Of a stretch of 64,000 nt of DNA, positions 1 to 64,000 are shown piece after piece. The stretch is from Polyangium sp. 15x6 (GTDB lineage: Bacteria > Myxococcota_A > Polyangia > Polyangiales > Polyangiaceae). The translations under genes and the position numbers were made by a program. The stretch covers positions 62,001-126,000 of the forward strand of contig NZ_JASBQE010000008.1 of NCBI RefSeq assembly GCF_029960785.1, given 5' to 3'. Each line of letters begins with the position of its first letter. Position 1 is the first letter of the stretch. Below the pieces are notes generated by a model. That model ran no database searches. It worked only from the letters and a program-made list of their open reading frames with translations, and was not told the origin of the DNA.

Positions 1-2066
1 AGCTTCGCGCCGTTGCTCGATCCGCTCGCGCCTGCGATGGCCGACGCGAGCTCGGCCCGCGCTTCGAGCGTCCTGCCGCGCGCGAGGTGGATCCGCGCCG
101 CGACGAGCGCGAAGTGCGGCGCGCGTGTCCCCGGGATCGCCGGCCCGCACGCCTGCCGCCCGAACGCGAGCGTCTGCTCCGCTTCGGCCACGAGCCCGAG
201 ATCGAGCCGGAGCTCCGCGAGGTTCGGGATCACGGTGGCGAGGAAGAGCCGCTCGCGGATGCGGCGGAAGACCTCGATCGCGCGCTCCGAGAGGTGGAAG
301 GCCTCCGGATAGTCGCGCTTCAGGATCGCGATCGTCGCGAGGTTCGTCAGGGCGAACCCGACCGCGCGGTGCTCGCCTCGCGCCGTGCCGTCGTCGAGCA
401 CGGAGGCGAGCATCGGCCGCGCCTCGTCGAGCCTGCCGGCGGAGAGCACGGCGATCGCGCGGTTGAGCCGCGCCCGGAGCTCCGTGATTCCCTCCCCGCC
501 GCACGCCGCTTCCCACGCGTCGGCCGCGAAATGCGCCTCCGCCTCGCTCCACGACGCCGCCGCGAGCAAGAGCTTGCCGAGCACGTTGCGCGCCCCGAGC
601 CGCGTCGCGAGATCCGCCGCGCCGCCCTGCGCTTCCTGGGCAAACCTTCGCGCCGCTTCGAGATCACCGGCCGTGTACCGGACCTCCGCGAGCTCCACGG
701 CCGCACGCGCGCGCGCCCCGGAGGCATCTGCGCGGCTCATCGCGCGTTCGAGCACGATCGTCGCCGTCGTGAGATCCCCCTCGGCGCTGAGCGCCTTGCC
801 GAGCGTGATCATCACCTCGGGCGCGTTTCCATCCCGCGCCGCCGCGGCCCGCGCGAACCCCGTCGCCCGCTCCGCATCGCCGACACGAAGCGCGAGCTCC
901 GCCGAGCGCAGGAGCGCCTTCGTCGTCGACGCATCCGAGAAGAGCGCGAGAGCCGCCTCCCAGCGCCGCCAGAAATCCACTCGCGCCGACGGCTCTGCCA
1001 CGCCGGCGAGCGCGCGCGTCGCGAGCAGCTCCGCCCGCTCCGCGTCGCCTGCCCGCGCCCAGAGCTCGGCCGCGCGGAGCATCGCCCAGGGATCGAGCGG
1101 GAACACCGCTTCGAGCGCGCTCGCGACCGCGATCGCATCGTCGCGATCGACTTCGAGCTCGATCGGCGCCGCCCCCGTGAGCTTCATCGAGCCTGCCGCG
1201 TCGATCGTCGCCGCGCCCCGCGCGACGAGCGCCTCCACGTCCGCGCTCGCGCCGAGCCGACCGACCTCCGCGGCAGGCAAGCTCCGCTGCGCCAGCGCGA
1301 GCCGCGCGCAGAGCCGCCTCTGCGCCGGTTCGAGCGCGATCGGCTCGGCCCGCCCGTCGAGCGGCGCGCGTCGCGCGGCCGACCACCAGCGCTCCAGCGC
1401 TTCGAGCCTTCCCTCTTCCGCGCCGAGGCGAAGCTCGGCCGCCTGCGCGATCGCCTCCCAGAAGCGACGCAGATCCTCGGGCGACGCGATCGGATCGATC
1501 TGCACGAGGCGCGCGCCCGCCGGCGCCGACGCCACCTCACGCAGCACGAGCACGAGCGGCGCTCCCGCGCGGGGAGGGGTGCTCACGAGGCGCGCCATCT
1601 CCTCCACGACTGCCTGTCCCCAGTGCGTCGACGTGCCTTCGGACACGACGATCATCGCGCCGTTCGCCGCAGAGGCGATGCGCGCGGCCACGAGGCGCGG
1701 CTCCACCACGTCGACGATCCCCATCTGCGCGGCAATCTCGCGCCAGGGTTCGTCCCATGCGACCTCGGCGACCCGCAGGCACGCGCGCCCGATCACCTGC
1801 GCTCGCCGCGCCGCATGCGCGCCCACGGCTTCCAGCGTCGCGCGCGGCCCGTGCAGCACCACGAGCCCGCTCGCGCCCTTCGCGCAGAGCAGATCATCGA
1901 CCGCCGCGAGCCCGCGGAGCGTCGCGCGCACCGAAGGCGCAGCGATCACCGCCCCGGAAGGCAGCGCGCCGGCCTCCCCACCGAAGACACCTTCGGTGCG
2001 AACACCCGAAGCATCCTGGGGTGAAGACCGATCGAGCGGAGAAGTGCGAGGTTCGGCGTCCGCCAC
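1..2066 (-). CDS. TPR-rich protein with degenerate N-terminal ATPase-like module (C-terminus beyond left edge)
   Basis: The frame is open from a GTG at 2066 to the window edge; the upstream in-frame stop is at 2079-2081 and a GGAG Shine-Dalgarno lies about 7 nt before the GTG. The N-terminal 180 residues look like a decayed STAND/AAA module. A segment 'VVLHGPRATLEAVG' sits where a Walker A loop would be but lacks the GKT/S, and 'NGAMIVVSEGT' sits at a Walker B-like strand. The rest is Ala/Leu/Glu/Arg-rich helical repeat typical of TPR (for example 'ARELAEV..TAGDLEAARRFAQ'). Such proteins in myxobacteria are often scaffolds or regulators, some fused to sigma-54 domains, but no output domain is visible here. 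It lies 45 nt after the DUF2520 gene on the same strand, so co-transcription is likely. The high-arginine open frames on the opposite strand are shadows. Confidence 0.75.
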   Translation of the reverse strand, partial: MADAEPRTSPLDRSSPQDASGVRTEGVFGGEAGALPSGAVIAAPSVRATLRGLAAVDDLLCAKGASGLVVLHGPRATLEAVGAHAARRAQVIGRACLRVAEVAWDEPWREIAAQMGIVDVVEPRLVAARIASAANGAMIVVSEGTSTHWGQAVVEEMARLVSTPPRAGAPLVLVLREVASAPAGARLVQIDPIASPEDLRRFWEAIAQAAELRLGAEEGRLEALERWWSAARRAPLDGRAEPIALEPAQRRLCARLALAQRSLPAAEVGRLGASADVEALVARGAATIDAAGSMKLTGAAPIELEVDRDDAIAVASALEAVFPLDPWAMLRAAELWARAGDAERAELLATRALAGVAEPSARVDFWRRWEAALALFSDASTTKALLRSAELALRVGDAERATGFARAAAARDGNAPEVMITLGKALSAEGDLTTATIVLERAMSRADASGARARAAVELAEVRYTAGDLEAARRFAQEAQGGAADLATRLGARNVLGKLLLAAASWSEAEAHFAADAWEAACGGEGITELRARLNRAIAVLSAGRLDEARPMLASVLDDGTARGEHRAVGFALTNLATIAILKRDYPEAFHLSERAIEVFRRIRERLFLATVIPNLAELRLDLGLVAEAEQTLAFGRQACGPAIPGTRAPHFALVAARIHLARGRTLEARAELASAIAGASGSSNGAK

Positions 2067-2111
2067 GGCTTCTCCAGCCTACGGTCGGCGGCTCGCCTAC
2101 CGCAACGTTTT

Positions 2112-2951
2112 TCAGGCGCCGCTTGGCGGCTTTTCCAGCACCGTGACGATGGCGTCGAAGCTTTCCGCTGGCGCATCGCCCAGGGCGCGCGCGAGCGGCA
2201 CCTGCAGCTTCGAGGCCGCCACGTAGAGCGGCACGAGGTGCGGCGCCGCGCGCGAGAGCATCTCGAGGTGCCGCCCCACGCCCGCCGCGTCCCCGCGCCG
2301 CACCGGGCCCGTGAGCGCCGCCGGCAAACCCATCGTTTCCACGTTGTCCGCGACGCTTCGAAGGAGCGGGCCCAACATGGCCGCCGCCGTATCCGCCGGC
2401 ACGCCTGCGCGTCCGAGCAGATCCACCCCGCCCGCGGCGAGCGCCGCGGCCCCGTTCGCCACGAGCCCGGCCGCCGCGTGATAGAGCACGCGATCGAGCC
2501 CGGGGATGGTCCGCGGCGTCATCCCGAGCTTCCGCCCGATCGCCGACGCGGCCTTCACGGCGCGCGCGTCTCCGTCCACGTGGAGCTGCCCGCGCGTGAG
2601 CGACGGCGTTACCTCTGGCGACGCGAACGAGATCATCGGGTGCATCTGCGCGACCGCGACGTTCTCGCTCCGGAGCGGCGCGAGCGGCTCCGGGCCGAGC
2701 GCGCCCGCGCAATGCACCACCACGGCCTTTTTGTGCCCCAACAATCCAGCGTCCCGGATCCGCTCCGCGAGCGGCTGGAGATCCCGATCCCGCACCGCGA
2801 GGATCACGAACGGCGCGTCGATGCGCCGCGAAGGCAGCCCTCGCCGTTGCGGGCGCAGCGTCACCACGTACCCCGCGCTGCGCAGCGCCCGCGCGAGGCC
2901 CGCGCCGACCTTGCCCGCGCCCAGGATGAACACCCGGTTCTTCTCGGCCAT
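2112..2951 (-). CDS. Rossmann-like NAD(P)-binding protein with DUF2520 domain
   Basis: 279 aa. A Gly-rich dinucleotide-binding loop 'GAGKVGAGLARAL' lies near residues 10-22 after a hydrophobic beta strand ('VFILGAG'). A conserved 'HPMISFASPE' segment follows mid-protein, and the C-terminal half is all-alpha. This is the layout of the F420/6-phosphogluconate-dehydrogenase-like Rossmann plus DUF2520 family, whose substrate is unknown. The ATG at 2951 overlaps the stop of nadD (TGATG), indicating translational coupling, so the longer upstream-extended frame is not the gene. The association with nadD suggests a link to nicotinamide nucleotide metabolism, but that is inference only. Confidence 0.85.
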   Translation of the reverse strand: MAEKNRVFILGAGKVGAGLARALRSAGYVVTLRPQRRGLPSRRIDAPFVILAVRDRDLQPLAERIRDAGLLGHKKAVVVHCAGALGPEPLAPLRSENVAVAQMHPMISFASPEVTPSLTRGQLHVDGDARAVKAASAIGRKLGMTPRTIPGLDRVLYHAAAGLVANGAAALAAGGVDLLGRAGVPADTAAAMLGPLLRSVADNVETMGLPAALTGPVRRGDAAGVGRHLEMLSRAAPHLVPLYVAASKLQVPLARALGDAPAESFDAIVTVLEKPPSGA

Positions 2952-3553
2952 CAGCTCCTCCGGTAGAGCCCCCGCTCGGCCGCGTACGCGAGCACCTCGC
3001 GCGGCACGAGCTTCTTCACGCGCTCGATCTTTCCGCAGCCGATCGCGTCGCGCACCTCGGTGCTCGAGATCTTCGGTAGCATCGGCTCCGGCGCGTCCTC
3101 GGTCGTCACGCCCGCGCGGCCCACGAAGAGCGGCGGCGCGATCTCCTCGATCCGATCGAAGCGGTGCCACTTCGAGAGGTCCGCGATCACGTCGGCGCCG
3201 AGCAAGAGGCGCATCGACCAGTCCGGGTGCTCTGCCGCGAGATGCTCGAGCGTCCGCAACGTGAGGCTCTCGCCGCCGAGCTCGCGCTCCACGGTGGAAA
3301 CGCGGACGCGCGGGATCCAGGCGAACGCGAGATCGCACATCGCGAGGCGATCCTCGAACGGCGCGAGCTCCTTGGCGAACGGGTGCCTGTAGACGGGCAC
3401 CACGAGCACCTCGTCCACGGGCTCCGTCGACAGCACGTACACCGCCGCGAGCACGTGCGCGACATGCGGCGGGTTGAAGCTCCCTCCGAACACGGCGACC
3501 CGACGCCGCGGCGCGGGCACGGGCGCCCCCGGCTCATCCGCTGCTCTTGCCAT
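2951..3553 (-). CDS. nadD: Nicotinate-nucleotide adenylyltransferase
   Basis: 200 aa. Adenylates nicotinate mononucleotide to deamido-NAD in cytosolic NAD synthesis. Shows the nucleotidyltransferase signature 'GGSFNPPHVAH' (HxGH-type motif as PPHVAH) near residues 24-34 and the C-terminal 'ISSTEVR' motif that corresponds to the ISSTxIR signature of the family. Length is normal for NadD. The N-terminus carries about 18 Pro/Ala-rich extra residues before the first strand 'RVAVFGGSF'. Its start overlaps the end of the upstream gene by 20 nt and its stop overlaps the downstream DUF2520 start, so all three form one coupled operon. Confidence 0.93.
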   Translation of the reverse strand: MARAADEPGAPVPAPRRRVAVFGGSFNPPHVAHVLAAVYVLSTEPVDEVLVVPVYRHPFAKELAPFEDRLAMCDLAFAWIPRVRVSTVERELGGESLTLRTLEHLAAEHPDWSMRLLLGADVIADLSKWHRFDRIEEIAPPLFVGRAGVTTEDAPEPMLPKISSTEVRDAIGCGKIERVKKLVPREVLAYAAERGLYRRS

Positions 3554-4172
3554 CCTGCACCCGCATCTTGATGCCGGGCAGGCTTGGCCCTCCGCCCAGC
3601 ATGTCCTCTGCGGTGACCGCCCCGCTCGCGTTCCGGATCTCCACGCGCACCCCGCCCGACTCCGCCTCTTCGAGCACGGCCATGCCTCCGCCCGGCGTAC
3701 CGATCGGCCCCGGCGAGACGAACATCCTCGAGCCGATCCGCTTCATCGTCGGCTCCTGGCTCCGCCCGAACACGAGCAAGCTCGCGGCCGCGATGTCGTC
3801 CTGATCGAGGATCGCCTTGTCGTAGACGAACACCGCCACGCGCCCATCGACGAGCTCGATCGAACGGAGCTGCCGGCTCGGGATGCTCGTCAGCGCGCGC
3901 AGGCGCGACCGCGCGCGCTCGGCCGCGACGTACGCGTCGATCGCCTCCGGCGTCGCGCGCGCGCATCGCACGGCGGCGCGGGAGAAGAGGAGGTCCTCGC
4001 TCGGGTTCGCGTCGACGAGCTGGTACGCCCAGGCCTTCGCCACGAGATCGAGCGCGCCGTCGTCGGACAGGTAGATGATCTTGTCGACCTGGACCTCGTC
4101 CAGCAGGAGCTGTGCCGCCCGTGCAAGCGCGGGCAGATCTCTGTTGGCCGGTCCGAGGATGCCTAGGCGCAT
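3534..4172 (-). CDS. Metallophosphoesterase-fold-like protein lacking metal ligands
   Basis: 212 aa from the ATG at 4172 (MRLGILGPANRD...). The order of elements resembles YfcE-type phosphodiesterases: a first strand with 'LGILGPANRDLPAL' in place of ISDTHGNxPAL, a 'KIIYLSDDG' strand where the family has a GD motif, a late 'VFGRSQEP' where it has HGHT, and 'SRMFVSPGPIGTP..GMAVLE' where it has 'FVNPGS..P...aVLE'. The Asp/His metal ligands appear replaced, so catalytic activity is doubtful. First gene of the run ending in nadD; its 3' end overlaps nadD by 20 nt. Family assignment is inferred from pattern order, not from a search; it could be a lineage-specific protein. Confidence 0.7.
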   Translation of the reverse strand: MRLGILGPANRDLPALARAAQLLLDEVQVDKIIYLSDDGALDLVAKAWAYQLVDANPSEDLLFSRAAVRCARATPEAIDAYVAAERARSRLRALTSIPSRQLRSIELVDGRVAVFVYDKAILDQDDIAAASLLVFGRSQEPTMKRIGSRMFVSPGPIGTPGGGMAVLEEAESGGVRVEIRNASGAVTAEDMLGGGPSLPGIKMRVQDGKSSG

Positions 4173-4263
4173 CGGTTCGAGAGGGTAGATCAGGCGCGAG
4201 TCCTCGTGGACCTTTGTTTGCGGGGGCCACCCCCGAGTTTGCCGTGCTATAGGGCCCTGGCCC

Positions 4264-5505
4264 ATGTTCCGGCGTACGCGGGCCTTCCGAGATCCGGTCA
4301 CGATCCACCTCGACGGCTCGCCGGTGCGGGCCGAGCGGGGCGAGCCGCTCGCTGCCTCGCTCCTCGCCGAGGACAAGTTCATCCTGGCGCGGAGCCCCAA
4401 GCTCCACCGCCCGCGCAGCGCGAGCTGCTTCCGGGGCGGGTGTGACGGCTGCCTCATGCGCGTCGACGGCACGCCGAACGTGATGACGTGCCTCCACGCG
4501 ACCCGGGGAGCAGAAGAGATCGAGGCCCAGAACGTCGTCGGCTCACGCCAGGCCGACCTCCTGCGCGTGACGGACTGGTTCTTCCCGAAGGGCATCGACC
4601 ATCACCACTTCATGGCCGGCGTCCCTGCGCTCGGAACCCTCATGCAGACGATGGCCCGCAAGATCGCGGGGCTCGGGCGGATGCCCTCGGAGATCGAGGC
4701 GCCGCGGCCCGCGCGTATTCTCGAGGCCGACGTCGTGGTCGTGGGCGCGGGCCTCGCGGGCCTCGTCGTCGCGCAGAAGCTCGGCGCCGCGGGCGCGCGT
4801 GTCGTGGTCGTCGACGATGGCCTCTCGCTCGGCGGCTCGCTCCTCGCCCTCCCCGATCACGCGCCGCGCCTCGCATCGATCCGCGCGACCGGCGAGCTCG
4901 TCTTTTCGCGAGCCACGGCGGCAGGCGTCTACCTCGGGGACCTCCTCGTCGCTGCGGAAGAAGGCGCCGTCGTGGTGCGCGCGCCTGCCAAGGTCTTTGC
5001 CACGGGCGCGCACGACGGCGTAGCGGCCTTCCCGGGCAACGATCTTCCGGGCGTCTTCTCGGCGCGCGCGCTCTGCCTCCTTCATGCGTACGGCATCGAG
5101 CCCGACGGCCCCGTCGTCGTCGCGGGCGAGGGTTTCTGGGCGGACGAGCTCGCGCGGCGGCTCGGGGATCGCGTCGTGCGCTCCGCGGCGTCGGCCCTCG
5201 CGGGCGTCGAGGGCACGGGACAAGTGAAGCGTGTTCTCTTGCGCGAGAGCGTCGAAGAAGAGCGCCGCATCGACGCGGAGATCCTCGCCCTCGCGCTCCC
5301 CGGCGCTCCTGCGTTCGAGCTCGCGGCGCAGGCCGGGGCCGAGGTTCGCTTCGATCCGGCGCGCGGCTACGCGGTCGCGTGTGATGAAGACGGCGCGGCC
5401 GGCGAAGGGATCTGGGCCGTCGGTGAGTGCACCGGCATCGACTTCGATCCCGACCTGATCACGGCCGCCGCCGAGCGCTGCGCCGCTGCGGTCATGCGTC
5501 GATGA
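4264..5505 (+). CDS. FAD-dependent oxidoreductase with N-terminal 2Fe-2S (Fer2_4) domain
   Basis: 413 aa. The first ~100 residues form a 2Fe-2S domain of the type found in sarcosine oxidase alpha and hydrogen cyanide synthase A subunits, with ligands C55, C60, C63 and C76 ('SCFRGGCDGCL...MTC'). A pyridine-nucleotide/FAD Rossmann motif 'VVVVGAGLAGLV' follows near residue 155, and the C-terminal part ends in a family-typical 'GIWAVGECTGI' FAD-contact segment. The usual partner subunits are absent nearby, so the substrate (an amine or imino acid in the characterised families) cannot be named. Its last 14 nt overlap the 3' end of the convergent ccmB. Confidence 0.85.
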   Translation: MFRRTRAFRDPVTIHLDGSPVRAERGEPLAASLLAEDKFILARSPKLHRPRSASCFRGGCDGCLMRVDGTPNVMTCLHATRGAEEIEAQNVVGSRQADLLRVTDWFFPKGIDHHHFMAGVPALGTLMQTMARKIAGLGRMPSEIEAPRPARILEADVVVVGAGLAGLVVAQKLGAAGARVVVVDDGLSLGGSLLALPDHAPRLASIRATGELVFSRATAAGVYLGDLLVAAEEGAVVVRAPAKVFATGAHDGVAAFPGNDLPGVFSARALCLLHAYGIEPDGPVVVAGEGFWADELARRLGDRVVRSAASALAGVEGTGQVKRVLLRESVEEERRIDAEILALALPGAPAFELAAQAGAEVRFDPARGYAVACDEDGAAGEGIWAVGECTGIDFDPDLITAAAERCAAAVMRR

Positions 5506-6172
5506 GCGTATCGAACAGCCCCACGCCGCCTGCGGTGAACACCGTTCCGAACACGCCCATCAGCGCGAGGTAATCGAAGAGCTCGCTCGTCTCCGCGCCG
5601 CCGAAGAGCTCGCGTGTGCCGGCCACGGCGGCGAGCAGCGTCGGCGCGAGCAACGGGAAAAACACGCTCGCGAGCACGAGATCCCTCGCCCGCGTGCGCA
5701 CCGTCATCGCGCCGAACAACGTCCCCACCGCGGCGATCCCCGGCGTCGCGAACAGCGCGATCAGGAGGAGCCCCGGCGCCATCCGGATCAGATCGACGGA
5801 GAAGAGCAGCGCGCTCACGGGGACCACGATCACCTCCACGAGCCCCACGAAGATCGCCACGCTCACGGCCTTCCCCGCGAAGATCGCGCCGCGCGACACG
5901 GGGAGCACGAGCAAGCCTGCGAGCGCGTTCTCCTCGCGCTCGCGTTGCCACGTCCGCCCGACGGCGAGCACCGACGCGAACGCGACGGAGACCCAGATCA
6001 CCCCGGGCGCCACGCCTTCCGTTGCTTCCCGTCCTGCGAAGAACGCGAGGGAGGCGATGACGGCGACGAGCACGGCGAAGAACCCGCTCGTGGTCACGAT
6101 CTCGCCCGTGGACAGCTCGATGGCGAGGTCCTTGCCGGCGATGAGCGCTGCTTGCTTCAGGAATCGTTTCAC
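5492..6172 (-). CDS. ccmB: CcmB-like heme exporter permease subunit
   Basis: 226 aa from a GTG at 6172 (VKRFLKQAALIAGKDL...), the size of CcmB. Six hydrophobic helices follow an N-terminal amphipathic segment. Family-like features are 'KDLAIELSTGEIV' near the N-terminus, 'REREENALAGLLVLPVSRGAIFAGK' after helix 2, and a helix with 'PG..LIALFATPGIAAVGTLFGAM'. CcmB is the membrane subunit of the CcmAB(CD) system of cytochrome c maturation. No ccmA, ccmC or ccmE is in the window; this copy is a single gene divergent from gltX (95 nt between starts). An upstream ATG at 6274 would extend it across the gltX start and is unlikely. Confidence 0.82.
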   Translation of the reverse strand: MKRFLKQAALIAGKDLAIELSTGEIVTTSGFFAVLVAVIASLAFFAGREATEGVAPGVIWVSVAFASVLAVGRTWQREREENALAGLLVLPVSRGAIFAGKAVSVAIFVGLVEVIVVPVSALLFSVDLIRMAPGLLLIALFATPGIAAVGTLFGAMTVRTRARDLVLASVFFPLLAPTLLAAVAGTRELFGGAETSELFDYLALMGVFGTVFTAGGVGLFDTLIDA

Positions 6173-6267
6173 GTGCGAGCTCGCAGCACGACGGTATACA
6201 CGCGCTCGCCGAGCGTGAGCACGCCGAGGCCGACAATCGAACCGAAAAATGCTACAGCGCGGGCGCC

Positions 6268-7728
6268 ATGGCACAAGGCAAGCCTCGCGTTCGATTCGCT
6301 CCCTCTCCGACGGGCTACCTCCACATCGGCGGGGTCCGGACCGCGCTCTTCAACTGGCTCTGGGCGCGCAAGACCGGCGGCACGTTCGTCCTGCGCATCG
6401 AGGACACCGACCAGGAGCGGAGCACGCCGGAGAACGAGGCGATCATCCTGCGCGAGCTGCGCTGGCTCGACCTCGGCTGGGACGAGGGCCCCGAGGTCGG
6501 CGGAGCGCACGGCCCGTACCGGCAGATGGAGCGGCTCCCGATCTACCAGGAGTTCGTGGAGAAGCTCATCGCGGCGGGCGCGGCCTATCGTTGTTATTGC
6601 ACGAAGGAAGAGCTCGACGCCCAGCGCGAGGCCCTCCGGGCGCGTGATCCGAAGGCCCAGTTCCGTTACCCCGGCACCTGCCGCGACCGCACGGGCCCGG
6701 CTCCCGATCGCCCGTTCGTCATTCGCTTCCGCGCGCCGAGCTCGGGCTCCGTCACCTACCGGGATCTCGTCTTCGGCGAGGTCGTCACGCCGAACAACAC
6801 GCAGCAGGACGCCGTGCTCATGCGTTCGGACGGCGTCCCGCTCTACAACCTCGGCGCGGTCGTCGACGACATCACGATGGGCATCACGCTCGTGGCGCGC
6901 GGCCGTGATCACATGATCAACACGCCGCCGCAGATCCTGCTCTACCAGGCGCTCGGCGCGGAGACGCCGCAGTTCGCGCACCTGCCGATGATGCTCGCGC
7001 CCGACGGCCAGAAGCTCTCGAAGCGGCACGGCGCGGTCTCCGTCGGCGAGTATCGCGAGCGCGGCATCTCCCCGGTGGGCCTGCTCAACTACCTCGTCCG
7101 CTTCGGCTGGTCCTACGGCGACGAAGAGATCTTCACGATGCAGGACCTCGCCCAGAAGTTCAGCTGGGAGAACTGCAGCAAGGCCGACGGCAAGTTCGAC
7201 GCGAAGAAGCTCGCGGCGATCGCGTTCGAGCACCTCAAGTCCCCTGCGCTCACGCCCGACGACCTCTACCTCGACAGCACGCTCCCGTTCCTGGAGAAGC
7301 GCGGCCTTTCGGGCTCCGATCGCGAGTCGGTCCGCGCGGTCCTGCCGCTCATCCGCGAGCGCGCGCAGACGTTCGCCGACGCGGCCGACGCGCTCGATTA
7401 CTTCTTCCGCGATCTGCCCGTGTACGACGAGAAGGCCGTGAAGAAATTCCTCGTTGCGGACAAGGCGCCGCACCTTCGTGCCGTGCGGGATCTCTTCGCC
7501 TCGACCGACGATTTCTCCGCGAAGAACCTGGAGGCGCGGTTCGGCGAGCTCCTCGCCGAGAAGAAGCTCGAGATCAAGGACGTGGCGCAGCCGGTTCGTG
7601 TCGCGGTCAGCGGCCGGACGGCGACGCCGGGGCTCTTCGACGTCCTCGCGCTCATCGGCAAGCCGCGCGTCCTCGCGCGCCTCGACCATGCGCTCTCCTT
7701 GATCGCTGCGTCGTCCGGGGCGAGCTGA
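6268..7728 (+). CDS. gltX: Glutamyl-tRNA synthetase
   Basis: 486 aa class I aminoacyl-tRNA synthetase that charges tRNA-Glu (and possibly tRNA-Gln if the ligase is non-discriminating). The HIGH signature is 'PSPTGYLHIGG' (residues 12-22) and the KMSKS loop is 'KLSKRHG' near residue 249. 'RIEDTD' marks the ATP/Glu pocket, and a Cys pair is present in 'YRCYC' of the connective region. Full normal length with an anticodon-binding alpha domain at the C-terminus. A CPBP-type membrane-protein gene starts 6 nt after its stop, so the two are probably co-transcribed. Confidence 0.97.
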   Translation: MAQGKPRVRFAPSPTGYLHIGGVRTALFNWLWARKTGGTFVLRIEDTDQERSTPENEAIILRELRWLDLGWDEGPEVGGAHGPYRQMERLPIYQEFVEKLIAAGAAYRCYCTKEELDAQREALRARDPKAQFRYPGTCRDRTGPAPDRPFVIRFRAPSSGSVTYRDLVFGEVVTPNNTQQDAVLMRSDGVPLYNLGAVVDDITMGITLVARGRDHMINTPPQILLYQALGAETPQFAHLPMMLAPDGQKLSKRHGAVSVGEYRERGISPVGLLNYLVRFGWSYGDEEIFTMQDLAQKFSWENCSKADGKFDAKKLAAIAFEHLKSPALTPDDLYLDSTLPFLEKRGLSGSDRESVRAVLPLIRERAQTFADAADALDYFFRDLPVYDEKAVKKFLVADKAPHLRAVRDLFASTDDFSAKNLEARFGELLAEKKLEIKDVAQPVRVAVSGRTATPGLFDVLALIGKPRVLARLDHALSLIAASSGAS

Positions 7729-7734
7729 GCCGCG

Positions 7735-8691
7735 ATGTTCGATCTCGCCTCGACGCTCCTCGCCGCGGCGGCGGGCCCGACGGGCGCGCGCGCCGCGCCG
7801 ACGCTCCTCGAGACGTCGACCAAAGCCCTCTTCCCCGTCGCCGCGTACCTCGCGCTCGCGCCCGTCCTCTGGTTCTTCTTCCGCGGCACCTGGCGCGAGC
7901 TCGACGTCGCGGCGCACGAGCACCAGCGAAAAACCCTCGCCTCGGGCTCGTACGACTATCGCCCCGCGGTGCTCTTCGTGACCACCGCGCTCGTGCTCAC
8001 GCTCCAGGAATACTATGGCGGCCGTGATTTCTATGAAAATCACCTGAAGCCATTCCTGCGCGAGCTCGAAAAGCAGGGCGGATTCGGTGTCGATCTCCGC
8101 AAGTGGAACGAGCTCTACGGCTACGGCTGGTGGGCATTTACGCGCGTGTTCGGGTACGTGGCCGTCCCGATGATCATCTGGAAGATCTGCTTCCGGAGGG
8201 ACAGCCTGCTCGACATGGGCTTACGGGTCCGCGGCTTCTTGAAGCACGCGTGGATCTACGGGCTTTGCCTCGCGGTCGTGGTCCCGGCGGTCGTGATCGT
8301 CTCGCGGGCCCCCGATTTCGGCACGTATTACCCGTTCTACAAGCAATGCTCCCGCTCGTGGTTCGACCTCGCGATGTGGGAGATGATGTATTTTGCGCAG
8401 TTCTTCGCGCTCGAGGTCTTCTTCCGGGGCTTCTGGCTCTCGGGCCTGCGCACGACGCTCGGCTCCGGGGCGATCTTCGCGATGTGCGTGCCATATTGCA
8501 TGATCCATTATGGCAAGCCTTACCTCGAAGCGGCTGGCGCCGTGGTCGCGGGCATCGCGCTCGGCTCGCTCGCGATGCGCACGAAGAGCATCTACTCGGG
8601 CTTCCTCGTGCACGTGACGGTGGCGCTGCTCATGGATTTGCTGGCGCTCTCGCATCGAAACGCGCTGCCCACGTCGCTCTGGGGGCCCTGA
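7735..8691 (+). CDS. CPBP/Abi-type membrane protein with altered protease motif
   Basis: 318 aa, about eight hydrophobic helices. The C-terminal third has the layout of the CPBP (Rce1-like) family: 'FALEVFFRGFW' at motif 1 (usual EExxxR), 'YCMIHYGKP' at motif 2 (usual FxxxH), and 'FLVHVTVAL' at motif 3 (usual HxxxN). The first catalytic Glu of motif 1 is Leu and the final Asn is Ala, so proteolysis is uncertain even though R, both His and the second Glu remain. It starts 6 nt after gltX. Some CPBP proteins are proposed sorting proteases for MYXO-CTERM proteins, and two such substrates lie 4 kb downstream, but the missing Glu argues against that role here. Confidence 0.78.
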   Translation: MFDLASTLLAAAAGPTGARAAPTLLETSTKALFPVAAYLALAPVLWFFFRGTWRELDVAAHEHQRKTLASGSYDYRPAVLFVTTALVLTLQEYYGGRDFYENHLKPFLRELEKQGGFGVDLRKWNELYGYGWWAFTRVFGYVAVPMIIWKICFRRDSLLDMGLRVRGFLKHAWIYGLCLAVVVPAVVIVSRAPDFGTYYPFYKQCSRSWFDLAMWEMMYFAQFFALEVFFRGFWLSGLRTTLGSGAIFAMCVPYCMIHYGKPYLEAAGAVVAGIALGSLAMRTKSIYSGFLVHVTVALLMDLLALSHRNALPTSLWGP

Positions 8692-8748
8692 TCCCCGAGC
8701 CGCCCGGTTCGCGGGAAGCTCCGGCCCACCTCGCCGGTTCGGCCCCTG

Positions 8749-9471
8749 ATGCCGCCGCCCGATCGTGTGCTATCCTGGCCTCGCTTGGCCGCCTTTTCCC
8801 TCCCCTCCGCCCGCGCCGTCCTCGGCCTCCTCGGCCTCGGGGCGGCGCTGCTCGTCGTCCCTGGCCACGCGCGCGCCGATATTTACACCTACACGGACGC
8901 GCAAGGAAACGTGCACGTCACGAGCCAGCCCGTCCAAGGTGGAAAATCGGGCGGAAAGATGGATCGGATCACGAGCGGGGACGGCACGAAATCGCGCAAG
9001 AAGGCCGCCCAGCTTTTCACGGTGTCGATGCCGAGCGACCGTTCGCCGGAGCGTTTTGGACGGTACGACTCGTGGATCCGAGAAGGCGCGCGTCTTTATC
9101 GCCTCCCGGAGGAGCTGATTCGCGCGGTCATCAAGTGCGAGAGCGACTTCGATCCGCGCGCGGTCTCGCCCACGGGCGCGCAGGGCCTGATGCAGCTCAT
9201 GCCGGCGACGGCGCTGCGAATGCAGGTGCGTGACGCCTTCGATCCTCGCGAAAACATCCTCGGCGGCTCGCGATATCTGCGCGTGCTCGCGAACATGTTC
9301 AACGGCGATCTCGAGCTTACGGTGGCCGGATACAATGCGGGCGAAAATGCCGTGATGAAGTACCAGGGCATCCCGCCGTACGAAGAGACGCAAGGGTACG
9401 TCGGGTGCGTGGTTGGCCATTACCGCACGTTCAAGGCCCTCAACGGTGAGGGGCTCCGGTCGGCCCGCTAG
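8749..9471 (+). CDS. Lytic transglycosylase (SLT family) with DUF4124-like N-terminus
   Basis: 240 aa. An N-terminal signal segment (hydrophobic 'VLGLLGLGAALLVVPGHARA') precedes 'DIYTYTDAQGNVHVTSQP', the core of the DUF4124 module common in secreted proteobacterial proteins. The C-terminal half is a goose-lysozyme-like SLT domain with catalytic Glu in 'IKCESDFDP', then 'GAQGLMQLMP', 'NILGGSRYL' and 'TVAGYNAGENAV'. It should cleave peptidoglycan glycan strands in the periplasm, forming 1,6-anhydro ends. A perfect 12-bp stem-loop starts within its stop codon region. The ATG used is the first in frame; a slightly later GTG is possible. Confidence 0.9.
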   Translation: MPPPDRVLSWPRLAAFSLPSARAVLGLLGLGAALLVVPGHARADIYTYTDAQGNVHVTSQPVQGGKSGGKMDRITSGDGTKSRKKAAQLFTVSMPSDRSPERFGRYDSWIREGARLYRLPEELIRAVIKCESDFDPRAVSPTGAQGLMQLMPATALRMQVRDAFDPRENILGGSRYLRVLANMFNGDLELTVAGYNAGENAVMKYQGIPPYEETQGYVGCVVGHYRTFKALNGEGLRSAR

Positions 9472-9512
9472 AACATCGATCGGTTTGCAACCTCTCGATG
9501 TTCTAGCTCTTT
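9468..9512. terminator. Stem-loop after lytic transglycosylase gene
   Basis: Perfect 12-bp inverted repeat, left arm 9468-9479 (ctagaacatcga) and right arm 9495-9506 (tcgatgttctag), loop 15 nt, followed by ctcttttgt. The left arm includes the TAG stop codon. A terminator is plausible, although the T-run is short and interrupted. Confidence 0.5.
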
Positions 9513-9600
9513 TGTCCCGAGGGAAGCTCGCTTCGCGATCTTCCGAGCATCGAACCGGTCGATGCTCTAGGCGAGCCTTCCTCTGCCCCCCACACCCCCG
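9513..9600. repeat. Palindromic intergenic repeat with gggaagctcgc motif
   Basis: The stretch contains a perfect hairpin at 9545-9567 (gagcatcga / tcgatgctc, 5-nt loop) flanked by 'gggaagctcgc' on the left and 'gcgagccttcc' on the right, which can pair imperfectly. The same 'gagggaagctcgc' motif recurs in another hairpin cluster at 50131-50143, so this looks like a dispersed palindromic repeat. No protein-coding signal is seen in 9472-9795. Confidence 0.5.
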
Positions 9601-9708
9601 CCTGCTCGCGCGGGGAGCGGATGCAACGCAGCGCAGCAATCGGGAGGCATCACGAGTCCCTGGAGACCCCGGGGCCGTCCCTGTGCTAAGATCGGCGCTT
9701 CCTGCGGG

Positions 9709-9736
9709 TTGCACGGACGCCCGATTGTTCTATATG
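9709..9736 (+). promoter_or_regulatory. Possible promoter of the aminomutase-like gene
   Basis: TTGCAC (9709-9714), a 16-nt spacer and TATATG (9731-9736) lie 60 nt upstream of the ATG at 9796. The -10 box is reasonable and the -35 box weak; this is a pattern match only. Confidence 0.3.
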
Positions 9737-9795
9737 GCGCTCGTCAGCCGGGCGAGCCCGAGGGCCGCCGTCAATCACCCGCTTGGGGGCGCACC

Positions 9796-11178
9796 ATGAC
9801 TGCCCAAAGCCTCGTCGAGCTCAGCAAACGCACCTACGAAATCGTCCCGCTCAAGCCCCCCGTCGATCCGGCGAGGCTCGAGTACAAGAACTTCAAGGAA
9901 GCGCCGGACTGGCGGAGAATTCCCGCCTATGCCGACGTCACCGAGGAGCAATTCCTCGATCACCGCTGGCAGTCGAAGAAATCGATCACCCGGCCCGACA
10001 AGCTACTCGAAGCCCTGCGTGATCTCGTCTCCGAGGAGTTCATCAAGGACGCGACCGAGGGCTTTGCCCGCGCGCCGATGAGCGTGCGCGTCTCGCCGTA
10101 CCTGCTTTCGCTCATCGACTGGAACGACCCCTATCGGGACCCGCTGCGCACCCAGTTCATCCCGCTGAAATCGCGCTTCTTGCCGGATCACCCGAAGCTC
10201 GGGCTCGACTCGCTGCACGAGCGCGCGGACGCGCCGGTCCCAGGGCTCACGCACCGCTACACCGACAAGGCCCTCTTCCTCCCGCTCGATACCTGCCCGG
10301 TCTACTGCCGCTTCTGCACGCGCAGTTATGCGGTCGGCATCGACACCGAGGAGGTCGAGAAGACCCACTTCAAGGTCGACGAGGATCGCTGGCGGGCCGC
10401 GTACACCTACATCTCCTCGCGGCCCGAGCTCGAGGACATCGTGGTCTCGGGCGGCGACGCGTACAACCTGCGCCCCGAGCAGATTCGCTCGATTGGCGAG
10501 ACGCTGCTCGGCATGCCGAACATCCGGCGCATCCGCCTCGCCACGAAGGGCCCGGCCGTGATGCCGCAGAAGATCCTGACGGATAGCGAGTGGATCGACG
10601 CGGTCACGTACATCGCCGACCTCGGCCGCAAGCTGCACAAAGAGGTCGCGGTCCACACGCACTTCAACAACCCGAACGAGATCACGGGCATCACGCGCGA
10701 CGCGATGCAGAAGCTCTTCGAGCGTGGGATCCGCGTGCGCAACCAGAGCGTGCTCATCCGCGGCGTGAACGACGATCCGGAGACGATGAAGCTCCTCGTC
10801 AAGCGCCTCGGCCACCTCAACGTGCAGCCCTATTATGTGTACGTGCACGACCTCGTGAAGGGCGCCGAGGACCTGCGCACCACCGTGGCCACGGGCGAGC
10901 TCATCGAGAAGCACGTGCGCGGATCCACCGCGGGCTTCAACACGCCGACCGTCGTCGTCGACGCCCCCGGCGGCGGCGGCAAGCGCGACGTGCACTCCTA
11001 CGAGTTCTACGATCGCACCACAGGCATCAGCATCTTCGAGGCCCCGAGCGTCAAGCCCGGCCAGAAGTACCTCTACTTCGATCCGATCGATCGCCTCCCG
11101 GACGAGGGCCGCGCCCGCTGGGCCGACCCGCGCGAGCATCAGGCGATGATCGACGAGGCGATGCGCGCGATCTCCTGA
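9796..11178 (+). CDS. KamA-family radical SAM aminomutase (lysine 2,3-aminomutase-like)
   Basis: 460 aa from the ATG at 9796. The radical-SAM cluster is C167-x3-C171-x2-C174 ('CPVYCRFC'). The PLP-binding motif 'DAPGGGGK' places the PLP lysine at K396. The two acidic residues that bind the lysine epsilon-amino group in clostridial lysine 2,3-aminomutase (D293 and D330) have counterparts at D352 ('YVHDL') and D389, with the same 37-residue spacing. That favours lysine over glutamate as substrate, giving beta-lysine. No ablB-type beta-lysine acetyltransferase is adjacent, so the product's use (osmolyte or secondary metabolite) is open. The N-terminal ~100 residues are typical of the family. The gene ends at a hairpin array that fills the gap to the convergent WYL gene. 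Confidence 0.88.
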   Translation: MTAQSLVELSKRTYEIVPLKPPVDPARLEYKNFKEAPDWRRIPAYADVTEEQFLDHRWQSKKSITRPDKLLEALRDLVSEEFIKDATEGFARAPMSVRVSPYLLSLIDWNDPYRDPLRTQFIPLKSRFLPDHPKLGLDSLHERADAPVPGLTHRYTDKALFLPLDTCPVYCRFCTRSYAVGIDTEEVEKTHFKVDEDRWRAAYTYISSRPELEDIVVSGGDAYNLRPEQIRSIGETLLGMPNIRRIRLATKGPAVMPQKILTDSEWIDAVTYIADLGRKLHKEVAVHTHFNNPNEITGITRDAMQKLFERGIRVRNQSVLIRGVNDDPETMKLLVKRLGHLNVQPYYVYVHDLVKGAEDLRTTVATGELIEKHVRGSTAGFNTPTVVVDAPGGGGKRDVHSYEFYDRTTGISIFEAPSVKPGQKYLYFDPIDRLPDEGRARWADPREHQAMIDEAMRAIS

Positions 11179-11183
11179 GCGAC

Positions 11184-11498
11184 CGCTGCGCTGGGGCGTT
11201 GCCCCAGGCCCCACCAGGGGCTCTCCGCCCCTGGACCCGGACCAGCGCAAGCGCTGGACCCGGGGTCGATGAACTGCGCGATGCGCAGTTCATCGAACAG
11301 GCCGAGGCAAGACCGGCAACGAGTCTGCCGATCAAGACAGCCGCGCTGACATCAACCTCGATGGTCTTGCCACCGACCTGTGGAAGAACCGCGCATCGCG
11401 CGGTTCTTCCAACCCGAGTCCAGGGCTTGCCCTGGTTCGGGTCGAGGGGCGAACAGCCCCCGCGGGGCCCGGGGCAGAGCCCCGGCGCGGCGGCTCCA
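11184..11498 (+). repeat. Hairpin-array element, copy A
   Basis: The whole intergenic space between two convergent genes is a chain of nine perfect hairpins: 11191-11207, 11214-11234, 11242-11257, 11266-11296 (14-bp stem, loop gat), 11306-11371 (9-bp stem enclosing a 48-nt loop), 11382-11410 (13-bp stem, loop atc), 11420-11435, 11446-11460 and 11469-11485. A second copy with the same order lies at 54446-54770. Several stems differ between copies by paired changes that keep pairing. No open frame or T-tract is convincing. It may be a structured RNA, a bidirectional transcription barrier or a DNA cruciform element; I do not recognise it as a named family. Confidence 0.8.
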
Positions 11499-11509
11499 AC
11501 AAAAGCCCC

Positions 11510-12724
11510 TCACGACGAGCGGCTCTTCTTCACCTTTGGCCGATCCTCGGGATCGGCCTCGTAGTTCGCCACGGCCTGCTCGAGCTCTCGCTTCACGCGC
11601 GTCACGAGATCGGCTGGCTCGAGCACGCGTGCCGTCTCGCCGAAGCCGAGGACCCACGACGTCAGCTCCGTCATGTCGCCGATGTCGAGCGAGAGCCGCA
11701 CGCCTCCGCCTTGCAGCTCCTCGATCACCTGCGACGGGTGCACCTTTCGGGTCCGTACGAAGTCGGCGACCTTTGCGCTGAAGTCGATCACCACGTGCGT
11801 CGACGCGCCGCCCGACCAGATGCCGAACGTCCCCTGGAAGTAGTCTTCGACCCGGAAATCTGCGGGCAAGTCGAAGCGCTCCGTCGTCGCGCACTCGGTG
11901 TCGCGCATGCGGTCGAGCAAGAACGTGCGGATCTCGCCGCGACCGGCGTGCAGACCGACGCAGTAGATCGCGTCCTTGTAGAGCACCATCGCGTACGGGT
12001 GGATGACGACCTTGTCTTCGCGCCCGTCCTTTGCGCGGCGATACCGGCACGAGAGCGGCCGCAGATCGGCGACCGCCTGGAAGAGATCGTCGAGCGCCTC
12101 CGTGTGCGCCGCGTAGTCCTTCGGCGCGAACGGCAGGTAGAGGAAACGCTCTTCGAGGCGCGCGTCCGCCACGCCTGCGTTCGGGCCGCGGCCGGGGCGG
12201 CGCGCGACGCCGAGGAGCTGCTGCGCTGCGAGATCGATCTCTTCGTAGAGCGTCGAGCCGCGCATCGGCTCGAACAAGCGCCGCGCGGCGAGCAGCGCGT
12301 AGGCCTGCGTCCGGCGGACCTCGACGCGGCGGGGCGCTTCGCCGGGGGCGAGACGCCAGAGGCGCGTCCCGCCGGGCTTGCTCGTGGTCGAGACGAGATC
12401 GAGATCGCGCCGCACCTCCGCTAGGTAGCGGCGCATCGATCGCGGCGTCACGTCGAGCTCGCGGGCGAGCTCGTAGATCGTCAGGCCCTTCGGGTGCCGC
12501 TGCAAAAGCGCGCGCAGCGTGTCGAGGCGCCGGTGCTGCGTGAATGGCCCCTTGGGCCGACCGCGCGGGCGCGTGGACGACGCGGATGATCCGCCTTGAG
12601 GGCTCGCTTGCGGCGCTCTTGCTTCGGACGCTGCGGCGCGGCCCGCGGCGGCGAGCGAGGCGGGCGCGGCGCGGCGCGCGGAGGAGAGGGCATCGCGTCC
12701 ACTGCTCGAAGTGCTGGATCCCAC
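11510..12724 (-). CDS. WYL-domain transcriptional regulator
   Basis: About 404 aa if the GTG at 12724 is used; the frame stays open to 13138, so the start is uncertain. After a low-complexity Ser/Ala/Arg leader and an 'RPRGRPKGP' AT-hook-like patch comes an HTH ('LRALLQRHPKGLTIYELARELDVTPRSMRRYL' region, DeoR/HTH_11 type). A WYL domain follows ('HPYAMVLYKDAIYCVGLH...GEIRTFLLDRM') and then a WCX-type C-terminal extension with 'WVLGFGETARVLEP'. WYL regulators bind nucleic acid or small ligands and often act as repressors of damage or defence genes; no such target is adjacent. Convergent with the aminomutase-like gene, divergent from the first MopE gene. Confidence 0.85.
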   Translation of the reverse strand: MGSSTSSSGRDALSSARRAAPASLAAAGRAAASEARAPQASPQGGSSASSTRPRGRPKGPFTQHRRLDTLRALLQRHPKGLTIYELARELDVTPRSMRRYLAEVRRDLDLVSTTSKPGGTRLWRLAPGEAPRRVEVRRTQAYALLAARRLFEPMRGSTLYEEIDLAAQQLLGVARRPGRGPNAGVADARLEERFLYLPFAPKDYAAHTEALDDLFQAVADLRPLSCRYRRAKDGREDKVVIHPYAMVLYKDAIYCVGLHAGRGEIRTFLLDRMRDTECATTERFDLPADFRVEDYFQGTFGIWSGGASTHVVIDFSAKVADFVRTRKVHPSQVIEELQGGGVRLSLDIGDMTELTSWVLGFGETARVLEPADLVTRVKRELEQAVANYEADPEDRPKVKKSRSS

Positions 12725-13058
12725 GGTATACACTTCGTTTATCGCAACGCGCGCCTCCGGGAAAGCGCGTTCGTGGCCGCGCCCGACGGGCTTCGCTTGC
12801 TCCGGCCTCTCCGGGCGCTCCTCCGGGGTTCGTCCGGGTGCACGGCTCGGGGATCGGGCCTCGGGCGCGCGCATCCACGTCGAATGCTTGACGGCCTGCG
12901 CGGCGGCCTTCTTCTGAAGTTGGGAACATCGCGCCTTGCTGGATCGCGCGCATGCGTGCGACCATGGACCATTGGCGCGCGTGCGTCCTCTGCAGTTCCT
13001 CCGCGACCCGGGGGAGGTGCGGGGCTCGCCCGATTCGGGCCAGCGGGGACAGGACACG
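12725..13058. other. Intergenic region between divergent WYL and MopE genes
   Basis: Either a 5' extension of the WYL gene or non-coding. The minus-strand frame upstream of 12724 has poor codon bias and Arg/Ser/Pro-rich composition, so I treat it as non-coding. A 'cggggacaggacacg' stretch just before the ATG at 13059 could serve as ribosome binding site. No clear promoter boxes were recognised. Confidence 0.4.
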
Positions 13059-16000
13059 ATGTTCACCAGGGTTCGTACACTTCTTGGGCAGCGCTCGGTG
13101 CAGGTGAAGGTCGGGACGATCGTCGGCCTCGCCGCCACGCTCGCCGCCGTGCGCCCGGCGCTCGCGGAGCCGGCGGCGTGTTTGTCCTTCGATCCTGCGG
13201 CGTGGCCGGCGCCGTCGAAGCCCTACTTCATGGTCATGTTCGACACGTCCGGATCGATGACGAGCGCCGTGGCCGGCACGCCGAACTCGTGCGGCTACGT
13301 GAACGACCGCCTCGGGCATGGCCGTTGCGCCATGAAAAACACCTTCCAGGCGTTCGCGGGGCAGGCGAATTTCGGGCTCGCGACCTTCGCCAAGGTCCAG
13401 AAGGGCTGTGACGCCGCGTGTACGCCCGCGGCCTGCCTTCACAGCGACTTCCCGAACTACGCCCCCATCCCGGGGTGCGGCACGGAGCCCGAGGAATGCG
13501 GCAACCCGCCCGTGGCCCAGCCGAACTCCGGCTGCCGCGACGGCGCGAACATCGTCGTCCCGCTGCTCATCGACAACTATTACAATCCGCCGCCGAACGT
13601 CTCGAACATCGGCGAGCTCCTCAAGTGGGTCGACAACGACTGCTCGGATCAGAAGGAGCTCTTCGCGCAGGGCAACACGCCTCTGAACGGCATGCTGCGC
13701 AGCGCCTACCGGTACTTCGCCGAGGGCTGGGCGAGCCCCGTGGTCGCGGGTCTCGTGCACCCCTCGCCGCTCGGGACTCTCGCGCAGGGTGAGCGGCCCT
13801 GTCGATCGGTCAACGTCATCCTCGTGACCGACGGCGGCGAGAACTGCGACACCGTCGAGGACGCGAAGGACGCCGCGGCGGATCTGCTCACGGGCTTCAC
13901 GAAGGGCGGCATCACCTGGAGCATCAAGACGCACGTCATCGACTTCGGCCAGGTCGGCTCGCAAGCCGACCAGATCGCGGCCGCCGGCGGCACGGGCGCG
14001 GCGCGGGATGCGACGAACGAGGCCTCGCTCAGCCTGGCCTTCGCGAACATCATCGCCGGCTCGATCAAGCCCGAGAGCTGCAACAACGCCGACGACAACT
14101 GCAACGGCTGCACCGATGAGGGCTTCGTCCACTACTGCAACAAGGGGCAAACCTGCTGCGCCTGGGCGACGCCGGCCCAGCGCGCGACCTGCCTCTCGAC
14201 GTACCAGGCCACGATCTCCGCGGCCGATCCCGACGGCGATCTCACGAAGCTGCCGTGCACGACGGCGGCCCAGCAGCAGGATCCGGCGAACTGGCTCTGC
14301 TTCAACCCGAAGGAGACCTGCGACAACGTCGACAACAACTGCGATCCCGAGGCCACGATCGACGGCGACCCGCCGAACACGGTCGACGAGGGCGTCTTCA
14401 AGTGCGGCAACCCCCTGCACTGCCCCGTCGCCGAGATCTGCAATGGCCAGGACGACGACTGCGACGGGCTCACCGACGAGGGACTCGGCGCCTCCTGCAC
14501 CTGCAAGCCCTCGCCCGAGGTCTGCGACGGCTGCGACAACGACTGCGACGGCGTCGCGGACAACGGCATCCCCGCGATCCCCTGCGGCCTCACGACCCCG
14601 GCGAACTGCGCGGGCACGCTTTCGTGCAAGCCGCCGCAGAACGTGCCCATCGGGACGTGCGTGCCGAGCGGCGGGTACAACGCCTGCCAGAACAATCCGA
14701 TGACCGAGACGTGCGACGGCGTCGACAACGACTGCGACGGCACGATCGACGACGGCGTCGCGGCGACCGAGTGCGTGCCCGCGGGCACGCCGTCGAACCT
14801 GAACTACGGCCCGAACAGCCAGTGCAAGAAGGGCACGCAGCCCTGCGGATCGAGCGTCTGCTCGGGCTTCGTGGGGCCGAGCGCCGAGATCTGCGACGGC
14901 ATCGACAACGACTGCGACGGCACCGTCGACGAGAGCCCCTTCGGCGTCGGCACGCCGTGCGGCGTGAACCAGCCGCCGTGCACGACGGGCCTCACGGCCT
15001 GCGTCAACGGCGCGCTCGTCTGCCAGGGCGGCGCGCAGCCCCAGGCCGAGGTCTGCGACGGCAAGGACAACGATTGCGACGGCTCGATCGACGAGACGCC
15101 GCTCGCGGATGCGCCGGCCGCCGGCATGAACGGGTGCTGGACGAACCCCGGCAATTGCTGCACGTTCGGCAACCTGCAATGGTGCCCGCCGCCCGGCGGG
15201 ACCTGCAATGGCACGGGCACGCTCACGGCGCCCTGCAACACCGGCAAGCTCGTCTGCCAGGGCCTGCAGAAGTGGGTGTGCGCGACGCCGAAGGCCCCCG
15301 AGCCCGAGGCCTGCGACGGCCTCGACAACGATTGCAATGGCATGGTCGACGACGGGAGCATCGCCCAGGTCGGTGAGCCCTGCGGGAGCGACACCGGCGA
15401 ATGCCAGATCGGCGCCCTCGCGTGCAGCGCCGGCGTGCTCGATTGCGTGGGCGACGTCGGCCCCACGCAGGAGCTCTGCGACGGCAAGGACAACGACTGC
15501 GACGGCACGATCGACAACGGCATCCTGGCCGGCGGCGCTTGCACCGTCGCGTACGACACGGCGCTTTACCCCGGCGATCGCAGCGCGGGCCCGTGCCAGC
15601 CGGGCGTCTTGCAATGCGACGGCCTGGGCGGGGCGAGCTGCACGGGCGGCATCGGCCCCTCGCCGGAGGTCTGCGACGGCCTCGACAACGATTGCGACGG
15701 CAAGGTCGACGAGAGCGGCCCCGCGCCGGACGGCATCGACGGCTCAGCGAACCCCGCCCCGCCGCCGGCCGTGAACATCGGCGATCCTTGCGGCCTCAAC
15801 GTCGGCGTCTGCGCCGAGGGCACATATGGCTGCGTCAATGGCCAGGTCACGTGCGTCGGCGGCATGGAGGCCACGGACGAGTCCTGCGATTGCCTCGACA
15901 ACGACTGCGACGGCACGAGCGACGAGCAGGATCCGGGCAAGCCGAAGCTCTGCAGCACGGGCAAGGAGTGCGTGAAGAGCGGCAATGCGTGCGCGTGCGC

Positions 16001-16991
16001 CTCGCCTTGCAAGGGCGGCGAGTTCCCCTGCCCGCCCGGCCAGAAGTGCGAGAACGTCACGAAGAGCGAGACCGGCGAGCCGCTCGCGTTCTATTGCGTC
16101 CCCGACAACTGCGGCGATTGCTCGGTGAAGACGGTCAAGGACGCGGCCGGCAACGTGATCTGCGCGCCTGCGAACACGCCGGCCGACGCGAATTGCAACA
16201 AGCCGCCCGTGTGCGTGTGCAAGGGCCAGCAGGGCTGCAAGGATCCTTGCGACGGCGTGAGCTGCCCGAGCGGCCAGGTCTGCGCGAATACCGGGTCGAA
16301 CCTCGGCAAGTGCGTGGTGGACACCTGCTACAACGTGCCTTGCCTCGGCTGCAACAAGGCGTGCAACCTCGGCTCCTGCGTCGACAACCCCTGCGTACCC
16401 GGCGCTTGCCAGCCCGACGAGGTTTGCAAGCCGAGCGCCGATTTCACCACGTTCTCGTGCGTCCCGACCTGCGCGGGCGTCGATTGCGCGGCGGGCACGA
16501 TCTGCAAGGACGGCGCGTGCGTTCCGACCTGCGATCCGGCGTGCGGCGCGGGCGAGACCTGTGACACGAGCCTGACCCCGCCGGCCTGCGTGCAAAACAA
16601 GTGCGCCGGGGCCTGCTCGAACGGCGGCTGCTGCGACCCGCTCACGGGCGCTTGCGGCAACTGCCCGTGCGAGGGCGTCCTTTGCCCGAGCGGCCAGGTT
16701 TGTCAGGGCGGCGAGTGCGTCGATCCCATGGGCGGCACGGGATCGAGCTCGAGTTCGGGCGGCGCGGGCGGCGCGGGCGGCGCGGGCGGCATGGCTGGCG
16801 CGGGTCCTGGCGCGGGCGGCTCCGCGGGGGCGCCCGACAAGGGCGTCTGGGGCCTCGCGACGGGCGGCGGCGGATGCGCTTGCTCCGCGGCCGGCGATGC
16901 GCGCTCGTCGGTTGGCTGGCTCGCGCTTCTCGGGTTGCCCTTGGCCTTCCTGCGCCGGCGGCGGTCGGGGCGCGACGCGAAGGCTGCGTAG
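13059..16991 (+). CDS. MYXO-CTERM surface protein with VWA-like domain and 11 MopE-type repeats (paralogue 1)
   Basis: 1310 aa from the ATG at 13059. Order: signal peptide (hydrophobic 'IVGLAATLAAVRPALA'); VWA-like domain to about residue 340 with a MIDAS start 'FDTSGSM' and 'NVILVTDGGENC'; then eleven Cys/Asp motifs of the form C-D-G-x-D-N-D-C-D-G-x-x-D-x-G between about residues 340 and 950, as in the MopE metal-binding family; an EGF-like Cys-rich region to about 1240; a Gly/Ala/Ser-rich linker; and a MYXO-CTERM tail with 'GGGGCACS', one helix and 'RRRR'. It should be exported and anchored or released at the outer surface. The MopE motifs probably bind calcium or copper. Closely related to the gene at 17588. 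Confidence 0.9.
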   Translation: MFTRVRTLLGQRSVQVKVGTIVGLAATLAAVRPALAEPAACLSFDPAAWPAPSKPYFMVMFDTSGSMTSAVAGTPNSCGYVNDRLGHGRCAMKNTFQAFAGQANFGLATFAKVQKGCDAACTPAACLHSDFPNYAPIPGCGTEPEECGNPPVAQPNSGCRDGANIVVPLLIDNYYNPPPNVSNIGELLKWVDNDCSDQKELFAQGNTPLNGMLRSAYRYFAEGWASPVVAGLVHPSPLGTLAQGERPCRSVNVILVTDGGENCDTVEDAKDAAADLLTGFTKGGITWSIKTHVIDFGQVGSQADQIAAAGGTGAARDATNEASLSLAFANIIAGSIKPESCNNADDNCNGCTDEGFVHYCNKGQTCCAWATPAQRATCLSTYQATISAADPDGDLTKLPCTTAAQQQDPANWLCFNPKETCDNVDNNCDPEATIDGDPPNTVDEGVFKCGNPLHCPVAEICNGQDDDCDGLTDEGLGASCTCKPSPEVCDGCDNDCDGVADNGIPAIPCGLTTPANCAGTLSCKPPQNVPIGTCVPSGGYNACQNNPMTETCDGVDNDCDGTIDDGVAATECVPAGTPSNLNYGPNSQCKKGTQPCGSSVCSGFVGPSAEICDGIDNDCDGTVDESPFGVGTPCGVNQPPCTTGLTACVNGALVCQGGAQPQAEVCDGKDNDCDGSIDETPLADAPAAGMNGCWTNPGNCCTFGNLQWCPPPGGTCNGTGTLTAPCNTGKLVCQGLQKWVCATPKAPEPEACDGLDNDCNGMVDDGSIAQVGEPCGSDTGECQIGALACSAGVLDCVGDVGPTQELCDGKDNDCDGTIDNGILAGGACTVAYDTALYPGDRSAGPCQPGVLQCDGLGGASCTGGIGPSPEVCDGLDNDCDGKVDESGPAPDGIDGSANPAPPPAVNIGDPCGLNVGVCAEGTYGCVNGQVTCVGGMEATDESCDCLDNDCDGTSDEQDPGKPKLCSTGKECVKSGNACACASPCKGGEFPCPPGQKCENVTKSETGEPLAFYCVPDNCGDCSVKTVKDAAGNVICAPANTPADANCNKPPVCVCKGQQGCKDPCDGVSCPSGQVCANTGSNLGKCVVDTCYNVPCLGCNKACNLGSCVDNPCVPGACQPDEVCKPSADFTTFSCVPTCAGVDCAAGTICKDGACVPTCDPACGAGETCDTSLTPPACVQNKCAGACSNGGCCDPLTGACGNCPCEGVLCPSGQVCQGGECVDPMGGTGSSSSSGGAGGAGGAGGMAGAGPGAGGSAGAPDKGVWGLATGGGGCACSAAGDARSSVGWLALLGLPLAFLRRRRSGRDAKAA

Positions 16992-17003
16992 CTCCACCAT
17001 CGC

Positions 17004-17042
17004 ATGGCTCACGGCCGCGGCGGGGCTCGACCTCGCCGCGGG
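17004..17042 (+). pseudogene. Relic of the 5' end of a MopE/FGE lipoprotein gene
   Basis: These 39 nt match 37 positions of 21627-21665, which encode the signal peptide region of the lipoprotein gene that follows paralogue 2. The relic sits 12 nt after the stop of paralogue 1, the equivalent position, with a short indel before it. Beyond 17042 the similarity stops. It implies that a two-gene unit was duplicated and the second gene of the first unit was deleted. Confidence 0.7.
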
Positions 17043-17587
17043 TCGCCCATTTCATTCACCGGCACAGCCCTTGTTCGTGCTCGTGCCATTCATGCAATAC
17101 GCATCCATGGCTCGCGACGTGTCGGCCCGCGGGCGGAGACGAGCCGATGGGCCGTGGCTCACGGCGCCGGCGAAGACCCCACGCCGGTTCGGCGCAGAGA
17201 ACGAGCTCACTTCCTGCATCGTGGAGCAGAACCGCCAGCGCATCGACACCCGCTTCCCCCGGCACTCCACCTCCGACCCGCACGGAGCCCACCTCGGGGC
17301 ACTACGCGGGCTACCCTGCCGAAATCACAGCGGAAAACGCCCCCTTGTCCGTCCCGATCAAGAGAGTTTACGCCTCGCACGAACTCTTGTAGGGTGAACG
17401 AGCATCATCTTCCCGGCTCTCGGGATCAGACGGAGCATCGTCCGATCGCCCGGTGCCGGGCGTGATGGAAACCCGTACGTCGAGGCAAACCTCTTTTGCA
17501 AAATTCGCGTTCGTCCCGTTCCTACTTTCCTTCGGCTGACACGCGTCGCTGCATGACGCGGTCGGGCCGGGGCTGGATCACGAGAAC
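17043..17587. other. Intergenic region upstream of MopE paralogue 2
   Basis: About 545 nt without a convincing gene; short open frames here have poor codon bias. Local AT-enriched sequence around 17480-17520 (cctcttttgcaaaattc) is the likeliest promoter zone for the gene at 17588. Small inverted repeats such as gacg-gagcat-cgtc near 17435 and cccggtgccggg near 17452 are present. Confidence 0.4.
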
Positions 17588-20500
17588 ATGAACAGGACCC
17601 TCTTCTCTCGTAGCATTGGCCGTCGCAAGCTTGGTATCGCGTCGGTCCTCACTGGCGCGGCCCTCGTGGCCGCCGCGTCGCTCACGGCGCCGCTCGTCTC
17701 CGCACAGGAGCCTGCTGCGTGCCTGAGCGCGGATCCGAAAGACTGGCCTTCGTCCGCGAAGCCGTACTTCATGGTCGGGTTCGATACGTCCGGCTCGATG
17801 ACGGACCCCGTCCAGTCGGGCGGTAACAATGTCCCGAGCTCCTGCGGATGGGGACCGAGCAAGATCGATCACGGCAAGTGCGCCCTCCGCAACATGTTCA
17901 AATCCTTCGGCGGGCAGGTGAACTTTGGGCTCGCCGCCTTCGCCCGAGGCAAGGCCGCGAGCTGCACGGCCACTTGCGCAGACGTGGGCACGGGTGAGGG
18001 TGACGGCAACGGTACGTGCTTTTGGTCGAGCTACCCGAGCGGCTCCAACCCCGATGGTGGGTGCGGGCAGGAGCCGACGAGCTTACCGAACTCCGAGGAT
18101 CGTCGCGGCGCCGAGATCCTCGTCCCGATGCAGCTCGACAACTTCTACGCGCCGCCGCTCGAGGACACGAACATCCCCGAGCTCCTCAAGTGGGTCGACA
18201 ACGATTGCTCGACGCACCCCACGAGGCCACTCAGCTACGAGCTCTGGGCCGAGGGCGGCACGCCGCTGAACGGCCTGCTCCGCGACATGTACAAGTACCT
18301 CTCGAACGAGTGGACGAGCACCAACGGCACGCCGACGTACGTCTCGCCGATCGCGCAGTCGGGCGAGCGCGCCTGTCGCTCCATCAACATTCTCTTCGTG
18401 ACGGACGGCGACGAGAAGTGTGACGCCGAGGCCGATGCGGTGGACGCGGCCGCGGATCTCTACGCGGGCTTCACGAGGGGCGGGATCCAGTGGAAGGTGA
18501 AGACGCACGTCATCGCGTTCGGGACGGCGGCCACGCTCGCCAAGGCAAGCCAGATCGCAGCCGCGGGCGGCACGACCGCAGCCGTGAGCGCGGCGAACGA
18601 GACGCAGCTCTCGACGGCGCTCGCGAACATCATCGCCACTGCCATCAAGCCCGAGACCTGCGACAACGCCGATAACAACTGCAACGGCTGCACGGACGAG
18701 GGCTTCGCCCATTACTGCAACCAGGGGCAGACGTGCTGCACATGGTCGACGGCCGCCCAGCGCGCGACGTGCATGTCGACGTACCAGAGCACGATCACCG
18801 CGGCAAACCCGACCGGCGACCTGACGAAGCTGCCCTGTACGACGCCCACGCAGGCGACCCAGCCCGCCAACTGGCTCTGCTACAACCCCAAGGAGAGCTG
18901 CGACAACGTCGACAACAACTGCGATCCGGGGCCCGCGTTCGACGGCACCCCGGCGAACACCATCGACGAGGGCGTGACGAAGTGCGGCAACCCCGCGCAC
19001 TGTCCCAAGGTCGAGACCTGCAACAGCGAGGACGACGACTGCGACGGGCAAACCGACGAGGGCGGCGTCTGCGTCGTCCCGTGCGTCGCCTCGCCGGAGA
19101 TCTGCGACGGCTGCGACAACGATTGCAACGGCATCGCGGACGACGGCGCCCCGAGCGCCCCGTGTGGCCAGACCACCCCGGCGAACTGCGCCGGTACGCT
19201 GACGTGCAAGGCGGCGCAGAACGTGGCGCTCCCCGGCGCTTGCGTGGCGAACGGCGGGTTCAACGCCTGCACGAACAACCCGCAGATCGAGACCTGCGAC
19301 GGCCAGGACAACGATTGCGACGGCACGATCGATGACGGCGTGCCGCCCGCGCAGTGCGTGCCCGTCGGCACGCCGTCGAACCTGAACTACGGCCCGAACA
19401 GCCAGTGCAAGAGGGGCACGCAGCCCTGCAATGGCACGTGCCAGGGCTTCATCGGGCCGAGCGCGGAGATCTGCGACGGCATCGACAACGATTGCGACGG
19501 CACGGTCGACGAGAGCCCGTTCGGCGTCGGAACGCCCTGCGGCAACAACCAGGCGCCCTGCACGACGGGCCTCACGGCCTGCGTCAACGGCGCGCTCGTC
19601 TGTCAGGGCGGCGTACAACCCGGCCCCGAGGTCTGCGACGGCGTGGACAATGATTGCGACGGCACGATCGACGAGACGCCGCTCGCGGACGCGCCGGCCG
19701 CCGGCATGAACGGGTGCTGGACGAACCCCGGCAACTGCTGCACGTTCGGCAACCTGACCTGGTGCCCGCCGACCGGCGCGACCTGCAATGGCACGGGCAC
19801 GCTCATGGCGCCGTGCAACACCGGCAAGCTCGTCTGTCAGGGCTCGCAGAAGTGGGTCTGCTCGAATCCGAAGGCCCCGAGCCCGGAGGTCTGCGACGGC
19901 CTCGACAACAACTGCAACGGCACGCTCGACGAGGGCAACCTCCCGCAGGTCGGCACCCCGTGCGGCTCCGATCAGGGCGAATGCGCGCTGGGCACGCTCG
20001 CCTGCACTGCCGGTGTGCTCGATTGCGCGAACGACGTCGGCCCGGTGTCCGAGATCTGCGATGGCAAGGACAACGATTGCGACGGCGTGAACGACAACGG
20101 CATCCCCTCGGGCGGCCCGTGCATTCCGACGTACGACACCGCCCTGTATCCGGGCGATCGCAGCGCCTCGCCGTGCACGCCGGGTGAGTTCCTCTGCAAT
20201 GGCGCGGCCGGCGTGGAGTGCCTCGGCGGCATCACGCCGCAACCCGAGGTCTGCGACGGCATCGACAACGACTGCGACGGCACGGTCGACGAGAGCGGCC
20301 CCGGGCCGGACGGCGTCGACGGCTCGATGAACCCGCAGCCCACGCCTGTCGGCAGCATCGGCCAGGCGTGCGGCGTGGAGACGGGCGAGTGCAAGCAGGG
20401 CTCGTTCGCCTGCGTGAACGGCGGGTTCGTCTGCACGGGCGAGATCACGCCGGTCCTCGAAGTCTGCGATTGCAACGACAACGACTGCGACGGCCAGAGC

Positions 20501-21604
20501 GACAACCCCAACAACGGCATTCCGCTGTGCAGCACCGGCAAGGAGTGCGTGAAGGGGAGCGCGGGCGTCTGCCAGTGCGCGAGCGCGTGCAACCCCGGCA
20601 AGGAGTATCCGTGCCCGCCCGGCCAGCAATGCCAGCAGGTGACGGAGAGCTCGACGGGCGAGAATCTCGGCTTCTACTGCGTGTCCGAGCCCTGCGTCGA
20701 TTGCGAGCTGAAGACGGTCAAGGACGCGAACGGCAACGTGCTCTGCGCGCCCGCTGACACGCCGGCCGACGCGAACTGCAACAAGCCGCCCGTGTGCGTC
20801 TGCAAGGGCCAAGCGGGCTGCAAGGAGCCGTGCGACGGCGTGAGCTGCGGCGCCGGCCAGGTCTGCGCGAACCACGGACCGAACGCCGGCACGTGCGTGG
20901 TGGACAACTGCTACAACGTGCCTTGCAACGGCTGCAACAAGGTCTGCAACCTCGGCTCGTGCATCGACAACCCGTGCCAGCCGGAGAGCTGCCCGGCGGA
21001 TCAGATCTGCAAGCCGAGCGCCGATTTCACCACGTTCACGTGCGTCTCGACCTGCGCGAACGTGGAATGCCCGGCGGGCCAGGTCTGCCAGGGCGGCACG
21101 TGCGTGGCCGCCTGCAGCCCGAATTGCGGACCCGATCAGTACTGCGACCTCGCCCAGACCCCGCCCACCTGCGTCCAGAACCAGTGCGCCGGCGCCTGCG
21201 CGAGCGGCGGCTGCTGCAATCCGGTGACGGGCGCCTGCGGCAATTGCCCCTGCGAGGGCGTCGTTTGCCCCGAGGGGCAGGTTTGTCAGAACGATTGCCC
21301 GCCGGGCGTCGCTTGCAACCGCGGTGAATGCGTCGAGCCCATGGGCGGCCCGGGCTCCACCTCGAGCTCGAGCGGCTCGGGCGGCGCGGGCGGAGACGGC
21401 GGCGCGGCTGGCAATGGCCCCGGCGCTGGCGGCTCGGCCGGCGCGGGCGACAATGGCGTGTGGGGCCTCGCGACGGGCGGCGGCGGTTGCGCTTGCTCCG
21501 CGGCCGGCGATACGCGCTCCTCGGCCGGGTGGCTCGCGCTCCTCGGTTTGCCCTTGGCCTTCCTCCGCCGGCGTCGGTCGGCGCGCAACGTGGAGGTTGC
21601 GTGA
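17588..21604 (+). CDS. MYXO-CTERM surface protein with VWA-like domain and 11 MopE-type repeats (paralogue 2)
   Basis: 1338 aa, same architecture as the gene at 13059: signal peptide ('LTGAALVAAASLTAPLVSAQ'), VWA-like domain with 'FDTSGSM' and 'NILFVTDGDEKC', eleven MopE-type C-D-x-x-D-N-(D/N)-C-(D/N) motifs from about residue 357 to 970, a Cys-rich tail and a MYXO-CTERM ending ('GGGGCACS', helix, 'RRRR'). Long segments are nearly identical to paralogue 1, for example the block around 'ADAPAAGMNGCW', so the pair is a recent tandem duplication or is under gene conversion. The stop overlaps the start of the next gene (TGATG), so it is translationally coupled to the MopE/FGE lipoprotein, which is probably its partner at the cell surface. 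Confidence 0.9.
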   Translation: MNRTLFSRSIGRRKLGIASVLTGAALVAAASLTAPLVSAQEPAACLSADPKDWPSSAKPYFMVGFDTSGSMTDPVQSGGNNVPSSCGWGPSKIDHGKCALRNMFKSFGGQVNFGLAAFARGKAASCTATCADVGTGEGDGNGTCFWSSYPSGSNPDGGCGQEPTSLPNSEDRRGAEILVPMQLDNFYAPPLEDTNIPELLKWVDNDCSTHPTRPLSYELWAEGGTPLNGLLRDMYKYLSNEWTSTNGTPTYVSPIAQSGERACRSINILFVTDGDEKCDAEADAVDAAADLYAGFTRGGIQWKVKTHVIAFGTAATLAKASQIAAAGGTTAAVSAANETQLSTALANIIATAIKPETCDNADNNCNGCTDEGFAHYCNQGQTCCTWSTAAQRATCMSTYQSTITAANPTGDLTKLPCTTPTQATQPANWLCYNPKESCDNVDNNCDPGPAFDGTPANTIDEGVTKCGNPAHCPKVETCNSEDDDCDGQTDEGGVCVVPCVASPEICDGCDNDCNGIADDGAPSAPCGQTTPANCAGTLTCKAAQNVALPGACVANGGFNACTNNPQIETCDGQDNDCDGTIDDGVPPAQCVPVGTPSNLNYGPNSQCKRGTQPCNGTCQGFIGPSAEICDGIDNDCDGTVDESPFGVGTPCGNNQAPCTTGLTACVNGALVCQGGVQPGPEVCDGVDNDCDGTIDETPLADAPAAGMNGCWTNPGNCCTFGNLTWCPPTGATCNGTGTLMAPCNTGKLVCQGSQKWVCSNPKAPSPEVCDGLDNNCNGTLDEGNLPQVGTPCGSDQGECALGTLACTAGVLDCANDVGPVSEICDGKDNDCDGVNDNGIPSGGPCIPTYDTALYPGDRSASPCTPGEFLCNGAAGVECLGGITPQPEVCDGIDNDCDGTVDESGPGPDGVDGSMNPQPTPVGSIGQACGVETGECKQGSFACVNGGFVCTGEITPVLEVCDCNDNDCDGQSDNPNNGIPLCSTGKECVKGSAGVCQCASACNPGKEYPCPPGQQCQQVTESSTGENLGFYCVSEPCVDCELKTVKDANGNVLCAPADTPADANCNKPPVCVCKGQAGCKEPCDGVSCGAGQVCANHGPNAGTCVVDNCYNVPCNGCNKVCNLGSCIDNPCQPESCPADQICKPSADFTTFTCVSTCANVECPAGQVCQGGTCVAACSPNCGPDQYCDLAQTPPTCVQNQCAGACASGGCCNPVTGACGNCPCEGVVCPEGQVCQNDCPPGVACNRGECVEPMGGPGSTSSSSGSGGAGGDGGAAGNGPGAGGSAGAGDNGVWGLATGGGGCACSAAGDTRSSAGWLALLGLPLAFLRRRRSARNVEVA

Positions 21605-24381
21605 TGAGCTTCTCTTCCAAACTCGGATGGCTCGCGGCCGCGGCGGGGCTCGCCCTCGCCGCGGGCTCCGCGGGATGCACCACCGAAGCATTCTGCTTCG
21701 ACGATTGCGATAGCGGCTCGGGCACCGGCACCTCCAGCTCCTCCGGCACCGGCGGTACGGGCGGTGAAGGTGGATGCCTCTTCGGCTGCGGCGGCACGGG
21801 CGGCACGGCGGGCGCGGGCGGCAGCGGCGGCTGCGTGCCGTCCGACAGCGGTGTCGAGGAGTGCAACGGCAAGGACGACGACTGCAATGACAAGGTCGAC
21901 GACCTTTCCGACTGGAGCACGCCCGAGGCCTGCGGCACCTGCGCCAACAATTGCTATCAGGTCCTGCTCAACACGGACCCCGACACCATCGCCTGCACCC
22001 CGAGCGCGGATCCGGGCAAGACCGACGGCACCTGCACCGGCCAGTGCGCGACCGATTACTACGACCTCGATCCGAGCGCGCCGGGCTGCGAGTATTACTG
22101 CGTCTCCGGCGGCGCCGACGACTCGCTCTGCAACAACAAGGACGACGACTGCGACGGCATCAAGGACGAGGACGTCGACCTCTGCACCAGCACGACCGAT
22201 TGCGGCAAATGCGGGCGCACCTGCGTCGTCCTCCACGGCACGCCGGCCTGCACCAGCAATGCCGAGCCCGGACAGGCCTGCAACGACGGCAACACGCAAT
22301 GCGTGATCCAGTCGTGTGAGCCTGGGTTCTATGATCTCGACGGCTCGTACGCAACGGGCTGCGAGTACCAGTGCAACATCACGAACGGCGGCGTCGAGAT
22401 CTGCGGCGACAGCCTCGACAACGATTGCGACGGCAAGATCGACGACGCCGACGATCTCTCGGGTGACACGCAGCTCGGCCAGGATTGCTACGGCGATCCC
22501 AACGGCGAGTGCGCGACGCCCGCGCACCTCGGCAAGACCATCTGCCAGGGCAACAAGATCGTCTGCGCCGGGCCCAACGTCCTCGTCGAGAACCAGAACC
22601 CCGAGCTCTGCAACAGCCTCGACGACGATTGCGACGGCATCGTCGACGACAGCCCCACCGACGCCGGCAAGTCTTGCGGCATCAGCAACATCTTCCCCTG
22701 CGCTTTCGGCACCCAGCAATGCCAGAACGGCGCGCTCGTCTGCGTCGGCAACATCGATCCCAAGCCGGAGATGTGCGACGGCGAGGACAACGATTGCGAC
22801 GGCACGATCGACAAGACCAATGGCAGCCCGCCCGCGGACGCCGTCGGCGCTTGTGACGTCCCGCCGAACCCGCCCGCGGGCGCGACCACGCCTTGCAAGG
22901 CCGGCACGAAGGCCTGCGTCGGCGGCGCCATCGTGTGCCAGAACTCCGTCAAGCCGGCCCCGGGCACGCAGGACGGCTGCAACATCGACGCGAACTGCGA
23001 CGGTGCCCTGACGAACCAGCCCGACAAGCAGACCGACGTCAACAACTGCGGCATGTGTGGCAAGAGCTGCTACACGGGCGCGGTCCACTCCACGTGGTCC
23101 TGCGCCGCCGGCGCTTGCCAGTTCCAGGGCTGCGAGCCGGGGTATTACGATCTCAACAACGATCAGAAGTGCGAGTACGACTGCGACTTCATCTCGGCGC
23201 AGGAGACTTGCAACGGCCTCGACGACGATTGCGACGGCCAGATCGACGAGAACGTCATCGCCCCCTCGCCCACCCAGGTCTGCGGCGTCAGCCCCTCCGC
23301 GACCAAGCCCGAGTGCACCACCAACGTCAACGTCGCCTGCGTGATGGGCGCCTGGAAGTGCACCTTCCCCGCCGGCGTCTGCACCGGGGCCGCCCCGAAC
23401 TACTGCACCGGCACGAACGAGCTCTGCGACGACTACGACAACGATTGCGACGGCGTCCAGAACGAGAACGTCGCCAACTGGAACAAGCCCTGTAACTCCG
23501 ACGACGGCCTGCCCCCGCCCGGACACGGCGCCTGCCGCCAGCCGGGCACCTACATCTGCGACGGCACCATGGCCGTCAAATGCAGCGCCACGCCGGCGAA
23601 CTGCGCCAGTTTGCCCGGTGGCTGCACCGAGGTGTGCGACGGCCAGGACAACGATTGCGACGGCATTGCCGACGAGCCTTTCAGCAACAAGGGCAGCAAT
23701 GCCACGTACTACGTCAAGCCGACGGTCACGAAGCTCGGCTCGCAGAACAAGTGGATCATGACCTTCGAGGCCAGCCGCCCGAACGCCACCGCCGTCGTCC
23801 CCGGCACCGGCAATGGCTTCTGGACCAGCGCTCCCACGGGATCCACGCTCGACAAGACCCCGGCTTGCTCGGTCCAGGGGAAGATCCCCTGGTTCAACGT
23901 CAGCCCGCGTGAGGTCGAGCAGGTCTGCATCGCGGCCGGCGGCACCGTCTGCAGCACGGCCGATTGGCAGGCCGCCGCGCGTAACCCCGCGCCGGATGCT
24001 TGCCTCTGGGGCTACGCGCCGCTCTCCGCGTGCAAGACCGCGTTCGTGCAGAACGTCAAGTACTGCAACCTCGGCTTCTCGTACGACTTCTCCCCGGATG
24101 TCGGCATTCAGAACGGCCTGCTCGTCACCGGCGACACGGTCAACCTGAAGAACTGCTGGGTCGATTGGACCGGACAAACCAATCCCCAGATCTACGACAT
24201 GACCGGTAACCTCCGCGAGATCACGAAGAGCGCGACCAACCAGTACCCGCTGCTCGGCGGCGCCTTCAACACGCAGGCTGAATCCGGCGCCCAGTCGGAC
24301 TTCACCTTCTACACCGTCGATCAGAACTTCCAGTTCTTCGACACCGGCTTCCGCTGCTGCTTCACCTCGAACCCGGGCTGA
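21604..24381 (+). CDS. MopE-repeat lipoprotein with C-terminal FGE-like (SUMF1/C-type-lectin fold) domain
   Basis: 925 aa. A type II signal peptide ('LAAAAGLALAAGSAGC') with the lipobox Cys near residue 25 is followed by a Ser/Gly/Thr-rich linker. About eight or nine Asp/Cys MopE-type motifs ('CNGKDDDCND', 'CDGEDNDCDG', 'CDGQDNDCDG' and others) are interspersed with Cys-rich spacers to about residue 700. The last 225 residues resemble formylglycine-generating-enzyme folds: 'VSPREVEQVC...GTVCSTADWQAAAR', 'YDMTGNLREIT', 'LLGGAFN' and 'TGFRCCF'. That fold is used in many bacteria for ligand binding rather than catalysis, so a binding role is as likely as an enzyme. Coupled to the upstream MYXO-CTERM gene and followed by a strong terminator. 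Confidence 0.85.
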   Translation: MSFSSKLGWLAAAAGLALAAGSAGCTTEAFCFDDCDSGSGTGTSSSSGTGGTGGEGGCLFGCGGTGGTAGAGGSGGCVPSDSGVEECNGKDDDCNDKVDDLSDWSTPEACGTCANNCYQVLLNTDPDTIACTPSADPGKTDGTCTGQCATDYYDLDPSAPGCEYYCVSGGADDSLCNNKDDDCDGIKDEDVDLCTSTTDCGKCGRTCVVLHGTPACTSNAEPGQACNDGNTQCVIQSCEPGFYDLDGSYATGCEYQCNITNGGVEICGDSLDNDCDGKIDDADDLSGDTQLGQDCYGDPNGECATPAHLGKTICQGNKIVCAGPNVLVENQNPELCNSLDDDCDGIVDDSPTDAGKSCGISNIFPCAFGTQQCQNGALVCVGNIDPKPEMCDGEDNDCDGTIDKTNGSPPADAVGACDVPPNPPAGATTPCKAGTKACVGGAIVCQNSVKPAPGTQDGCNIDANCDGALTNQPDKQTDVNNCGMCGKSCYTGAVHSTWSCAAGACQFQGCEPGYYDLNNDQKCEYDCDFISAQETCNGLDDDCDGQIDENVIAPSPTQVCGVSPSATKPECTTNVNVACVMGAWKCTFPAGVCTGAAPNYCTGTNELCDDYDNDCDGVQNENVANWNKPCNSDDGLPPPGHGACRQPGTYICDGTMAVKCSATPANCASLPGGCTEVCDGQDNDCDGIADEPFSNKGSNATYYVKPTVTKLGSQNKWIMTFEASRPNATAVVPGTGNGFWTSAPTGSTLDKTPACSVQGKIPWFNVSPREVEQVCIAAGGTVCSTADWQAAARNPAPDACLWGYAPLSACKTAFVQNVKYCNLGFSYDFSPDVGIQNGLLVTGDTVNLKNCWVDWTGQTNPQIYDMTGNLREITKSATNQYPLLGGAFNTQAESGAQSDFTFYTVDQNFQFFDTGFRCCFTSNPG

Positions 24382-24394
24382 AAAACCCCCCAAC

Positions 24395-24438
24395 GAAAAA
24401 GCCCACGCTCCCGAAACCCGGGACGCGTGGGCTTTTTC
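24395..24438. terminator. Bidirectional rho-independent terminator
   Basis: Perfect 14-bp stem, gaaaaagcccacgc (24395-24408) with gcgtgggctttttc (24425-24438), 16-nt loop. The arms carry A- and T-runs, so it can act in both directions between the convergent genes ending at 24381 and 24475. Confidence 0.9.
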
Positions 24439-24474
24439 ATTCGGGGCCACGACGACGTGGCCCCCGCGCGGCGA

Positions 24475-25077
24475 TCACCAGGGGCGATCGCGCATCGTCT
24501 GCTTGTACTTTTCCTTGTAAAGATCGTGGCACTTCTTGCAGGAGGCCTTCGCGCCGTCGAGGTCGCCGGCCTTCGCCTTGGCCACACCCTCATTCGAGAT
24601 GGCGACCCAGCTCCCCATGCCGGGCGGCGGCTTGCCCGCGGTGTAGGCCAGGGCATTCGCGATCTTCGTCAGATCACCGCTCGACGTCGCCGAGGCCATG
24701 ACCGTCTTCATCCAGCCCTGCATCGGGCAGGGCTTCTGCCCCTTGGCGCCGCAATCGAACGTCTTCGGGCCGGCCGCGGCGCTGGCCGCGGGCGCCGCGG
24801 AGCCGGCCGCGGGGGCCGCGGAGGCCGCAGCCACGGCGGCGGACCCCTCGGGCTCCACGGGGGCGGAAGCAGCGCTGTTCTCGGGCTTCGGGGCCTCGGC
24901 GCTCGGCGCGGGGGCCGCTGACGCGACCGGGGCCGCGGAGGCCGCAGGCGGCGTGTCCGCCGCGGCTGCGCTGGGCTTCGCCTCGGGCGAGGCGCCTTCG
25001 TTTTTCGCCTCACCACCGCCGCAGCCAACGGCCCCCGCGAGCGCCACGATCGCCGCGAACCGCACTCCCTGTCTCAT
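24475..25077 (-). CDS. Cytochrome c'-like lipoprotein with C-terminal CxxCH
   Basis: 200 aa from the ATG at 25077, which is preceded by AGGAG at 8-nt spacing, so the longer frame is rejected. Lipoprotein signal 'RFAAIVALAGAVGC', then a long Ala/Pro/Ser-rich spacer (about residues 25-105), then a helical domain ending 'CKKCHDLYKEKYKQTMRDRPW'-like; the heme-binding CxxCH sits near the C-terminus as in cytochrome c' proteins. Two other Cys ('FDCGAKGQKPC') could form a disulfide. Likely a membrane-anchored periplasmic monoheme protein binding heme or small gases. It needs the Ccm system, one subunit of which (ccmB) is at 5492-6172. Confidence 0.8.
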   Translation of the reverse strand: MRQGVRFAAIVALAGAVGCGGGEAKNEGASPEAKPSAAAADTPPAASAAPVASAAPAPSAEAPKPENSAASAPVEPEGSAAVAAASAAPAAGSAAPAASAAAGPKTFDCGAKGQKPCPMQGWMKTVMASATSSGDLTKIANALAYTAGKPPPGMGSWVAISNEGVAKAKAGDLDGAKASCKKCHDLYKEKYKQTMRDRPW

Positions 25078-25232
25078 CCTGCTCTCCTTACATGGTGGCG
25101 AAGATCGACCTTTCTCGGCCATCCTCGCATTCCTACTCGTCCGGCCCATGGTCCGGCCGCGCGGGGCAAGTTGCCCCGGCATTCGACTTTGATCCGTATC
25201 CACGGCCTGATGGCAAGACAAAAAAAGTGCCG

Positions 25233-27071
25233 ATGTCTGCTCCCTCGCCGGTCCGTCCCGCTCCCCTCCGCCCTGCGCCCGCTCCTCCTGACGTTCCCAA
25301 GCTGCTTTTCACGCGCGGAGGCCGATATCCGCAGGCGATCGCGTGGTTCGGGGCGCGATCGTTCTGGGGCCATCTCTGGCACCTCGCGGCGAGCGTCATC
25401 GCGACGGAGGACATCGACAGTCGCGCATGGATGCGACCGAGCACAGCCGACACACTGACACGCAAGGCCGCGGCCGTGCTGGGCGGCCGCGAGGGCAAAG
25501 AGACGCTCACCGAGGCGCTCGGTCGCGACGTCTGGATCGATTTCATCGCCGACACGGGCGATTGCGTGTCCGTGAGCCAGGAGGTCGCGCGGCTCGTGTT
25601 CGAGACGTACGAGGTCGAAGCACCGGACAAACCTGGCGAGACGCTTTTGCTCCCGCGCGGGGACATCCTCTTGTTCGGCGGGGACACGGCGTATCCGGTG
25701 GCGACGGAGCTCGAGATCCACAACCGGGTGATCGTGCCGTTCTCGCGGGTGCTGGAGGAGGTTCGAGACGGCAAACCCCGGGTGCTCCTGGGAGTGCCGG
25801 GAAATCACGATTGGTACGCGGGGCTCGACGGCTTCGGGCGCATGTTCCGGGAGCGGCGCGGGACCGTGGATCTCGTGGGGAAATCAGCGCCGAACGAGGT
25901 CGTGCGGTTCGCGCAGATCGGGCACTTCATCCAGTGGGTGGAGGCGTTTCGCATCGGACGTTATGTGAGCAAACGATCGACGCTCCCGCTCGATGGATAC
26001 GTACCGGTGCAGGACGCGAGTTACTTCGCGCTGCGGCTCGCGCCGGGGCTCGATCTGTGGGGCGCGGATCGGCAGCTCCGCGCGGTGGACTTCGAGCAAC
26101 GCGCGTTCTTCGCGTCCCTCCGGACCGAGAACCGCGGGCTCCTCTTGACCCTGGCGGACCCGGCGTACGCGTTCCTGGAGCCGAACCCGGCCGGGCAGCA
26201 CATCGTCGACGCGCTGGATCTGCGACTCGAGGACGACGCCGTGCTCGTGTTGACGGGCGATACGCACCACTACTGCCGCGAGCAGATCGGGAAGACGTGC
26301 CACGTGATCGCCGGCGGAGGCGGGGCGTTCTTGCATCCTGCGCGGATCATGCGGCAGGGCCTGCCCGAGCCGGCCGCGGAGTTCCCGGGGCCGAAGGCGT
26401 CGCTCGCGCTGGCGCTGCAGATCCCGTGGCAGATCGTGCACGGGCGGAGCGGCTTTCTGGTGCACCTCGCGGCCGCGCTGCTCTACATGCCGGCGTTCAC
26501 CGCGGTGCGATGGGGCGGCGCGCCGCCGATGGTGGGATCGCTCGTGACGGCGGCGATCGCGGCCTTCGTGTGCCGGCTGCTCGGCGGCTTCCGGAACCGA
26601 TCGATCGCGGTGTATCTGCTCGCGACGATCGCGGGGCTCATCATCGGGTTCGTGCCGCTGCTCGCGCGGACGGCGTTCGCGACGGCGGGCGGCCTCTTCC
26701 TCCACGCGGCGGATCTCTACGGCGCGAGGCCGTGGCTCGTGTTCGCGGTCTCGGTCTACGTCGCGACGCTGATCTTCGGCACGTACCTGACGGCGATGAC
26801 GGTCCTCGGGATCGAGCAGCACCAGGCGTTCGCGGCCCTGGCGCACCCCGGGTACAAGCACTTCGTGCGAGTGCGCGTGCGCCGCGACGGGAGCGGCGCC
26901 GACGCGTGGGTGCTCGGGAAGGTGGATCCTCTGTCCGCCTCGGATCCGGTCGTCCTGGTGGACCAGTTTTCCTGGACGAACCACGGCCTCTCGGCCGGCG
27001 CGCGCTCGATGATGCCGGCGTCTCAGATCACGCCGCCGTCAGGCGATGCGGCCCAGCAGAAGAGGCGGTGA
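25233..27071 (+). CDS. Metallophosphoesterase with C-terminal membrane helices
   Basis: 612 aa from the ATG at 25233; an alternative in-frame ATG at 25092 lies only 14 nt from the divergent gene's start and would leave no room for promoters. Calcineurin-like motifs are present in order: 'DILLFGGDTAYP' (GD), 'LGVPGNHDWYAGLDG' (GNHD) and 'VLTGDTHHYCRE' (the GHxH-type element as GDTHH). Four or more hydrophobic helices follow from about residue 410 to 550. Substrate unknown; cytosolic catalytic domain tethered to the inner membrane is the likely arrangement. Its last 33 nt overlap the convergent thymidine phosphorylase gene. Confidence 0.8.
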   Translation: MSAPSPVRPAPLRPAPAPPDVPKLLFTRGGRYPQAIAWFGARSFWGHLWHLAASVIATEDIDSRAWMRPSTADTLTRKAAAVLGGREGKETLTEALGRDVWIDFIADTGDCVSVSQEVARLVFETYEVEAPDKPGETLLLPRGDILLFGGDTAYPVATELEIHNRVIVPFSRVLEEVRDGKPRVLLGVPGNHDWYAGLDGFGRMFRERRGTVDLVGKSAPNEVVRFAQIGHFIQWVEAFRIGRYVSKRSTLPLDGYVPVQDASYFALRLAPGLDLWGADRQLRAVDFEQRAFFASLRTENRGLLLTLADPAYAFLEPNPAGQHIVDALDLRLEDDAVLVLTGDTHHYCREQIGKTCHVIAGGGGAFLHPARIMRQGLPEPAAEFPGPKASLALALQIPWQIVHGRSGFLVHLAAALLYMPAFTAVRWGGAPPMVGSLVTAAIAAFVCRLLGGFRNRSIAVYLLATIAGLIIGFVPLLARTAFATAGGLFLHAADLYGARPWLVFAVSVYVATLIFGTYLTAMTVLGIEQHQAFAALAHPGYKHFVRVRVRRDGSGADAWVLGKVDPLSASDPVVLVDQFSWTNHGLSAGARSMMPASQITPPSGDAAQQKRR

Positions 27072-28358
27072 GGCTTCGGGCGCGGAGCTGACGCGGAAGG
27101 CGCTCTGGACGCGATCCGCGACGGCCTCGGCCGCGGCCACCGAGCGCACGTGCAGGCGCGCGAGGGGCTCGCCGCGACGCACGCCGGCGCCGCGCGGCGC
27201 GAGGATCTCGATGCCGACGGCGTGATCGACCTTCTGATCGGCGCGCGTGCGGCCCGCGCCCATGGCGACGGCGGCGAGGCCGATCTCGAGGGGATCGATC
27301 GCCGCGACGAAGCCGTCGGCCTCGGAGGGAACGAGGACGGTCTCAGGGGCGCGCGGCAAGCGAAGCGGATCCTCGACGACCGCGGGGTCGCCGCCCTGGG
27401 CCTCGATCATGCGCTCGAACACGCGCGCGCCGCGTCCGCTCGTGATCGCGTCGCGGAGTTTTGCGCGCGCGTCCTCCACGGACGGGGCGGCGTCGCCGAG
27501 CACGAGCATCTCGGCGCCGAGGGCGAGCGTGCACTCGACGAGATCGTCCGGCCCGCCGCCATGGAGGACCTCGATCGCTTCGCGCGTCTCGATGGCGTTG
27601 CCGACGGTGCGACCGAGGACGGTGCTCATGTCCGTCAGGAGCGCGACCACGCGCTTGCCGGCGGCCTTGCCGACACGCACGAGGGCCTCGGCGAGGGCGC
27701 GCGCGTCGCGCTCGGTCTTCATGAACGCGCCGCGGCCGACCTTCACGTCGAGCACGAGCGCGTCGATGCCCTCGGCGAGTTTCTTCGAGAGGATGCTCGC
27801 GACGATGAGGGGGATCGACTCGACCGTGGCCGTGACGTCGCGCAGCGCATAGATACGTTTGTCCGCGGGCGCGATGCGTCCGGTCTGCCCGATCATGCAA
27901 GCGCCGACGTCGCGGACGATGCGCGCGAAGGCTTCCGTATCGAGCGAGACGTTGAAGCCGGGGATGGCCTCGAGCTTGTCGAGCGTGCCGCCCGTGTGGC
28001 CGAGGCCGCGGCCGCTGACCATGGGCACGGGCACGCCGCAGGCCGCCACGAGGGGCGCGAGGCACAAGGAGACCTTGTCGCCGACGCCTCCGGTCGAGTG
28101 TTTGTCGACCTTGATGCCGGGGACGGAGGAGAGGTCGAGGACGTCGCCGGAGTGGAGCATCGCGCGGGTGAGGGCCACGGTCTCCGCGTCGTCCATGCCG
28201 CGGAAGAAGATGGCCATGCAGAGCGCGCTCATCTGATAATCGGCGAGCTCGCCCGTTCCGAGGGCGCGGATGAGGCGCGCGATCTGGTCGTCCGAAAGGC
28301 GGCCGCCGTCGCGCTTTTTGGCGATGAGCTCAACCAGGGTCTCCACGGAGCGGAGCAT
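27039..28358 (-). CDS. deoA: Thymidine (pyrimidine-nucleoside) phosphorylase
   Basis: 439 aa. Phosphorolysis of thymidine/deoxyuridine (and possibly uridine) to base and sugar 1-phosphate. Family signature 'SGRGLGHTGGTLDKLEAIPG' near residues 115-134, N-terminal alpha domain 'GELADYQMSALCMAIFFRGM', phosphate-site 'KHSTGGVGDK', and a C-terminal alpha/beta domain. Length is typical of the bacterial dimeric enzymes. The ATG at 28358 fits the family N-terminus; whether it is DeoA or the broader-specificity Pdp cannot be read from the sequence. The 3' end overlaps the metallophosphoesterase gene. Confidence 0.93.
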   Translation of the reverse strand: MLRSVETLVELIAKKRDGGRLSDDQIARLIRALGTGELADYQMSALCMAIFFRGMDDAETVALTRAMLHSGDVLDLSSVPGIKVDKHSTGGVGDKVSLCLAPLVAACGVPVPMVSGRGLGHTGGTLDKLEAIPGFNVSLDTEAFARIVRDVGACMIGQTGRIAPADKRIYALRDVTATVESIPLIVASILSKKLAEGIDALVLDVKVGRGAFMKTERDARALAEALVRVGKAAGKRVVALLTDMSTVLGRTVGNAIETREAIEVLHGGGPDDLVECTLALGAEMLVLGDAAPSVEDARAKLRDAITSGRGARVFERMIEAQGGDPAVVEDPLRLPRAPETVLVPSEADGFVAAIDPLEIGLAAVAMGAGRTRADQKVDHAVGIEILAPRGAGVRRGEPLARLHVRSVAAAEAVADRVQSAFRVSSAPEASPPLLLGRIA

Positions 28359-28437
28359 ACATCAAAGCGGCCTCGCGGCGCGGCCCGCGTGCGTGGCCTC
28401 TCCCCAGGGCGCTAGGTGCGCGCTACCTTTCGGCCGC

Positions 28438-29397
28438 ATGAGCAGGGCACGTGATTTCACGACGCTCGGCTACCGGCGCATCGTCAAGCTGCTGGTCTCG
28501 CTCGTCATCGTCCCGTCGGTGCTCCTGTCGGCGATCGGCGCGTCGCTCGTGGTGATGGGCGAGGCGCGGTACAACATCCTGATCGGGATCCTCGTGCTCA
28601 CGTTCTCGAGCGCGCTCGTGACGGGGGTCATCCTGGTGTGGGTGTTCTTGCGTCGAGAGCGAGATCTCTCGGAGCTGCAAGCCGACTTCGTGTCGAAGGT
28701 CTCGCACGAGCTCCGGACGCCGCTGACGTCGATCCGCATGTTCACCGAGACGCTGGTGCTCCGGCGCGGGGACAAGGAGAGCGAGGATCGCTGCATCCAG
28801 GCGCTCAACAAGGAGAGCGCGCGGCTGCAACAGCTCATCGATCGGCTGCTCGACTGGGGTCGGATGCAGAGCGGGCGGCGGGTCTACGAGCTCGCCGAGC
28901 AGGACGTGGTGAAGGTCGTGGAGGAGGCGATCGCCGCGTTCGAGCCGACGCGCGAGCAGCGGCACGTGGAGCTCTCGATGCAATTCGAGCCGGACCTGCC
29001 GCGCGTGTGGTGCGACCACGGGGCGATCGTGATCTCGATCGTGAACCTGCTGTCGAACGCCTACAAGTACGGGGGGCAGCCGAGGAAGATCGAGCTCACG
29101 GTGGCGCGGAAGCTCGGCGAGGTGCTGATCACGGTGCGCGACAACGGCAAGGGGATCGCGCGGCGCGAGCACAAGCGCATCTTCGAGAAATTTTACCGGG
29201 TCGATGATCTCCTTGCACGGCAGCAAGAGGGGTCGGGGCTCGGGCTTGCGATCGTGCAACATGTGATGCGCGCGCATCGGGGTCGCGTGATCGTGGACAG
29301 CGAGCCGGGTCGAGGGAGCGCGTTCACGCTGGTGCTGCCGATCCAGGCGAGGGTGCGGGTGTCGGAGCCGATGTCGAGCACGGGAGGGACGGCGTAA
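28438..29397 (+). CDS. Membrane-bound sensor histidine kinase
   Basis: 319 aa from the ATG at 28438. Two hydrophobic helices flank a very short loop ('LLVSLVIVPSVLLSAIGAS...' and 'GILVLTFSSALVTGVILVWVF'). Then come a HisKA box with phospho-acceptor His in 'VSKVSHELRTPLTSIRM', an N-box 'NLLSNAYKYG', G1 'VRDNGKGIA', an F-box 'FEKFYRV', and G2 'GSGLGLAIVQHVM'. The periplasmic segment is too short for a classical sensor, so it may sense within the membrane or through partners. It is followed by its response regulator 47 nt downstream. Confidence 0.92.
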   Translation: MSRARDFTTLGYRRIVKLLVSLVIVPSVLLSAIGASLVVMGEARYNILIGILVLTFSSALVTGVILVWVFLRRERDLSELQADFVSKVSHELRTPLTSIRMFTETLVLRRGDKESEDRCIQALNKESARLQQLIDRLLDWGRMQSGRRVYELAEQDVVKVVEEAIAAFEPTREQRHVELSMQFEPDLPRVWCDHGAIVISIVNLLSNAYKYGGQPRKIELTVARKLGEVLITVRDNGKGIARREHKRIFEKFYRVDDLLARQQEGSGLGLAIVQHVMRAHRGRVIVDSEPGRGSAFTLVLPIQARVRVSEPMSSTGGTA

Positions 29398-29444
29398 GGG
29401 TGGGAGCGGCAAGCGGCGCGGAACGTGATAGAGAGCCTGGATCG

Positions 29445-30155
29445 ATGAACCGGGTCGGACAGGGCGGCGCGCGGCGCACGGTCCTCGTCGTGGAAGACGA
29501 CGACAGCATCGCGATGGGACTCGAGATGAACCTGTCGGCGGAGGGGTATCGCGTGCTCCTCGCGACCGACGGGGAGAGTGGTCTCGCGCTCGCGCGCGGA
29601 GGCGGGATCGACCTCTTGATCCTGGACGTGATGCTGCCGAAGCTGAACGGCTTCGAGCTCCTGCGGATGCTGCGCGCCGAGCGGTACACGATGCCGGTGA
29701 TCATGCTGAGCGCGCGCGGCGCTGAGATGGACAAGGTGATGGGGCTCGAGCTCGGCGCCGAGGACTACATCACGAAGCCGTTCGGGCTGGCGGAGCTCCT
29801 GGCGCGGGTGAAGGCGGTGCTCCGGCGTGACGCGATCGCGCGCGGGGACGACGCGAGCGCGATCCGGGCAGCAGACCTCGAGATCCATCCGTCGACGCGG
29901 GAGGTGCGGCGCGACGGGAAGCTCGTGGAGCTCACGGCGACGGAGTTCGACATCCTGTTTTGCCTGGTCAGCGCAGGCGGACGCGTGCTGTCGCGGGAGC
30001 AGCTCCAGGCGAAGGTGTGGGGGCCGAGCCATCACGGCACGCCGCGCACCGTGGACAACTTCATCCTGCAGCTACGGACGAAGCTCGAGGACAACCCGGC
30101 GAACCCCAGGCACCTCGTGACGGTGCGGGGCGTGGGGTATCGGTTCGTGGTTTGA
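29445..30155 (+). CDS. OmpR/PhoB-family response regulator
   Basis: 236 aa from the ATG at 29445. Receiver domain with acidic pocket 'VEDDDS', phospho-acceptor Asp in 'LILDVMLPKLNG', conserved Thr/Ser position 'IMLSARG' and Lys 'ITKPFG'. A winged-helix output domain follows with 'LTATEFDILFCLVSAGGRVLSREQL' and 'RTVDNFILQLRTKLE', then the C-terminal hairpin 'VRGVGYRFV'. Cognate partner of the kinase at 28438. A terminator follows immediately. Confidence 0.93.
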   Translation: MNRVGQGGARRTVLVVEDDDSIAMGLEMNLSAEGYRVLLATDGESGLALARGGGIDLLILDVMLPKLNGFELLRMLRAERYTMPVIMLSARGAEMDKVMGLELGAEDYITKPFGLAELLARVKAVLRRDAIARGDDASAIRAADLEIHPSTREVRRDGKLVELTATEFDILFCLVSAGGRVLSREQLQAKVWGPSHHGTPRTVDNFILQLRTKLEDNPANPRHLVTVRGVGYRFVV

Positions 30156-30171
30156 CGCGACGAACGAGACA

Positions 30172-30197
30172 CCCCCGCTCCCATCCAAGAGCGGGGG
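30172..30197. terminator. Stem-loop between convergent genes
   Basis: 9-bp GC-rich stem cccccgctc (30172-30180) with gagcggggg (30189-30197), 8-nt loop, between stops at 30155 and 30207. It lacks a T-run, so its strength is uncertain. Confidence 0.6.
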
Positions 30198-30206
30198 CTG
30201 CTGAAC

Positions 30207-30647
30207 TCAAGGCGCCTGACAGAACTTGTTGATGCTGTCGACGAGCGGGTCTTCCTGCTTGACCGCCTTGTCGAGCGCGGCCTGGGCCGAGTTGATCTTC
30301 GCGAGGTCCTTCGCCTCGGCGGCGGCGGCCATGTCGCGAGCGGCCTTGGCGACGTCCTTCGCCATCGTCTGGTACTCGGTCGAGTACTTTTTCAGGTCGG
30401 GGATCGTGAGCTCCACCTTGGCGGCGTCGGCTGCGACCTTGTCCATCGCGTCGGCCATGCTCTTGAGCTCGTTCGCTCCCGTCGGGTCGGTGCCGCCCTT
30501 CGGCGTCTTGTTCAGGCTCTCGACGCCCTTGTTGATCACCTCGATGAGCTGGTTGCACTCGGTGATCTTCTTCTGGCCGCAGGCCGTGGCTCCCACGAGC
30601 AGAGCGGCGCCGAGGATCGCGGCCGAGAACAGGGATTGATGACGCAT
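30207..30647 (-). CDS. Small helical lipoprotein, function unknown
   Basis: 146 aa from the ATG at 30647, which has GGAG 11 nt upstream. Signal peptide II ('LFSAAILGAALLVGATAC'), then an all-helical mature part with Ala/Lys/Asp heptad-like pattern ('KSMADAMDKVAADAAKVEL', 'AARDMAAAAEAKDLAKINSAQ') and two further Cys ('ECNQL', 'KFCQAP') likely forming a disulfide. Lineage-specific helical lipoproteins of this sort are common in Polyangiales. No function is proposed. Confidence 0.8.
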   Translation of the reverse strand: MRHQSLFSAAILGAALLVGATACGQKKITECNQLIEVINKGVESLNKTPKGGTDPTGANELKSMADAMDKVAADAAKVELTIPDLKKYSTEYQTMAKDVAKAARDMAAAAEAKDLAKINSAQAALDKAVKQEDPLVDSINKFCQAP

Positions 30648-30718
30648 CTTCGACTGTCTCCTGTGGAGGGATTGGCGTTCGGTGGCCGCTTTCTTCGAAG
30701 AGGCCAGAAACTTCGCAG

Positions 30719-31189
30719 TCACGAGCGTACCCGCCAGTTGCCGTGGAAGGTACGTCCCACGTCGTCGGCCGTCGGGTCGGTCACGATGATCTCGGGGCGA
30801 CCGTTCTCCGCGTAGACGATGGTATTTTGTCGGAAGACGCGGCCGAACGCGATGGCCTCGTCGCGCTCCATGCCGTAGACGAGCCACGCGGGCTCGCGCC
30901 AGACGCCTTCGGGCTCCGCCTCGGAGCCGACGCAGGGCTCGACGCGGTAGCAGCCGAGGATGAGCAGGTCGCGGAGCACGTGGTGGCGCTGCTCGTTCAC
31001 CTTGCGGGGCAGGAGCATCGAACGCGGGTTGTAGGCCGTGAGCACCGCGAAACGCCGGTTCAGGAGCTCGGGCAACGCCGAGTGATCCTGGACGATCTCG
31101 CCGTCGAGCGAGGCGCGCAGCGGCGCGCCGTGCGGGCCGGGGAACTCGTAGATCGTCGCGAGGTACGAACGGAGGAGCGCTTGGTCCAT
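30719..31189 (-). CDS. DUF3293-type protein
   Basis: 156 aa. The pattern 'FAVLTAYNPRS', then 'NEQRHHVLRDLL...GCYRVEP', 'EPAWLVYGM' and 'FGRVFRQNTIVY' matches the order of conserved elements I associate with DUF3293, a small cytosolic family of unknown function. No signal peptide or membrane segment. Monocistronic by spacing (71 nt from its neighbour and divergent from the ABC operon). Confidence 0.75.
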   Translation of the reverse strand: MDQALLRSYLATIYEFPGPHGAPLRASLDGEIVQDHSALPELLNRRFAVLTAYNPRSMLLPRKVNEQRHHVLRDLLILGCYRVEPCVGSEAEPEGVWREPAWLVYGMERDEAIAFGRVFRQNTIVYAENGRPEIIVTDPTADDVGRTFHGNWRVRS

Positions 31190-31328
31190 CGAGAGGTCTG
31201 ACCGCTCCTACCAGAGTGGCGGCCCGCCCGCTACCAGGCCCTTCGCGTCGCGAGGCGCGCCCGGCCCCCCTCGTGAGCCCGCCCGCGCGTCTTTCCCTTC
31301 CTGGATGCTTGCGCTAAGCCCTGCCCGG

Positions 31329-32300
31329 ATGATCGAAGTGGAGCGCCTCTCCAAGTCGTACGGCGCCTTTCGCGCCGTGTCGGATGTGTCGTTTCACGTC
31401 GAGCGCGGCGAGGTCGTGGGGTTCCTCGGGCCGAACGGCGCGGGAAAGAGCACGACGCTGCGCATGCTGGCCGGCTTTCTCGGGCCGAGCGCGGGGCGGA
31501 TCCGCATCGGGGGGCACGACATCGCCGAGGAGCCGCAGCTCGCGCGGGAAAAGCTAGGGTACATGCCCGAGACCTCGCCGCTCTATCCGGAGATGCGGGT
31601 GCGCGAGTACCTCGCCTTTCGCGCCGAGGTGAAGCGCGTGCCCCGGAGCGCGCGGGCCAAGGCGGTCGAGCGGGCCGCCGAGGAGGCGCGGGTCGACGAC
31701 GTCGCGGATGTGCTCGTGCAGCATCTGTCGAAGGGGTACCGGCAGCGCGTCGGGCTCGCGGATGCGCTGCTCGGGGATCCGCCGGTGCTGATCCTCGACG
31801 AGCCCACGGCGGGGCTCGATCCGAACCAGATCCGCGAGGTGCGCGAGCTCGTGAAGCGGCGCGGCAAGGACCACGCGATCCTCGTCTCGACGCACATCCT
31901 GTCGGAGGTCGAGGCGACGTGCTCACGCGCGCTCGTGGTCGCGCGGGGCAAGCTCGTGGCGTCGGGGACCATCGAGGAGCTGCGCGAAATGCGAAGGGCT
32001 TCGGGGCTCCGGATCGTCGTGCGCGGGGACGCGCCGCGCGCGCTCGGGATCGTCCGTGCGCTTCCGGAGATCGCGGGGGCCGAGGTGGATGCGGGGCACG
32101 CGCCGGCAGCGGACGCGGCGGCGCTCGTCGTCGAATACCGACGCGCGGAGGGCGGGGCCGAGGCGGCCGAGCGGGTCGTCGCGGCGCTCGTCGGCGCGGG
32201 GCTCGGCGTGCGTGAGGTCGTGCCGCGGGCCGCGACGCTCGAGCAGGTCTTCTCCGAGCTCACGCGGGTGGACGAGGACGCGGCCGAGGTGCAGGCGTGA
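31329..32300 (+). CDS. ABC transporter ATPase, GldA-like
   Basis: 323 aa from the ATG at 31329. Walker A 'GPNGAGKSTTLR', Q-loop position 'LGYMPETSPLYPEM', signature 'LSKGYRQRVGLADAL', Walker B 'VLILDEPTAGLDP' and H-loop 'VSTHI'. The ~90-residue C-terminal extension is typical of GldA/NatA-type ATPases. Head of a four-gene operon with successive GTGA/ATGA overlaps, encoding an ATPase, a permease, an auxiliary GldG-type protein and a DUF4340 protein. In Bacteroidetes such genes support gliding; here the cargo is unknown. Confidence 0.92.
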   Translation: MIEVERLSKSYGAFRAVSDVSFHVERGEVVGFLGPNGAGKSTTLRMLAGFLGPSAGRIRIGGHDIAEEPQLAREKLGYMPETSPLYPEMRVREYLAFRAEVKRVPRSARAKAVERAAEEARVDDVADVLVQHLSKGYRQRVGLADALLGDPPVLILDEPTAGLDPNQIREVRELVKRRGKDHAILVSTHILSEVEATCSRALVVARGKLVASGTIEELREMRRASGLRIVVRGDAPRALGIVRALPEIAGAEVDAGHAPAADAAALVVEYRRAEGGAEAAERVVAALVGAGLGVREVVPRAATLEQVFSELTRVDEDAAEVQA

Positions 32301-33046
32301 GGGGGTTCTGGCCGATCTTCAAGCGTGAGCTCTTCTCGCTCTTCGTCACGCCGCTCGCCTGGGTGGTGATCACGTCGTTCCTGCTCTTGCAGGGGCTGCA
32401 CTTCTTCCTGATCGTCGTGAACTTCGCGGCGGCGCCGGCCGAGGCCGTCGGCGACAGCGGCCCGGTTCAGGCCTTCTTCGGCCAGACGATGCTGCTCTAC
32501 GTGCCGCTCCTGCTCGTCTGCCCGCTGCTCACGATGCGGCTCTTCGCCGAGGAGCGGCGCAGCGGCACGATCGAGACGTTGCTCACGGCGCCCGTGGGCA
32601 CCGTGGGGGTCGTGCTCGCGAAGTACGCGGCCGCGCTGGCGACGTACGTCGTGATGTGGGCGCCGACGGCGCTCTACATCGTGATCCTCGCGCGGACGGG
32701 GGACGTCGACTGGCGGGTCGTGGGGACGAGTTACCTTTCGGTCTTCGCGATCGGCGCGGGCTACCTCGCGCTCGGCGTCATGACGAGCGCGCTCACGCAG
32801 AGCCAGCTCACGGCCGCGGTGCTTTCGGCGCTGGTGATCTCGGGCCTCTTCTTCTTCGGCTTCGCGGAGTTCATCGTGCCCGATGGTCCGGCGCACGATC
32901 TCGCGACGCACGTCTCCGTTTGGACTCAAATGAACGACGCGTCGCGGGGGCTCATCGACTCGCGGCGGCTCGTCTTCGACGCGACCGTCGTGCTCCTGCC
33001 GCTCTTCGTCACGGTGCGCGCCGTCGAGGCGTGGAGGTGGGGATGA
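32297..33046 (+). CDS. ABC-2 type permease, GldF-like
   Basis: 249 aa with GTG start at 32297 overlapping the ATPase stop (GTGA). Six hydrophobic helices; family elements 'KRELFSLFVTPLAWVVI' at the N-terminus, 'MRLFAEERRSGTIETLLTAPV' after helix 2 and 'GVMTSALTQSQLTAAV' later. It forms the membrane channel with the upstream ATPase. The stop overlaps the next start (ATGA). Confidence 0.9.
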   Translation: MRGFWPIFKRELFSLFVTPLAWVVITSFLLLQGLHFFLIVVNFAAAPAEAVGDSGPVQAFFGQTMLLYVPLLLVCPLLTMRLFAEERRSGTIETLLTAPVGTVGVVLAKYAAALATYVVMWAPTALYIVILARTGDVDWRVVGTSYLSVFAIGAGYLALGVMTSALTQSQLTAAVLSALVISGLFFFGFAEFIVPDGPAHDLATHVSVWTQMNDASRGLIDSRRLVFDATVVLLPLFVTVRAVEAWRWG

Positions 33047-34716
33047 GCGAGGAGCGCAAGCCGAAGAAAGGCAAGAAGGCGCCTCGGTCCGAAGGCACGA
33101 AGCCGAGGGACGTGAAGCCGGCGGCTGCGAAGGCCCCCGCGCCTCCGCGTGATCCCGCGCCCGAAGCGCCGGCCGGGACGAGCGCGGGGACGAAGCTCGG
33201 CGCGCTCGTCGGGCTCGTGGCGGCGATGGTGCTCGCGGTGCTCGTGAACGTGCTCGCGGCGCGGCACTACAAGCGCTTCGATTTCACGAAGGGCGGGCTC
33301 TACACGCTGAGCCCCGCGACAGAGCAGACGCTCCACGCGCTCGGCGAGCCGATCCGCGTCGACGTGCTCTTGCCCTCGGACGATCCGCTCGCGCTCTCGA
33401 TCCGGCACCTGCTCGAGGCCTACCGCAGCGAGACGTCGCGCCTCGAAGTGCACTTCACCGATCCCATTCGGCACGCGGCCGAGTTCGTCGCGGTGCAACG
33501 CAAGTACGACGAACGCGTCGTCGACGGTCGGGTGGTGACGGACGCTGCGATCATCGTCGCGCGGGGAGATCGCGCGCAGTTCATCACGCCGCGTGATCTC
33601 GTCGAGGTCGAGGACGAGAACGACGTGCGCGCGCGGCCACGGCTGGAGCAGGCCCTCACCGCGGCGATCCGCGCGGTCGTGTCCACGGATCGGCCGAAGA
33701 TCTGCTTCACGACGGGGCACGACGAGAAGTCGATCGAGACGGGCGGCAGTGGCCTCGCGCCGCTGCGCGAGCGGCTCGAGAAGAACGGGCACGAGGTCGT
33801 GACCGTCGACCCCCGCGAGAAGGCCGAAGACAAGGAGAAGTCGCGCGCGCCGTATGCCGGTTGCCGCGTCGTCGTGGTCGCGGGGCCGTCGCTGCGTTTC
33901 TCCGAGGCCGAAACGAAGAAGCTCGAAGGGTTCGTCGAGCAGGGCGGCAACGTCCTCGTCGCGGCCTCACCCGTGCCGGACGAGGGGGACCAGAAGTACC
34001 TCGATCTCGGCCTCGATCCGCTGCTCGATCGCTTCGGGATCGCACTCGCGCGCGACTTCGTGTTCGAGACCGATGCGCGCCTGCGCGCCGTGCGCGGATA
34101 CGGCGAGACGTTCCTCCCGATCGCCAAGCCGCATCCCATCACCGAAGGGCTGATCCGCGCCGAACAGTCGGGGCTCGGCGCGGTCGTGACCGTGGCGAGC
34201 TCGCTCCAGAAGACGGGCAAGGGCGCCGCCGCGGTGTCGCCCTTGCTGGAGACGAGCGAGGACGCCTTCGGCATGATCGACTTCTTCACGTGGGCGAAAA
34301 ACCCCTCGGATCCCGCGCCGAACGACGTGGATCACAAGGGGCCGCTCACGGTCTCGTTCGCCGCGGAGTTGCCCGCGCGCCCGGGCGCCGAGCGCGGCGC
34401 GCGGCTCGTGGCCATCGGATCGGCGAGCCCGATGATGGGCGAGAACTGGCAGAGCGACGAGCTTCGCGGCACGGCGATCTTCGTCGAGAGCGCGATCGCC
34501 TGGCTCGCCTCGGCGCCCGTGCCGCTCGACATCCCGAACAAGCCCGCCTTCACCGCGGGCCTGCGCATGAGCGAGGACTCGCTCGCCTCGATCTTCCGCT
34601 ACGTCGTGGTGTTCATCCCGCTCGCGTCCGTGCTCACCGGGATCGCCGTGCACCTGCGAAGGCGCGCGACGGAGCGGCGTGGGACGCGCAAGGAGAAGGA
34701 GCGAGCGCCCGAATGA
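33043..34716 (+). CDS. GldG-type ABC auxiliary protein
   Basis: 557 aa from the ATG at 33043. A Lys/Pro/Ala-rich cytosolic N-terminus (about 50 residues) precedes one helix ('LGALVGLVAAMVLAVLVNVLA'). A periplasmic domain of the ABC_transp_aux/GldG type follows ('RFDFTKGGLYTLSPATEQTL', 'TTGHDEKSI', 'GCRVVVVAGPS..FSEAE'), and a final helix ('FRYVVVFIPLASVLTGIAVHL') sits before a basic tail. The basic N-terminal extension is unusual for the family. Coupled at both ends by 4-nt overlaps. Confidence 0.88.
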   Translation: MSEERKPKKGKKAPRSEGTKPRDVKPAAAKAPAPPRDPAPEAPAGTSAGTKLGALVGLVAAMVLAVLVNVLAARHYKRFDFTKGGLYTLSPATEQTLHALGEPIRVDVLLPSDDPLALSIRHLLEAYRSETSRLEVHFTDPIRHAAEFVAVQRKYDERVVDGRVVTDAAIIVARGDRAQFITPRDLVEVEDENDVRARPRLEQALTAAIRAVVSTDRPKICFTTGHDEKSIETGGSGLAPLRERLEKNGHEVVTVDPREKAEDKEKSRAPYAGCRVVVVAGPSLRFSEAETKKLEGFVEQGGNVLVAASPVPDEGDQKYLDLGLDPLLDRFGIALARDFVFETDARLRAVRGYGETFLPIAKPHPITEGLIRAEQSGLGAVVTVASSLQKTGKGAAAVSPLLETSEDAFGMIDFFTWAKNPSDPAPNDVDHKGPLTVSFAAELPARPGAERGARLVAIGSASPMMGENWQSDELRGTAIFVESAIAWLASAPVPLDIPNKPAFTAGLRMSEDSLASIFRYVVVFIPLASVLTGIAVHLRRRATERRGTRKEKERAPE

Positions 34717-36989
34717 GCTTCGCGAAGTTCGCGAAGAAACACGCGACGACGCTCGTCCTCTGCGCCCTCTCGATCGGCGCGGGCGCCTACGTCTTCGTCG
34801 TGGATCGCGGCTCGGTGACGACCGAGGAGGCCGAGCAACGAAAGAAAAACGTGGTCCTCGCGTGGAGGCCCGACGAGATCACCGAGGTCGTGGTCGAGCA
34901 GGGCGCGTCGAGCGCGAAGCTCACGCGCACGCCGCCCGACGCGCTCGGGCAGCGCTTCTGGGAGGTGACGATCGGGGGCGAGCGGTTCCCCGCGGAGGCG
35001 CAGATCGTCGACCAGCTCCTCGGCACGCTGGAGTTCGCCACGCACGAGCGGGTGCTCGCGCCGGACAGCGTGGATCGCGCGGCGAGCGGCCTCGATGCGC
35101 CTCGCGCGCGGATCGTGGTGACCATGCCGGGACGAACCACGACGCTCGCGATCGGAGGGCCCGCGCCAACACCGGCAGGCGCTGCGCTCATCGAGGTTCA
35201 CGAAGGGGATCGGGCCTCGCTCCAGGTGATCACGAAGGAGCTCGTCACGGCCCTCGCGATCGATCCGAGCTCGCTCCGATCGCGGGATCTCCTCCCCTAC
35301 CCTGCAAGCGACGTCGCGCGGTTCGAGATCGAGGGTCCGAGCGGCAAGTACGCGCTCGCCCGCCCCACGGACGGCGGCGACGCGCTCCGGCTCGACAACC
35401 CCGCGAAGGAAGCGGGGCGCCGCGCCTCCCGCGCCGCCACGGACGAGCTGGAAAGTACGCTCTCCCGCATGCGAGCCGAGGCCTTCCTCGCGGACGAAGC
35501 CGCGCGCCGCGCGTCCACGCCCACGGCGACGCTCACGATGATCCCCACGGACGCGACGAAGCCCAAGGGAACCCTCGTCCTCGGCGGTGCCTGTCCCGAC
35601 AAACCCGACCTCGTCGTCGCGCTGCAGACGGCGCCCACGCGTGCCGCGGCCTGCGTGCCGAAGGCCTTCCTCGACGCGCTCTCGAAGCCCGAGAGCGCGT
35701 TCGTGGATCGCAACGCGTTCTTCGCGACGATCGACGAGATCCACGAGGTCACGCTCACCGCCGGCGATCGCCGCATCGAGCTCGCGCGCAAGGGCACGGG
35801 CTTCCACGAGCGCGCTCCCGAGGATCGCGACATCGAGGGCGCCACCGGCCGCCTCTTCCTCGAATCCCTCCTCGCCCTCCGCGCGAAGGATTTTCTCCCC
35901 GCGGACGATCGCGCCTCACTCGGCCTCGATCCGCCGCAAGGCAAGGTCCGCATCGTCTCGGTCTTGCCCTCGCGGAGCCCCGACGGCGGCGACGACGATC
36001 GGATCGAAGAGCTCTACGTCGGCAAACCCCAAGGCGACATCGTCCCCGTGTTGCGCATCTCCGACGGCGCCGTCCTCGCGATCCCCGCCGATCGAGCGCG
36101 CGCGCTCTTCCCGAGCAAGATCACGCTGCGCAGCCCCACCGTGATCGACGCCCCGCAGACGAGCCTGCGCGCGCTGCGCATCACCGAGGGCGATCGCGTG
36201 CAGCACCTCGAACGCACGCCCGAAGGAGGCTTCGCGCTCAAAGAGCCGCGCGGCAAGAACCTCGCCGCCGACCTCGGCTTCGGCACGGAACTCGCCACGT
36301 CGCTCCTGCCCTTGCATGTCGAGCGCTTCGTCGCCGAGCGCGACGATGGATCCTTCGGCCTCGCGAACCCGCGCCTCGTCATCGAAGCGGATCTCGCCGC
36401 GGGCAAAGACGCGGGCGCGCGCACCGTGCGCCTGCTCCTCGGCGCGCCCACGACGGGCGGCTCCTTCGCGCGCCTCGACGGTGACGACGCCGTCTTCGTG
36501 ATCGATCCGAAGATCGAGTCCGCAGCCGGAAAATGGCTGCTCGACCGATCGATCTTCGCCCTCGACGTGGCCGAGATCCAGAAGGTCACCATCACGCCTT
36601 CGGACAAACGCAAGGCGCCCCTCGTCCTCGATCGCGCGGGGGACGCGCTGCGCATCCGGGGCGACGAAGCCGCGACCGCGAAGGCCGCCGCGATCCGCGA
36701 CGCGCTCGCCGACCTCGTCCCGGAGGGCGCCGTCAGTGTCGGCCCGCCTCGCAAAGAAGAGGGACTCGACCCGCCCGCCGTCGTGATCACCATCGAGCGC
36801 AGAGGCCTCGATCCCGACGCGCCCGCGGCCGTCGATCCCCAGCGCACCCTGCGCGTTTCTCTCGGCGCCGGCGACGCGTTTCGCGGGACGAACATCACCT
36901 ACGCCCGCCGCGACGGGGTCGACGCCACCTACGCCATCGCGCAAGCCAAGACGCGCGTCCTCTACGACTCCTTCGACTCCGCCCGCTGA
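34713..36989 (+). CDS. DUF4340-type membrane-anchored protein
   Basis: 758 aa from the ATG at 34713. One N-terminal helix ('TTLVLCALSIGAGAYVFVV') anchors a long beta-rich periplasmic region with repeated modules around 'ITEVVVEQGASSAKLTR', 'IHEVTLTAGDRRIELAR' and 'IQKVTITPSDKRKAPLVLD'. Each begins with a strand comparing a tested quantity, the typical repeat of DUF4340 proteins that accompany GldAFG-type exporters. It probably binds the exported substrate or cell-wall ligand. Last gene of the operon. Confidence 0.85.
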   Translation: MSFAKFAKKHATTLVLCALSIGAGAYVFVVDRGSVTTEEAEQRKKNVVLAWRPDEITEVVVEQGASSAKLTRTPPDALGQRFWEVTIGGERFPAEAQIVDQLLGTLEFATHERVLAPDSVDRAASGLDAPRARIVVTMPGRTTTLAIGGPAPTPAGAALIEVHEGDRASLQVITKELVTALAIDPSSLRSRDLLPYPASDVARFEIEGPSGKYALARPTDGGDALRLDNPAKEAGRRASRAATDELESTLSRMRAEAFLADEAARRASTPTATLTMIPTDATKPKGTLVLGGACPDKPDLVVALQTAPTRAAACVPKAFLDALSKPESAFVDRNAFFATIDEIHEVTLTAGDRRIELARKGTGFHERAPEDRDIEGATGRLFLESLLALRAKDFLPADDRASLGLDPPQGKVRIVSVLPSRSPDGGDDDRIEELYVGKPQGDIVPVLRISDGAVLAIPADRARALFPSKITLRSPTVIDAPQTSLRALRITEGDRVQHLERTPEGGFALKEPRGKNLAADLGFGTELATSLLPLHVERFVAERDDGSFGLANPRLVIEADLAAGKDAGARTVRLLLGAPTTGGSFARLDGDDAVFVIDPKIESAAGKWLLDRSIFALDVAEIQKVTITPSDKRKAPLVLDRAGDALRIRGDEAATAKAAAIRDALADLVPEGAVSVGPPRKEEGLDPPAVVITIERRGLDPDAPAAVDPQRTLRVSLGAGDAFRGTNITYARRDGVDATYAIAQAKTRVLYDSFDSAR

Positions 36990-37201
36990 CGCCTCCCGCG
37001 AGAGCGCGATCTTCCGAAGAAGACGGAAATCCCCCGAGGTGCGTCGCAACCGACGGCGAGAGTCCGGAGCACTGTTCGGACGCCCGCCCGGCCGCGGCTC
37101 GCGAAAAAATCGCAGCCTTCCCGCGCGAGCCTGGATCCCCGCGAACAAGGAAGCGCAAGGGTGGACCCCTGCGAAGAAAAGAAGGTAGACTCCGTCAGCC
37201 C

Positions 37202-38080
37202 ATGTCCACCGACCCGCGATCCAACCTGGCCGGCCTCGCTGCGCTTCAGGCTGAAACCCTCGGAAGCCCCGACGTCTGCGTCGCCGTCCTCGATGGCCCG
37301 GTCGATCTCGCGCACCCGGCCTTCCGCGGCGCGAACGTCACGGCCCTCGAGATGCCGGTGTCCAGCGACGAGGCGGCCGACCGCACGCACGGCACCCACG
37401 TCACGAGCCTCGTGTTCGGTCAGCCGAGCGGCCCCGCGCCGGGGATCGCTCCGAAGGCGAAGGGCATCGTCGTGCCCGTGCACAACTTCCGCCCCGAGAC
37501 GACCGCACCCGCCGGCCATCCGCCCGATCTCGCGAAGGGCATCCGCGACGCGATCGCCGCCGGCGCCCACGTCATCACGATGCACGGCGGCGCGCTCTCG
37601 CCGGACGCGGGCATGCTCGACGCGCTCGCGAAGGCGCTCGCTCGCGCCGCCGAGCGCAACGTGCTCGTCGTCGTCGCCGCCGAGGGCGACGGCAACGAGC
37701 ACTTCCACGTGCCCACGGCCGCCTCCACGGTGCTCGCCGTCGCGGCCGAGGACGCGGAAGGCAAGCTGCTCGACTTCGGCATGTGGGGCCCGACCTACCG
37801 CGACAGCGGCATCGTCGCGCCGGGCGAGGGCCTCATCGGTGCAGCTCCCGGCGGGGGAACCGTCGCGCAGAGCGGCGCGACCTTCGCCGCCGCGATGGTC
37901 GCGGGCATCGCCGCGCTCCTGCTCAGCGTGCAGATCGCCCGTGGAAAGCAGGTGGATGCACGCGCCGTCCGCTCCGCGCTGCTCCAGAGCGCGACGCCCC
38001 TCTCGATGGCCCAGAGCGAACGTGGCAAGGGCGTCCTCCGCGGTCGCCTCGACGTCGCCGCCGCCCTCAAGCTCATTTGA
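37202..38080 (+). CDS. PatA/PatG-like subtilase domain protein with degenerate active site
   Basis: 292 aa, a single S8 domain without signal peptide. Similarity to cyanobactin-maturation proteases is evident: 'VAVLDGPVDLAHPAFRGAN', 'HGTHVTSLVFGQ', 'GIAPKAKGIVVPV', 'DLAKGIRDAIAAGAHVI', 'FHVPTA', 'GIVAPGEGLIGAAPGGGT'. The catalytic Asp (D31) and His (H63) are retained. The nucleophile motif GTSxAxP reads 'GATFAAA', putting Thr227 in place of Ser, and the oxyanion-site Asn motif (GND) reads 'EGDG'. It is therefore probably a pseudoprotease. No RiPP precursor or YcaO gene is adjacent. It lies between the Gld operon and pyrC with its own upstream gap of 212 nt. Confidence 0.85.
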   Translation: MSTDPRSNLAGLAALQAETLGSPDVCVAVLDGPVDLAHPAFRGANVTALEMPVSSDEAADRTHGTHVTSLVFGQPSGPAPGIAPKAKGIVVPVHNFRPETTAPAGHPPDLAKGIRDAIAAGAHVITMHGGALSPDAGMLDALAKALARAAERNVLVVVAAEGDGNEHFHVPTAASTVLAVAAEDAEGKLLDFGMWGPTYRDSGIVAPGEGLIGAAPGGGTVAQSGATFAAAMVAGIAALLLSVQIARGKQVDARAVRSALLQSATPLSMAQSERGKGVLRGRLDVAAALKLI

Positions 38081-38250
38081 CCTCAAAGTAACGGCGCACC
38101 GGCGGGGTTCGTCCTCGCCACGCTTTCCGATTTCCCCGACGGACGAGCCGGCGCCGCCTTTCTCCGGACAGCGACGCGATCGCGCAAGCCTCGTGGGCAA
38201 GCTCGCCGCTTTGCGAGCCCCCTCCGCGCAAAAATGCTAGAGGGCGGGCG

Positions 38251-39585
38251 ATGCTCGGTCCCCAGAGAAAGGACGGCCTGCTCGTCATCACCGCCGTGCG
38301 CGCGGTCGATCCAGGCGCGAACATCGACGCGATCGTCGACGTCGTCGTCGAGGGCGGAATCATCACGCGCATCGGCGCGGGCGCCGCGACACCGGAGATC
38401 CTCGCCTCCGAACGAGCGCGCGTGCTCTCCGGCGAAGGGCTGTTGCTCGTCCCGGCCTTCGTGGATCTGCACGCCCACCTGCGCGAGCCCGGCCAGGAGT
38501 ACAAGGAAGACATCGCGTCCGGGCTCGCCGCCGCGGCCGCGGGCGGCTTCGCGCACGTCTGCGCCATGCCGAACACGCGCCCCGTCAACGACACGCGCAG
38601 CATCACGGAGGCGATGATCGCGAAGGCGCGCTCGATCGAGGGCCCCGCGCTGCACCCGATCGGCGCGATCACCCTCGGCCAGAAGGGCGCCGAGCTCGTC
38701 GAGATGGCCGACCTCAAGGACGCGGGCGCCGTCGCCGTCTCCGACGACGGCCGCTGCGTCACGTCGAGCGCCGTCATGCGCCGCGCCCTCGAGTACGCCG
38801 CGAACTTCGATCTCCCCGTCATCCAGCACGCCGAGGATCACGCCCTCACCGAGGGCGCGCTCATGCACGAGGGCGCCGTCTCCACGCGGCTCGGCCTGCG
38901 CGGCTGGCCCCGCGTCGCCGAGGACATCATCGTCGCCCGGGATGTGCTGCTCGCCGAAGTTACGGGCGCGAAGTACCACATCGCCCACATCTCCTCCCGC
39001 GGCGCCGTCCGCATCCTCCGCGAGGCCAAGGCCCGCGGCATCCGCGTCACCGCCGAGGTCACGCCGCACCACCTCACGCTCACGGACGCCTCGGTGATCG
39101 GCTACGACACGGCCTGCAGGGTGAACCCGCCGCTGCGCGAGCCGGAGGACGTCGCCGCGCTCTGCGAGGCCCTCGCCGACGGCACGATCGACTGCGTGGC
39201 CACCGACCACGCGCCGCACTCCTCGCTGGAGAAGGACTGCGAGTTCGCCGAGGCATCGCCCGGCATGATCGGCCTCGAGCTCGTGGTCCCGCTGCTCCTC
39301 GCCCGCGTGCGCGAGGGCGCGCTCCCGCTCGCGCGCCTGATCGATTCGCTCACGGCCGCGCCGGCTCGCATCGTGGGCCTTTCGGCGCCGACGCTGCGCG
39401 AGGGCGCGCTCGCCGAGCTTTGCCTCGTGAACCCCGAGAAGCGCTGGACCGTGGATCCGGCGCGCCTCCGGTCGAAGAGCAAGAACACTCCTTTCCTCGG
39501 CAAGTCCGTCACGGGCTCGGTCGAGCTCACCATGGCTGCGGGTCGCGTCGTGCACGACGTATGGGCCCAGGGAGACACACGATGA
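38251..39585 (+). CDS. pyrC: Dihydroorotase (type I)
   Basis: 444 aa. Cyclises carbamoyl-aspartate in pyrimidine synthesis. Metal motif H74-x-H76 ('DLHAHLREPG'), 'GFAHVCAMPNTRPVND', 'AEVTPHHLTLTD' and 'CVATDHAPHS' carry the remaining metal and substrate ligands of the amidohydrolase fold. A Lys for carboxylation is plausible near the fourth strand but not assigned. Its stop overlaps the carA start (ATGA), so the pair is translationally coupled. Confidence 0.93.
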   Translation: MLGPQRKDGLLVITAVRAVDPGANIDAIVDVVVEGGIITRIGAGAATPEILASERARVLSGEGLLLVPAFVDLHAHLREPGQEYKEDIASGLAAAAAGGFAHVCAMPNTRPVNDTRSITEAMIAKARSIEGPALHPIGAITLGQKGAELVEMADLKDAGAVAVSDDGRCVTSSAVMRRALEYAANFDLPVIQHAEDHALTEGALMHEGAVSTRLGLRGWPRVAEDIIVARDVLLAEVTGAKYHIAHISSRGAVRILREAKARGIRVTAEVTPHHLTLTDASVIGYDTACRVNPPLREPEDVAALCEALADGTIDCVATDHAPHSSLEKDCEFAEASPGMIGLELVVPLLLARVREGALPLARLIDSLTAAPARIVGLSAPTLREGALAELCLVNPEKRWTVDPARLRSKSKNTPFLGKSVTGSVELTMAAGRVVHDVWAQGDTR

Positions 39586-40709
39586 GCGGCGAGCGCGCAT
39601 ATCTCTGCCTCGCGGACGGCACCACGTTCGAGGGCGTCGCCTGGGGCGCGCCTGGCATCGCCACGGGCGAGGTCGTCTTCACGACGGGCATGACCGGCTA
39701 CCAGGAGGTCCTCACGGATCCCTCGTACTGCGGGCAGATCGTCACGATGACGGCCCCGCAGATCGGCAACACGGGCATCAACCGCGAGGACGACGAGAGC
39801 ACCACCGGCGCGCCGCACGTCGCGGGCTTCCTCGTGCGCGACCTCTCCCCCGTCGCCGCGAACTTCCGCGCGAACGAGACGCTCGACGCCTACCTCGCGC
39901 GACACGGCATCGTGGCCCTCGCGGGCATCGACACGCGCCTGCTCACGCGCACGATCCGCGATCGCGGCTCGCAGAACGGCGCGATCGGCAAGGCCTCCCC
40001 GGAAGAGCTCATCCGCCGCGCCCGCGAAGCGCCGTCGATGGAGGGCCTCGACCTCGCCCAGCGCGTCACGCCGAAAGAGCCCTACGTCTGGACCGAGGGC
40101 TCGGGCGCCTTCGGCACGAAGGTCCCCGGCGCGCACGCCACGGACAAGCACGTCGTCTGCATCGACCTCGGCATCAAGCGCAACATCCTGCGCTCGCTCG
40201 TCGACGTCGGCTGCCGCGTCACCGTCGTGCCTGCGAAGACGACCGCCGCCGAGATCCTCGACCTCGCGCCCGACGGCGTCTTCGTCTCGAACGGCCCCGG
40301 CGATCCGGCGCCCGTCTCCTACGCGATCGACACCGTGCGCGGTCTCGTCGGGAAAAAGCCGCTCTTCGGGATCTGCCTCGGCCACCAGCTCCTCGCGCTC
40401 GCCATGGGTGGCCGCACGTACAAGCTCAAGTTCGGCCACCGCGGCATCAACCAGCCGGTGAAGGACCTCGACACCGGCCGCATCGAGATCACCACGCAAA
40501 ACCACGGCTTTGCGGTTGATCTTGCCTCCCTCGAGGGCAAGGCGCGCACGACGCACGTGCACCTCAACGACGGCACGAGCGAGGGCCTCGACCTTCCTGG
40601 CCTCTCGGCGTTCTCGGTCCAGTACCACCCCGAGGCCGCCGCCGGCCCGCACGACGCGCTCTACCTCTTCGAGCGCTTCGTCCGCCGCATGGAGGAAGCC
40701 AAGCCCTGA
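39582..40709 (+). CDS. carA: Carbamoyl-phosphate synthase small subunit
   Basis: 375 aa from the ATG at 39582. N-terminal CPSase domain ('VFTTGMTGYQEVLTDPSY', 'GIDTRLLTR'), then a class I glutamine amidotransferase with nucleophile C265 in 'GICLGHQ', oxyanion-loop 'SNGPGDP' and the His of 'QYHPEAAAGP'. It delivers ammonia to the large subunit, which is not adjacent. Coupled to pyrC, consistent with a partial pyrimidine operon. Confidence 0.95.
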   Translation: MSGERAYLCLADGTTFEGVAWGAPGIATGEVVFTTGMTGYQEVLTDPSYCGQIVTMTAPQIGNTGINREDDESTTGAPHVAGFLVRDLSPVAANFRANETLDAYLARHGIVALAGIDTRLLTRTIRDRGSQNGAIGKASPEELIRRAREAPSMEGLDLAQRVTPKEPYVWTEGSGAFGTKVPGAHATDKHVVCIDLGIKRNILRSLVDVGCRVTVVPAKTTAAEILDLAPDGVFVSNGPGDPAPVSYAIDTVRGLVGKKPLFGICLGHQLLALAMGGRTYKLKFGHRGINQPVKDLDTGRIEITTQNHGFAVDLASLEGKARTTHVHLNDGTSEGLDLPGLSAFSVQYHPEAAAGPHDALYLFERFVRRMEEAKP

Positions 40710-40749
40710 CCACGCCTCCCCCCATCCGGCAGCGAGAAGCGCCGCGAAC

Positions 40750-40932
40750 GCCTCGAAGCTAGGGAGGGCGACGCAGGAATACAGGCGTATTCCGAGGAGC
40801 CCGACCGACGATTCGAGGCGTGCAGCAAGCTTCTCCGAGCCTGCAGAGAGCGTCGGGCTCTCGGGGTGGGAGGAGGGAGGGTGCTGGCACCCCGTGCCCG
40901 CTAGAAAAACCGCGGGCCCCGACGCTCTCTGC
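40750..40932. promoter_or_regulatory. Structured intergenic region upstream of rimO
   Basis: Nested inverted repeats fill the gap: cgcctcgaa (40750-40758) with ttcgaggcg (40812-40820), ggaatac-aggc-gtattcc inside it near 40776-40793, and a 15-bp perfect pair gcagagagcgtcggg (40843-40857) with cccgacgctctctgc (40918-40932), extendable to about 20 bp with one bulge. It could be a leader structure, a terminator of carA or a palindromic repeat; the sequence alone does not decide. Confidence 0.5.
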
Positions 40933-40974
40933 GGCTCTGCCGTGTCAAGCTCCCACGTCCCAGGATTGTTCCCC

Positions 40975-42408
40975 ATGTCCGGCAAGAAGATTCATTTCGT
41001 CTCCCTCGGCTGCCCCAAGAACCGCGTCGACTCGGAGGTCATGCTCGGCGTGGCGCGGCGCGCCGGCTACGACCACGTCCCCGCCCCCGAGGATGCCGAG
41101 GTGATCGTCGTCAACACCTGCGGCTTCATCGGCGAGGCCAAAAAGGAGTCGATCGACGCGATCTTCGAGATGGCGAAGCTCAAGGAGGAGGGGCACCTCC
41201 AGAAGCTCGTCGTCGCCGGCTGCCTCTCGCAGCGCCACCCCACCGAGATCGCCGACGAGATGCCCGAGGTCGATCACATCCTCGGATCGAGCGACATGCT
41301 CAAGCTCGAGCAGGTCCTCACGGGCAAGGCCGATCGCATGCTCGTCGGCAACCCCGCCGACTGGGTCGTCCGCGCCTCGGACCCCCGCACGATCTCCACG
41401 CCCGGCGGCAGCGCGTACGTGAAGATCGCCGAGGGCTGCAACCGCACCTGCTCCTTCTGCGTCATCCCGCAGCTCCGCGGCGGCCAGCGATCGCGCCCCG
41501 TGGAGGACGTCGTCGCCGAGGTCGAACAGCTCGTCGCCGCGGGCGTGCGCGAGGTGAACCTCGTCTCGCAAGACACCATCGCCTACGGCCGCGATCTGCC
41601 GGCGGGCGCGCGCCCCACGCTCGCCGAGCTCGTGCGTCGCGTCGCGGACGTCCCGGGCCTTTCCTGGGCGCGCCTCTTCTACCTCTACCCCGAGACGATC
41701 ACCGACGAGCTCGTCGAGCTCATCGCGCAGCACCCGCGCGTCGTCCCGTACATCGACATGCCGCTCCAGCACGCGGCCGACGGCATGCTGCGCCGCATGC
41801 GCCGCGGCCACGGCGGCGAGCGCCTCCGCAAGCTCGTCACGCGCCTGCGCAAGGACATCCCCGACCTCACCTTCCGCACCGCCTTCATCGTCGGCCACCC
41901 GGGCGAGACCGACGAGGAGTTCAAGGACCTCCTCGACTTCGTCACGTGGGCCGAGTTCGATCGGGTCGGCGTCTTCCGCTACTCCGACGAGGAGAACTCG
42001 CGCAGCGCCGAGATGCCCGACAAGGTGCCGGCGCGCGTCGCCTCGAACCGCTACCGCAAGCTCATGTCGCTGCAGCGGCGCATCGCCCACAAGAAGAACA
42101 GCGCGCTCATCGGCCGCGAGCTCGACGTCCTCGTCGAGGGCACGAGCGACGAGCACGAGTTCGTCCAGATGGGCCGCCATCGCGGCCAGGCGCCCGACAT
42201 CGACGGCCAGGTCTATCTCTCGGGCGGCGAGGCGCGTCCCGGCGAGATGCGCCGCGTGCGCATCACGCAGGCGAGCGACTACGACCTCGTCGGCGAGCTG
42301 CTCGACGAAGGCGAAGCGGACCACGCGCCGACGCTCACCGTCGACCTCCCGAAGAAACGCATCAGCTTGCGCGTGCTGCAAACCGACGGGCGCACGATGG
42401 CAACGTAG
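40975..42408 (+). CDS. rimO: Ribosomal protein S12 methylthiotransferase
   Basis: 477 aa from the ATG at 40975. Methylthiolates an Asp of ribosomal protein S12. The N-terminal UPF0004 domain has Cys ligands in 'SLGCPKNRVDSE', 'NTCGFIGEAKKESID' and 'VAGCLSQR'; the RimO-type 'FIxEAKxESID' phrase separates it from MiaB. Radical-SAM cluster 'CNRTCSFC', then a C-terminal TRAM domain. Slightly longer than average because of a ~25-residue tail after the TRAM domain. Confidence 0.93.
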   Translation: MSGKKIHFVSLGCPKNRVDSEVMLGVARRAGYDHVPAPEDAEVIVVNTCGFIGEAKKESIDAIFEMAKLKEEGHLQKLVVAGCLSQRHPTEIADEMPEVDHILGSSDMLKLEQVLTGKADRMLVGNPADWVVRASDPRTISTPGGSAYVKIAEGCNRTCSFCVIPQLRGGQRSRPVEDVVAEVEQLVAAGVREVNLVSQDTIAYGRDLPAGARPTLAELVRRVADVPGLSWARLFYLYPETITDELVELIAQHPRVVPYIDMPLQHAADGMLRRMRRGHGGERLRKLVTRLRKDIPDLTFRTAFIVGHPGETDEEFKDLLDFVTWAEFDRVGVFRYSDEENSRSAEMPDKVPARVASNRYRKLMSLQRRIAHKKNSALIGRELDVLVEGTSDEHEFVQMGRHRGQAPDIDGQVYLSGGEARPGEMRRVRITQASDYDLVGELLDEGEADHAPTLTVDLPKKRISLRVLQTDGRTMAT

Positions 42409-42480
42409 TTGTCTCGGCCTCCCGCGACACCGCGTTCATCGCCACGTTTTTCCAGAAGATCCCTCGAGGTTTCACGGGGC

Positions 42481-42888
42481 ATGCGTCGTGCACCGGGCGC
42501 CCGCGTGATGGGTCGCCGCTCCTTGCTCCGGTGTTTCGCTGCCGCCTTCCTCGTGGCGCTCCCGGGTTGCCTGAGCCCGACCCTCCCCCTCCCTCCGCCC
42601 GAGCCGCCCGACTTCATCGCTCCGCAAGCCGAGGCGCCTGGCATGTGGACCATCTCCGGCCCGTGCCTCGAAGGCGCCATCGTCATCGTCTTCAACGAGC
42701 GAACGGGCGAAGGCGCGGTCGTCGAGGATCGCGACCGCGACGGCCGCTACGAGGTCCAGATCGCGGGCGAACTCTGCGATCTCGCCTGGGTCGCGCAGGA
42801 CCTCGGCGAGGACGAGAGCGCGCGCACCACCTTCGTCGTCCAGGATCGCACCTCGTCCGGCCCGGCCGATCCGTCCGCCTGCAAGTGA
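42481..42888 (+). CDS. Small putative lipoprotein, function unknown
   Basis: 135 aa from the ATG at 42481 (126 aa from an alternative ATG at 42508). Signal peptide II 'LLRCFAAAFLVALPGC' is followed by a Pro-rich linker and a compact domain containing 'GPCLEGAIVIVFNERTGEGAVVEDRDRDGRYEVQI', which looks like a short beta-sandwich with an Asp-rich loop ('DRDRDGRY') and two Cys. Nothing in the neighbourhood indicates a role. Confidence 0.7.
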   Translation: MRRAPGARVMGRRSLLRCFAAAFLVALPGCLSPTLPLPPPEPPDFIAPQAEAPGMWTISGPCLEGAIVIVFNERTGEGAVVEDRDRDGRYEVQIAGELCDLAWVAQDLGEDESARTTFVVQDRTSSGPADPSACK

Positions 42889-43022
42889 AGTAACAGGCCC
42901 TGACATGGCGCGGCGCGTCTGCTCACGACGCGCGCGCGCCGGAGGCTGGGCCACGCGTTTCTCGGCGGAGAACGCCTGCGAGATTCTGCGCGCCCGACGA
43001 GCGGCGTGATAATTTCAGCAGG

Positions 43023-44534
<1,512 letters not shown>

Positions 44535-44677
44535 CAATTTTGGTCACCGTCCAACGCGAACGGTACACTCCTCGGGCCCCGAGGGTCCGCCGCAATGAAC
44601 GAAAATGCCGGAGAAAGCCGCTGGATCGAGGTGGATCGTTCGGTTCTCCGGGAGCGCCTCGGGGCGGGGATCGCGGG

Positions 44678-44693
44678 TGGCACGGGCCATGCT
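44678..44693 (+). promoter_or_regulatory. Sigma-54 (-24/-12) promoter before first pilin
   Basis: TGGCACGGGCCATGCT matches the consensus TGGCACN5TTGC at all but one core position and keeps the GG-N10-GC spacing (GG 44679-44680, GC 44691-44692). Predicted start of transcription is near 44704, which lies between the two candidate ATGs of the pilin gene (44700 and 44709). Confidence 0.65.
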
Positions 44694-44699
44694 TTAACG

Positions 44700-45287
44700 A
44701 TGAACACGATGCAGTTCGGTGAACGACCCAGGAGCTACGCAAAGCGCCGCGGGTTCACGCTCACCGAGCTGATGATCGTGGTGGCGATGATCGGCGTGCT
44801 CGCGGCGATCGCGATGGTCGGGTATCGCCGATACATCCGAGGCGCTGCGGCGTCGGAGGTGAAGGCCGTCGTCTCCGGGATTCGTATCTCGGAGGAAGCC
44901 TACAAAGCCGAGACGTTTCAATATCTCGGGTGTTCGTCGTCGCTCACGAATTGGTATCCGGCCACGCCGAACGACAAGAAGCGGAACTGGGACAATGGTC
45001 AGACGGGCAATCCAGAACATGATTGCTGGATGCAGCTCAATGTGACGACCGACGGCCCGGTGCGCTTCGGTTATGCGGTGGTCGCGGGAATCGCGCCTCA
45101 GCCCGACGCGGTCCCCACGGTGGCGTATTGCCAGAACTGGGCTGCGGTGCACGCGACCGTGAATGGTCCGTGGTTCGTCGTGCAGGCTGCGGGAGACCAG
45201 GACCACGACGAGGTCCTCTCGCTCTTCGCCTCGTCTTCGCTCACGGGCGAGCTCTGCGTCGATCCGAAGAACGGCGACGACGAGTGA
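44700..45287 (+). CDS. Type IV pilin-like protein 1
   Basis: 195 aa from 44700 (192 aa from the ATG at 44709, which suits the predicted sigma-54 start better). Class III leader ending in a basic stretch, prepilin cleavage site 'KRRG|FTLTELMIVVAMIGVLAAIA' with Gly at -1 and Glu at +5, a single helix, then a globular domain with two Cys pairs ('YLGCSSS', 'EHDCW', 'YCQNW', 'ELCVDP'). The role as major or minor pilin is unclear. 151 nt before the second pilin. Confidence 0.85.
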   Translation: MNTMQFGERPRSYAKRRGFTLTELMIVVAMIGVLAAIAMVGYRRYIRGAAASEVKAVVSGIRISEEAYKAETFQYLGCSSSLTNWYPATPNDKKRNWDNGQTGNPEHDCWMQLNVTTDGPVRFGYAVVAGIAPQPDAVPTVAYCQNWAAVHATVNGPWFVVQAAGDQDHDEVLSLFASSSLTGELCVDPKNGDDE

Positions 45288-45341
45288 CGAAGCATCGATT
45301 GGGACGTCGGCGATTCGATTTCGTGTTCAGATCCCAGGATC

Positions 45342-45365
45342 CGACGAGCATTTTTTGACTCGTCG
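45342..45365. other. Inverted repeat between the pilin genes
   Basis: cgacgag (45342-45348) pairs with ctcgtcg (45359-45365); the T6 run lies in the loop rather than after the stem. It could attenuate read-through from pilin 1 into pilin 2 but is not a classical terminator. Confidence 0.35.
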
Positions 45366-45438
45366 AGGGGGGATCGATAGATTCGCGGCGGTGTTTGCCG
45401 CTCGGAAATATTTCGTCTGCCAGAGGAGGAGGTCCGTC

Positions 45439-46065
45439 ATGCGTGCATTCAAGCGTTACGACAAGCGTGGTTTTACCCTCGTCGAGCTCATGATCGTCGT
45501 CGCCATCATCGGCGTCCTCGCGGCGCTCGCGATCTTCGGCGTGAACCGGTACCTGAAGAGCGCCAAGACGAGCGAAGCGAAGAACTCGGTCGGCCGCATC
45601 GCCCGCGCCGCCGCCGAGTCGTACGAGCGCGAAAACACGACCTCGCAGCTCCTGCCGCTCGGCCAGGAGTCGACGGTCCCGACGCACGCGCTCTGCGGCA
45701 CGGCGACGGATCCCGTGCCCAAGGCCGGCGTCCCGGCGGCGAAGAAGTACCAGCCGAACAACAGCGGCGCGCTGGACTTCGCCGGTGGCGACTCGGCGAA
45801 CGGCTGGAAGTGCCTCCGCTTCGAGATCAGCGACCCGATTTATTACCAGTACTCGTACACGAAGGGCAGCGCGCCCGTCGGTCAGCTCGCCACGCCGGCC
45901 GGCCCGTCGGTCAGCGGCACCGAGAGCTTCGAGGCCGCGGCGAAGGGTGATCTCGACGGCGACACCACCGAGTTCGGCATCTTCACGCTGACCGGCAAGG
46001 TCGACGACACCACGAAGCAGCTCGTCCGCTCGACCCAGGTCTTCATCTCGAACGAGTACGAGTGA
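45439..46065 (+). CDS. Type IV pilin-like protein 2
   Basis: 208 aa from the ATG at 45439, preceded by the strong ribosome binding site gaggaggaggt. Short leader 'MRAFKRYDKRG', cleavage before 'FTLVELMIVVAIIGVLAALAIFG', then 'KSAKTSEAKNSVGRIARAAAESYERE', the alpha-1 spine typical of delta-proteobacterial PilA. The globular head has two Cys ('HALCGT', 'WKCLRF'). The canonical leader, strong ribosome site and following terminator make this the better candidate for the major pilin. Confidence 0.9.
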   Translation: MRAFKRYDKRGFTLVELMIVVAIIGVLAALAIFGVNRYLKSAKTSEAKNSVGRIARAAAESYERENTTSQLLPLGQESTVPTHALCGTATDPVPKAGVPAAKKYQPNNSGALDFAGGDSANGWKCLRFEISDPIYYQYSYTKGSAPVGQLATPAGPSVSGTESFEAAAKGDLDGDTTEFGIFTLTGKVDDTTKQLVRSTQVFISNEYE

Positions 46066-46114
46066 TCCAAACCTGAAGCGCGCCTCGAGCGCGCCGAACG
46101 GACCTCGCCTCCGG

Positions 46115-46154
46115 AACCCGGGCCGCGTATTGCGGTCCGGGTTTCGTTTTTTAT
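46115..46154 (+). terminator. Rho-independent terminator after pilin 2
   Basis: Twelve-bp stem aacccgggccgc (46115-46126) with gcggtccgggtt (46132-46143), one G-T wobble, 5-nt loop, followed by tcgttttttat. A clear terminator. Confidence 0.88.
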
Positions 46155-46248
46155 CGAGCATCCTCGCGGAAGCGGCGTGTTTTCCTGGGCCCCGGGGCCG
46201 CGCGCTTCTCGGGTGGAAACCGACGCAGCGGCGCGCTAGAAGGGGGGC

Positions 46249-46743
46249 ATGTCGCGATGGAGCGCGCTCGAGCTCAGCGTGGCCTTTGCGATCGGGGGCA
46301 GCGTCCTCGCGGTGGCGGTGCCCGCGTTCATCCGCAACCTGCACGCCTCCAAGCTGAGCGAGCCGCTCGACAACCTCGATCGACTGGTCACACACGCCGT
46401 CGCGTACGCGGAGAGCAAGCCGCAGGACATCAGCTTCCCGCCGGCCGCGCCGCTCACGCCGGCCGAGGTCCCGCGCGGCGTGCGCGTCACGGATCCGCCC
46501 GAGATCTGGGAGCACCTCACGTGGCGCTCGCTCGACTTCCGCATCGAGGAGCCGCACGCGTTCTCGTTCAAGTTCGAGAGCGAGCTCGATCCGGTGACAC
46601 GCGTGATGCGGTTCGTCGCGACCGCACACGGTGATCTCGACGGCGACGGCAAGCTGTCGACATTCCAGGTGCGCGGTGAGCGCGTGCCGGGACAACCTCC
46701 GCGCGTCTTGCCCGGCATGTTCGTGGATCGCGAGGTGGAGTGA
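46249..46743 (+). CDS. Degenerate pilin-like protein
   Basis: 164 aa from the ATG at 46249 behind a G-rich ribosome site. The N-terminus 'WSALELSVAFAIGGSVLAVAVPAF' resembles a mature pilin helix with the +5 Glu, but there is no Gly at the -1 position (Arg-3/Trp-4 instead), so prepilin peptidase probably cannot cut it. The C-terminal half contains 'GDLDGDGKLSTFQV', the same phrase type as 'GDLDGDTTEFGIF' in pilin 2, supporting common ancestry. Overlaps the next gene by one base (TGATG). Confidence 0.78.
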   Translation: MSRWSALELSVAFAIGGSVLAVAVPAFIRNLHASKLSEPLDNLDRLVTHAVAYAESKPQDISFPPAAPLTPAEVPRGVRVTDPPEIWEHLTWRSLDFRIEEPHAFSFKFESELDPVTRVMRFVATAHGDLDGDGKLSTFQVRGERVPGQPPRVLPGMFVDREVE

Positions 46744-47669
46744 TGCCCGCGCTCTCCGACTACGTCCGGACCGCGATCGTGGTGGGCGTGTCGGCGCTGT
46801 GCATCGGATCGGTTCGCGCGCGCGTCGCGGAGCAACATGCGCACGTGAAGGAGACGAGCGACGTCTACCTCCTGCCGCCGCCGAAGGAGGTCGTAGAGCT
46901 CTCGTTCGGCTATCGCGCGGCGCTCGCGGACGTGCTCTGGGCGCACGCGCTCGTCGCGCAGGGGCTGCGCACGGCCGAGCGCCGGCGCTTCGAGCACATC
47001 GCGGACCTCATCGACACGATCAACGAGCTCGATCCGGAGTTCCGTGATCCGTACCTGATGTCGGATGCGCTCATCACGATCCAGATCGGAGAGTCGAGGC
47101 GCGAGGACGTCGATCGAACACGCGCGATCCTCGAGCGCGGGATGCGCAATCGGCCGCTCGATCCGGAGATCTGGAGGACGGCAGGTCAGTTCATCGCGTT
47201 CATCGCGCCCGGGACGTACCTGACGGATCCGGAAGAGCGCGCAGCATGGAAGGTCGACGGCGCGCGCATGCTGGCGCGCGCCGCGGAGCTCGGCGGCGAC
47301 GCGGGGCACATGGGATGGGCCGCCATCGCAGGCGCGGGGATCCTGACTCGGCAAGGCGAACGTGATGCGGCGATCCGCTTGATTCAGCGCACGCTCGCGG
47401 TGACGGACGACGAGGAGCTGCGCGAGCGGCTCCAGCAGCAGCTCGCGTCGCTCGTCGGCGAGGTGAAGCTCGAAGCGTATCGGCGACGGCAGACGGAGAT
47501 GCTCGAGCTCACGCTGCGGGACGTGCCGTTCGTCAGCAAGTCGACGCTGTTCGTGCTCGGTCCGCCGTTCGATCCGGCGTACTGCGCGGGCGGCGCGCAC
47601 GCGGACGATCGGCGCTGCGCGCTCACGTGGAAGGCGTGGGCGGAGACGGGTTCGGAAGAGCAGCGCTGA
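46743..47669 (+). CDS. Membrane-anchored TPR-like protein in pilin locus
   Basis: 308 aa from the ATG at 46743. One N-terminal helix ('TAIVVGVSALCIGSVRA') followed by 'LPPPKEVVELSFGYRAALADVLWAHALV' and helical repeats ('RAILERGMRNRPLDPEIWRTAGQFIAF', 'RDAAIRLIQRTLAVTDDEELRERL') of TPR character, with a Cys pair near the end ('AYCAGG', 'RRCALT'). Translationally coupled to the degenerate pilin, so the two probably act together, perhaps in pilus assembly or a related surface structure. No closer family assignment. Confidence 0.8.
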   Translation: MPALSDYVRTAIVVGVSALCIGSVRARVAEQHAHVKETSDVYLLPPPKEVVELSFGYRAALADVLWAHALVAQGLRTAERRRFEHIADLIDTINELDPEFRDPYLMSDALITIQIGESRREDVDRTRAILERGMRNRPLDPEIWRTAGQFIAFIAPGTYLTDPEERAAWKVDGARMLARAAELGGDAGHMGWAAIAGAGILTRQGERDAAIRLIQRTLAVTDDEELRERLQQQLASLVGEVKLEAYRRRQTEMLELTLRDVPFVSKSTLFVLGPPFDPAYCAGGAHADDRRCALTWKAWAETGSEEQR

Positions 47670-47679
47670 GGGGGAGAGC

Positions 47680-47702
47680 GTGGGGGGCGCGTGGCCCCCC
47701 AC
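47680..47702. terminator. GC-rich stem-loop between convergent genes
   Basis: gtggggggc (47680-47688) with gccccccac (47694-47702), 5-nt loop, between stops at 47669 and 47718. No T-run; probably a bidirectional barrier. Confidence 0.55.
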
Positions 47703-47717
47703 GTGGAGGGACGCGGG

Positions 47718-49862
47718 CTACTTGAACTTGACGGCGGCCGTCTTCGTCTCGCCGGCCTTCACGGTCACGCTCACCGTCTGCTTGCCCTTGTCGGGGTGGA
47801 TGAACGTCACCGTGTGCGTACCGGCCGGCACGCTCACGCCGACCTTGGGCGTGCTGCCGAGCGGACGACCGTCGAGGACGACCTTCGACACCGGGATCGA
47901 GTTGATGTTGAGCGTCCCGTTGCCCGTGGCCGGCGCCTTGTCGCCGCCCGACGCCGTCGACGCCGTCGCGGCCGTGCCGCTCGAAGTCGAGCCCGTCGAG
48001 CCCGACGAGGTCGAGCCCGTCGTCGAGCCCGAGTCGGTCGCGGAGCCGCTCGCGGAGCCGCTTGCCGAGCCGCTCACCGAGCCGCTCGCCACGGCGTCGT
48101 TCGTCGGCGCCTTGCCCGGCTCGTAGAGCGCGATGCGGATCGGCTTCTCGGCGAGGCCGTCGTCGAAGGTGAGATCCTGCGAGAAGTCGTCGAGGCCCTT
48201 CTTCGTGGCGACGAGCTTCCAGCCGGCCGTGGGATCGAGGTCGATCTTGACGGGCTGGTTCTTCCACTCCTTCTCGGGGATCTTCTTCTCTTCCTTCTTC
48301 GCGTTCACGAGCTTGACGCTCGCGCCCTCGGTCGCGAGCTCGAGGACGATCTGCCCGCGCAGCACCTTGAGCTTGATCGGGCCGATCTCCTTCAGCTTGC
48401 CGGCCTCGATGTCGACCGTCTGCTCGAGCCTGTCGTAACGATCGCCGGCCTCGAACTTGAGCTTGTGCGAGCCCGCCGTGATGTCCTTCAGCTCGACCGG
48501 GAGCACGCCCTTCTCCGTGCCGTCGATCCACACCTTCGTGTTCGGCGTCGCCGCGAGGATCTTCAGGCCCGTCACGTTCGCGCTCGCCGTCGCCGGTGCG
48601 GACGACGTCCCGGGCGAAGCGCCGCTGGTCTCGAGAGTGACCATCACGGGCGTCTCTTTGCCGGCCTCGACGACGGCTGAGACCTTCTCGTCCTTGCCGA
48701 GGTCCGTGACGATGACACGCACCGTCTTCTCGCCGGGGCCGAGCTCGGCGACCACGCAGGGCGTGGTGTCGCACTTCTTCTGACCGTCGACGAAGATCTC
48801 CGCCTTGCTGATCGGCGCGCCCTTCGACTGGATGTCGATCTTCAGCGAGCCCTTCTTCGGCAGGAACATGAAGACGCCGAGGCCGATGACCGCGACGAGC
48901 GCGACGGCGCCGAGGATGATGCCGATCTTGCTGCCGCCGGACGACGACGCGGGCTGCACGCCGGGGATGCCGGTGATATCGGGGCGCGGGCGGATCGCCG
49001 TCGCCTCGGAGCGCGCCGTCATCGGCGCTTGCGACGGCGGCATCGCGGGGACGGGCACCACGCCCGCGGACGCGAGCGTCGTGGCCACGCCGGGCGCCTG
49101 AGGCGGCGGCATCGCGGCGCCGGGCGGCAACGTGCCGAGCGTCGGAACCGCGACGGGCGGAGGCAGCGGCGCGGGACGCGCGGAGCCACCCGAGCCGGAG
49201 AGCAAGGCCGCGGCCGCGCTGCTCATGGGAGGCATGCCCGCCGCGGGGCGCGGGCCGGTCGGATGGGGATCGCCTTTGCTCGCGTCGAAGACGTGGGTCG
49301 ACTCTTCTTCGTCGTCCCAATCCATGTCGACGGCCTTGCCGCCGGGACCCACCTTCGCGGGGGCTTCACCGGCCGGCGCGCCGGGGGGCGGCGGCAGCGG
49401 CACGGGCGCGGCGGCTCCGGGCGGCGGCGGCAGCGGCAGCGAGGACGCGCCTGCGCCTGGCGGCGGAGGCAGCGGCACCGACGTGGCGGCTCCGGGCGGC
49501 GGAGGCAGCGGCATCGACGTGGCGGCTCCGGGCGGCGGAGGCAGCGGCACCGATGTGGCGGCTCCCGGCGGCGGCGGCAGCGGGATCGAGGACGCGCCTG
49601 CGCCGGGGGGCGGCGGCAGGGGCGTCGCGATCCGCTGCGAGGGTGCCCCTGGCGGAGGGGGCAACGCGCTCGGGGGCGGGGGCAAGGGTGCGACGCTCCC
49701 GGGCGGGGGCGGAAGGGGGACGGGCGCGACCCCGCCGAGCAGCGTGCTCTTGCGGGCAGCTTGCGAAGGGGGCGGCGGCATGAGTCCTGGCGTGGTGCCG
49801 CGAGGAGCCTTCTTCGCCAGCCCCTCGAAGACGTCCAGATCGCTGCCCTTATCATCGGCCAT
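47718..49862 (-). CDS. PEGA-domain membrane protein with proline-rich repeats
   Basis: 714 aa from the ATG at 49862 (MADDKGSD...). The cytosolic N-terminal ~270 residues contain about nine 'PLPPPPGAxxS'-type modules; a helix 'GIILGAVALVAVIGLGVFMFLP' follows near residue 320. The exported half contains PEGA-like beta domains ('GSLKIDIQSKGAPISKAEIFVDGQ', 'GLKILAATPNTKVWIDGTEKG', and a last one 'GTLNINSIPVSKVVLDGRPLG'), a Ser/Gly/Thr linker near residues 590-650, and a beta C-terminus. PEGA domains are found in surface and cell-wall-associated proteins. The poly-Pro segment suggests a binding partner in the cytosol. Confidence 0.88.
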   Translation of the reverse strand: MADDKGSDLDVFEGLAKKAPRGTTPGLMPPPPSQAARKSTLLGGVAPVPLPPPPGSVAPLPPPPSALPPPPGAPSQRIATPLPPPPGAGASSIPLPPPPGAATSVPLPPPPGAATSMPLPPPPGAATSVPLPPPPGAGASSLPLPPPPGAAAPVPLPPPPGAPAGEAPAKVGPGGKAVDMDWDDEEESTHVFDASKGDPHPTGPRPAAGMPPMSSAAAALLSGSGGSARPAPLPPPVAVPTLGTLPPGAAMPPPQAPGVATTLASAGVVPVPAMPPSQAPMTARSEATAIRPRPDITGIPGVQPASSSGGSKIGIILGAVALVAVIGLGVFMFLPKKGSLKIDIQSKGAPISKAEIFVDGQKKCDTTPCVVAELGPGEKTVRVIVTDLGKDEKVSAVVEAGKETPVMVTLETSGASPGTSSAPATASANVTGLKILAATPNTKVWIDGTEKGVLPVELKDITAGSHKLKFEAGDRYDRLEQTVDIEAGKLKEIGPIKLKVLRGQIVLELATEGASVKLVNAKKEEKKIPEKEWKNQPVKIDLDPTAGWKLVATKKGLDDFSQDLTFDDGLAEKPIRIALYEPGKAPTNDAVASGSVSGSASGSASGSATDSGSTTGSTSSGSTGSTSSGTAATASTASGGDKAPATGNGTLNINSIPVSKVVLDGRPLGSTPKVGVSVPAGTHTVTFIHPDKGKQTVSVTVKAGETKTAAVKFK
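49380..49640. repeat. 36-nt in-frame tandem repeats coding for Pro-rich modules
   Basis: Near-identical 36-nt units (12 residues, PLPPPPGAATSV and variants with GAGASS) lie head to tail within the PEGA gene. Copy number may vary between strains by slippage. Confidence 0.7.
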
Positions 49863-50060
49863 GTTCAGCCACTCCTCGACAGAATGCGACGTTACGCCGC
49901 GGACGACAGAAAACCCTTTCGCACATCTCGCGCGACGCGAGTAGAGGGTCGATGGGTCTCCGTGTTCGCACCGCGCACAGGCGGGAAAACCGAGACGCAC
50001 CTAGCCTAGCCGTGCTTGGCGTGCTTCGCGAGTTTCTTCACGTGATTTCGCGGAGTTCGT

Positions 50061-50172
50061 CCCTCGGTCCCGAGGGGGACGCCTCGCGTCCCCCTCTCGT
50101 CCGGGCGAAGCCCGGCCGATTCACCCCCTAGAGGGAAGCTCGCAAAGCGAGCTTCCACGCACCGAACGGTGC
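50061..50172. repeat. Intergenic hairpin cluster
   Basis: Five consecutive perfect hairpins: 50061-50076 (ccctcgg/ccgaggg), 50072-50096 (11-bp gagggggacgc/gcgtccccctc), 50101-50115 (ccgggc/gcccgg), 50134-50156 (10-bp ggaagctcgc/gcgagcttcc, loop aaa) and 50159-50172 (gcaccg/cggtgc). The region 49863-50178 has no gene. The ggaagctcgc unit recurs near 9520. Confidence 0.65.
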
Positions 50173-50178
50173 GATCCG

Positions 50179-52863
50179 TCAGTTCGACGCCCCCTCGGCG
50201 GGGTCCTTCTGGGGCTTCTTGAAGTAGCGGATCCGCTTCTGTTGCAGCGGATACCACTTATCGAAGGGCACGATGGGCGTGTCCTCCAGGAAACGGCGGC
50301 CGCCGGGGGCCTCGGCGCGGGCGAGGCGCACCGCCGTCGGGCCCTGGGGCGGGTGCACGGCCGCGCCGGCGAGATCCGTGTCGCCGCCGAGCGCCACCGC
50401 GAGCGGCTTCGCGAGGAGCAGCCGCGTGCTGCATCCCGCGTTCTTCAAGAGCGTGTCGAGCGCCTTCGCGTCGGCCGCCGAAGCATCCGCGGGCGTCAAG
50501 AGCTCGACATAGAGGAGCATGCCGTCCTTGTCGTTCACGCCGACGGCGGCCGCGGCGACCGCGGCGCTCGGCGATCCCGTCGCGAGGCGGACCGCGCCTT
50601 CGACGGGCGGCTCCGCGCCGATCGCGAACGCGCCGGCCGAGGCCCAGAGCGACGCCGAGCCTGCGCCCGCGTCGGCCGGGCCCGCGTCGAGCACGGCGAC
50701 GGTCTTGCCCGCGCTCTGCGCCGAGGCCTTCGCGGCCGACACCGTGCGTGGATCGATCTTCACCACGCGCGCCTTGCGATCGGGCCTCGCCGCGTCGATG
50801 CGCAGCTCCGTCGTCGCGAGCGCATACGGAAACCCGTGCTGCGGCAAGGCCTTGACGCGCCACTGTCCTTCGCCCTCGACGGGCGGCTGCGCGACGGGCG
50901 TGATGCCCGCGCCGGGCAGCACGTGGCGCAGCGTCATGTAGAAGAAGTCGCGCGCCTCGCGCTTGATGTAGCGCGGGAAGTTCATGAGGCCCATGCCGCG
51001 GATGAAGCGCCTGCCGCGGAACTTCCATCCGTCGATGCCGGAGATCGTGCCCTCCGACTCCCAGTCGTATTGCAAGGGCCTGCCGAGCGGATCCATCTCG
51101 CCTTCTTGCGCGACCTTGTAGAACTCGAGCCCGCTGTGACCCGCGTTCATGTCGAGCGCGATGCCGTACGAGCAGCGCGTCTGGATCATCGACTGCGCGA
51201 GCCCTTCGGGGCCGAGATCCGCGCCGTAGAAGTACGCGACGAACTTCTCCTTCGTCAGGCACATGCCCGTGCGCACGGTGTGCGTCTTGTCCGCCCAGCC
51301 CGGCGGCGTACCGCCCCACCACGAGCGGTTGTACGGGTTGAACTTCTCGTCGAGCACCATGACCGTCATGTTCTGTCGGTACGACAGCACGTTCGGCGGG
51401 ATGCTCTGATCCTCGGGCCAGCTGCCGAACGCGGTGGAGCCGTCACGCAGCACGGCGACGGTCGCGCCGTACGGCTTCGGCGGCAGGTAGACGACGCCGT
51501 CGGCCATCATGCCGAACTCGCCGTGCAGCGCTTGAAAGCCCGCGTTCGACGCGGCGACGACGCGCTCGAGCACCGCGGGATCACGCGGGATGAGGCCGGG
51601 CCCTGCTTCCCCCGTCGCGCCCTTCGGCTCGACCGTGCCGGCCATCATGTGGAGCTCCACCTGGCGCGGATCCCAGACGACGATGAACACGCGCGTCGTC
51701 TTGCGCGAGCGATCGGGGCGGATGTACGTCGTGACGAACGCGGGCGGCAGGCCCTCGATCCTTCGAATGAACGGATCCTTGTCCTGCGGGTTCCACTGCC
51801 CCTCGCCGGGGAGCGCGGGCGTGATCCAGGGCTCGAGCGGCGCCGGCGGCCAGCCGATCTCGGGGTCCGTGGGCATCGTGCGCGTGGGCGCTTCGAGCGT
51901 GGTTTGTCCGAGGTCCTCTGCGATCGCCTCGGCCGCGGCTTGCTCGCCGCCCATGCTCTCCTTCTGTCGCATGACGACCTCGAGGCCCGCGAACGCGACG
52001 GCCTTGATCGTCTGCATCGCCTCGTCGCCGATGACGTCACGCACGCGATCGACCGACCACGTGACGACGTTGCCCGGCCGCGCGATCTCCCCGCTCTCGT
52101 GCGAGAGCCAAGCAGGGAGCGTCGCCGGGCCATCGAGCGGCACGCGCGCCTCACGCGTTCCATCACGCACGACGAGCGTGGCTTCTTCGAGCGCGCATCG
52201 CACGTCACGCGCGGGCGCCTCGCCTTCTTTCGCGTCGGCCTCTTGCGCTGCGGCTTCGGCTTCGCCTTCGCCTTCGCCGAGCGTGAACGTGCGCTTGCCG
52301 ATGCCGCCGAGCTGTCCCGTCTCCTGCGCGTTCGTGAGCGCGTTCTGCAGTCGCTCGACGCGGGTCCAGCCCTCGGTCGCGAGGGCTTGTCCCGAGAGAT
52401 CGAAGACGTGCACGGTGGGATGGCTGCCGGCGATGAGCGGGCTCGAGACGTAGGCGAGTCGCTCGCCGCGGACGACGGGGCGTGACTCGTCGGCGCCGCT
52501 CGTCTCGGTGAGGTTGTACGCGCCGGAAGTGTCGAGGAGGACGCCTTCGGGCGAGAGCTCGGCGTGCACGAGGTAGAGATCGTTCGGCTCGCCTTGCGCG
52601 GGCGCGGCGCGGACGACGGCGCGGCTCTTCGCGCCGAGCGCGCCCCAGACGCCGCGCGGGGGATCGATCCAGGCCACGTCGTCGGCCGTGAGCACGAGGC
52701 CCTGCGACGCGAGCGCCGAGGCGAGCGCCGTGGACCTGTCCTTCGCGCCCACGTTCGGGACGCCGCGGGGCAAGAACGTCGCGAGGGCAGCAGCGCCGAG
52801 CACGGTGAGCGCGACGTGGCGGCGTCCTTGTCGGACGAAGGTGGAGAGACGAGAGGTGGCCAT
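50179..52863 (-). CDS. Exported protein with phosphodiester-glycosidase (NAGPA)-like domain
   Basis: 894 aa from the ATG at 52863; a longer frame crosses the 49-bp repeats in three different phases and is rejected. N-terminal signal anchor 'VALTVLGAAALATFLPRG'. The middle (about residues 440-640) has phrases such as 'SNAGFQALHGEFGMMADGVVYLPPKPYGATVAVLRDG', 'NPYNRSWWGG', 'GMCLTKEKFVAYFYG' and 'IALDMNAGHSGLEFY', recalling the NAGPA/phosphodiester glycosidase family. The flanks are lineage-specific. Substrate unknown; the assignment is by eye and moderate. Confidence 0.78.
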   Translation of the reverse strand: MATSRLSTFVRQGRRHVALTVLGAAALATFLPRGVPNVGAKDRSTALASALASQGLVLTADDVAWIDPPRGVWGALGAKSRAVVRAAPAQGEPNDLYLVHAELSPEGVLLDTSGAYNLTETSGADESRPVVRGERLAYVSSPLIAGSHPTVHVFDLSGQALATEGWTRVERLQNALTNAQETGQLGGIGKRTFTLGEGEGEAEAAAQEADAKEGEAPARDVRCALEEATLVVRDGTREARVPLDGPATLPAWLSHESGEIARPGNVVTWSVDRVRDVIGDEAMQTIKAVAFAGLEVVMRQKESMGGEQAAAEAIAEDLGQTTLEAPTRTMPTDPEIGWPPAPLEPWITPALPGEGQWNPQDKDPFIRRIEGLPPAFVTTYIRPDRSRKTTRVFIVVWDPRQVELHMMAGTVEPKGATGEAGPGLIPRDPAVLERVVAASNAGFQALHGEFGMMADGVVYLPPKPYGATVAVLRDGSTAFGSWPEDQSIPPNVLSYRQNMTVMVLDEKFNPYNRSWWGGTPPGWADKTHTVRTGMCLTKEKFVAYFYGADLGPEGLAQSMIQTRCSYGIALDMNAGHSGLEFYKVAQEGEMDPLGRPLQYDWESEGTISGIDGWKFRGRRFIRGMGLMNFPRYIKREARDFFYMTLRHVLPGAGITPVAQPPVEGEGQWRVKALPQHGFPYALATTELRIDAARPDRKARVVKIDPRTVSAAKASAQSAGKTVAVLDAGPADAGAGSASLWASAGAFAIGAEPPVEGAVRLATGSPSAAVAAAAVGVNDKDGMLLYVELLTPADASAADAKALDTLLKNAGCSTRLLLAKPLAVALGGDTDLAGAAVHPPQGPTAVRLARAEAPGGRRFLEDTPIVPFDKWYPLQQKRIRYFKKPQKDPAEGASN

Positions 52864-52870
52864 GCCGCGT

Positions 52871-53017
52871 GGGGTTTGGGGCGTAGGGCGCTGAAGGCGA
52901 TCCGGAGCCCCAAGTGTAGGGGGTTTGGGGCGTAGGGCGCTGAAGGCGATCCGGAGCCCCAAGTGTAGGGGGTTTGGGGCGTAGGACGCCGAAGGCGATC
53001 CGGAGCCCCAAGTATAG
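52871..53017. repeat. Three tandem 49-bp repeats upstream of the NAGPA-like gene
   Basis: Copies at 52871-52919, 52920-52968 and 52969-53017; copies 1 and 2 are essentially identical and copy 3 differs at a few sites. Each contains ttggggc ... gccccaa arms that can form a 7-bp stem. Copy 3 read on the minus strand contains a TATACT sequence. They lie just before the start codon, so they may be repeated operators or part of the leader. Confidence 0.8.
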
Positions 53018-53151
53018 ACAGAACGCTCGAAGCCGATGGGGCCTGCCCGACGCCGAGGAGGCGCGGAACGGCGCGGCAATATCATCGGTGAGACGGAAGG
53101 GCCAACGTTTCGTCGGTGGGGCGGAGGCGGGAGCGGAAGCGGTTCTGGCGT

Positions 53152-53895
53152 TCACCCCTCGTTCGTGGACGATTTGCTTCGTTCGGCCTTCGCCGCCCGA
53201 TTCGCGGCGATACGCTGTTCTTCCAGGGTGTCCAGGTAGCTGAAAATCTGGGCGTCGATGTCCGCGGCGAGCGCCGGGTTGCGTTTCGCTTCGCGCGCGA
53301 CGGCCCTGCGAAGGTCGTTGAGGATCCCCACGGTCTCGGACCGAAGGACCTGCGCGTTCTTGCGCGTCGCAGCGTTCACGTCGGCGCGTTTGCTGAGCAA
53401 GACGGAGAGGTCCTGCCCAGCCGCGACGAAGCGCGTAGCCCAGTCGTAAAGCGTGCCGCCGCCGGCGATGGGAAGGAGCTTCAGATCGGCTTCGAGCTTC
53501 GCCAGATCTTCCTTGTGCGCGTTCGCGGCCGCAGCCTCGTCCGCGTAGCTGTCCTGGAGCGCGCCGAGCGTGGGGATGAAGGCCGCGCGGACGCGCCGTG
53601 CAGCGTCGACGATATGAGGCGGGATGCCCGGCACGCGGAAATAGGCCTCGGTCATGTGCCAGATCCCCAGGCCCAAACCGTCATGCTCGTCGTCCTTCGA
53701 CGCGAGCTCCTCGCTCATCGGCTTTCCTCCAACGAGGGCCTTGGGCAACGCATCGATCGCCTTCTGCTGGTAGGCAAGGACGTCCACCTGCCCCACGCCA
53801 GCCTTGGTGCTCGTCAGGGCCGCGTGTCGCTTCGTGAACAGATCGGCGAGGCCGACGCTAAGGTCGGTTAGGTTGAGTACGGAGAAGGAACGCAT
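53152..53895 (-). CDS. Helical protein of unknown function
   Basis: 247 aa from the ATG at 53895. No signal peptide or membrane helix. Almost all-alpha with coiled-coil-like stretches ('AAAANAHKEDLAKLEADLKLL', 'AREAKRNPALAADIDAQIFSYLDTLEEQRIAANRAAKAE'). A central phrase 'DGLGLGIWHMTEAYFRVPGIPPHIVDAARRVRAAFIP' seems the most conserved-looking part. Not recognised; good codon bias supports a real gene. It precedes a long repeat-rich gap. Confidence 0.75.
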   Translation of the reverse strand: MRSFSVLNLTDLSVGLADLFTKRHAALTSTKAGVGQVDVLAYQQKAIDALPKALVGGKPMSEELASKDDEHDGLGLGIWHMTEAYFRVPGIPPHIVDAARRVRAAFIPTLGALQDSYADEAAAANAHKEDLAKLEADLKLLPIAGGGTLYDWATRFVAAGQDLSVLLSKRADVNAATRKNAQVLRSETVGILNDLRRAVAREAKRNPALAADIDAQIFSYLDTLEEQRIAANRAAKAERSKSSTNEG

Positions 53896-54402
53896 GAGCG
53901 GAGGGGATCGAAGGTTGGGGTAACTGTCAAGGGGGATGGTTCGAGCGGGAGCGGGAGCGGAAGGCGGCGCGCGTCAACCTTCCTCGCGAGGAGCGCATGG
54001 GGGTAGGCGAGCAGAATGGGTGAGTGCGTCGCGATCGGAGCGGACGTTCGCCCGCGAGGATGCCCAGGGGCAAAGGCACGGGCGAAGGATCGGGCGTGAG
54101 GGATGGGTGGGGGCATCCCGGCGCGGCGACCCCGCGGCCGACGGGATGCCCGGGGGCATGGCGAGCCCCCGGACGACCGGCCGACGGGATGCCCAGGGGC
54201 ATCCGCTCCGAGGGACGGAGCAGGCACGGGGGCTCCGTCCGCGCATGGGGGAGCGGCAGACGCGCGGGCGGTCGGATGGGGGGACCAAGGGACGGGAGGG
54301 AGGGACGGGCGCTCCGGGATGGGTAGGAGCATCTCGAAGGGCTCCGCTCGGCTCGCCCCGGCCGCGCCCGAAGGCTGAGGCTCCGCGTATCCGTCCCCCC
54401 AG
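53896..54402. repeat. Intergenic region with palindromic direct repeats
   Basis: No credible gene; open frames are Pro/Arg-rich. A 24-bp sequence at 54136-54159 is repeated at 54179-54202 with one mismatch and is centred on a palindrome (gatgccc-ag-gggcatc at 54188-54203); a partial third occurrence is at 54058-54072. Confidence 0.55.
53989..54017. repeat. 29-bp block shared with 62717-62745
   Basis: The block 53989-54017 matches 62717-62745 at 27 of 29 positions, and a gcgcgcgtcaacc stretch occurs shortly before both. Read on the minus strand both give similar peptides (ILLAYPHALL and IVLACPHALL), so they may be relics of the end of one gene family. Confidence 0.5.
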
Positions 54403-54806
54403 CCCCTCTCCCGGGACGGGCTGAGCATTGGTCTCATCTGGGAGGCGCTTCGCTGGGGCGTTGCCCCAGGCCCCACCCGGGGCTATCCGCCCCGGGACCC
54501 GGACCAGCGCAAGCGCTGGACCGTTTATCGATGAACTGCGCGATGCGCAGTTCATCGAACAGGCCGAGTCAAGACCAGCGACGATCCTGCCAAACAAGAC
54601 AGCCGCGCCGACCTTTCGATCGGCAACGCTGTCCCTGGTCTTGCACCGGCCTGTTGGAAGAATTGCGCATCGCGCAGTTCTTCCATCCCAGTCCAGCGCT
54701 TGCGCTGGTTCGGGTCGAGGGGCGAACAGCCCCCGCGGGGTCCGGGGCAGAGCCCCGGCACGGCGGCCCCAAGAAGAGACCAATGCTCAGCGGGACGGGA
54801 GAGGGG
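54403..54806 (+). repeat. Hairpin-array element, copy B, inside a long inverted repeat
   Basis: The core 54446-54770 repeats the hairpin order of copy A (11184-11498), in the same orientation. It is enclosed by a terminal inverted repeat: ctgagcattggtctc (54421-54435) with its perfect complement at 54776-54790, plus an outer 11-bp pair cccctctcccg (54403-54413) with cgggagagggg (54796-54806). The whole 404 bp can fold on itself. Copy A lacks the terminal repeat, so the core is the conserved unit. No open frame is supported. Confidence 0.78.
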
Positions 54807-54924
54807 CGAGGGTGGCGAACGACGTCCGTATTGCCGGTATTCAGCTACGTGCGTGCGGATGGGCATACCACCAGCGCTTCACACGTCTCGCTAGGCCAGA
54901 CGGGGAGAAGGGGCGAGAGACGGG

Positions 54925-56955
54925 TCAGTCATAGCAGCAGAGCGCACCGGCGCTCGGATTGGACGCACAGCCACCGAAGAAGTTGGGAGTCGTCTCGTTC
55001 TCGTACGTGCACCCCGTCCACGTGCAGGAATTTCCTTCCGCGTCCGAGTTGCCAGAGCAGACGCGCATCGGACGTTTGCTTTTCCCAGCGCCGTCAATGT
55101 CGCCGCAGCCTGTTCCCGTGGGGGTTGCCTTGGCGGCGCAGTTGTTCGAACCCGAGCCGGTATAGCCAAGGTCCGATGCCCCATTGTCAACCCAGTAGAT
55201 GTGCCCGGGGGACGCCACCCCCCGATTGGCGTTCCACTCCTCGGCGGTGCACACGTGCATCCGATAGCCGCAGAGGCTCTCTCGGTTGGCATAGGACACG
55301 GTGCCCGCGCAGCCAACCATGTCCGAAGAGAAGTACTGTTCGACGCTGCCATCCGCACAAGGACGGTTCGCGCAGCAGAGCGCGCCTGCCGTGGGGTTGC
55401 CGATACAGCCTCCCCAATAATTCGCACTGGATGAAGTCTGGTACTTGCATCCAGTCCAGTTGCACGCATTCCCCTCTGCATCCGAATTCCCCGAGCAGAT
55501 TCGCATCGGTGAGTTTCCGCTGTTGCCGCACGTCGTGCCCGCAGGCGAGTCGGTCAGGTAGCGTGCCGAACAGCTGCCCGAAGTGCCGAAAAAGCCCAAT
55601 TCGGTGGAGCCATGGTCCGTCCAGTAGATGTGGTCCGGGGCTTCTGCGCCTCTCCTGTCTTCCCATTCGTCCGGCGTGCACACATGGGTCTCGGAGCCGC
55701 ACAGCGTAGCCTTATTTGGATAGGTTACCGAACCTGGGCACCCCCACATCTCGTCGCCCAATTTTTCAGCAGGAACCCCATCTGCACAGAGCTTGGTTTC
55801 ATCCCAAGCCTCGATAATCGCCTGCGAGCCTGTGCCTGTCTCCATGTTGGTGCTCAGCACCAACGCCGTCCCAGGATAGTCCTTGAAGAAGAAGCCCCAC
55901 GAATTGTAGTTCAAACTGCCGCTCACGGGGAGCATGCCCCCCTTTCGCACATGAGGGGTCCCGCCGATGGTCGTCGACGAAACATCAATACCGTAGCCTG
56001 TCTCGAAAACCATATCGACAGCCGCCGGCGACAGGATATCTCCAGCATACAGCCTGGAGAAGAACTTGGCTGTGTCGTACGCCGTCAGAGCGAATCCACC
56101 AGTTCCGCATCCTGTACTCCAGTCCGGACCGAGCTGGACGCCCGCGGTCGTACTCACAGCACCATTCGGATAGGCGAAGGGTTTACGGGAGAGAGTGTGC
56201 AAGCAGCCTGAATATGCCGCTTCCCATCCAAGATAGTTATCCCTTACGTACGTATCCAATAGATGCCCTGAAGTATAAACCTCCGACTGACCGAGATCCG
56301 ACGCTTCCTGGGGCAGGTTGGTCGTCATGTTGGCAATGAGCACTTGGAGCAACACGTACCCCATGGCGTTGTACGCATAGGACCCGCTGTCGAGGCACAC
56401 ACCGCTGACCGGATCCGCGTCGCAACCCGCCGTGAACCAGTTGTTGAACGCTGAAACGCTGTTCCAAGCCGTCCCCGTGGGCATGCCGCTCGTGTGTTTC
56501 AACAGCTGATGGAAGGTAATGTATTCCAGGCCCGGGCCTCGGGACGACCACCACGAGCTAGGGATGTAGGCTGCAATGGAGGTGCTGGGACTGATGTTGT
56601 ATGCATCGAGAACTTCCGCCACGCGCGCGGCAGTGATGACCTTGGAAACACTCGCGATGGGCATCGGAATGTCGAAGGCCATGGTCGAGATGGCGGTGCT
56701 GTGCGTCGTCACATCCGACGCGCTCACAGCGAACCCGTAATTGCGCATGATCTCGCAGAACTGGCCATTGGGCTGCTTGCGAACGATCGCCAGTTGCGTT
56801 CCGCCGTTCGGATTGAAGTGCGCCTCGACTCTATTCGCAAACGCTGACAGCTCTGCATAAGTGGCCGTATCGCATGCGGCCCAGGCATCGGTGGGATACG
56901 CCATCAGGGCCATGGCAGAGCCAACGAGGCCCAAGACTGTTTTTCTTTTCAACAT
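54925..56955 (-). CDS. Secreted beta-lactamase-fold serine hydrolase with two Cys-rich C-terminal repeats
   Basis: 676 aa. Signal peptide 'LVGSAMALMAYPTDAWA'. Residues ~30-390 form a class C beta-lactamase/penicillin-binding-like domain: S102-V-S-K105 (SxxK), 'LLKHTSGMPTG', and 'YNAMGYVLLQ' where family members have Y-S/A-N, so the Asn is replaced by Ala. Two ~130-residue Cys-rich repeats follow, each with 'HVCT..EW', 'P.HIYW.D.G', 'PMR.CSGNSDAEGN.C.WTGC' and 'AGALCC'. The gene is visibly less GC-rich than its neighbours. A good ribosome site (aaaggtg) precedes the ATG at 56955. Likely a peptidase or esterase targeted by its repeats to a surface; specificity unknown. Confidence 0.88.
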   Translation of the reverse strand: MLKRKTVLGLVGSAMALMAYPTDAWAACDTATYAELSAFANRVEAHFNPNGGTQLAIVRKQPNGQFCEIMRNYGFAVSASDVTTHSTAISTMAFDIPMPIASVSKVITAARVAEVLDAYNISPSTSIAAYIPSSWWSSRGPGLEYITFHQLLKHTSGMPTGTAWNSVSAFNNWFTAGCDADPVSGVCLDSGSYAYNAMGYVLLQVLIANMTTNLPQEASDLGQSEVYTSGHLLDTYVRDNYLGWEAAYSGCLHTLSRKPFAYPNGAVSTTAGVQLGPDWSTGCGTGGFALTAYDTAKFFSRLYAGDILSPAAVDMVFETGYGIDVSSTTIGGTPHVRKGGMLPVSGSLNYNSWGFFFKDYPGTALVLSTNMETGTGSQAIIEAWDETKLCADGVPAEKLGDEMWGCPGSVTYPNKATLCGSETHVCTPDEWEDRRGAEAPDHIYWTDHGSTELGFFGTSGSCSARYLTDSPAGTTCGNSGNSPMRICSGNSDAEGNACNWTGCKYQTSSSANYWGGCIGNPTAGALCCANRPCADGSVEQYFSSDMVGCAGTVSYANRESLCGYRMHVCTAEEWNANRGVASPGHIYWVDNGASDLGYTGSGSNNCAAKATPTGTGCGDIDGAGKSKRPMRVCSGNSDAEGNSCTWTGCTYENETTPNFFGGCASNPSAGALCCYD

Positions 56956-57491
56956 CGCACACCTTTCGACGGGGTTCGCAGATGGTCAGCGCGTCTCGAG
57001 CGCCAGCGACATCTGACCCCTCACGATAGTAAGTAATAAACCCTGCTCATTGGCCCCAGGGTGGGAGCCTGGTTGACCAGGGAACGGACCAAGGGCACAG
57101 ACTGCCACGGGTACGATGCGCTTTACAACGGAATTATTGAAGATTTTTGGGCCCACGATACAGTGGTGCCGCACCTTTTTCTTCGTGTTCAACACAACGA
57201 CCGAACGACCCGAGTCAAGGGACTCGACCTTCCGTCATGCCGACCTGCGTTCGGGACCCGGACCCGCGCAAGCGCTGGACGGCTCCCAGGCCACGAGAGC
57301 TCGCACGTTCCAGTGGATACGGGCGATCAATGAAATCAATCAGGGCACGTCATCGGCTCGGGAGACGCTGCTGCTCGGGGTAGACGAGGAAAAACTCCGC
57401 GTCTTCCCGGTCGACCACGCGTGCGTCGCTTCCGGAGGCGCTCGCAGCATCAATTCGCCGGGGAACCGGAGTTCTGCTAGACCCCCCCGCA
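56956..57491. other. Intergenic region with hairpin-element fragment
   Basis: About 535 nt, partly AT-richer (57000-57180), which probably holds the promoter of the serine hydrolase gene reading leftward. 57253-57280 matches 54493-54520 of copy B at 27 of 28 positions, a fragment of the hairpin-array element. Short inverted repeats (cctggt-tg-accagg near 57070) occur. Open frames here are not convincing. Confidence 0.5.
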
Positions 57492-57998
57492 ATGTCTCCC
57501 CTCAAGTTGCCGAAAGACGTCGTCGCCGATCCACGTCACGACGCGGTCGTGCGCCTCCTCGAGACGCACGCGCGTCCATCATGGGAGCGAGGTCGCCACC
57601 AGATCCCGATGCTCCCGATGACCGATACGCTGGCCGCGGAGCTCCGCGGCGCGCTCGCCGCTGGGCACGCTTACCAGGGCCTCGAGCTCATCGGCGAGAA
57701 GCTGGCCAGCGAGCAGAAGGGCCTCGACGCGCTGAACGAGAAGACCCCCGAAAGCCCGCAGAACGCCCGCGTGTCGCGGATCCTCTTCCTGGCGAACGAC
57801 GGCAGCGAGCGATTCTATCGAGATTGCGACGCTCTCCTCTCCCGTTACCCGCAGCGCCTCCTCGCGTGCCGTCTCGACATTCCGGGCGAAGCGCTGGGCA
57901 AAGCGCTCCTCGGCAGCACGAAAATGGTCCGGAGCGTGCTCGTCGTCGACAAGAAGGTCGGCGCGAGAGCCCTGCTCGCATTGCTTCCGCCCGGCTGA
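57492..57998 (+). CDS. Conserved-looking protein of unknown function
   Basis: 168 aa. No signal peptide. Helical N-terminus with 'AAELRGALAAGHAYQGLELIGEKLASEQKGLDALNEK', then an alpha/beta-like segment 'VSRILFLANDGSERFYRDCDALLSRYPQRLLACRLD', and a final hydrophobic strand 'VRSVLVVDKKVGARALLALL'. GC3 bias matches real genes. Not recognised. Convergent with the siderophore-interacting gene, 35 nt between stops. Confidence 0.72.
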   Translation: MSPLKLPKDVVADPRHDAVVRLLETHARPSWERGRHQIPMLPMTDTLAAELRGALAAGHAYQGLELIGEKLASEQKGLDALNEKTPESPQNARVSRILFLANDGSERFYRDCDALLSRYPQRLLACRLDIPGEALGKALLGSTKMVRSVLVVDKKVGARALLALLPPG

Positions 57999-58033
57999 TC
58001 GCGCTCGCGAGCGACGCCTCTTCGGCGCGGGCG

Positions 58034-58861
58034 TCAGCTCAGCGGCTCGTGGTGATCGTGCGCGACCACGCCGCGCTTCCAGTGCCCCGAGGCGTGGATT
58101 CGTGCGCGCGAAAAACCTCGCTCGCGCATGAGCATGCGCATCACCGCCGAGGTCTCGGAGGCCTCACCGGCGAGCCAGGCGAATCCATCACGCGCATCGG
58201 GAAGCTCGGCCGCGTGCACGATGTCCACGAGCCGCTTTGCCACGTCCCCGGCGCCGCCCGCCTCCGCACGGTGCACCCAGCGGGTCTCCACGCCTGGCCG
58301 GGCAAGCTCGGGCCACGCGGCCTGGTCACTCGCGTCCTCCACCAGCGCCACCACGAAGTTCTGCACGGTCGACGGCGTCTCCTCGAGACGACGTGTCATT
58401 TCCGGCAGCGCCGTCTCGTCGCCGACGAAGAGCTGCCACGCCGGTTGCAGCCGGAGCAGGCGCGAGCCGCGCGGCCCGGCGAGGCCCAGCACGTGGCCCG
58501 GCGTCGCGCGCGCCGCCCAGGAGGAGGCGACGCCATGCCCGTGCAACAAGAAGTCGACGTCGAGGGTGTCCGCGTGCCGTGCCCTGATGGTGTAATCACG
58601 CGCGATCGGACGCGCGCCCGGCGGCGGACGAATTTCGCCGCGCTCGTCGACGACGGGCAGCGCAGGCTCGGACTGTCCCTCGGCGGGGAACAAGAGTTTT
58701 ACGTGGTCCTCGGGTGCGAGGGATACGAAGCCCTCGAGCTCGGGACCGCCGAGCGTGATGCGACGCATGCGTGGCGAGAGATCGCGGACGCGGGCGACGA
58801 CCAAACGGCGAACCTTCAGCGGATGACGAACGAGCTCGAAGGGCGAGTCTTCACGGTTCAT
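58034..58861 (-). CDS. Siderophore-interacting FAD-binding protein
   Basis: 275 aa from the ATG at 58861. NAD(P)H:flavin-type ferric-siderophore reductase: FAD-binding beta-barrel with 'RDYTIRARHADTLDVDFLLHGH', 'ASSWAARATPGHVLGLAGPRGS', then the SIP domain 'QLFVGDETALPEMTRRLEE', 'WLAGEAS.TSAVMRMLMRERG' and C-terminal 'ASGHWKRGV'. These phrases match the ViuB/SIP family. It releases iron by reducing ferric siderophores in the cytosol. The frame extends upstream, but the extension is Arg-rich and is not part of the protein. Confidence 0.92.
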   Translation of the reverse strand: MNREDSPFELVRHPLKVRRLVVARVRDLSPRMRRITLGGPELEGFVSLAPEDHVKLLFPAEGQSEPALPVVDERGEIRPPPGARPIARDYTIRARHADTLDVDFLLHGHGVASSWAARATPGHVLGLAGPRGSRLLRLQPAWQLFVGDETALPEMTRRLEETPSTVQNFVVALVEDASDQAAWPELARPGVETRWVHRAEAGGAGDVAKRLVDIVHAAELPDARDGFAWLAGEASETSAVMRMLMRERGFSRARIHASGHWKRGVVAHDHHEPLS

Positions 58862-58993
58862 GGAGGGCACTCCTGCGGAGACGAACGTGGGCGGTCCGCG
58901 TTGATCAGGCAAGCGAGATGCGGAGCTCCGGAAGCGCCGGAAAGCTGATTTGTTTTTCTTGGGCGCCATCGTGCGCGCCGCGTAGGATGCGTC

Positions 58994-60679
58994 GTGATTC
59001 GACGCGGGTATGCGGGCTTCCTCTCCCTGGTGGTCGCGTGCGGCGGGGCGCCTTCGCGTAGCGCGTCTTCGCGCAGCGGGCCGGCGAAGCCCGACGTGGC
59101 CGCTGCGCGCGCGCCGTCCGCCGATGGCGGCGCGACGGCGACGGTGAGCCGTCACGCCGACGAACGCGGGGACGATGGTTTCGTCGATCCGGACACCTTG
59201 CCGCCCGGCGCGCGCCTCCGTCTCGGCTCGCTGAGGTACGGAGTCAATGCCGCGAGCGTCGCGGTGACGCCGGAAGGACGCGCGCTCGCGTTCGACGACG
59301 ATCGCGAAGCGCTCGTCGAGGTGCGCGACGACGGTTTCATCCGACCCACACCCCTCCCGTACGCCCCTGCGGTGCTCGCCGTCGACGCGGCGGGTCGGCT
59401 GCTCGTCGGCGCGCCGCAGGGGATCTGGGCCGGTGAGGCCCGAGGGTCGAGCCGCATCGCGGAGACGTCCTGCGCGACGCCAGCAGCGGCCTCGCCGAGC
59501 GGCGCGCGCATCGCCTGCACGGGCGACGGTCGTTCGACCGTCGTGGTTGCCGGTCCCGACGGCACGCGGACCTTCGTTATCCGCGGCGAGGTCGGCGCGG
59601 TCGCCGTCACCGACGACGGGGTCGTCGCGGTACGTCGGGGCGCGGCTTGCGAGTTCTTCGACGCGCGCGGCGTCCTGGTCACCGAGCTCGGCTGCGAGGA
59701 CCACGCGGTGCTCGCCGCTCGACCGGGCGGCGGCTTCCTGCTCGTCGAGAGGGAGGCGCTGAGGACGATCGACCGCGACGGGCGCAACCGTGGACGCGTG
59801 CCCCTGCCGCCCGACCTCGCGTCGGTCGCGGCGACGGCCTCACCTTCGGGGCGCTGGCTCGGCATCGTCGGTCTCGGCAGCAGCGGCATCGGCAGCGGCA
59901 AGGGTGTCGTGGTGGATCTCGCCGAGGGGCGCGCCGGGGCGCCCTTCCCCGTGGTCAACGGCGCGCGCGCGCTCGCCTTCACGCGCGATGAGGGCTCCGT
60001 CGTCGTCCAGGGCGTCGCGTTGCAAGGACTGCGCGTCCCGAGCGGCGAGCGGGTGTGGGGGGCGAGCGGGCCGAACGAGAACGTGTGGGCGCTCGCGATC
60101 GGCCCCCGCCGTGTCTTCGCGCTGCACGACGCCGACATCGCCGTGTACGACGTCGCTGGCGCCCTTTTGGCGCGCGTCCCGGCGCCGCCGCCCACACGGA
60201 AGGCCGTGCTCGCCGCGCTCTCGGACGACGTGGTGCGCCTCGGCGCATACGGGACGTGGACCGTGCTCGACGTCGCGTCGGGCCGCACGTTGTGCGAGAC
60301 GAAGATCGGCGGCACGTGTCCCGGGCTCCGGATGCCACCGGAGCGCGACGAGCGTCGGGGTGTGCCGAAGACGCTCCGGGCGCTCGGCGCGACCAGCGAT
60401 ACGTACGGGTCCTGGACGCTGCCTGCAGGGGCCGCCGGCCTCGCGGTACCGCATTCGCTCGAGGCGATGCGCGAGGGGCGCGCGGTCGATGTCCTCACCC
60501 TCCGTGAAAAGGGCAATCCCGGCGCATTCCGCCTGCTGGTCGTCGACAAGGCGACGAGCGCGCCTCGCCAGACGTGGACGCTGCCGCCGGGCGTGCACCT
60601 CCACGAGGTCGAGCTCTCCAGCGACGACCGCGTCGTCGTGATCGCGCAGCGCCAGAGCGTCCTGGTCTACGAGCCGTGA
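58994..60679 (+). CDS. Putative lipoprotein with beta-propeller-like repeats
   Basis: 561 aa with a GTG start at 58994. Short signal peptide with lipobox-like 'LSLVVACGG', an Ala/Ser-rich linker, then repeated beta-rich units ('AVTPEGRALAFDDDREALVEVRDDG', 'AVDAAGRLLVGAPQGIW', 'AVTDDGVVAVRRG', 'LSSDDRVVVIAQRQSVLVYEP') of WD40/PQQ-propeller character. Cys residues in the middle may pair. Divergent from the siderophore reductase gene with 132 nt between starts. No substrate suggested. Confidence 0.8.
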   Translation: MIRRGYAGFLSLVVACGGAPSRSASSRSGPAKPDVAAARAPSADGGATATVSRHADERGDDGFVDPDTLPPGARLRLGSLRYGVNAASVAVTPEGRALAFDDDREALVEVRDDGFIRPTPLPYAPAVLAVDAAGRLLVGAPQGIWAGEARGSSRIAETSCATPAAASPSGARIACTGDGRSTVVVAGPDGTRTFVIRGEVGAVAVTDDGVVAVRRGAACEFFDARGVLVTELGCEDHAVLAARPGGGFLLVEREALRTIDRDGRNRGRVPLPPDLASVAATASPSGRWLGIVGLGSSGIGSGKGVVVDLAEGRAGAPFPVVNGARALAFTRDEGSVVVQGVALQGLRVPSGERVWGASGPNENVWALAIGPRRVFALHDADIAVYDVAGALLARVPAPPPTRKAVLAALSDDVVRLGAYGTWTVLDVASGRTLCETKIGGTCPGLRMPPERDERRGVPKTLRALGATSDTYGSWTLPAGAAGLAVPHSLEAMREGRAVDVLTLREKGNPGAFRLLVVDKATSAPRQTWTLPPGVHLHEVELSSDDRVVVIAQRQSVLVYEP

Positions 60680-60830
60680 GGGGTCGATCTTCGCATGCCC
60701 AGGAACTGGCTTCCCCCCTCCTGCGAGCGACGTCGAGCACGATCGCCAGCATTCGGAATGAAAATCGCGCGGCCTTCGCTTGCATCCACCTCCTCGCATC
60801 GCCACAACGCATGCGGAGTGCGAATGGATC

Positions 60831-62204
60831 ATGGTCGCAGCGGGCGTTGACAGCGGTATCCCGGCAGTCGGTTCTCTCCCTTGGGGCACGCATTTTTGCC
60901 AGTTCTATGATTCACAGCGGGATCTCGCCGACGCGCTCGTTCCGTATTTCCTCGCGGGGCTCCGCGGGAACGCGCAATGTATCTGGGTCACGGCCGAGCC
61001 GCTCCGCGCCCACCAGGCGCGCGACCTGCTCAGGGCGGCCGTGCCCAACCTCGGCGCGCTCGAGCGCAGCGGTCAGCTCGAGATCATCGATTATGGCGAC
61101 TGGTACCTGAAGACCGGGGGGCTCGAGACCGAGACCCTCCATCGAATGTGGATCGAGCGGCAAGACATCGCGCTCCAGAATGGCTATTCGGGGCTGCGGG
61201 CGAGCGGAAACACGTCCTTTCTCGAGGTATGCGACTGGAAGAGCTTCGCCGAGTACGAGGCGAGGCTGACCGGGGCGTTTCGGGGACACCGGATCGTCGG
61301 CCTCTGCGCCTACTCGCTCGGCCGATGCAACTCCCAAAGCGTCATCGACGTCGTGCGGAGCCATCAGTTCGCGCTCACCCGACGCGCCGACCAATGGGAG
61401 CTCATCGAGAGCTCGTCGCTCAAGATCGCCAAAGAGGAGCTTCGCCAGCTCAACGAGGAGCTCGAGGAGCGCGTCCGCCAGCGCACGGCAGAGCTCGAGA
61501 AGGCGCTGCGAATGCGAGAAGACTTCATCTCGGTCGCCTCCCACGAGCTGAAGACGCCGCTCACCTCGCTGCAGCTCTACATCGAGAGCCTGCTGCGGGC
61601 CGGCGCGAAAGGGACATGCACGGCGGGGCAGCTCGCCGAGCGGCTGACGAAGGCCAAGGCGGAGTGCGGCAGGCTGGAGAAGCTCGTGAATTATCTCCTC
61701 GACTTCTCACGCGCCTTGTCCGGTCAGCTCGCACTCACGCCCGAGGAGGTGGACCTCGTCGACGTCGCACGAATGACCGCCGAGCGTTTCTCCGAGAACC
61801 TGGACAAGGCAGGCTGCACGCTCTCGCTGCGCGCAGACGCGCCGATCACGGGCACCTGGGACCGGCTGCGGGTCGAGCAGGTGCTGGTGAACATCCTCTC
61901 GAATGCAATCAAGTATGCGCCTGGAGCGCCGATCGAAGTCACCGTGACCGAAGAGGACGGGCATGCCGTCGTGTCGGTGCGCGACCATGGCCCCGGGATC
62001 CCGCCGCAGGATCAGGGCCGGATCTTCGATCGATTCGTCCAGCTCTCCCCGCCGGAGCAGCACCGCGGCGGGTTCGGCCTCGGGCTCTGGATCGTGCGCA
62101 AGATCGTGGACGCGTTCCGCGGCACGCTCGACCTCGAGAGCGAGCCTGGGGCAGGGTCGACCTTCCGCGTGACGCTGCCGCGCGTCCCGGTGGAATCGAG
62201 TTGA
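60831..62204 (+). CDS. MEDS-domain sensor histidine kinase
   Basis: 457 aa from the ATG at 60831; an upstream TTG at 60780 is a weaker start. N-terminal MEDS domain (about residues 15-200) with 'GTHFCQFYDSQRDLADALVPYFLAGL', 'CIWVTAEPL', 'LEIIDYGDWYL' and 'ALCAYSL'-type phrases; no membrane helix, so a soluble sensor. A coiled-coil linker, HisKA box with 'VASHELKTPLTSL', N-box 'NILSNAIKYA', G1 'VRDHGPGIP' and G2 'GFGLGLWIVRKIV' follow. MEDS domains are thought to bind small hydrophobic or redox ligands. Followed 33 nt later by its receiver gene. Confidence 0.9.
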   Translation: MVAAGVDSGIPAVGSLPWGTHFCQFYDSQRDLADALVPYFLAGLRGNAQCIWVTAEPLRAHQARDLLRAAVPNLGALERSGQLEIIDYGDWYLKTGGLETETLHRMWIERQDIALQNGYSGLRASGNTSFLEVCDWKSFAEYEARLTGAFRGHRIVGLCAYSLGRCNSQSVIDVVRSHQFALTRRADQWELIESSSLKIAKEELRQLNEELEERVRQRTAELEKALRMREDFISVASHELKTPLTSLQLYIESLLRAGAKGTCTAGQLAERLTKAKAECGRLEKLVNYLLDFSRALSGQLALTPEEVDLVDVARMTAERFSENLDKAGCTLSLRADAPITGTWDRLRVEQVLVNILSNAIKYAPGAPIEVTVTEEDGHAVVSVRDHGPGIPPQDQGRIFDRFVQLSPPEQHRGGFGLGLWIVRKIVDAFRGTLDLESEPGAGSTFRVTLPRVPVESS

Positions 62205-62237
62205 CCCGAAGGGCAGCGCGCCGTCGAGGAGGATTGC

Positions 62238-62639
62238 GTGTTCGACGATCAACAGAATGCCATGTCGGAGGCAGACAGGTGTCGTGCCGGCACGGTCCTC
62301 GTCGTCGATGACGATCCGGGGGTGATCGAGGCCCTGGAGGCGCTCCTCGAGGACGAGGGTTATCACGTGGTGACGGCTTGTAATGGGCGCGCGGCGCTCT
62401 CGTATCTCGCGGAGAACGAGGCGCCCTGCGTCATCTTGCTCGACATGATGATGCCCATCATGGATGGCTACGGGTTCCTCGCGGAGCAACGCCAGCATCC
62501 GGCGCTTTCGAGGATTCCCGTCGTCGTCCTGACGGCCGGAGCGAACAGCAATCGCGTCCGCGCGCTCTGCCCGACCGCGTTCTTGAGCAAGCCGGTCGAC
62601 GTCGACGCGTTGCTCGCATTCCTGGATGAGCATTGTTGA
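62238..62639 (+). CDS. Single-domain response regulator
   Basis: 133 aa with a GTG start at 62238 behind gaggagga. Receiver domain only: acidic pocket 'VVDDDPGV', phospho-Asp in 'VILLDMMMPIMDGYGFL', Thr in 'VVVLTAG' and Lys in 'FLSKPVD'. Partner of the MEDS kinase. Lacking an output domain, it works by protein contact or phosphotransfer. Confidence 0.92.
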   Translation: MFDDQQNAMSEADRCRAGTVLVVDDDPGVIEALEALLEDEGYHVVTACNGRAALSYLAENEAPCVILLDMMMPIMDGYGFLAEQRQHPALSRIPVVVLTAGANSNRVRALCPTAFLSKPVDVDALLAFLDEHC

Positions 62640-62768
62640 CCCGGCGCGTGGGACGGGCGCGCGTCAACCGTCATCGTAACTGGACCGCGGCGATGCCGTT
62701 CTCCGTGAGCTCATGAAGGAGCGCATGGGGGCAGGCGAGCACAATCGCTCGGCCCGGGGGCATTCCGT

Positions 62769-63188
62769 TCAGCGCATCTCCCCGCGCTCGAACGCCTCCC
62801 GTTGCTCCACGAGCCACGCCCGCGCGGACGCCTCGTCGTCGAAAAAACCGCTGACGTACTTCTCGCCGTGGATGAAGTTCGTTGCCCGATTCCACATATT
62901 GACGAAGACCCGCAAGCTGAAGCCGGCGCCGATGTATGCCGTGAAATACCGCTTTGCAGGCTTGGGGTTCGTCGCGCCGAGGCGCCGCGTCTCGCTGTCC
63001 ATCCCTCCGAACGCGCGGATGTCGCAGATCAGGAGCACGACGTCGGGCACGTTCGAGAGATCCTCCGTCGCGAGGATCTCGCGCATCTCGGCGTACGAGA
63101 CGCGGCCGCGGTAAATCATGGTGGAGACGTCGTCATCACCGTAGATGAGCGAGTGCCGCCCGATCTCATGGGTCCTCATGGCGTCCAT
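62769..63188 (-). CDS. SpoIIAA/STAS-like small protein
   Basis: 139 aa from the ATG at 63188 (an in-frame ATG at 63179 is equally possible). A strand-rich pattern 'SLIYGDDDVSTMIYRGRVSYAEMREIL', 'DVVLLICDIRAFGGMDSETRR', 'AYIGAGFSLRVFVNMWNRA' and a helix before 'FFDDEASARAWLVEQR' is typical of the SpoIIAA-like STAS fold common in myxobacteria. Not assigned to a pathway. The longer 5' extension in the same frame has poor codon use. Confidence 0.7.
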   Translation of the reverse strand: MDAMRTHEIGRHSLIYGDDDVSTMIYRGRVSYAEMREILATEDLSNVPDVVLLICDIRAFGGMDSETRRLGATNPKPAKRYFTAYIGAGFSLRVFVNMWNRATNFIHGEKYVSGFFDDEASARAWLVEQREAFERGEMR

Positions 63189-63660
63189 GCCTCCGCCGCG
63201 CTCGAACGCGTTCCCGAGAGATCGTTGTGGGAGAGCTGCGGCTTCGGTTGCATGCACAGTGCGATGGTCGCTTCCGCCCAAGACGATGTCAACACGTGCG
63301 GTCGACCCATGGTGCACTTGGGGCCTCGATGATGGATTTTTCCGCGCTCTCGCGAGGGCGCTCAATGGAGCGCCTATGCTCCCCTGACCGTCGCGCAGCG
63401 CGTTGACGAGCAGGAGCCGGTGATGCCTCAGGCCATCCCCGCGGTAGACGTGCGAGGCCCCTGCGTCCCTCAATTACGCAGCCCGCGTACCCACGACACG
63501 CATGAACCACGGGCACGTGCCGGCCTGCGGCTCGTGGCCCCCTCCTCGCCTCGATTTTCGTACTGGCACCGTTCTTGAAAAGTGCCCGGCCAAGCGGGTG
63601 GCGGCCGAAGGTCCGTAGGCCGCACCGAACGTGCAATCGATTGCTCGAGGAGAAGATGCC
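63189..63660. other. Intergenic region upstream of Stig1-like gene
   Basis: About 470 nt with no convincing gene. Contains a sigma-54-like element at 63564-63578 and otherwise nothing recognisable. Confidence 0.4.
63564..63578 (+). promoter_or_regulatory. Sigma-54-like element
   Basis: TGGCACCGTTCTTGA has a perfect -24 box (TGGCAC) and TTGA in place of the -12 TTGC. It lies 82 nt before the start codon at 63661, a normal leader length. The mismatch is at the important -12 C, so this is tentative. Confidence 0.35.
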
Positions 63661-64000
63661 ATGGCATTCGACAAGAAGATCTCTCGTTTCGTCTCCATGC
63701 TGGCCGTGCTCGTCATCGGCGGCGTCGCTGCGATGGATATGGGCTGCGCGGCGGCCGATCCGGATGATTCCGACATCAACGCCTCGATCGCGGACGAGAG
63801 CGTCGGCGAGGCCGAGCAAGCCGTCGGCGAGGGTGGGATCTGCAGCGCCGGCGGCTGCGACCCTGGCCTCAACTGCTGCCCTGCCGGGTTCTTCAGCGTC
63901 TGTCGCAACCTCGCCACCGACGAGAACAACTGCGGTAGCTGCGGGAATGAATGCGACACGGGCCAGCAATGCATCAACGGAGCCTGCGAGTGCACGAGCA
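63661..64000 (+). CDS. Stig1-like Cys-rich exported protein (C-terminus beyond right edge)
   Basis: At least 113 aa, open at the window edge; ATG at 63661 with gaggagaag upstream. Hydrophobic signal 'RFVSMLAVLVIGGVAAMDMGC' with a weak lipobox, a short acidic propeptide-like region, then 'CDPGLNCCPAGFFSVCRNLATDENNCGSCGNEC', which matches the pattern of Stig1-type modules found many times in myxobacterial proteins. Function of such modules in bacteria is unknown; surface display is likely. Confidence 0.85.
   Translation, partial: MAFDKKISRFVSMLAVLVIGGVAAMDMGCAAADPDDSDINASIADESVGEAEQAVGEGGICSAGGCDPGLNCCPAGFFSVCRNLATDENNCGSCGNECDTGQQCINGACECTS

Follow-up and report, generated by a model that had tools for sequence, protein, structure and literature searches.

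Two copies of an array of hairpins lie in the window analyzed here, a 64,000-nucleotide stretch of the Polyangium sp. 15x6 genome, and the copies differ by changes that are often paired within the stems. The locus thus raises the question of what kind of element this is and whether its pairing reflects selection on a folded form, as the first-pass annotation had proposed. The account that we consider probable is that a miniature inverted-repeat transposable element (MITE) was moved in trans and that its hairpins were kept as a bidirectional 3′ end.

Hairpin architecture and covariation

Both copies are present in the window with an identical order of hairpins. The element core consists of eight hairpins, H1 to H4 in the left arm and H4 to H1 in the right arm, around a variable centre; taken as a whole, the core also forms a single long, imperfect palindrome with paralogous arms. 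Of the nine hairpins initially counted, eight are well supported (68 pairs), whereas the ninth, central one is variable and unsupported as a fixed stem. Copy A had been described as filling the gap between two convergent genes exactly, which is nearly the case, as the upstream stop (11178) lies 5 bp from the core and the other stop (11510) 11 bp. Copy B, placed at 54446-54770, is present but extends further, to 54421-54790 with its terminal repeats. The features are as follows, in window coordinates.

9709-11178, + strand: gene upstream of copy A, convergent, radical SAM/lysine-2,3-aminomutase-like
11184-11498, + strand: copy A, element core, both outer terminal repeats lost (no terminal inverted repeat match nearby at ≤3 mismatches)
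11191-11207, + strand: copy A hairpin H1L, 7 bp
11214-11234, + strand: copy A hairpin H2L, 8 bp, double changes in five pairs
11242-11257, + strand: copy A hairpin H3L, 7 bp
11266-11296, + strand: copy A hairpin H4L, 14 bp
11297-11381, + strand: copy A variable centre
11382-11410, + strand: copy A hairpin H4R, 13 bp, double changes in four pairs
11420-11435, + strand: copy A hairpin H3R, 7 bp
11446-11460, + strand: copy A hairpin H2R, 5 bp
11469-11485, + strand: copy A hairpin H1R, 7 bp
11510-13138, − strand: gene downstream of copy A, convergent, HTH-WYL-WCX regulator
54402-54413, + strand: left arm GCCCCTCTCCCG of an older hairpin, with copy B in its loop
54412-54420, + strand: copy B left target-site duplication CGGGACGGG
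54421-54790, + strand: copy B, full 370-bp element, both terminal inverted repeats present
54421-54438, + strand: copy B left terminal inverted repeat CTGAGCATTGGTCTCATC, 0 mismatches
54773-54790, − strand: copy B right terminal inverted repeat CTGAGCATTGGTCTCTTC, 1 mismatch
54791-54799, + strand: copy B right target-site duplication CGGGACGGG
54796-54807, + strand: right arm CGGGAGAGGGGC of the older hairpin
54925-56955, − strand: beta-lactamase-family gene, 3′ end towards copy B

The predicted folds are far more stable than those of shuffled sequences (z = −17.6 for copy A and −18.5 for copy B), and the hairpin pattern had no match in the shuffled window; a chance origin of the array is excluded. 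The stem changes read between the two copies proved exact: A-T to C-G in stem 2, G-C to C-G in stem 7, and C-G to T-A together with one C-G to T-G in stem 6, making three fully paired changes and one wobble. Across an alignment of 64 copies from six Polyangium genomes, 99.6% of cells in the local hairpins were paired, and both sides had changed in 16 pairs. This corresponds to 80 double-changed cells, against 12.6 in shuffles and at most 8 in slid controls, and none of 500 shuffles reached the observed covariation. We also considered a long hairpin between the two arms, which the minimum-energy fold partly adopts, and rejected it as the selected structure. It covaries weakly and is 92.5% paired, barely above the 92.3% of shuffles, so covariation picks out the local hairpins only.

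A wider set of 180 copies contained 340 double-changed cells versus 154 non-Watson-Crick cells, with 96% conservation in stems and 82% in linkers. The non-Watson-Crick cells included 34 G-T and 22 A-C, and with no clear G-T bias, the changes do not single out RNA over DNA as the molecule under selection. Further copies exist and their stem differences are paired, the two outcomes on which the first-pass annotation had staked its reading. Its conclusion that covariation indicates a selected fold holds only in part: the local hairpins do covary, but paired changes alone are no proof of selection.

Transposon ends, target sites and a Tn5-like partner

The 9-bp target duplication of copy B, CGGGACGGG, is perfect and flanks both terminal repeats. 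Among 169 distinct cores, terminal inverted repeats were found on both sides of 21, on one side of 29 and on neither side of 119, with no match at 783 control positions; about 70% of copies, copy A included, have thus lost both ends. Target duplications of 8-10 matching bp flank 10 of the 21 two-ended copies. The element, of about 350-390 bp, measures 336-392 bp between its ends and encodes no transposase. By searching with joined flanks, we located uninterrupted orthologous sites with a single target copy in relatives for five element loci (L087, L040, L085, L084 and L166). The flanks of copy B gave one distant match in relatives (76%, in genome G003) and no empty site. Each genome has 8 to 64 occurrences of the end pattern, against none in the reversed control. 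Many of them sit about 100 bp from the end of a contig, a placement to be expected where a multicopy insertion sequence (IS) breaks assemblies. Terminal repeats held in common with an autonomous IS, target duplications with empty sites, and short, high-copy, transposase-less units all point to a MITE, and the element is very probably a non-autonomous transposon of this kind. The initial reading gave no named family for the arrangement and missed this identity and the Tn5-like transposase.

MITE-type ends also bound a 1.5-kb IS in the near-complete genome G005 (copies L079-L082), whose left end, CTGAGCACTGGTCTCATC, is one base off the MITE end. Its product is a 475-aa transposase with the Pfam domains Tnp_DNA_bind, DDE_Tnp_1 and Dimer_Tnp_Tn5; it scores 255 bits against NCBIfam IS4, and its match to the solved Tn5 transposase has a value of 4.5e-36. 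The IS target duplication measures about one helix turn, as in the IS4/IS50 group; duplications in the IS4 family are typically about 10 bp (PMC2266710). The partner IS belongs to the IS4 family, Tn5/IS50 group. Four full-length copies were found in G005 and one in G002, and the assembly of the window genome holds transposase fragments only. Many contigs of G003, apparently P. fumosum (e.g., C20, C114 and C172), end inside identical Tn5-like IS copies, so the IS copy number there is underestimated.

The duplicated target GGCACGGCC flanks IS copies L081 and L082 as well as a passenger element, L078, and all three appear to lie inside the H3R hairpin of the MITE family. The last of these (L078:535-2627) is a 2.1-kb element with MITE-type terminal repeats and a target duplication; it lacks a transposase, and its cargo is a lipoprotein-like reading frame that matches nothing in Pfam, making it a possible passenger-gene transposon. 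In a further 1-kb element (L076:529-1540), the palindromic arms form the two ends and enclose about 700 bp rich in repeats. We infer that the MITE is mobilized in trans: the IS4-family, Tn5/IS50-group transposase would recognize the ends CTGAGCATNGGTCTCATC. The element inserts with a 9-10 bp target duplication, at times in a GC-rich hairpin loop.

The reconstructed targets are consistent with such loops as landing sites. For ten targets, the mean net stem at the insertion point was 6.2 versus 3.55 at random flank positions (p < 5e-5), although these control positions are mostly coding, so part of the hairpin excess may reflect intergenic landing. Insertion in a clear GC-rich hairpin loop was seen in four of the ten clean cases, copy B among them; several ancestral sites have no strong hairpin. 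The MITE has landed repeatedly in one recurrent intergenic REP-like hairpin, GCCCCTCTCCC...GGGAGAGGGGC, seen in the window (54402-54413/54796-54807) and at L084, L040, L236, L242, L243 and L262.

The copies number in the hundreds. Measured as pattern counts, the longest hairpin has 521 matches in the window genome, about two per element, and 52 to 436 in four genomes of the same genus; a slightly narrower pattern gave 200 in a fifth, and reversed controls gave none in each case. A core search of the window genome returned 456 first-look candidates, of which 40 were scored. Because the copies analyzed were the best-scoring of each genome, badly decayed copies are under-represented. The element was found in all five other Polyangium genomes compared and was absent from 24 other genera save for a single marginal hit in two (E about 5e-4), and a scan of named genomes had only Polyangium, including P. 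fumosum, among the matches listed. In the literature outside subscription papers, we found such elements described neither for Polyangium nor for any other myxobacterium.

Persistence at gene 3′ ends

Facing stop codons lie a median of 13 bp from the element (158 of 205 within 30 bp). By a simple gene caller, 75 of 147 placements (51%) are convergent junctions versus 46 of 221 (21%) in an orientation baseline taken from one relative (odds ratio 4.0, p = 2.4e-9). The site of copy A is occupied by the element in G004 and G002; in G003 and G005 it is instead a spacer of 60 bp containing an ordinary terminator hairpin and T run, and in G001 a reduced array made up of other hairpins. Other old sites in relatives hold a short spacer, a REP-like hairpin (CCCCTCTCCC...GGGAGAGGGG) or an array of different hairpins. 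We also observed unrelated 100-300 bp hairpin arrays in the same 3′-intergenic slots of relatives (L224, L228, L234 and L268), the array at L224 and L268 being common to G005 and G003. Such sites would be 3′-end slots that different hairpins come to occupy.

Copies lacking both terminal repeats have stems that are 99.1% Watson-Crick paired, no worse than those of two-ended copies, while their linkers have diverged by 17%; stems diverging at that rate would keep about 68% of their pairs. With the ends lost and the stems still paired, recent jumping through these ends cannot explain such copies. After insertion at gene 3′ ends, the transposon ends decay or are deleted and the eight nested hairpins stay paired. 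In the mechanism we propose, the array would take over from the terminator formerly at the site and act as a bidirectional transcript 3′ end, assisting termination or protecting and insulating RNA between convergent genes. On the sequence evidence, we regard such a role in termination or RNA protection as a serious possibility, of slightly less than even weight. A simple scan of copy A found no U tract and no terminator-like match, leaving classical intrinsic termination unsupported. A more far-reaching version, which we hold to be unlikely, is that the arrays are self-spreading terminators: a hairpin-loop-preferring Tn5-like transposase would deliver MITEs with bidirectional arrays of 3′-end hairpins to existing terminators, and the inserts would replace these, lose their ends and be kept by selection.

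The family is uniform within genomes. Of 180 copies, 150 have their nearest relative within their own genome (33 expected), and sharing an orthologous site does not consistently bring copies closer to each other than to the rest. Several pairs in this test of descent were mis-anchored where the ortholog is inverted or composite, which biases the median percentile low; with these left out, percentiles ranged from about 0.05 to 0.97 without a consistent excess. At some orthologous sites, the orientation of the element differs. Gene conversion or repeated new insertion into the same slots may keep the family uniform, and either would do. Since copies are homogenized within genomes, their paired changes cannot simply be read as selection on the fold. 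We infer that selection, rather than templated repair, is the cause of stem pairing, to which hairpin-templated repair or gene conversion could contribute.

The best-surviving rival makes the opposite choice: a purely selfish MITE without host function, its pairing kept by templated quasipalindrome repair, cruciform resolution and gene conversion. The excess of paired changes over half-changed intermediates in the 180 copies, the same-genome relationships and the unlike orientations at orthologous sites all favor it, and avoidance of promoters and genes combined with hairpin targeting could explain part of the placement. Taken alone, however, it leaves unexplained why end-less cores persist by stop codons and between convergent genes, and why terminators are absent at occupied sites, and we consider it the less likely explanation.

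The sampled element sites of G005 (contig C1, n = 87) show a strong bias to the half around the replication terminus, and the GC-skew origin has none nearby; counts in 13 bins of 1.02 Mb are 0, 1, 4, 5, 7, 22, 19, 18, 6, 5, 0, 0 and 0. All 87 lie at 1.3-10.0 Mb with a peak at 5-8 Mb near the GC-skew terminus, as would suit a chromosome-organizing site (for a nucleoid protein or gyrase, for example) acting mainly in that half. Accessory DNA tends to accumulate away from the origin anyway, however, and the pattern comes from a subset of sites in one genome, while copy number differs tenfold between genomes; we consider this role improbable. A structured non-coding RNA or riboswitch with a regulatory role would account for the strong, stable and covarying fold, but it is very improbable given that no Rfam family matched above its gathering score in the window, that there is no promoter-like site, and that copies lie downstream of genes at hundreds of places with target duplications and empty sites that show mobility. 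Least probable of all is a REPIN-like element spread, as REP sequences are, by a RAYT (Y1 tyrosine transposase): the extragenic, palindromic, high-copy character and compensatory hairpin changes recall those reported for REPINs (PMC3116915), but we rejected this mobilization because three of the six genomes (G002, G004 and G005, which hold 200-436 hairpin matches) lack the Y1 family and the window genome has just a fragment of it, and because 9-10 bp duplications with Tn5-type ends are traits of DDE transposons.

Relation to known elements and significance

The Polyangium element resembles other bacterial MITEs (Correia elements, RUP, MITEAba12 and TIMEs), which are likewise short, non-autonomous and high-copy, with inverted-repeat ends and target duplications; they are mobilized in trans by an IS transposase, as the Polyangium element probably is. 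It differs in that its ends correspond to those of an IS4/IS50-group IS and not to those of IS630 or Tn3 (PMC2817692, PMC4133298), and in its interior of eight nested perfect hairpins, which covary and persist after the ends are gone. With REP, BIME and REPIN sequences it has in common extragenic palindromes by gene 3′ ends, compensatory stem changes and a role as IS targets; in contrast, it is about ten times longer than single REPs, carries DDE-type target duplications and has no RAYT in half the genomes. The partner IS has the transposase domains and CTG-starting ends of Tn5/IS50, whereas the MITE encodes no transposase and has a target preference that includes hairpin loops. ISRm22, an IS4-family member that inserts into REP palindromes (PMC1525189), ISPpu9 and IS1397 similarly enter extragenic palindromes; in Polyangium, however, it is a MITE that enters hairpins, while the partner IS appears to enter the H3R hairpin of the MITE. 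MITEs themselves are known; what is new here is that a Tn5-like IS has a large palindromic MITE, and that this MITE keeps its hairpin array once its ends have decayed.

If the copies do serve as 3′ ends, hundreds of genes in Polyangium, a large genus rich in natural products, owe their transcript boundaries to a transposon, and terminator turnover would be directly readable from occupied versus empty orthologous sites. Should the arrays also prove to be terminators that spread themselves, the 3′ ends of hundreds of genes in a single genus would have been rewritten by a mobile element. If they have no 3′-end role, the family would provide a clean natural test of paired stem changes arising without selection on the fold, which bears on every RNA-structure claim made from covariation in repeats.
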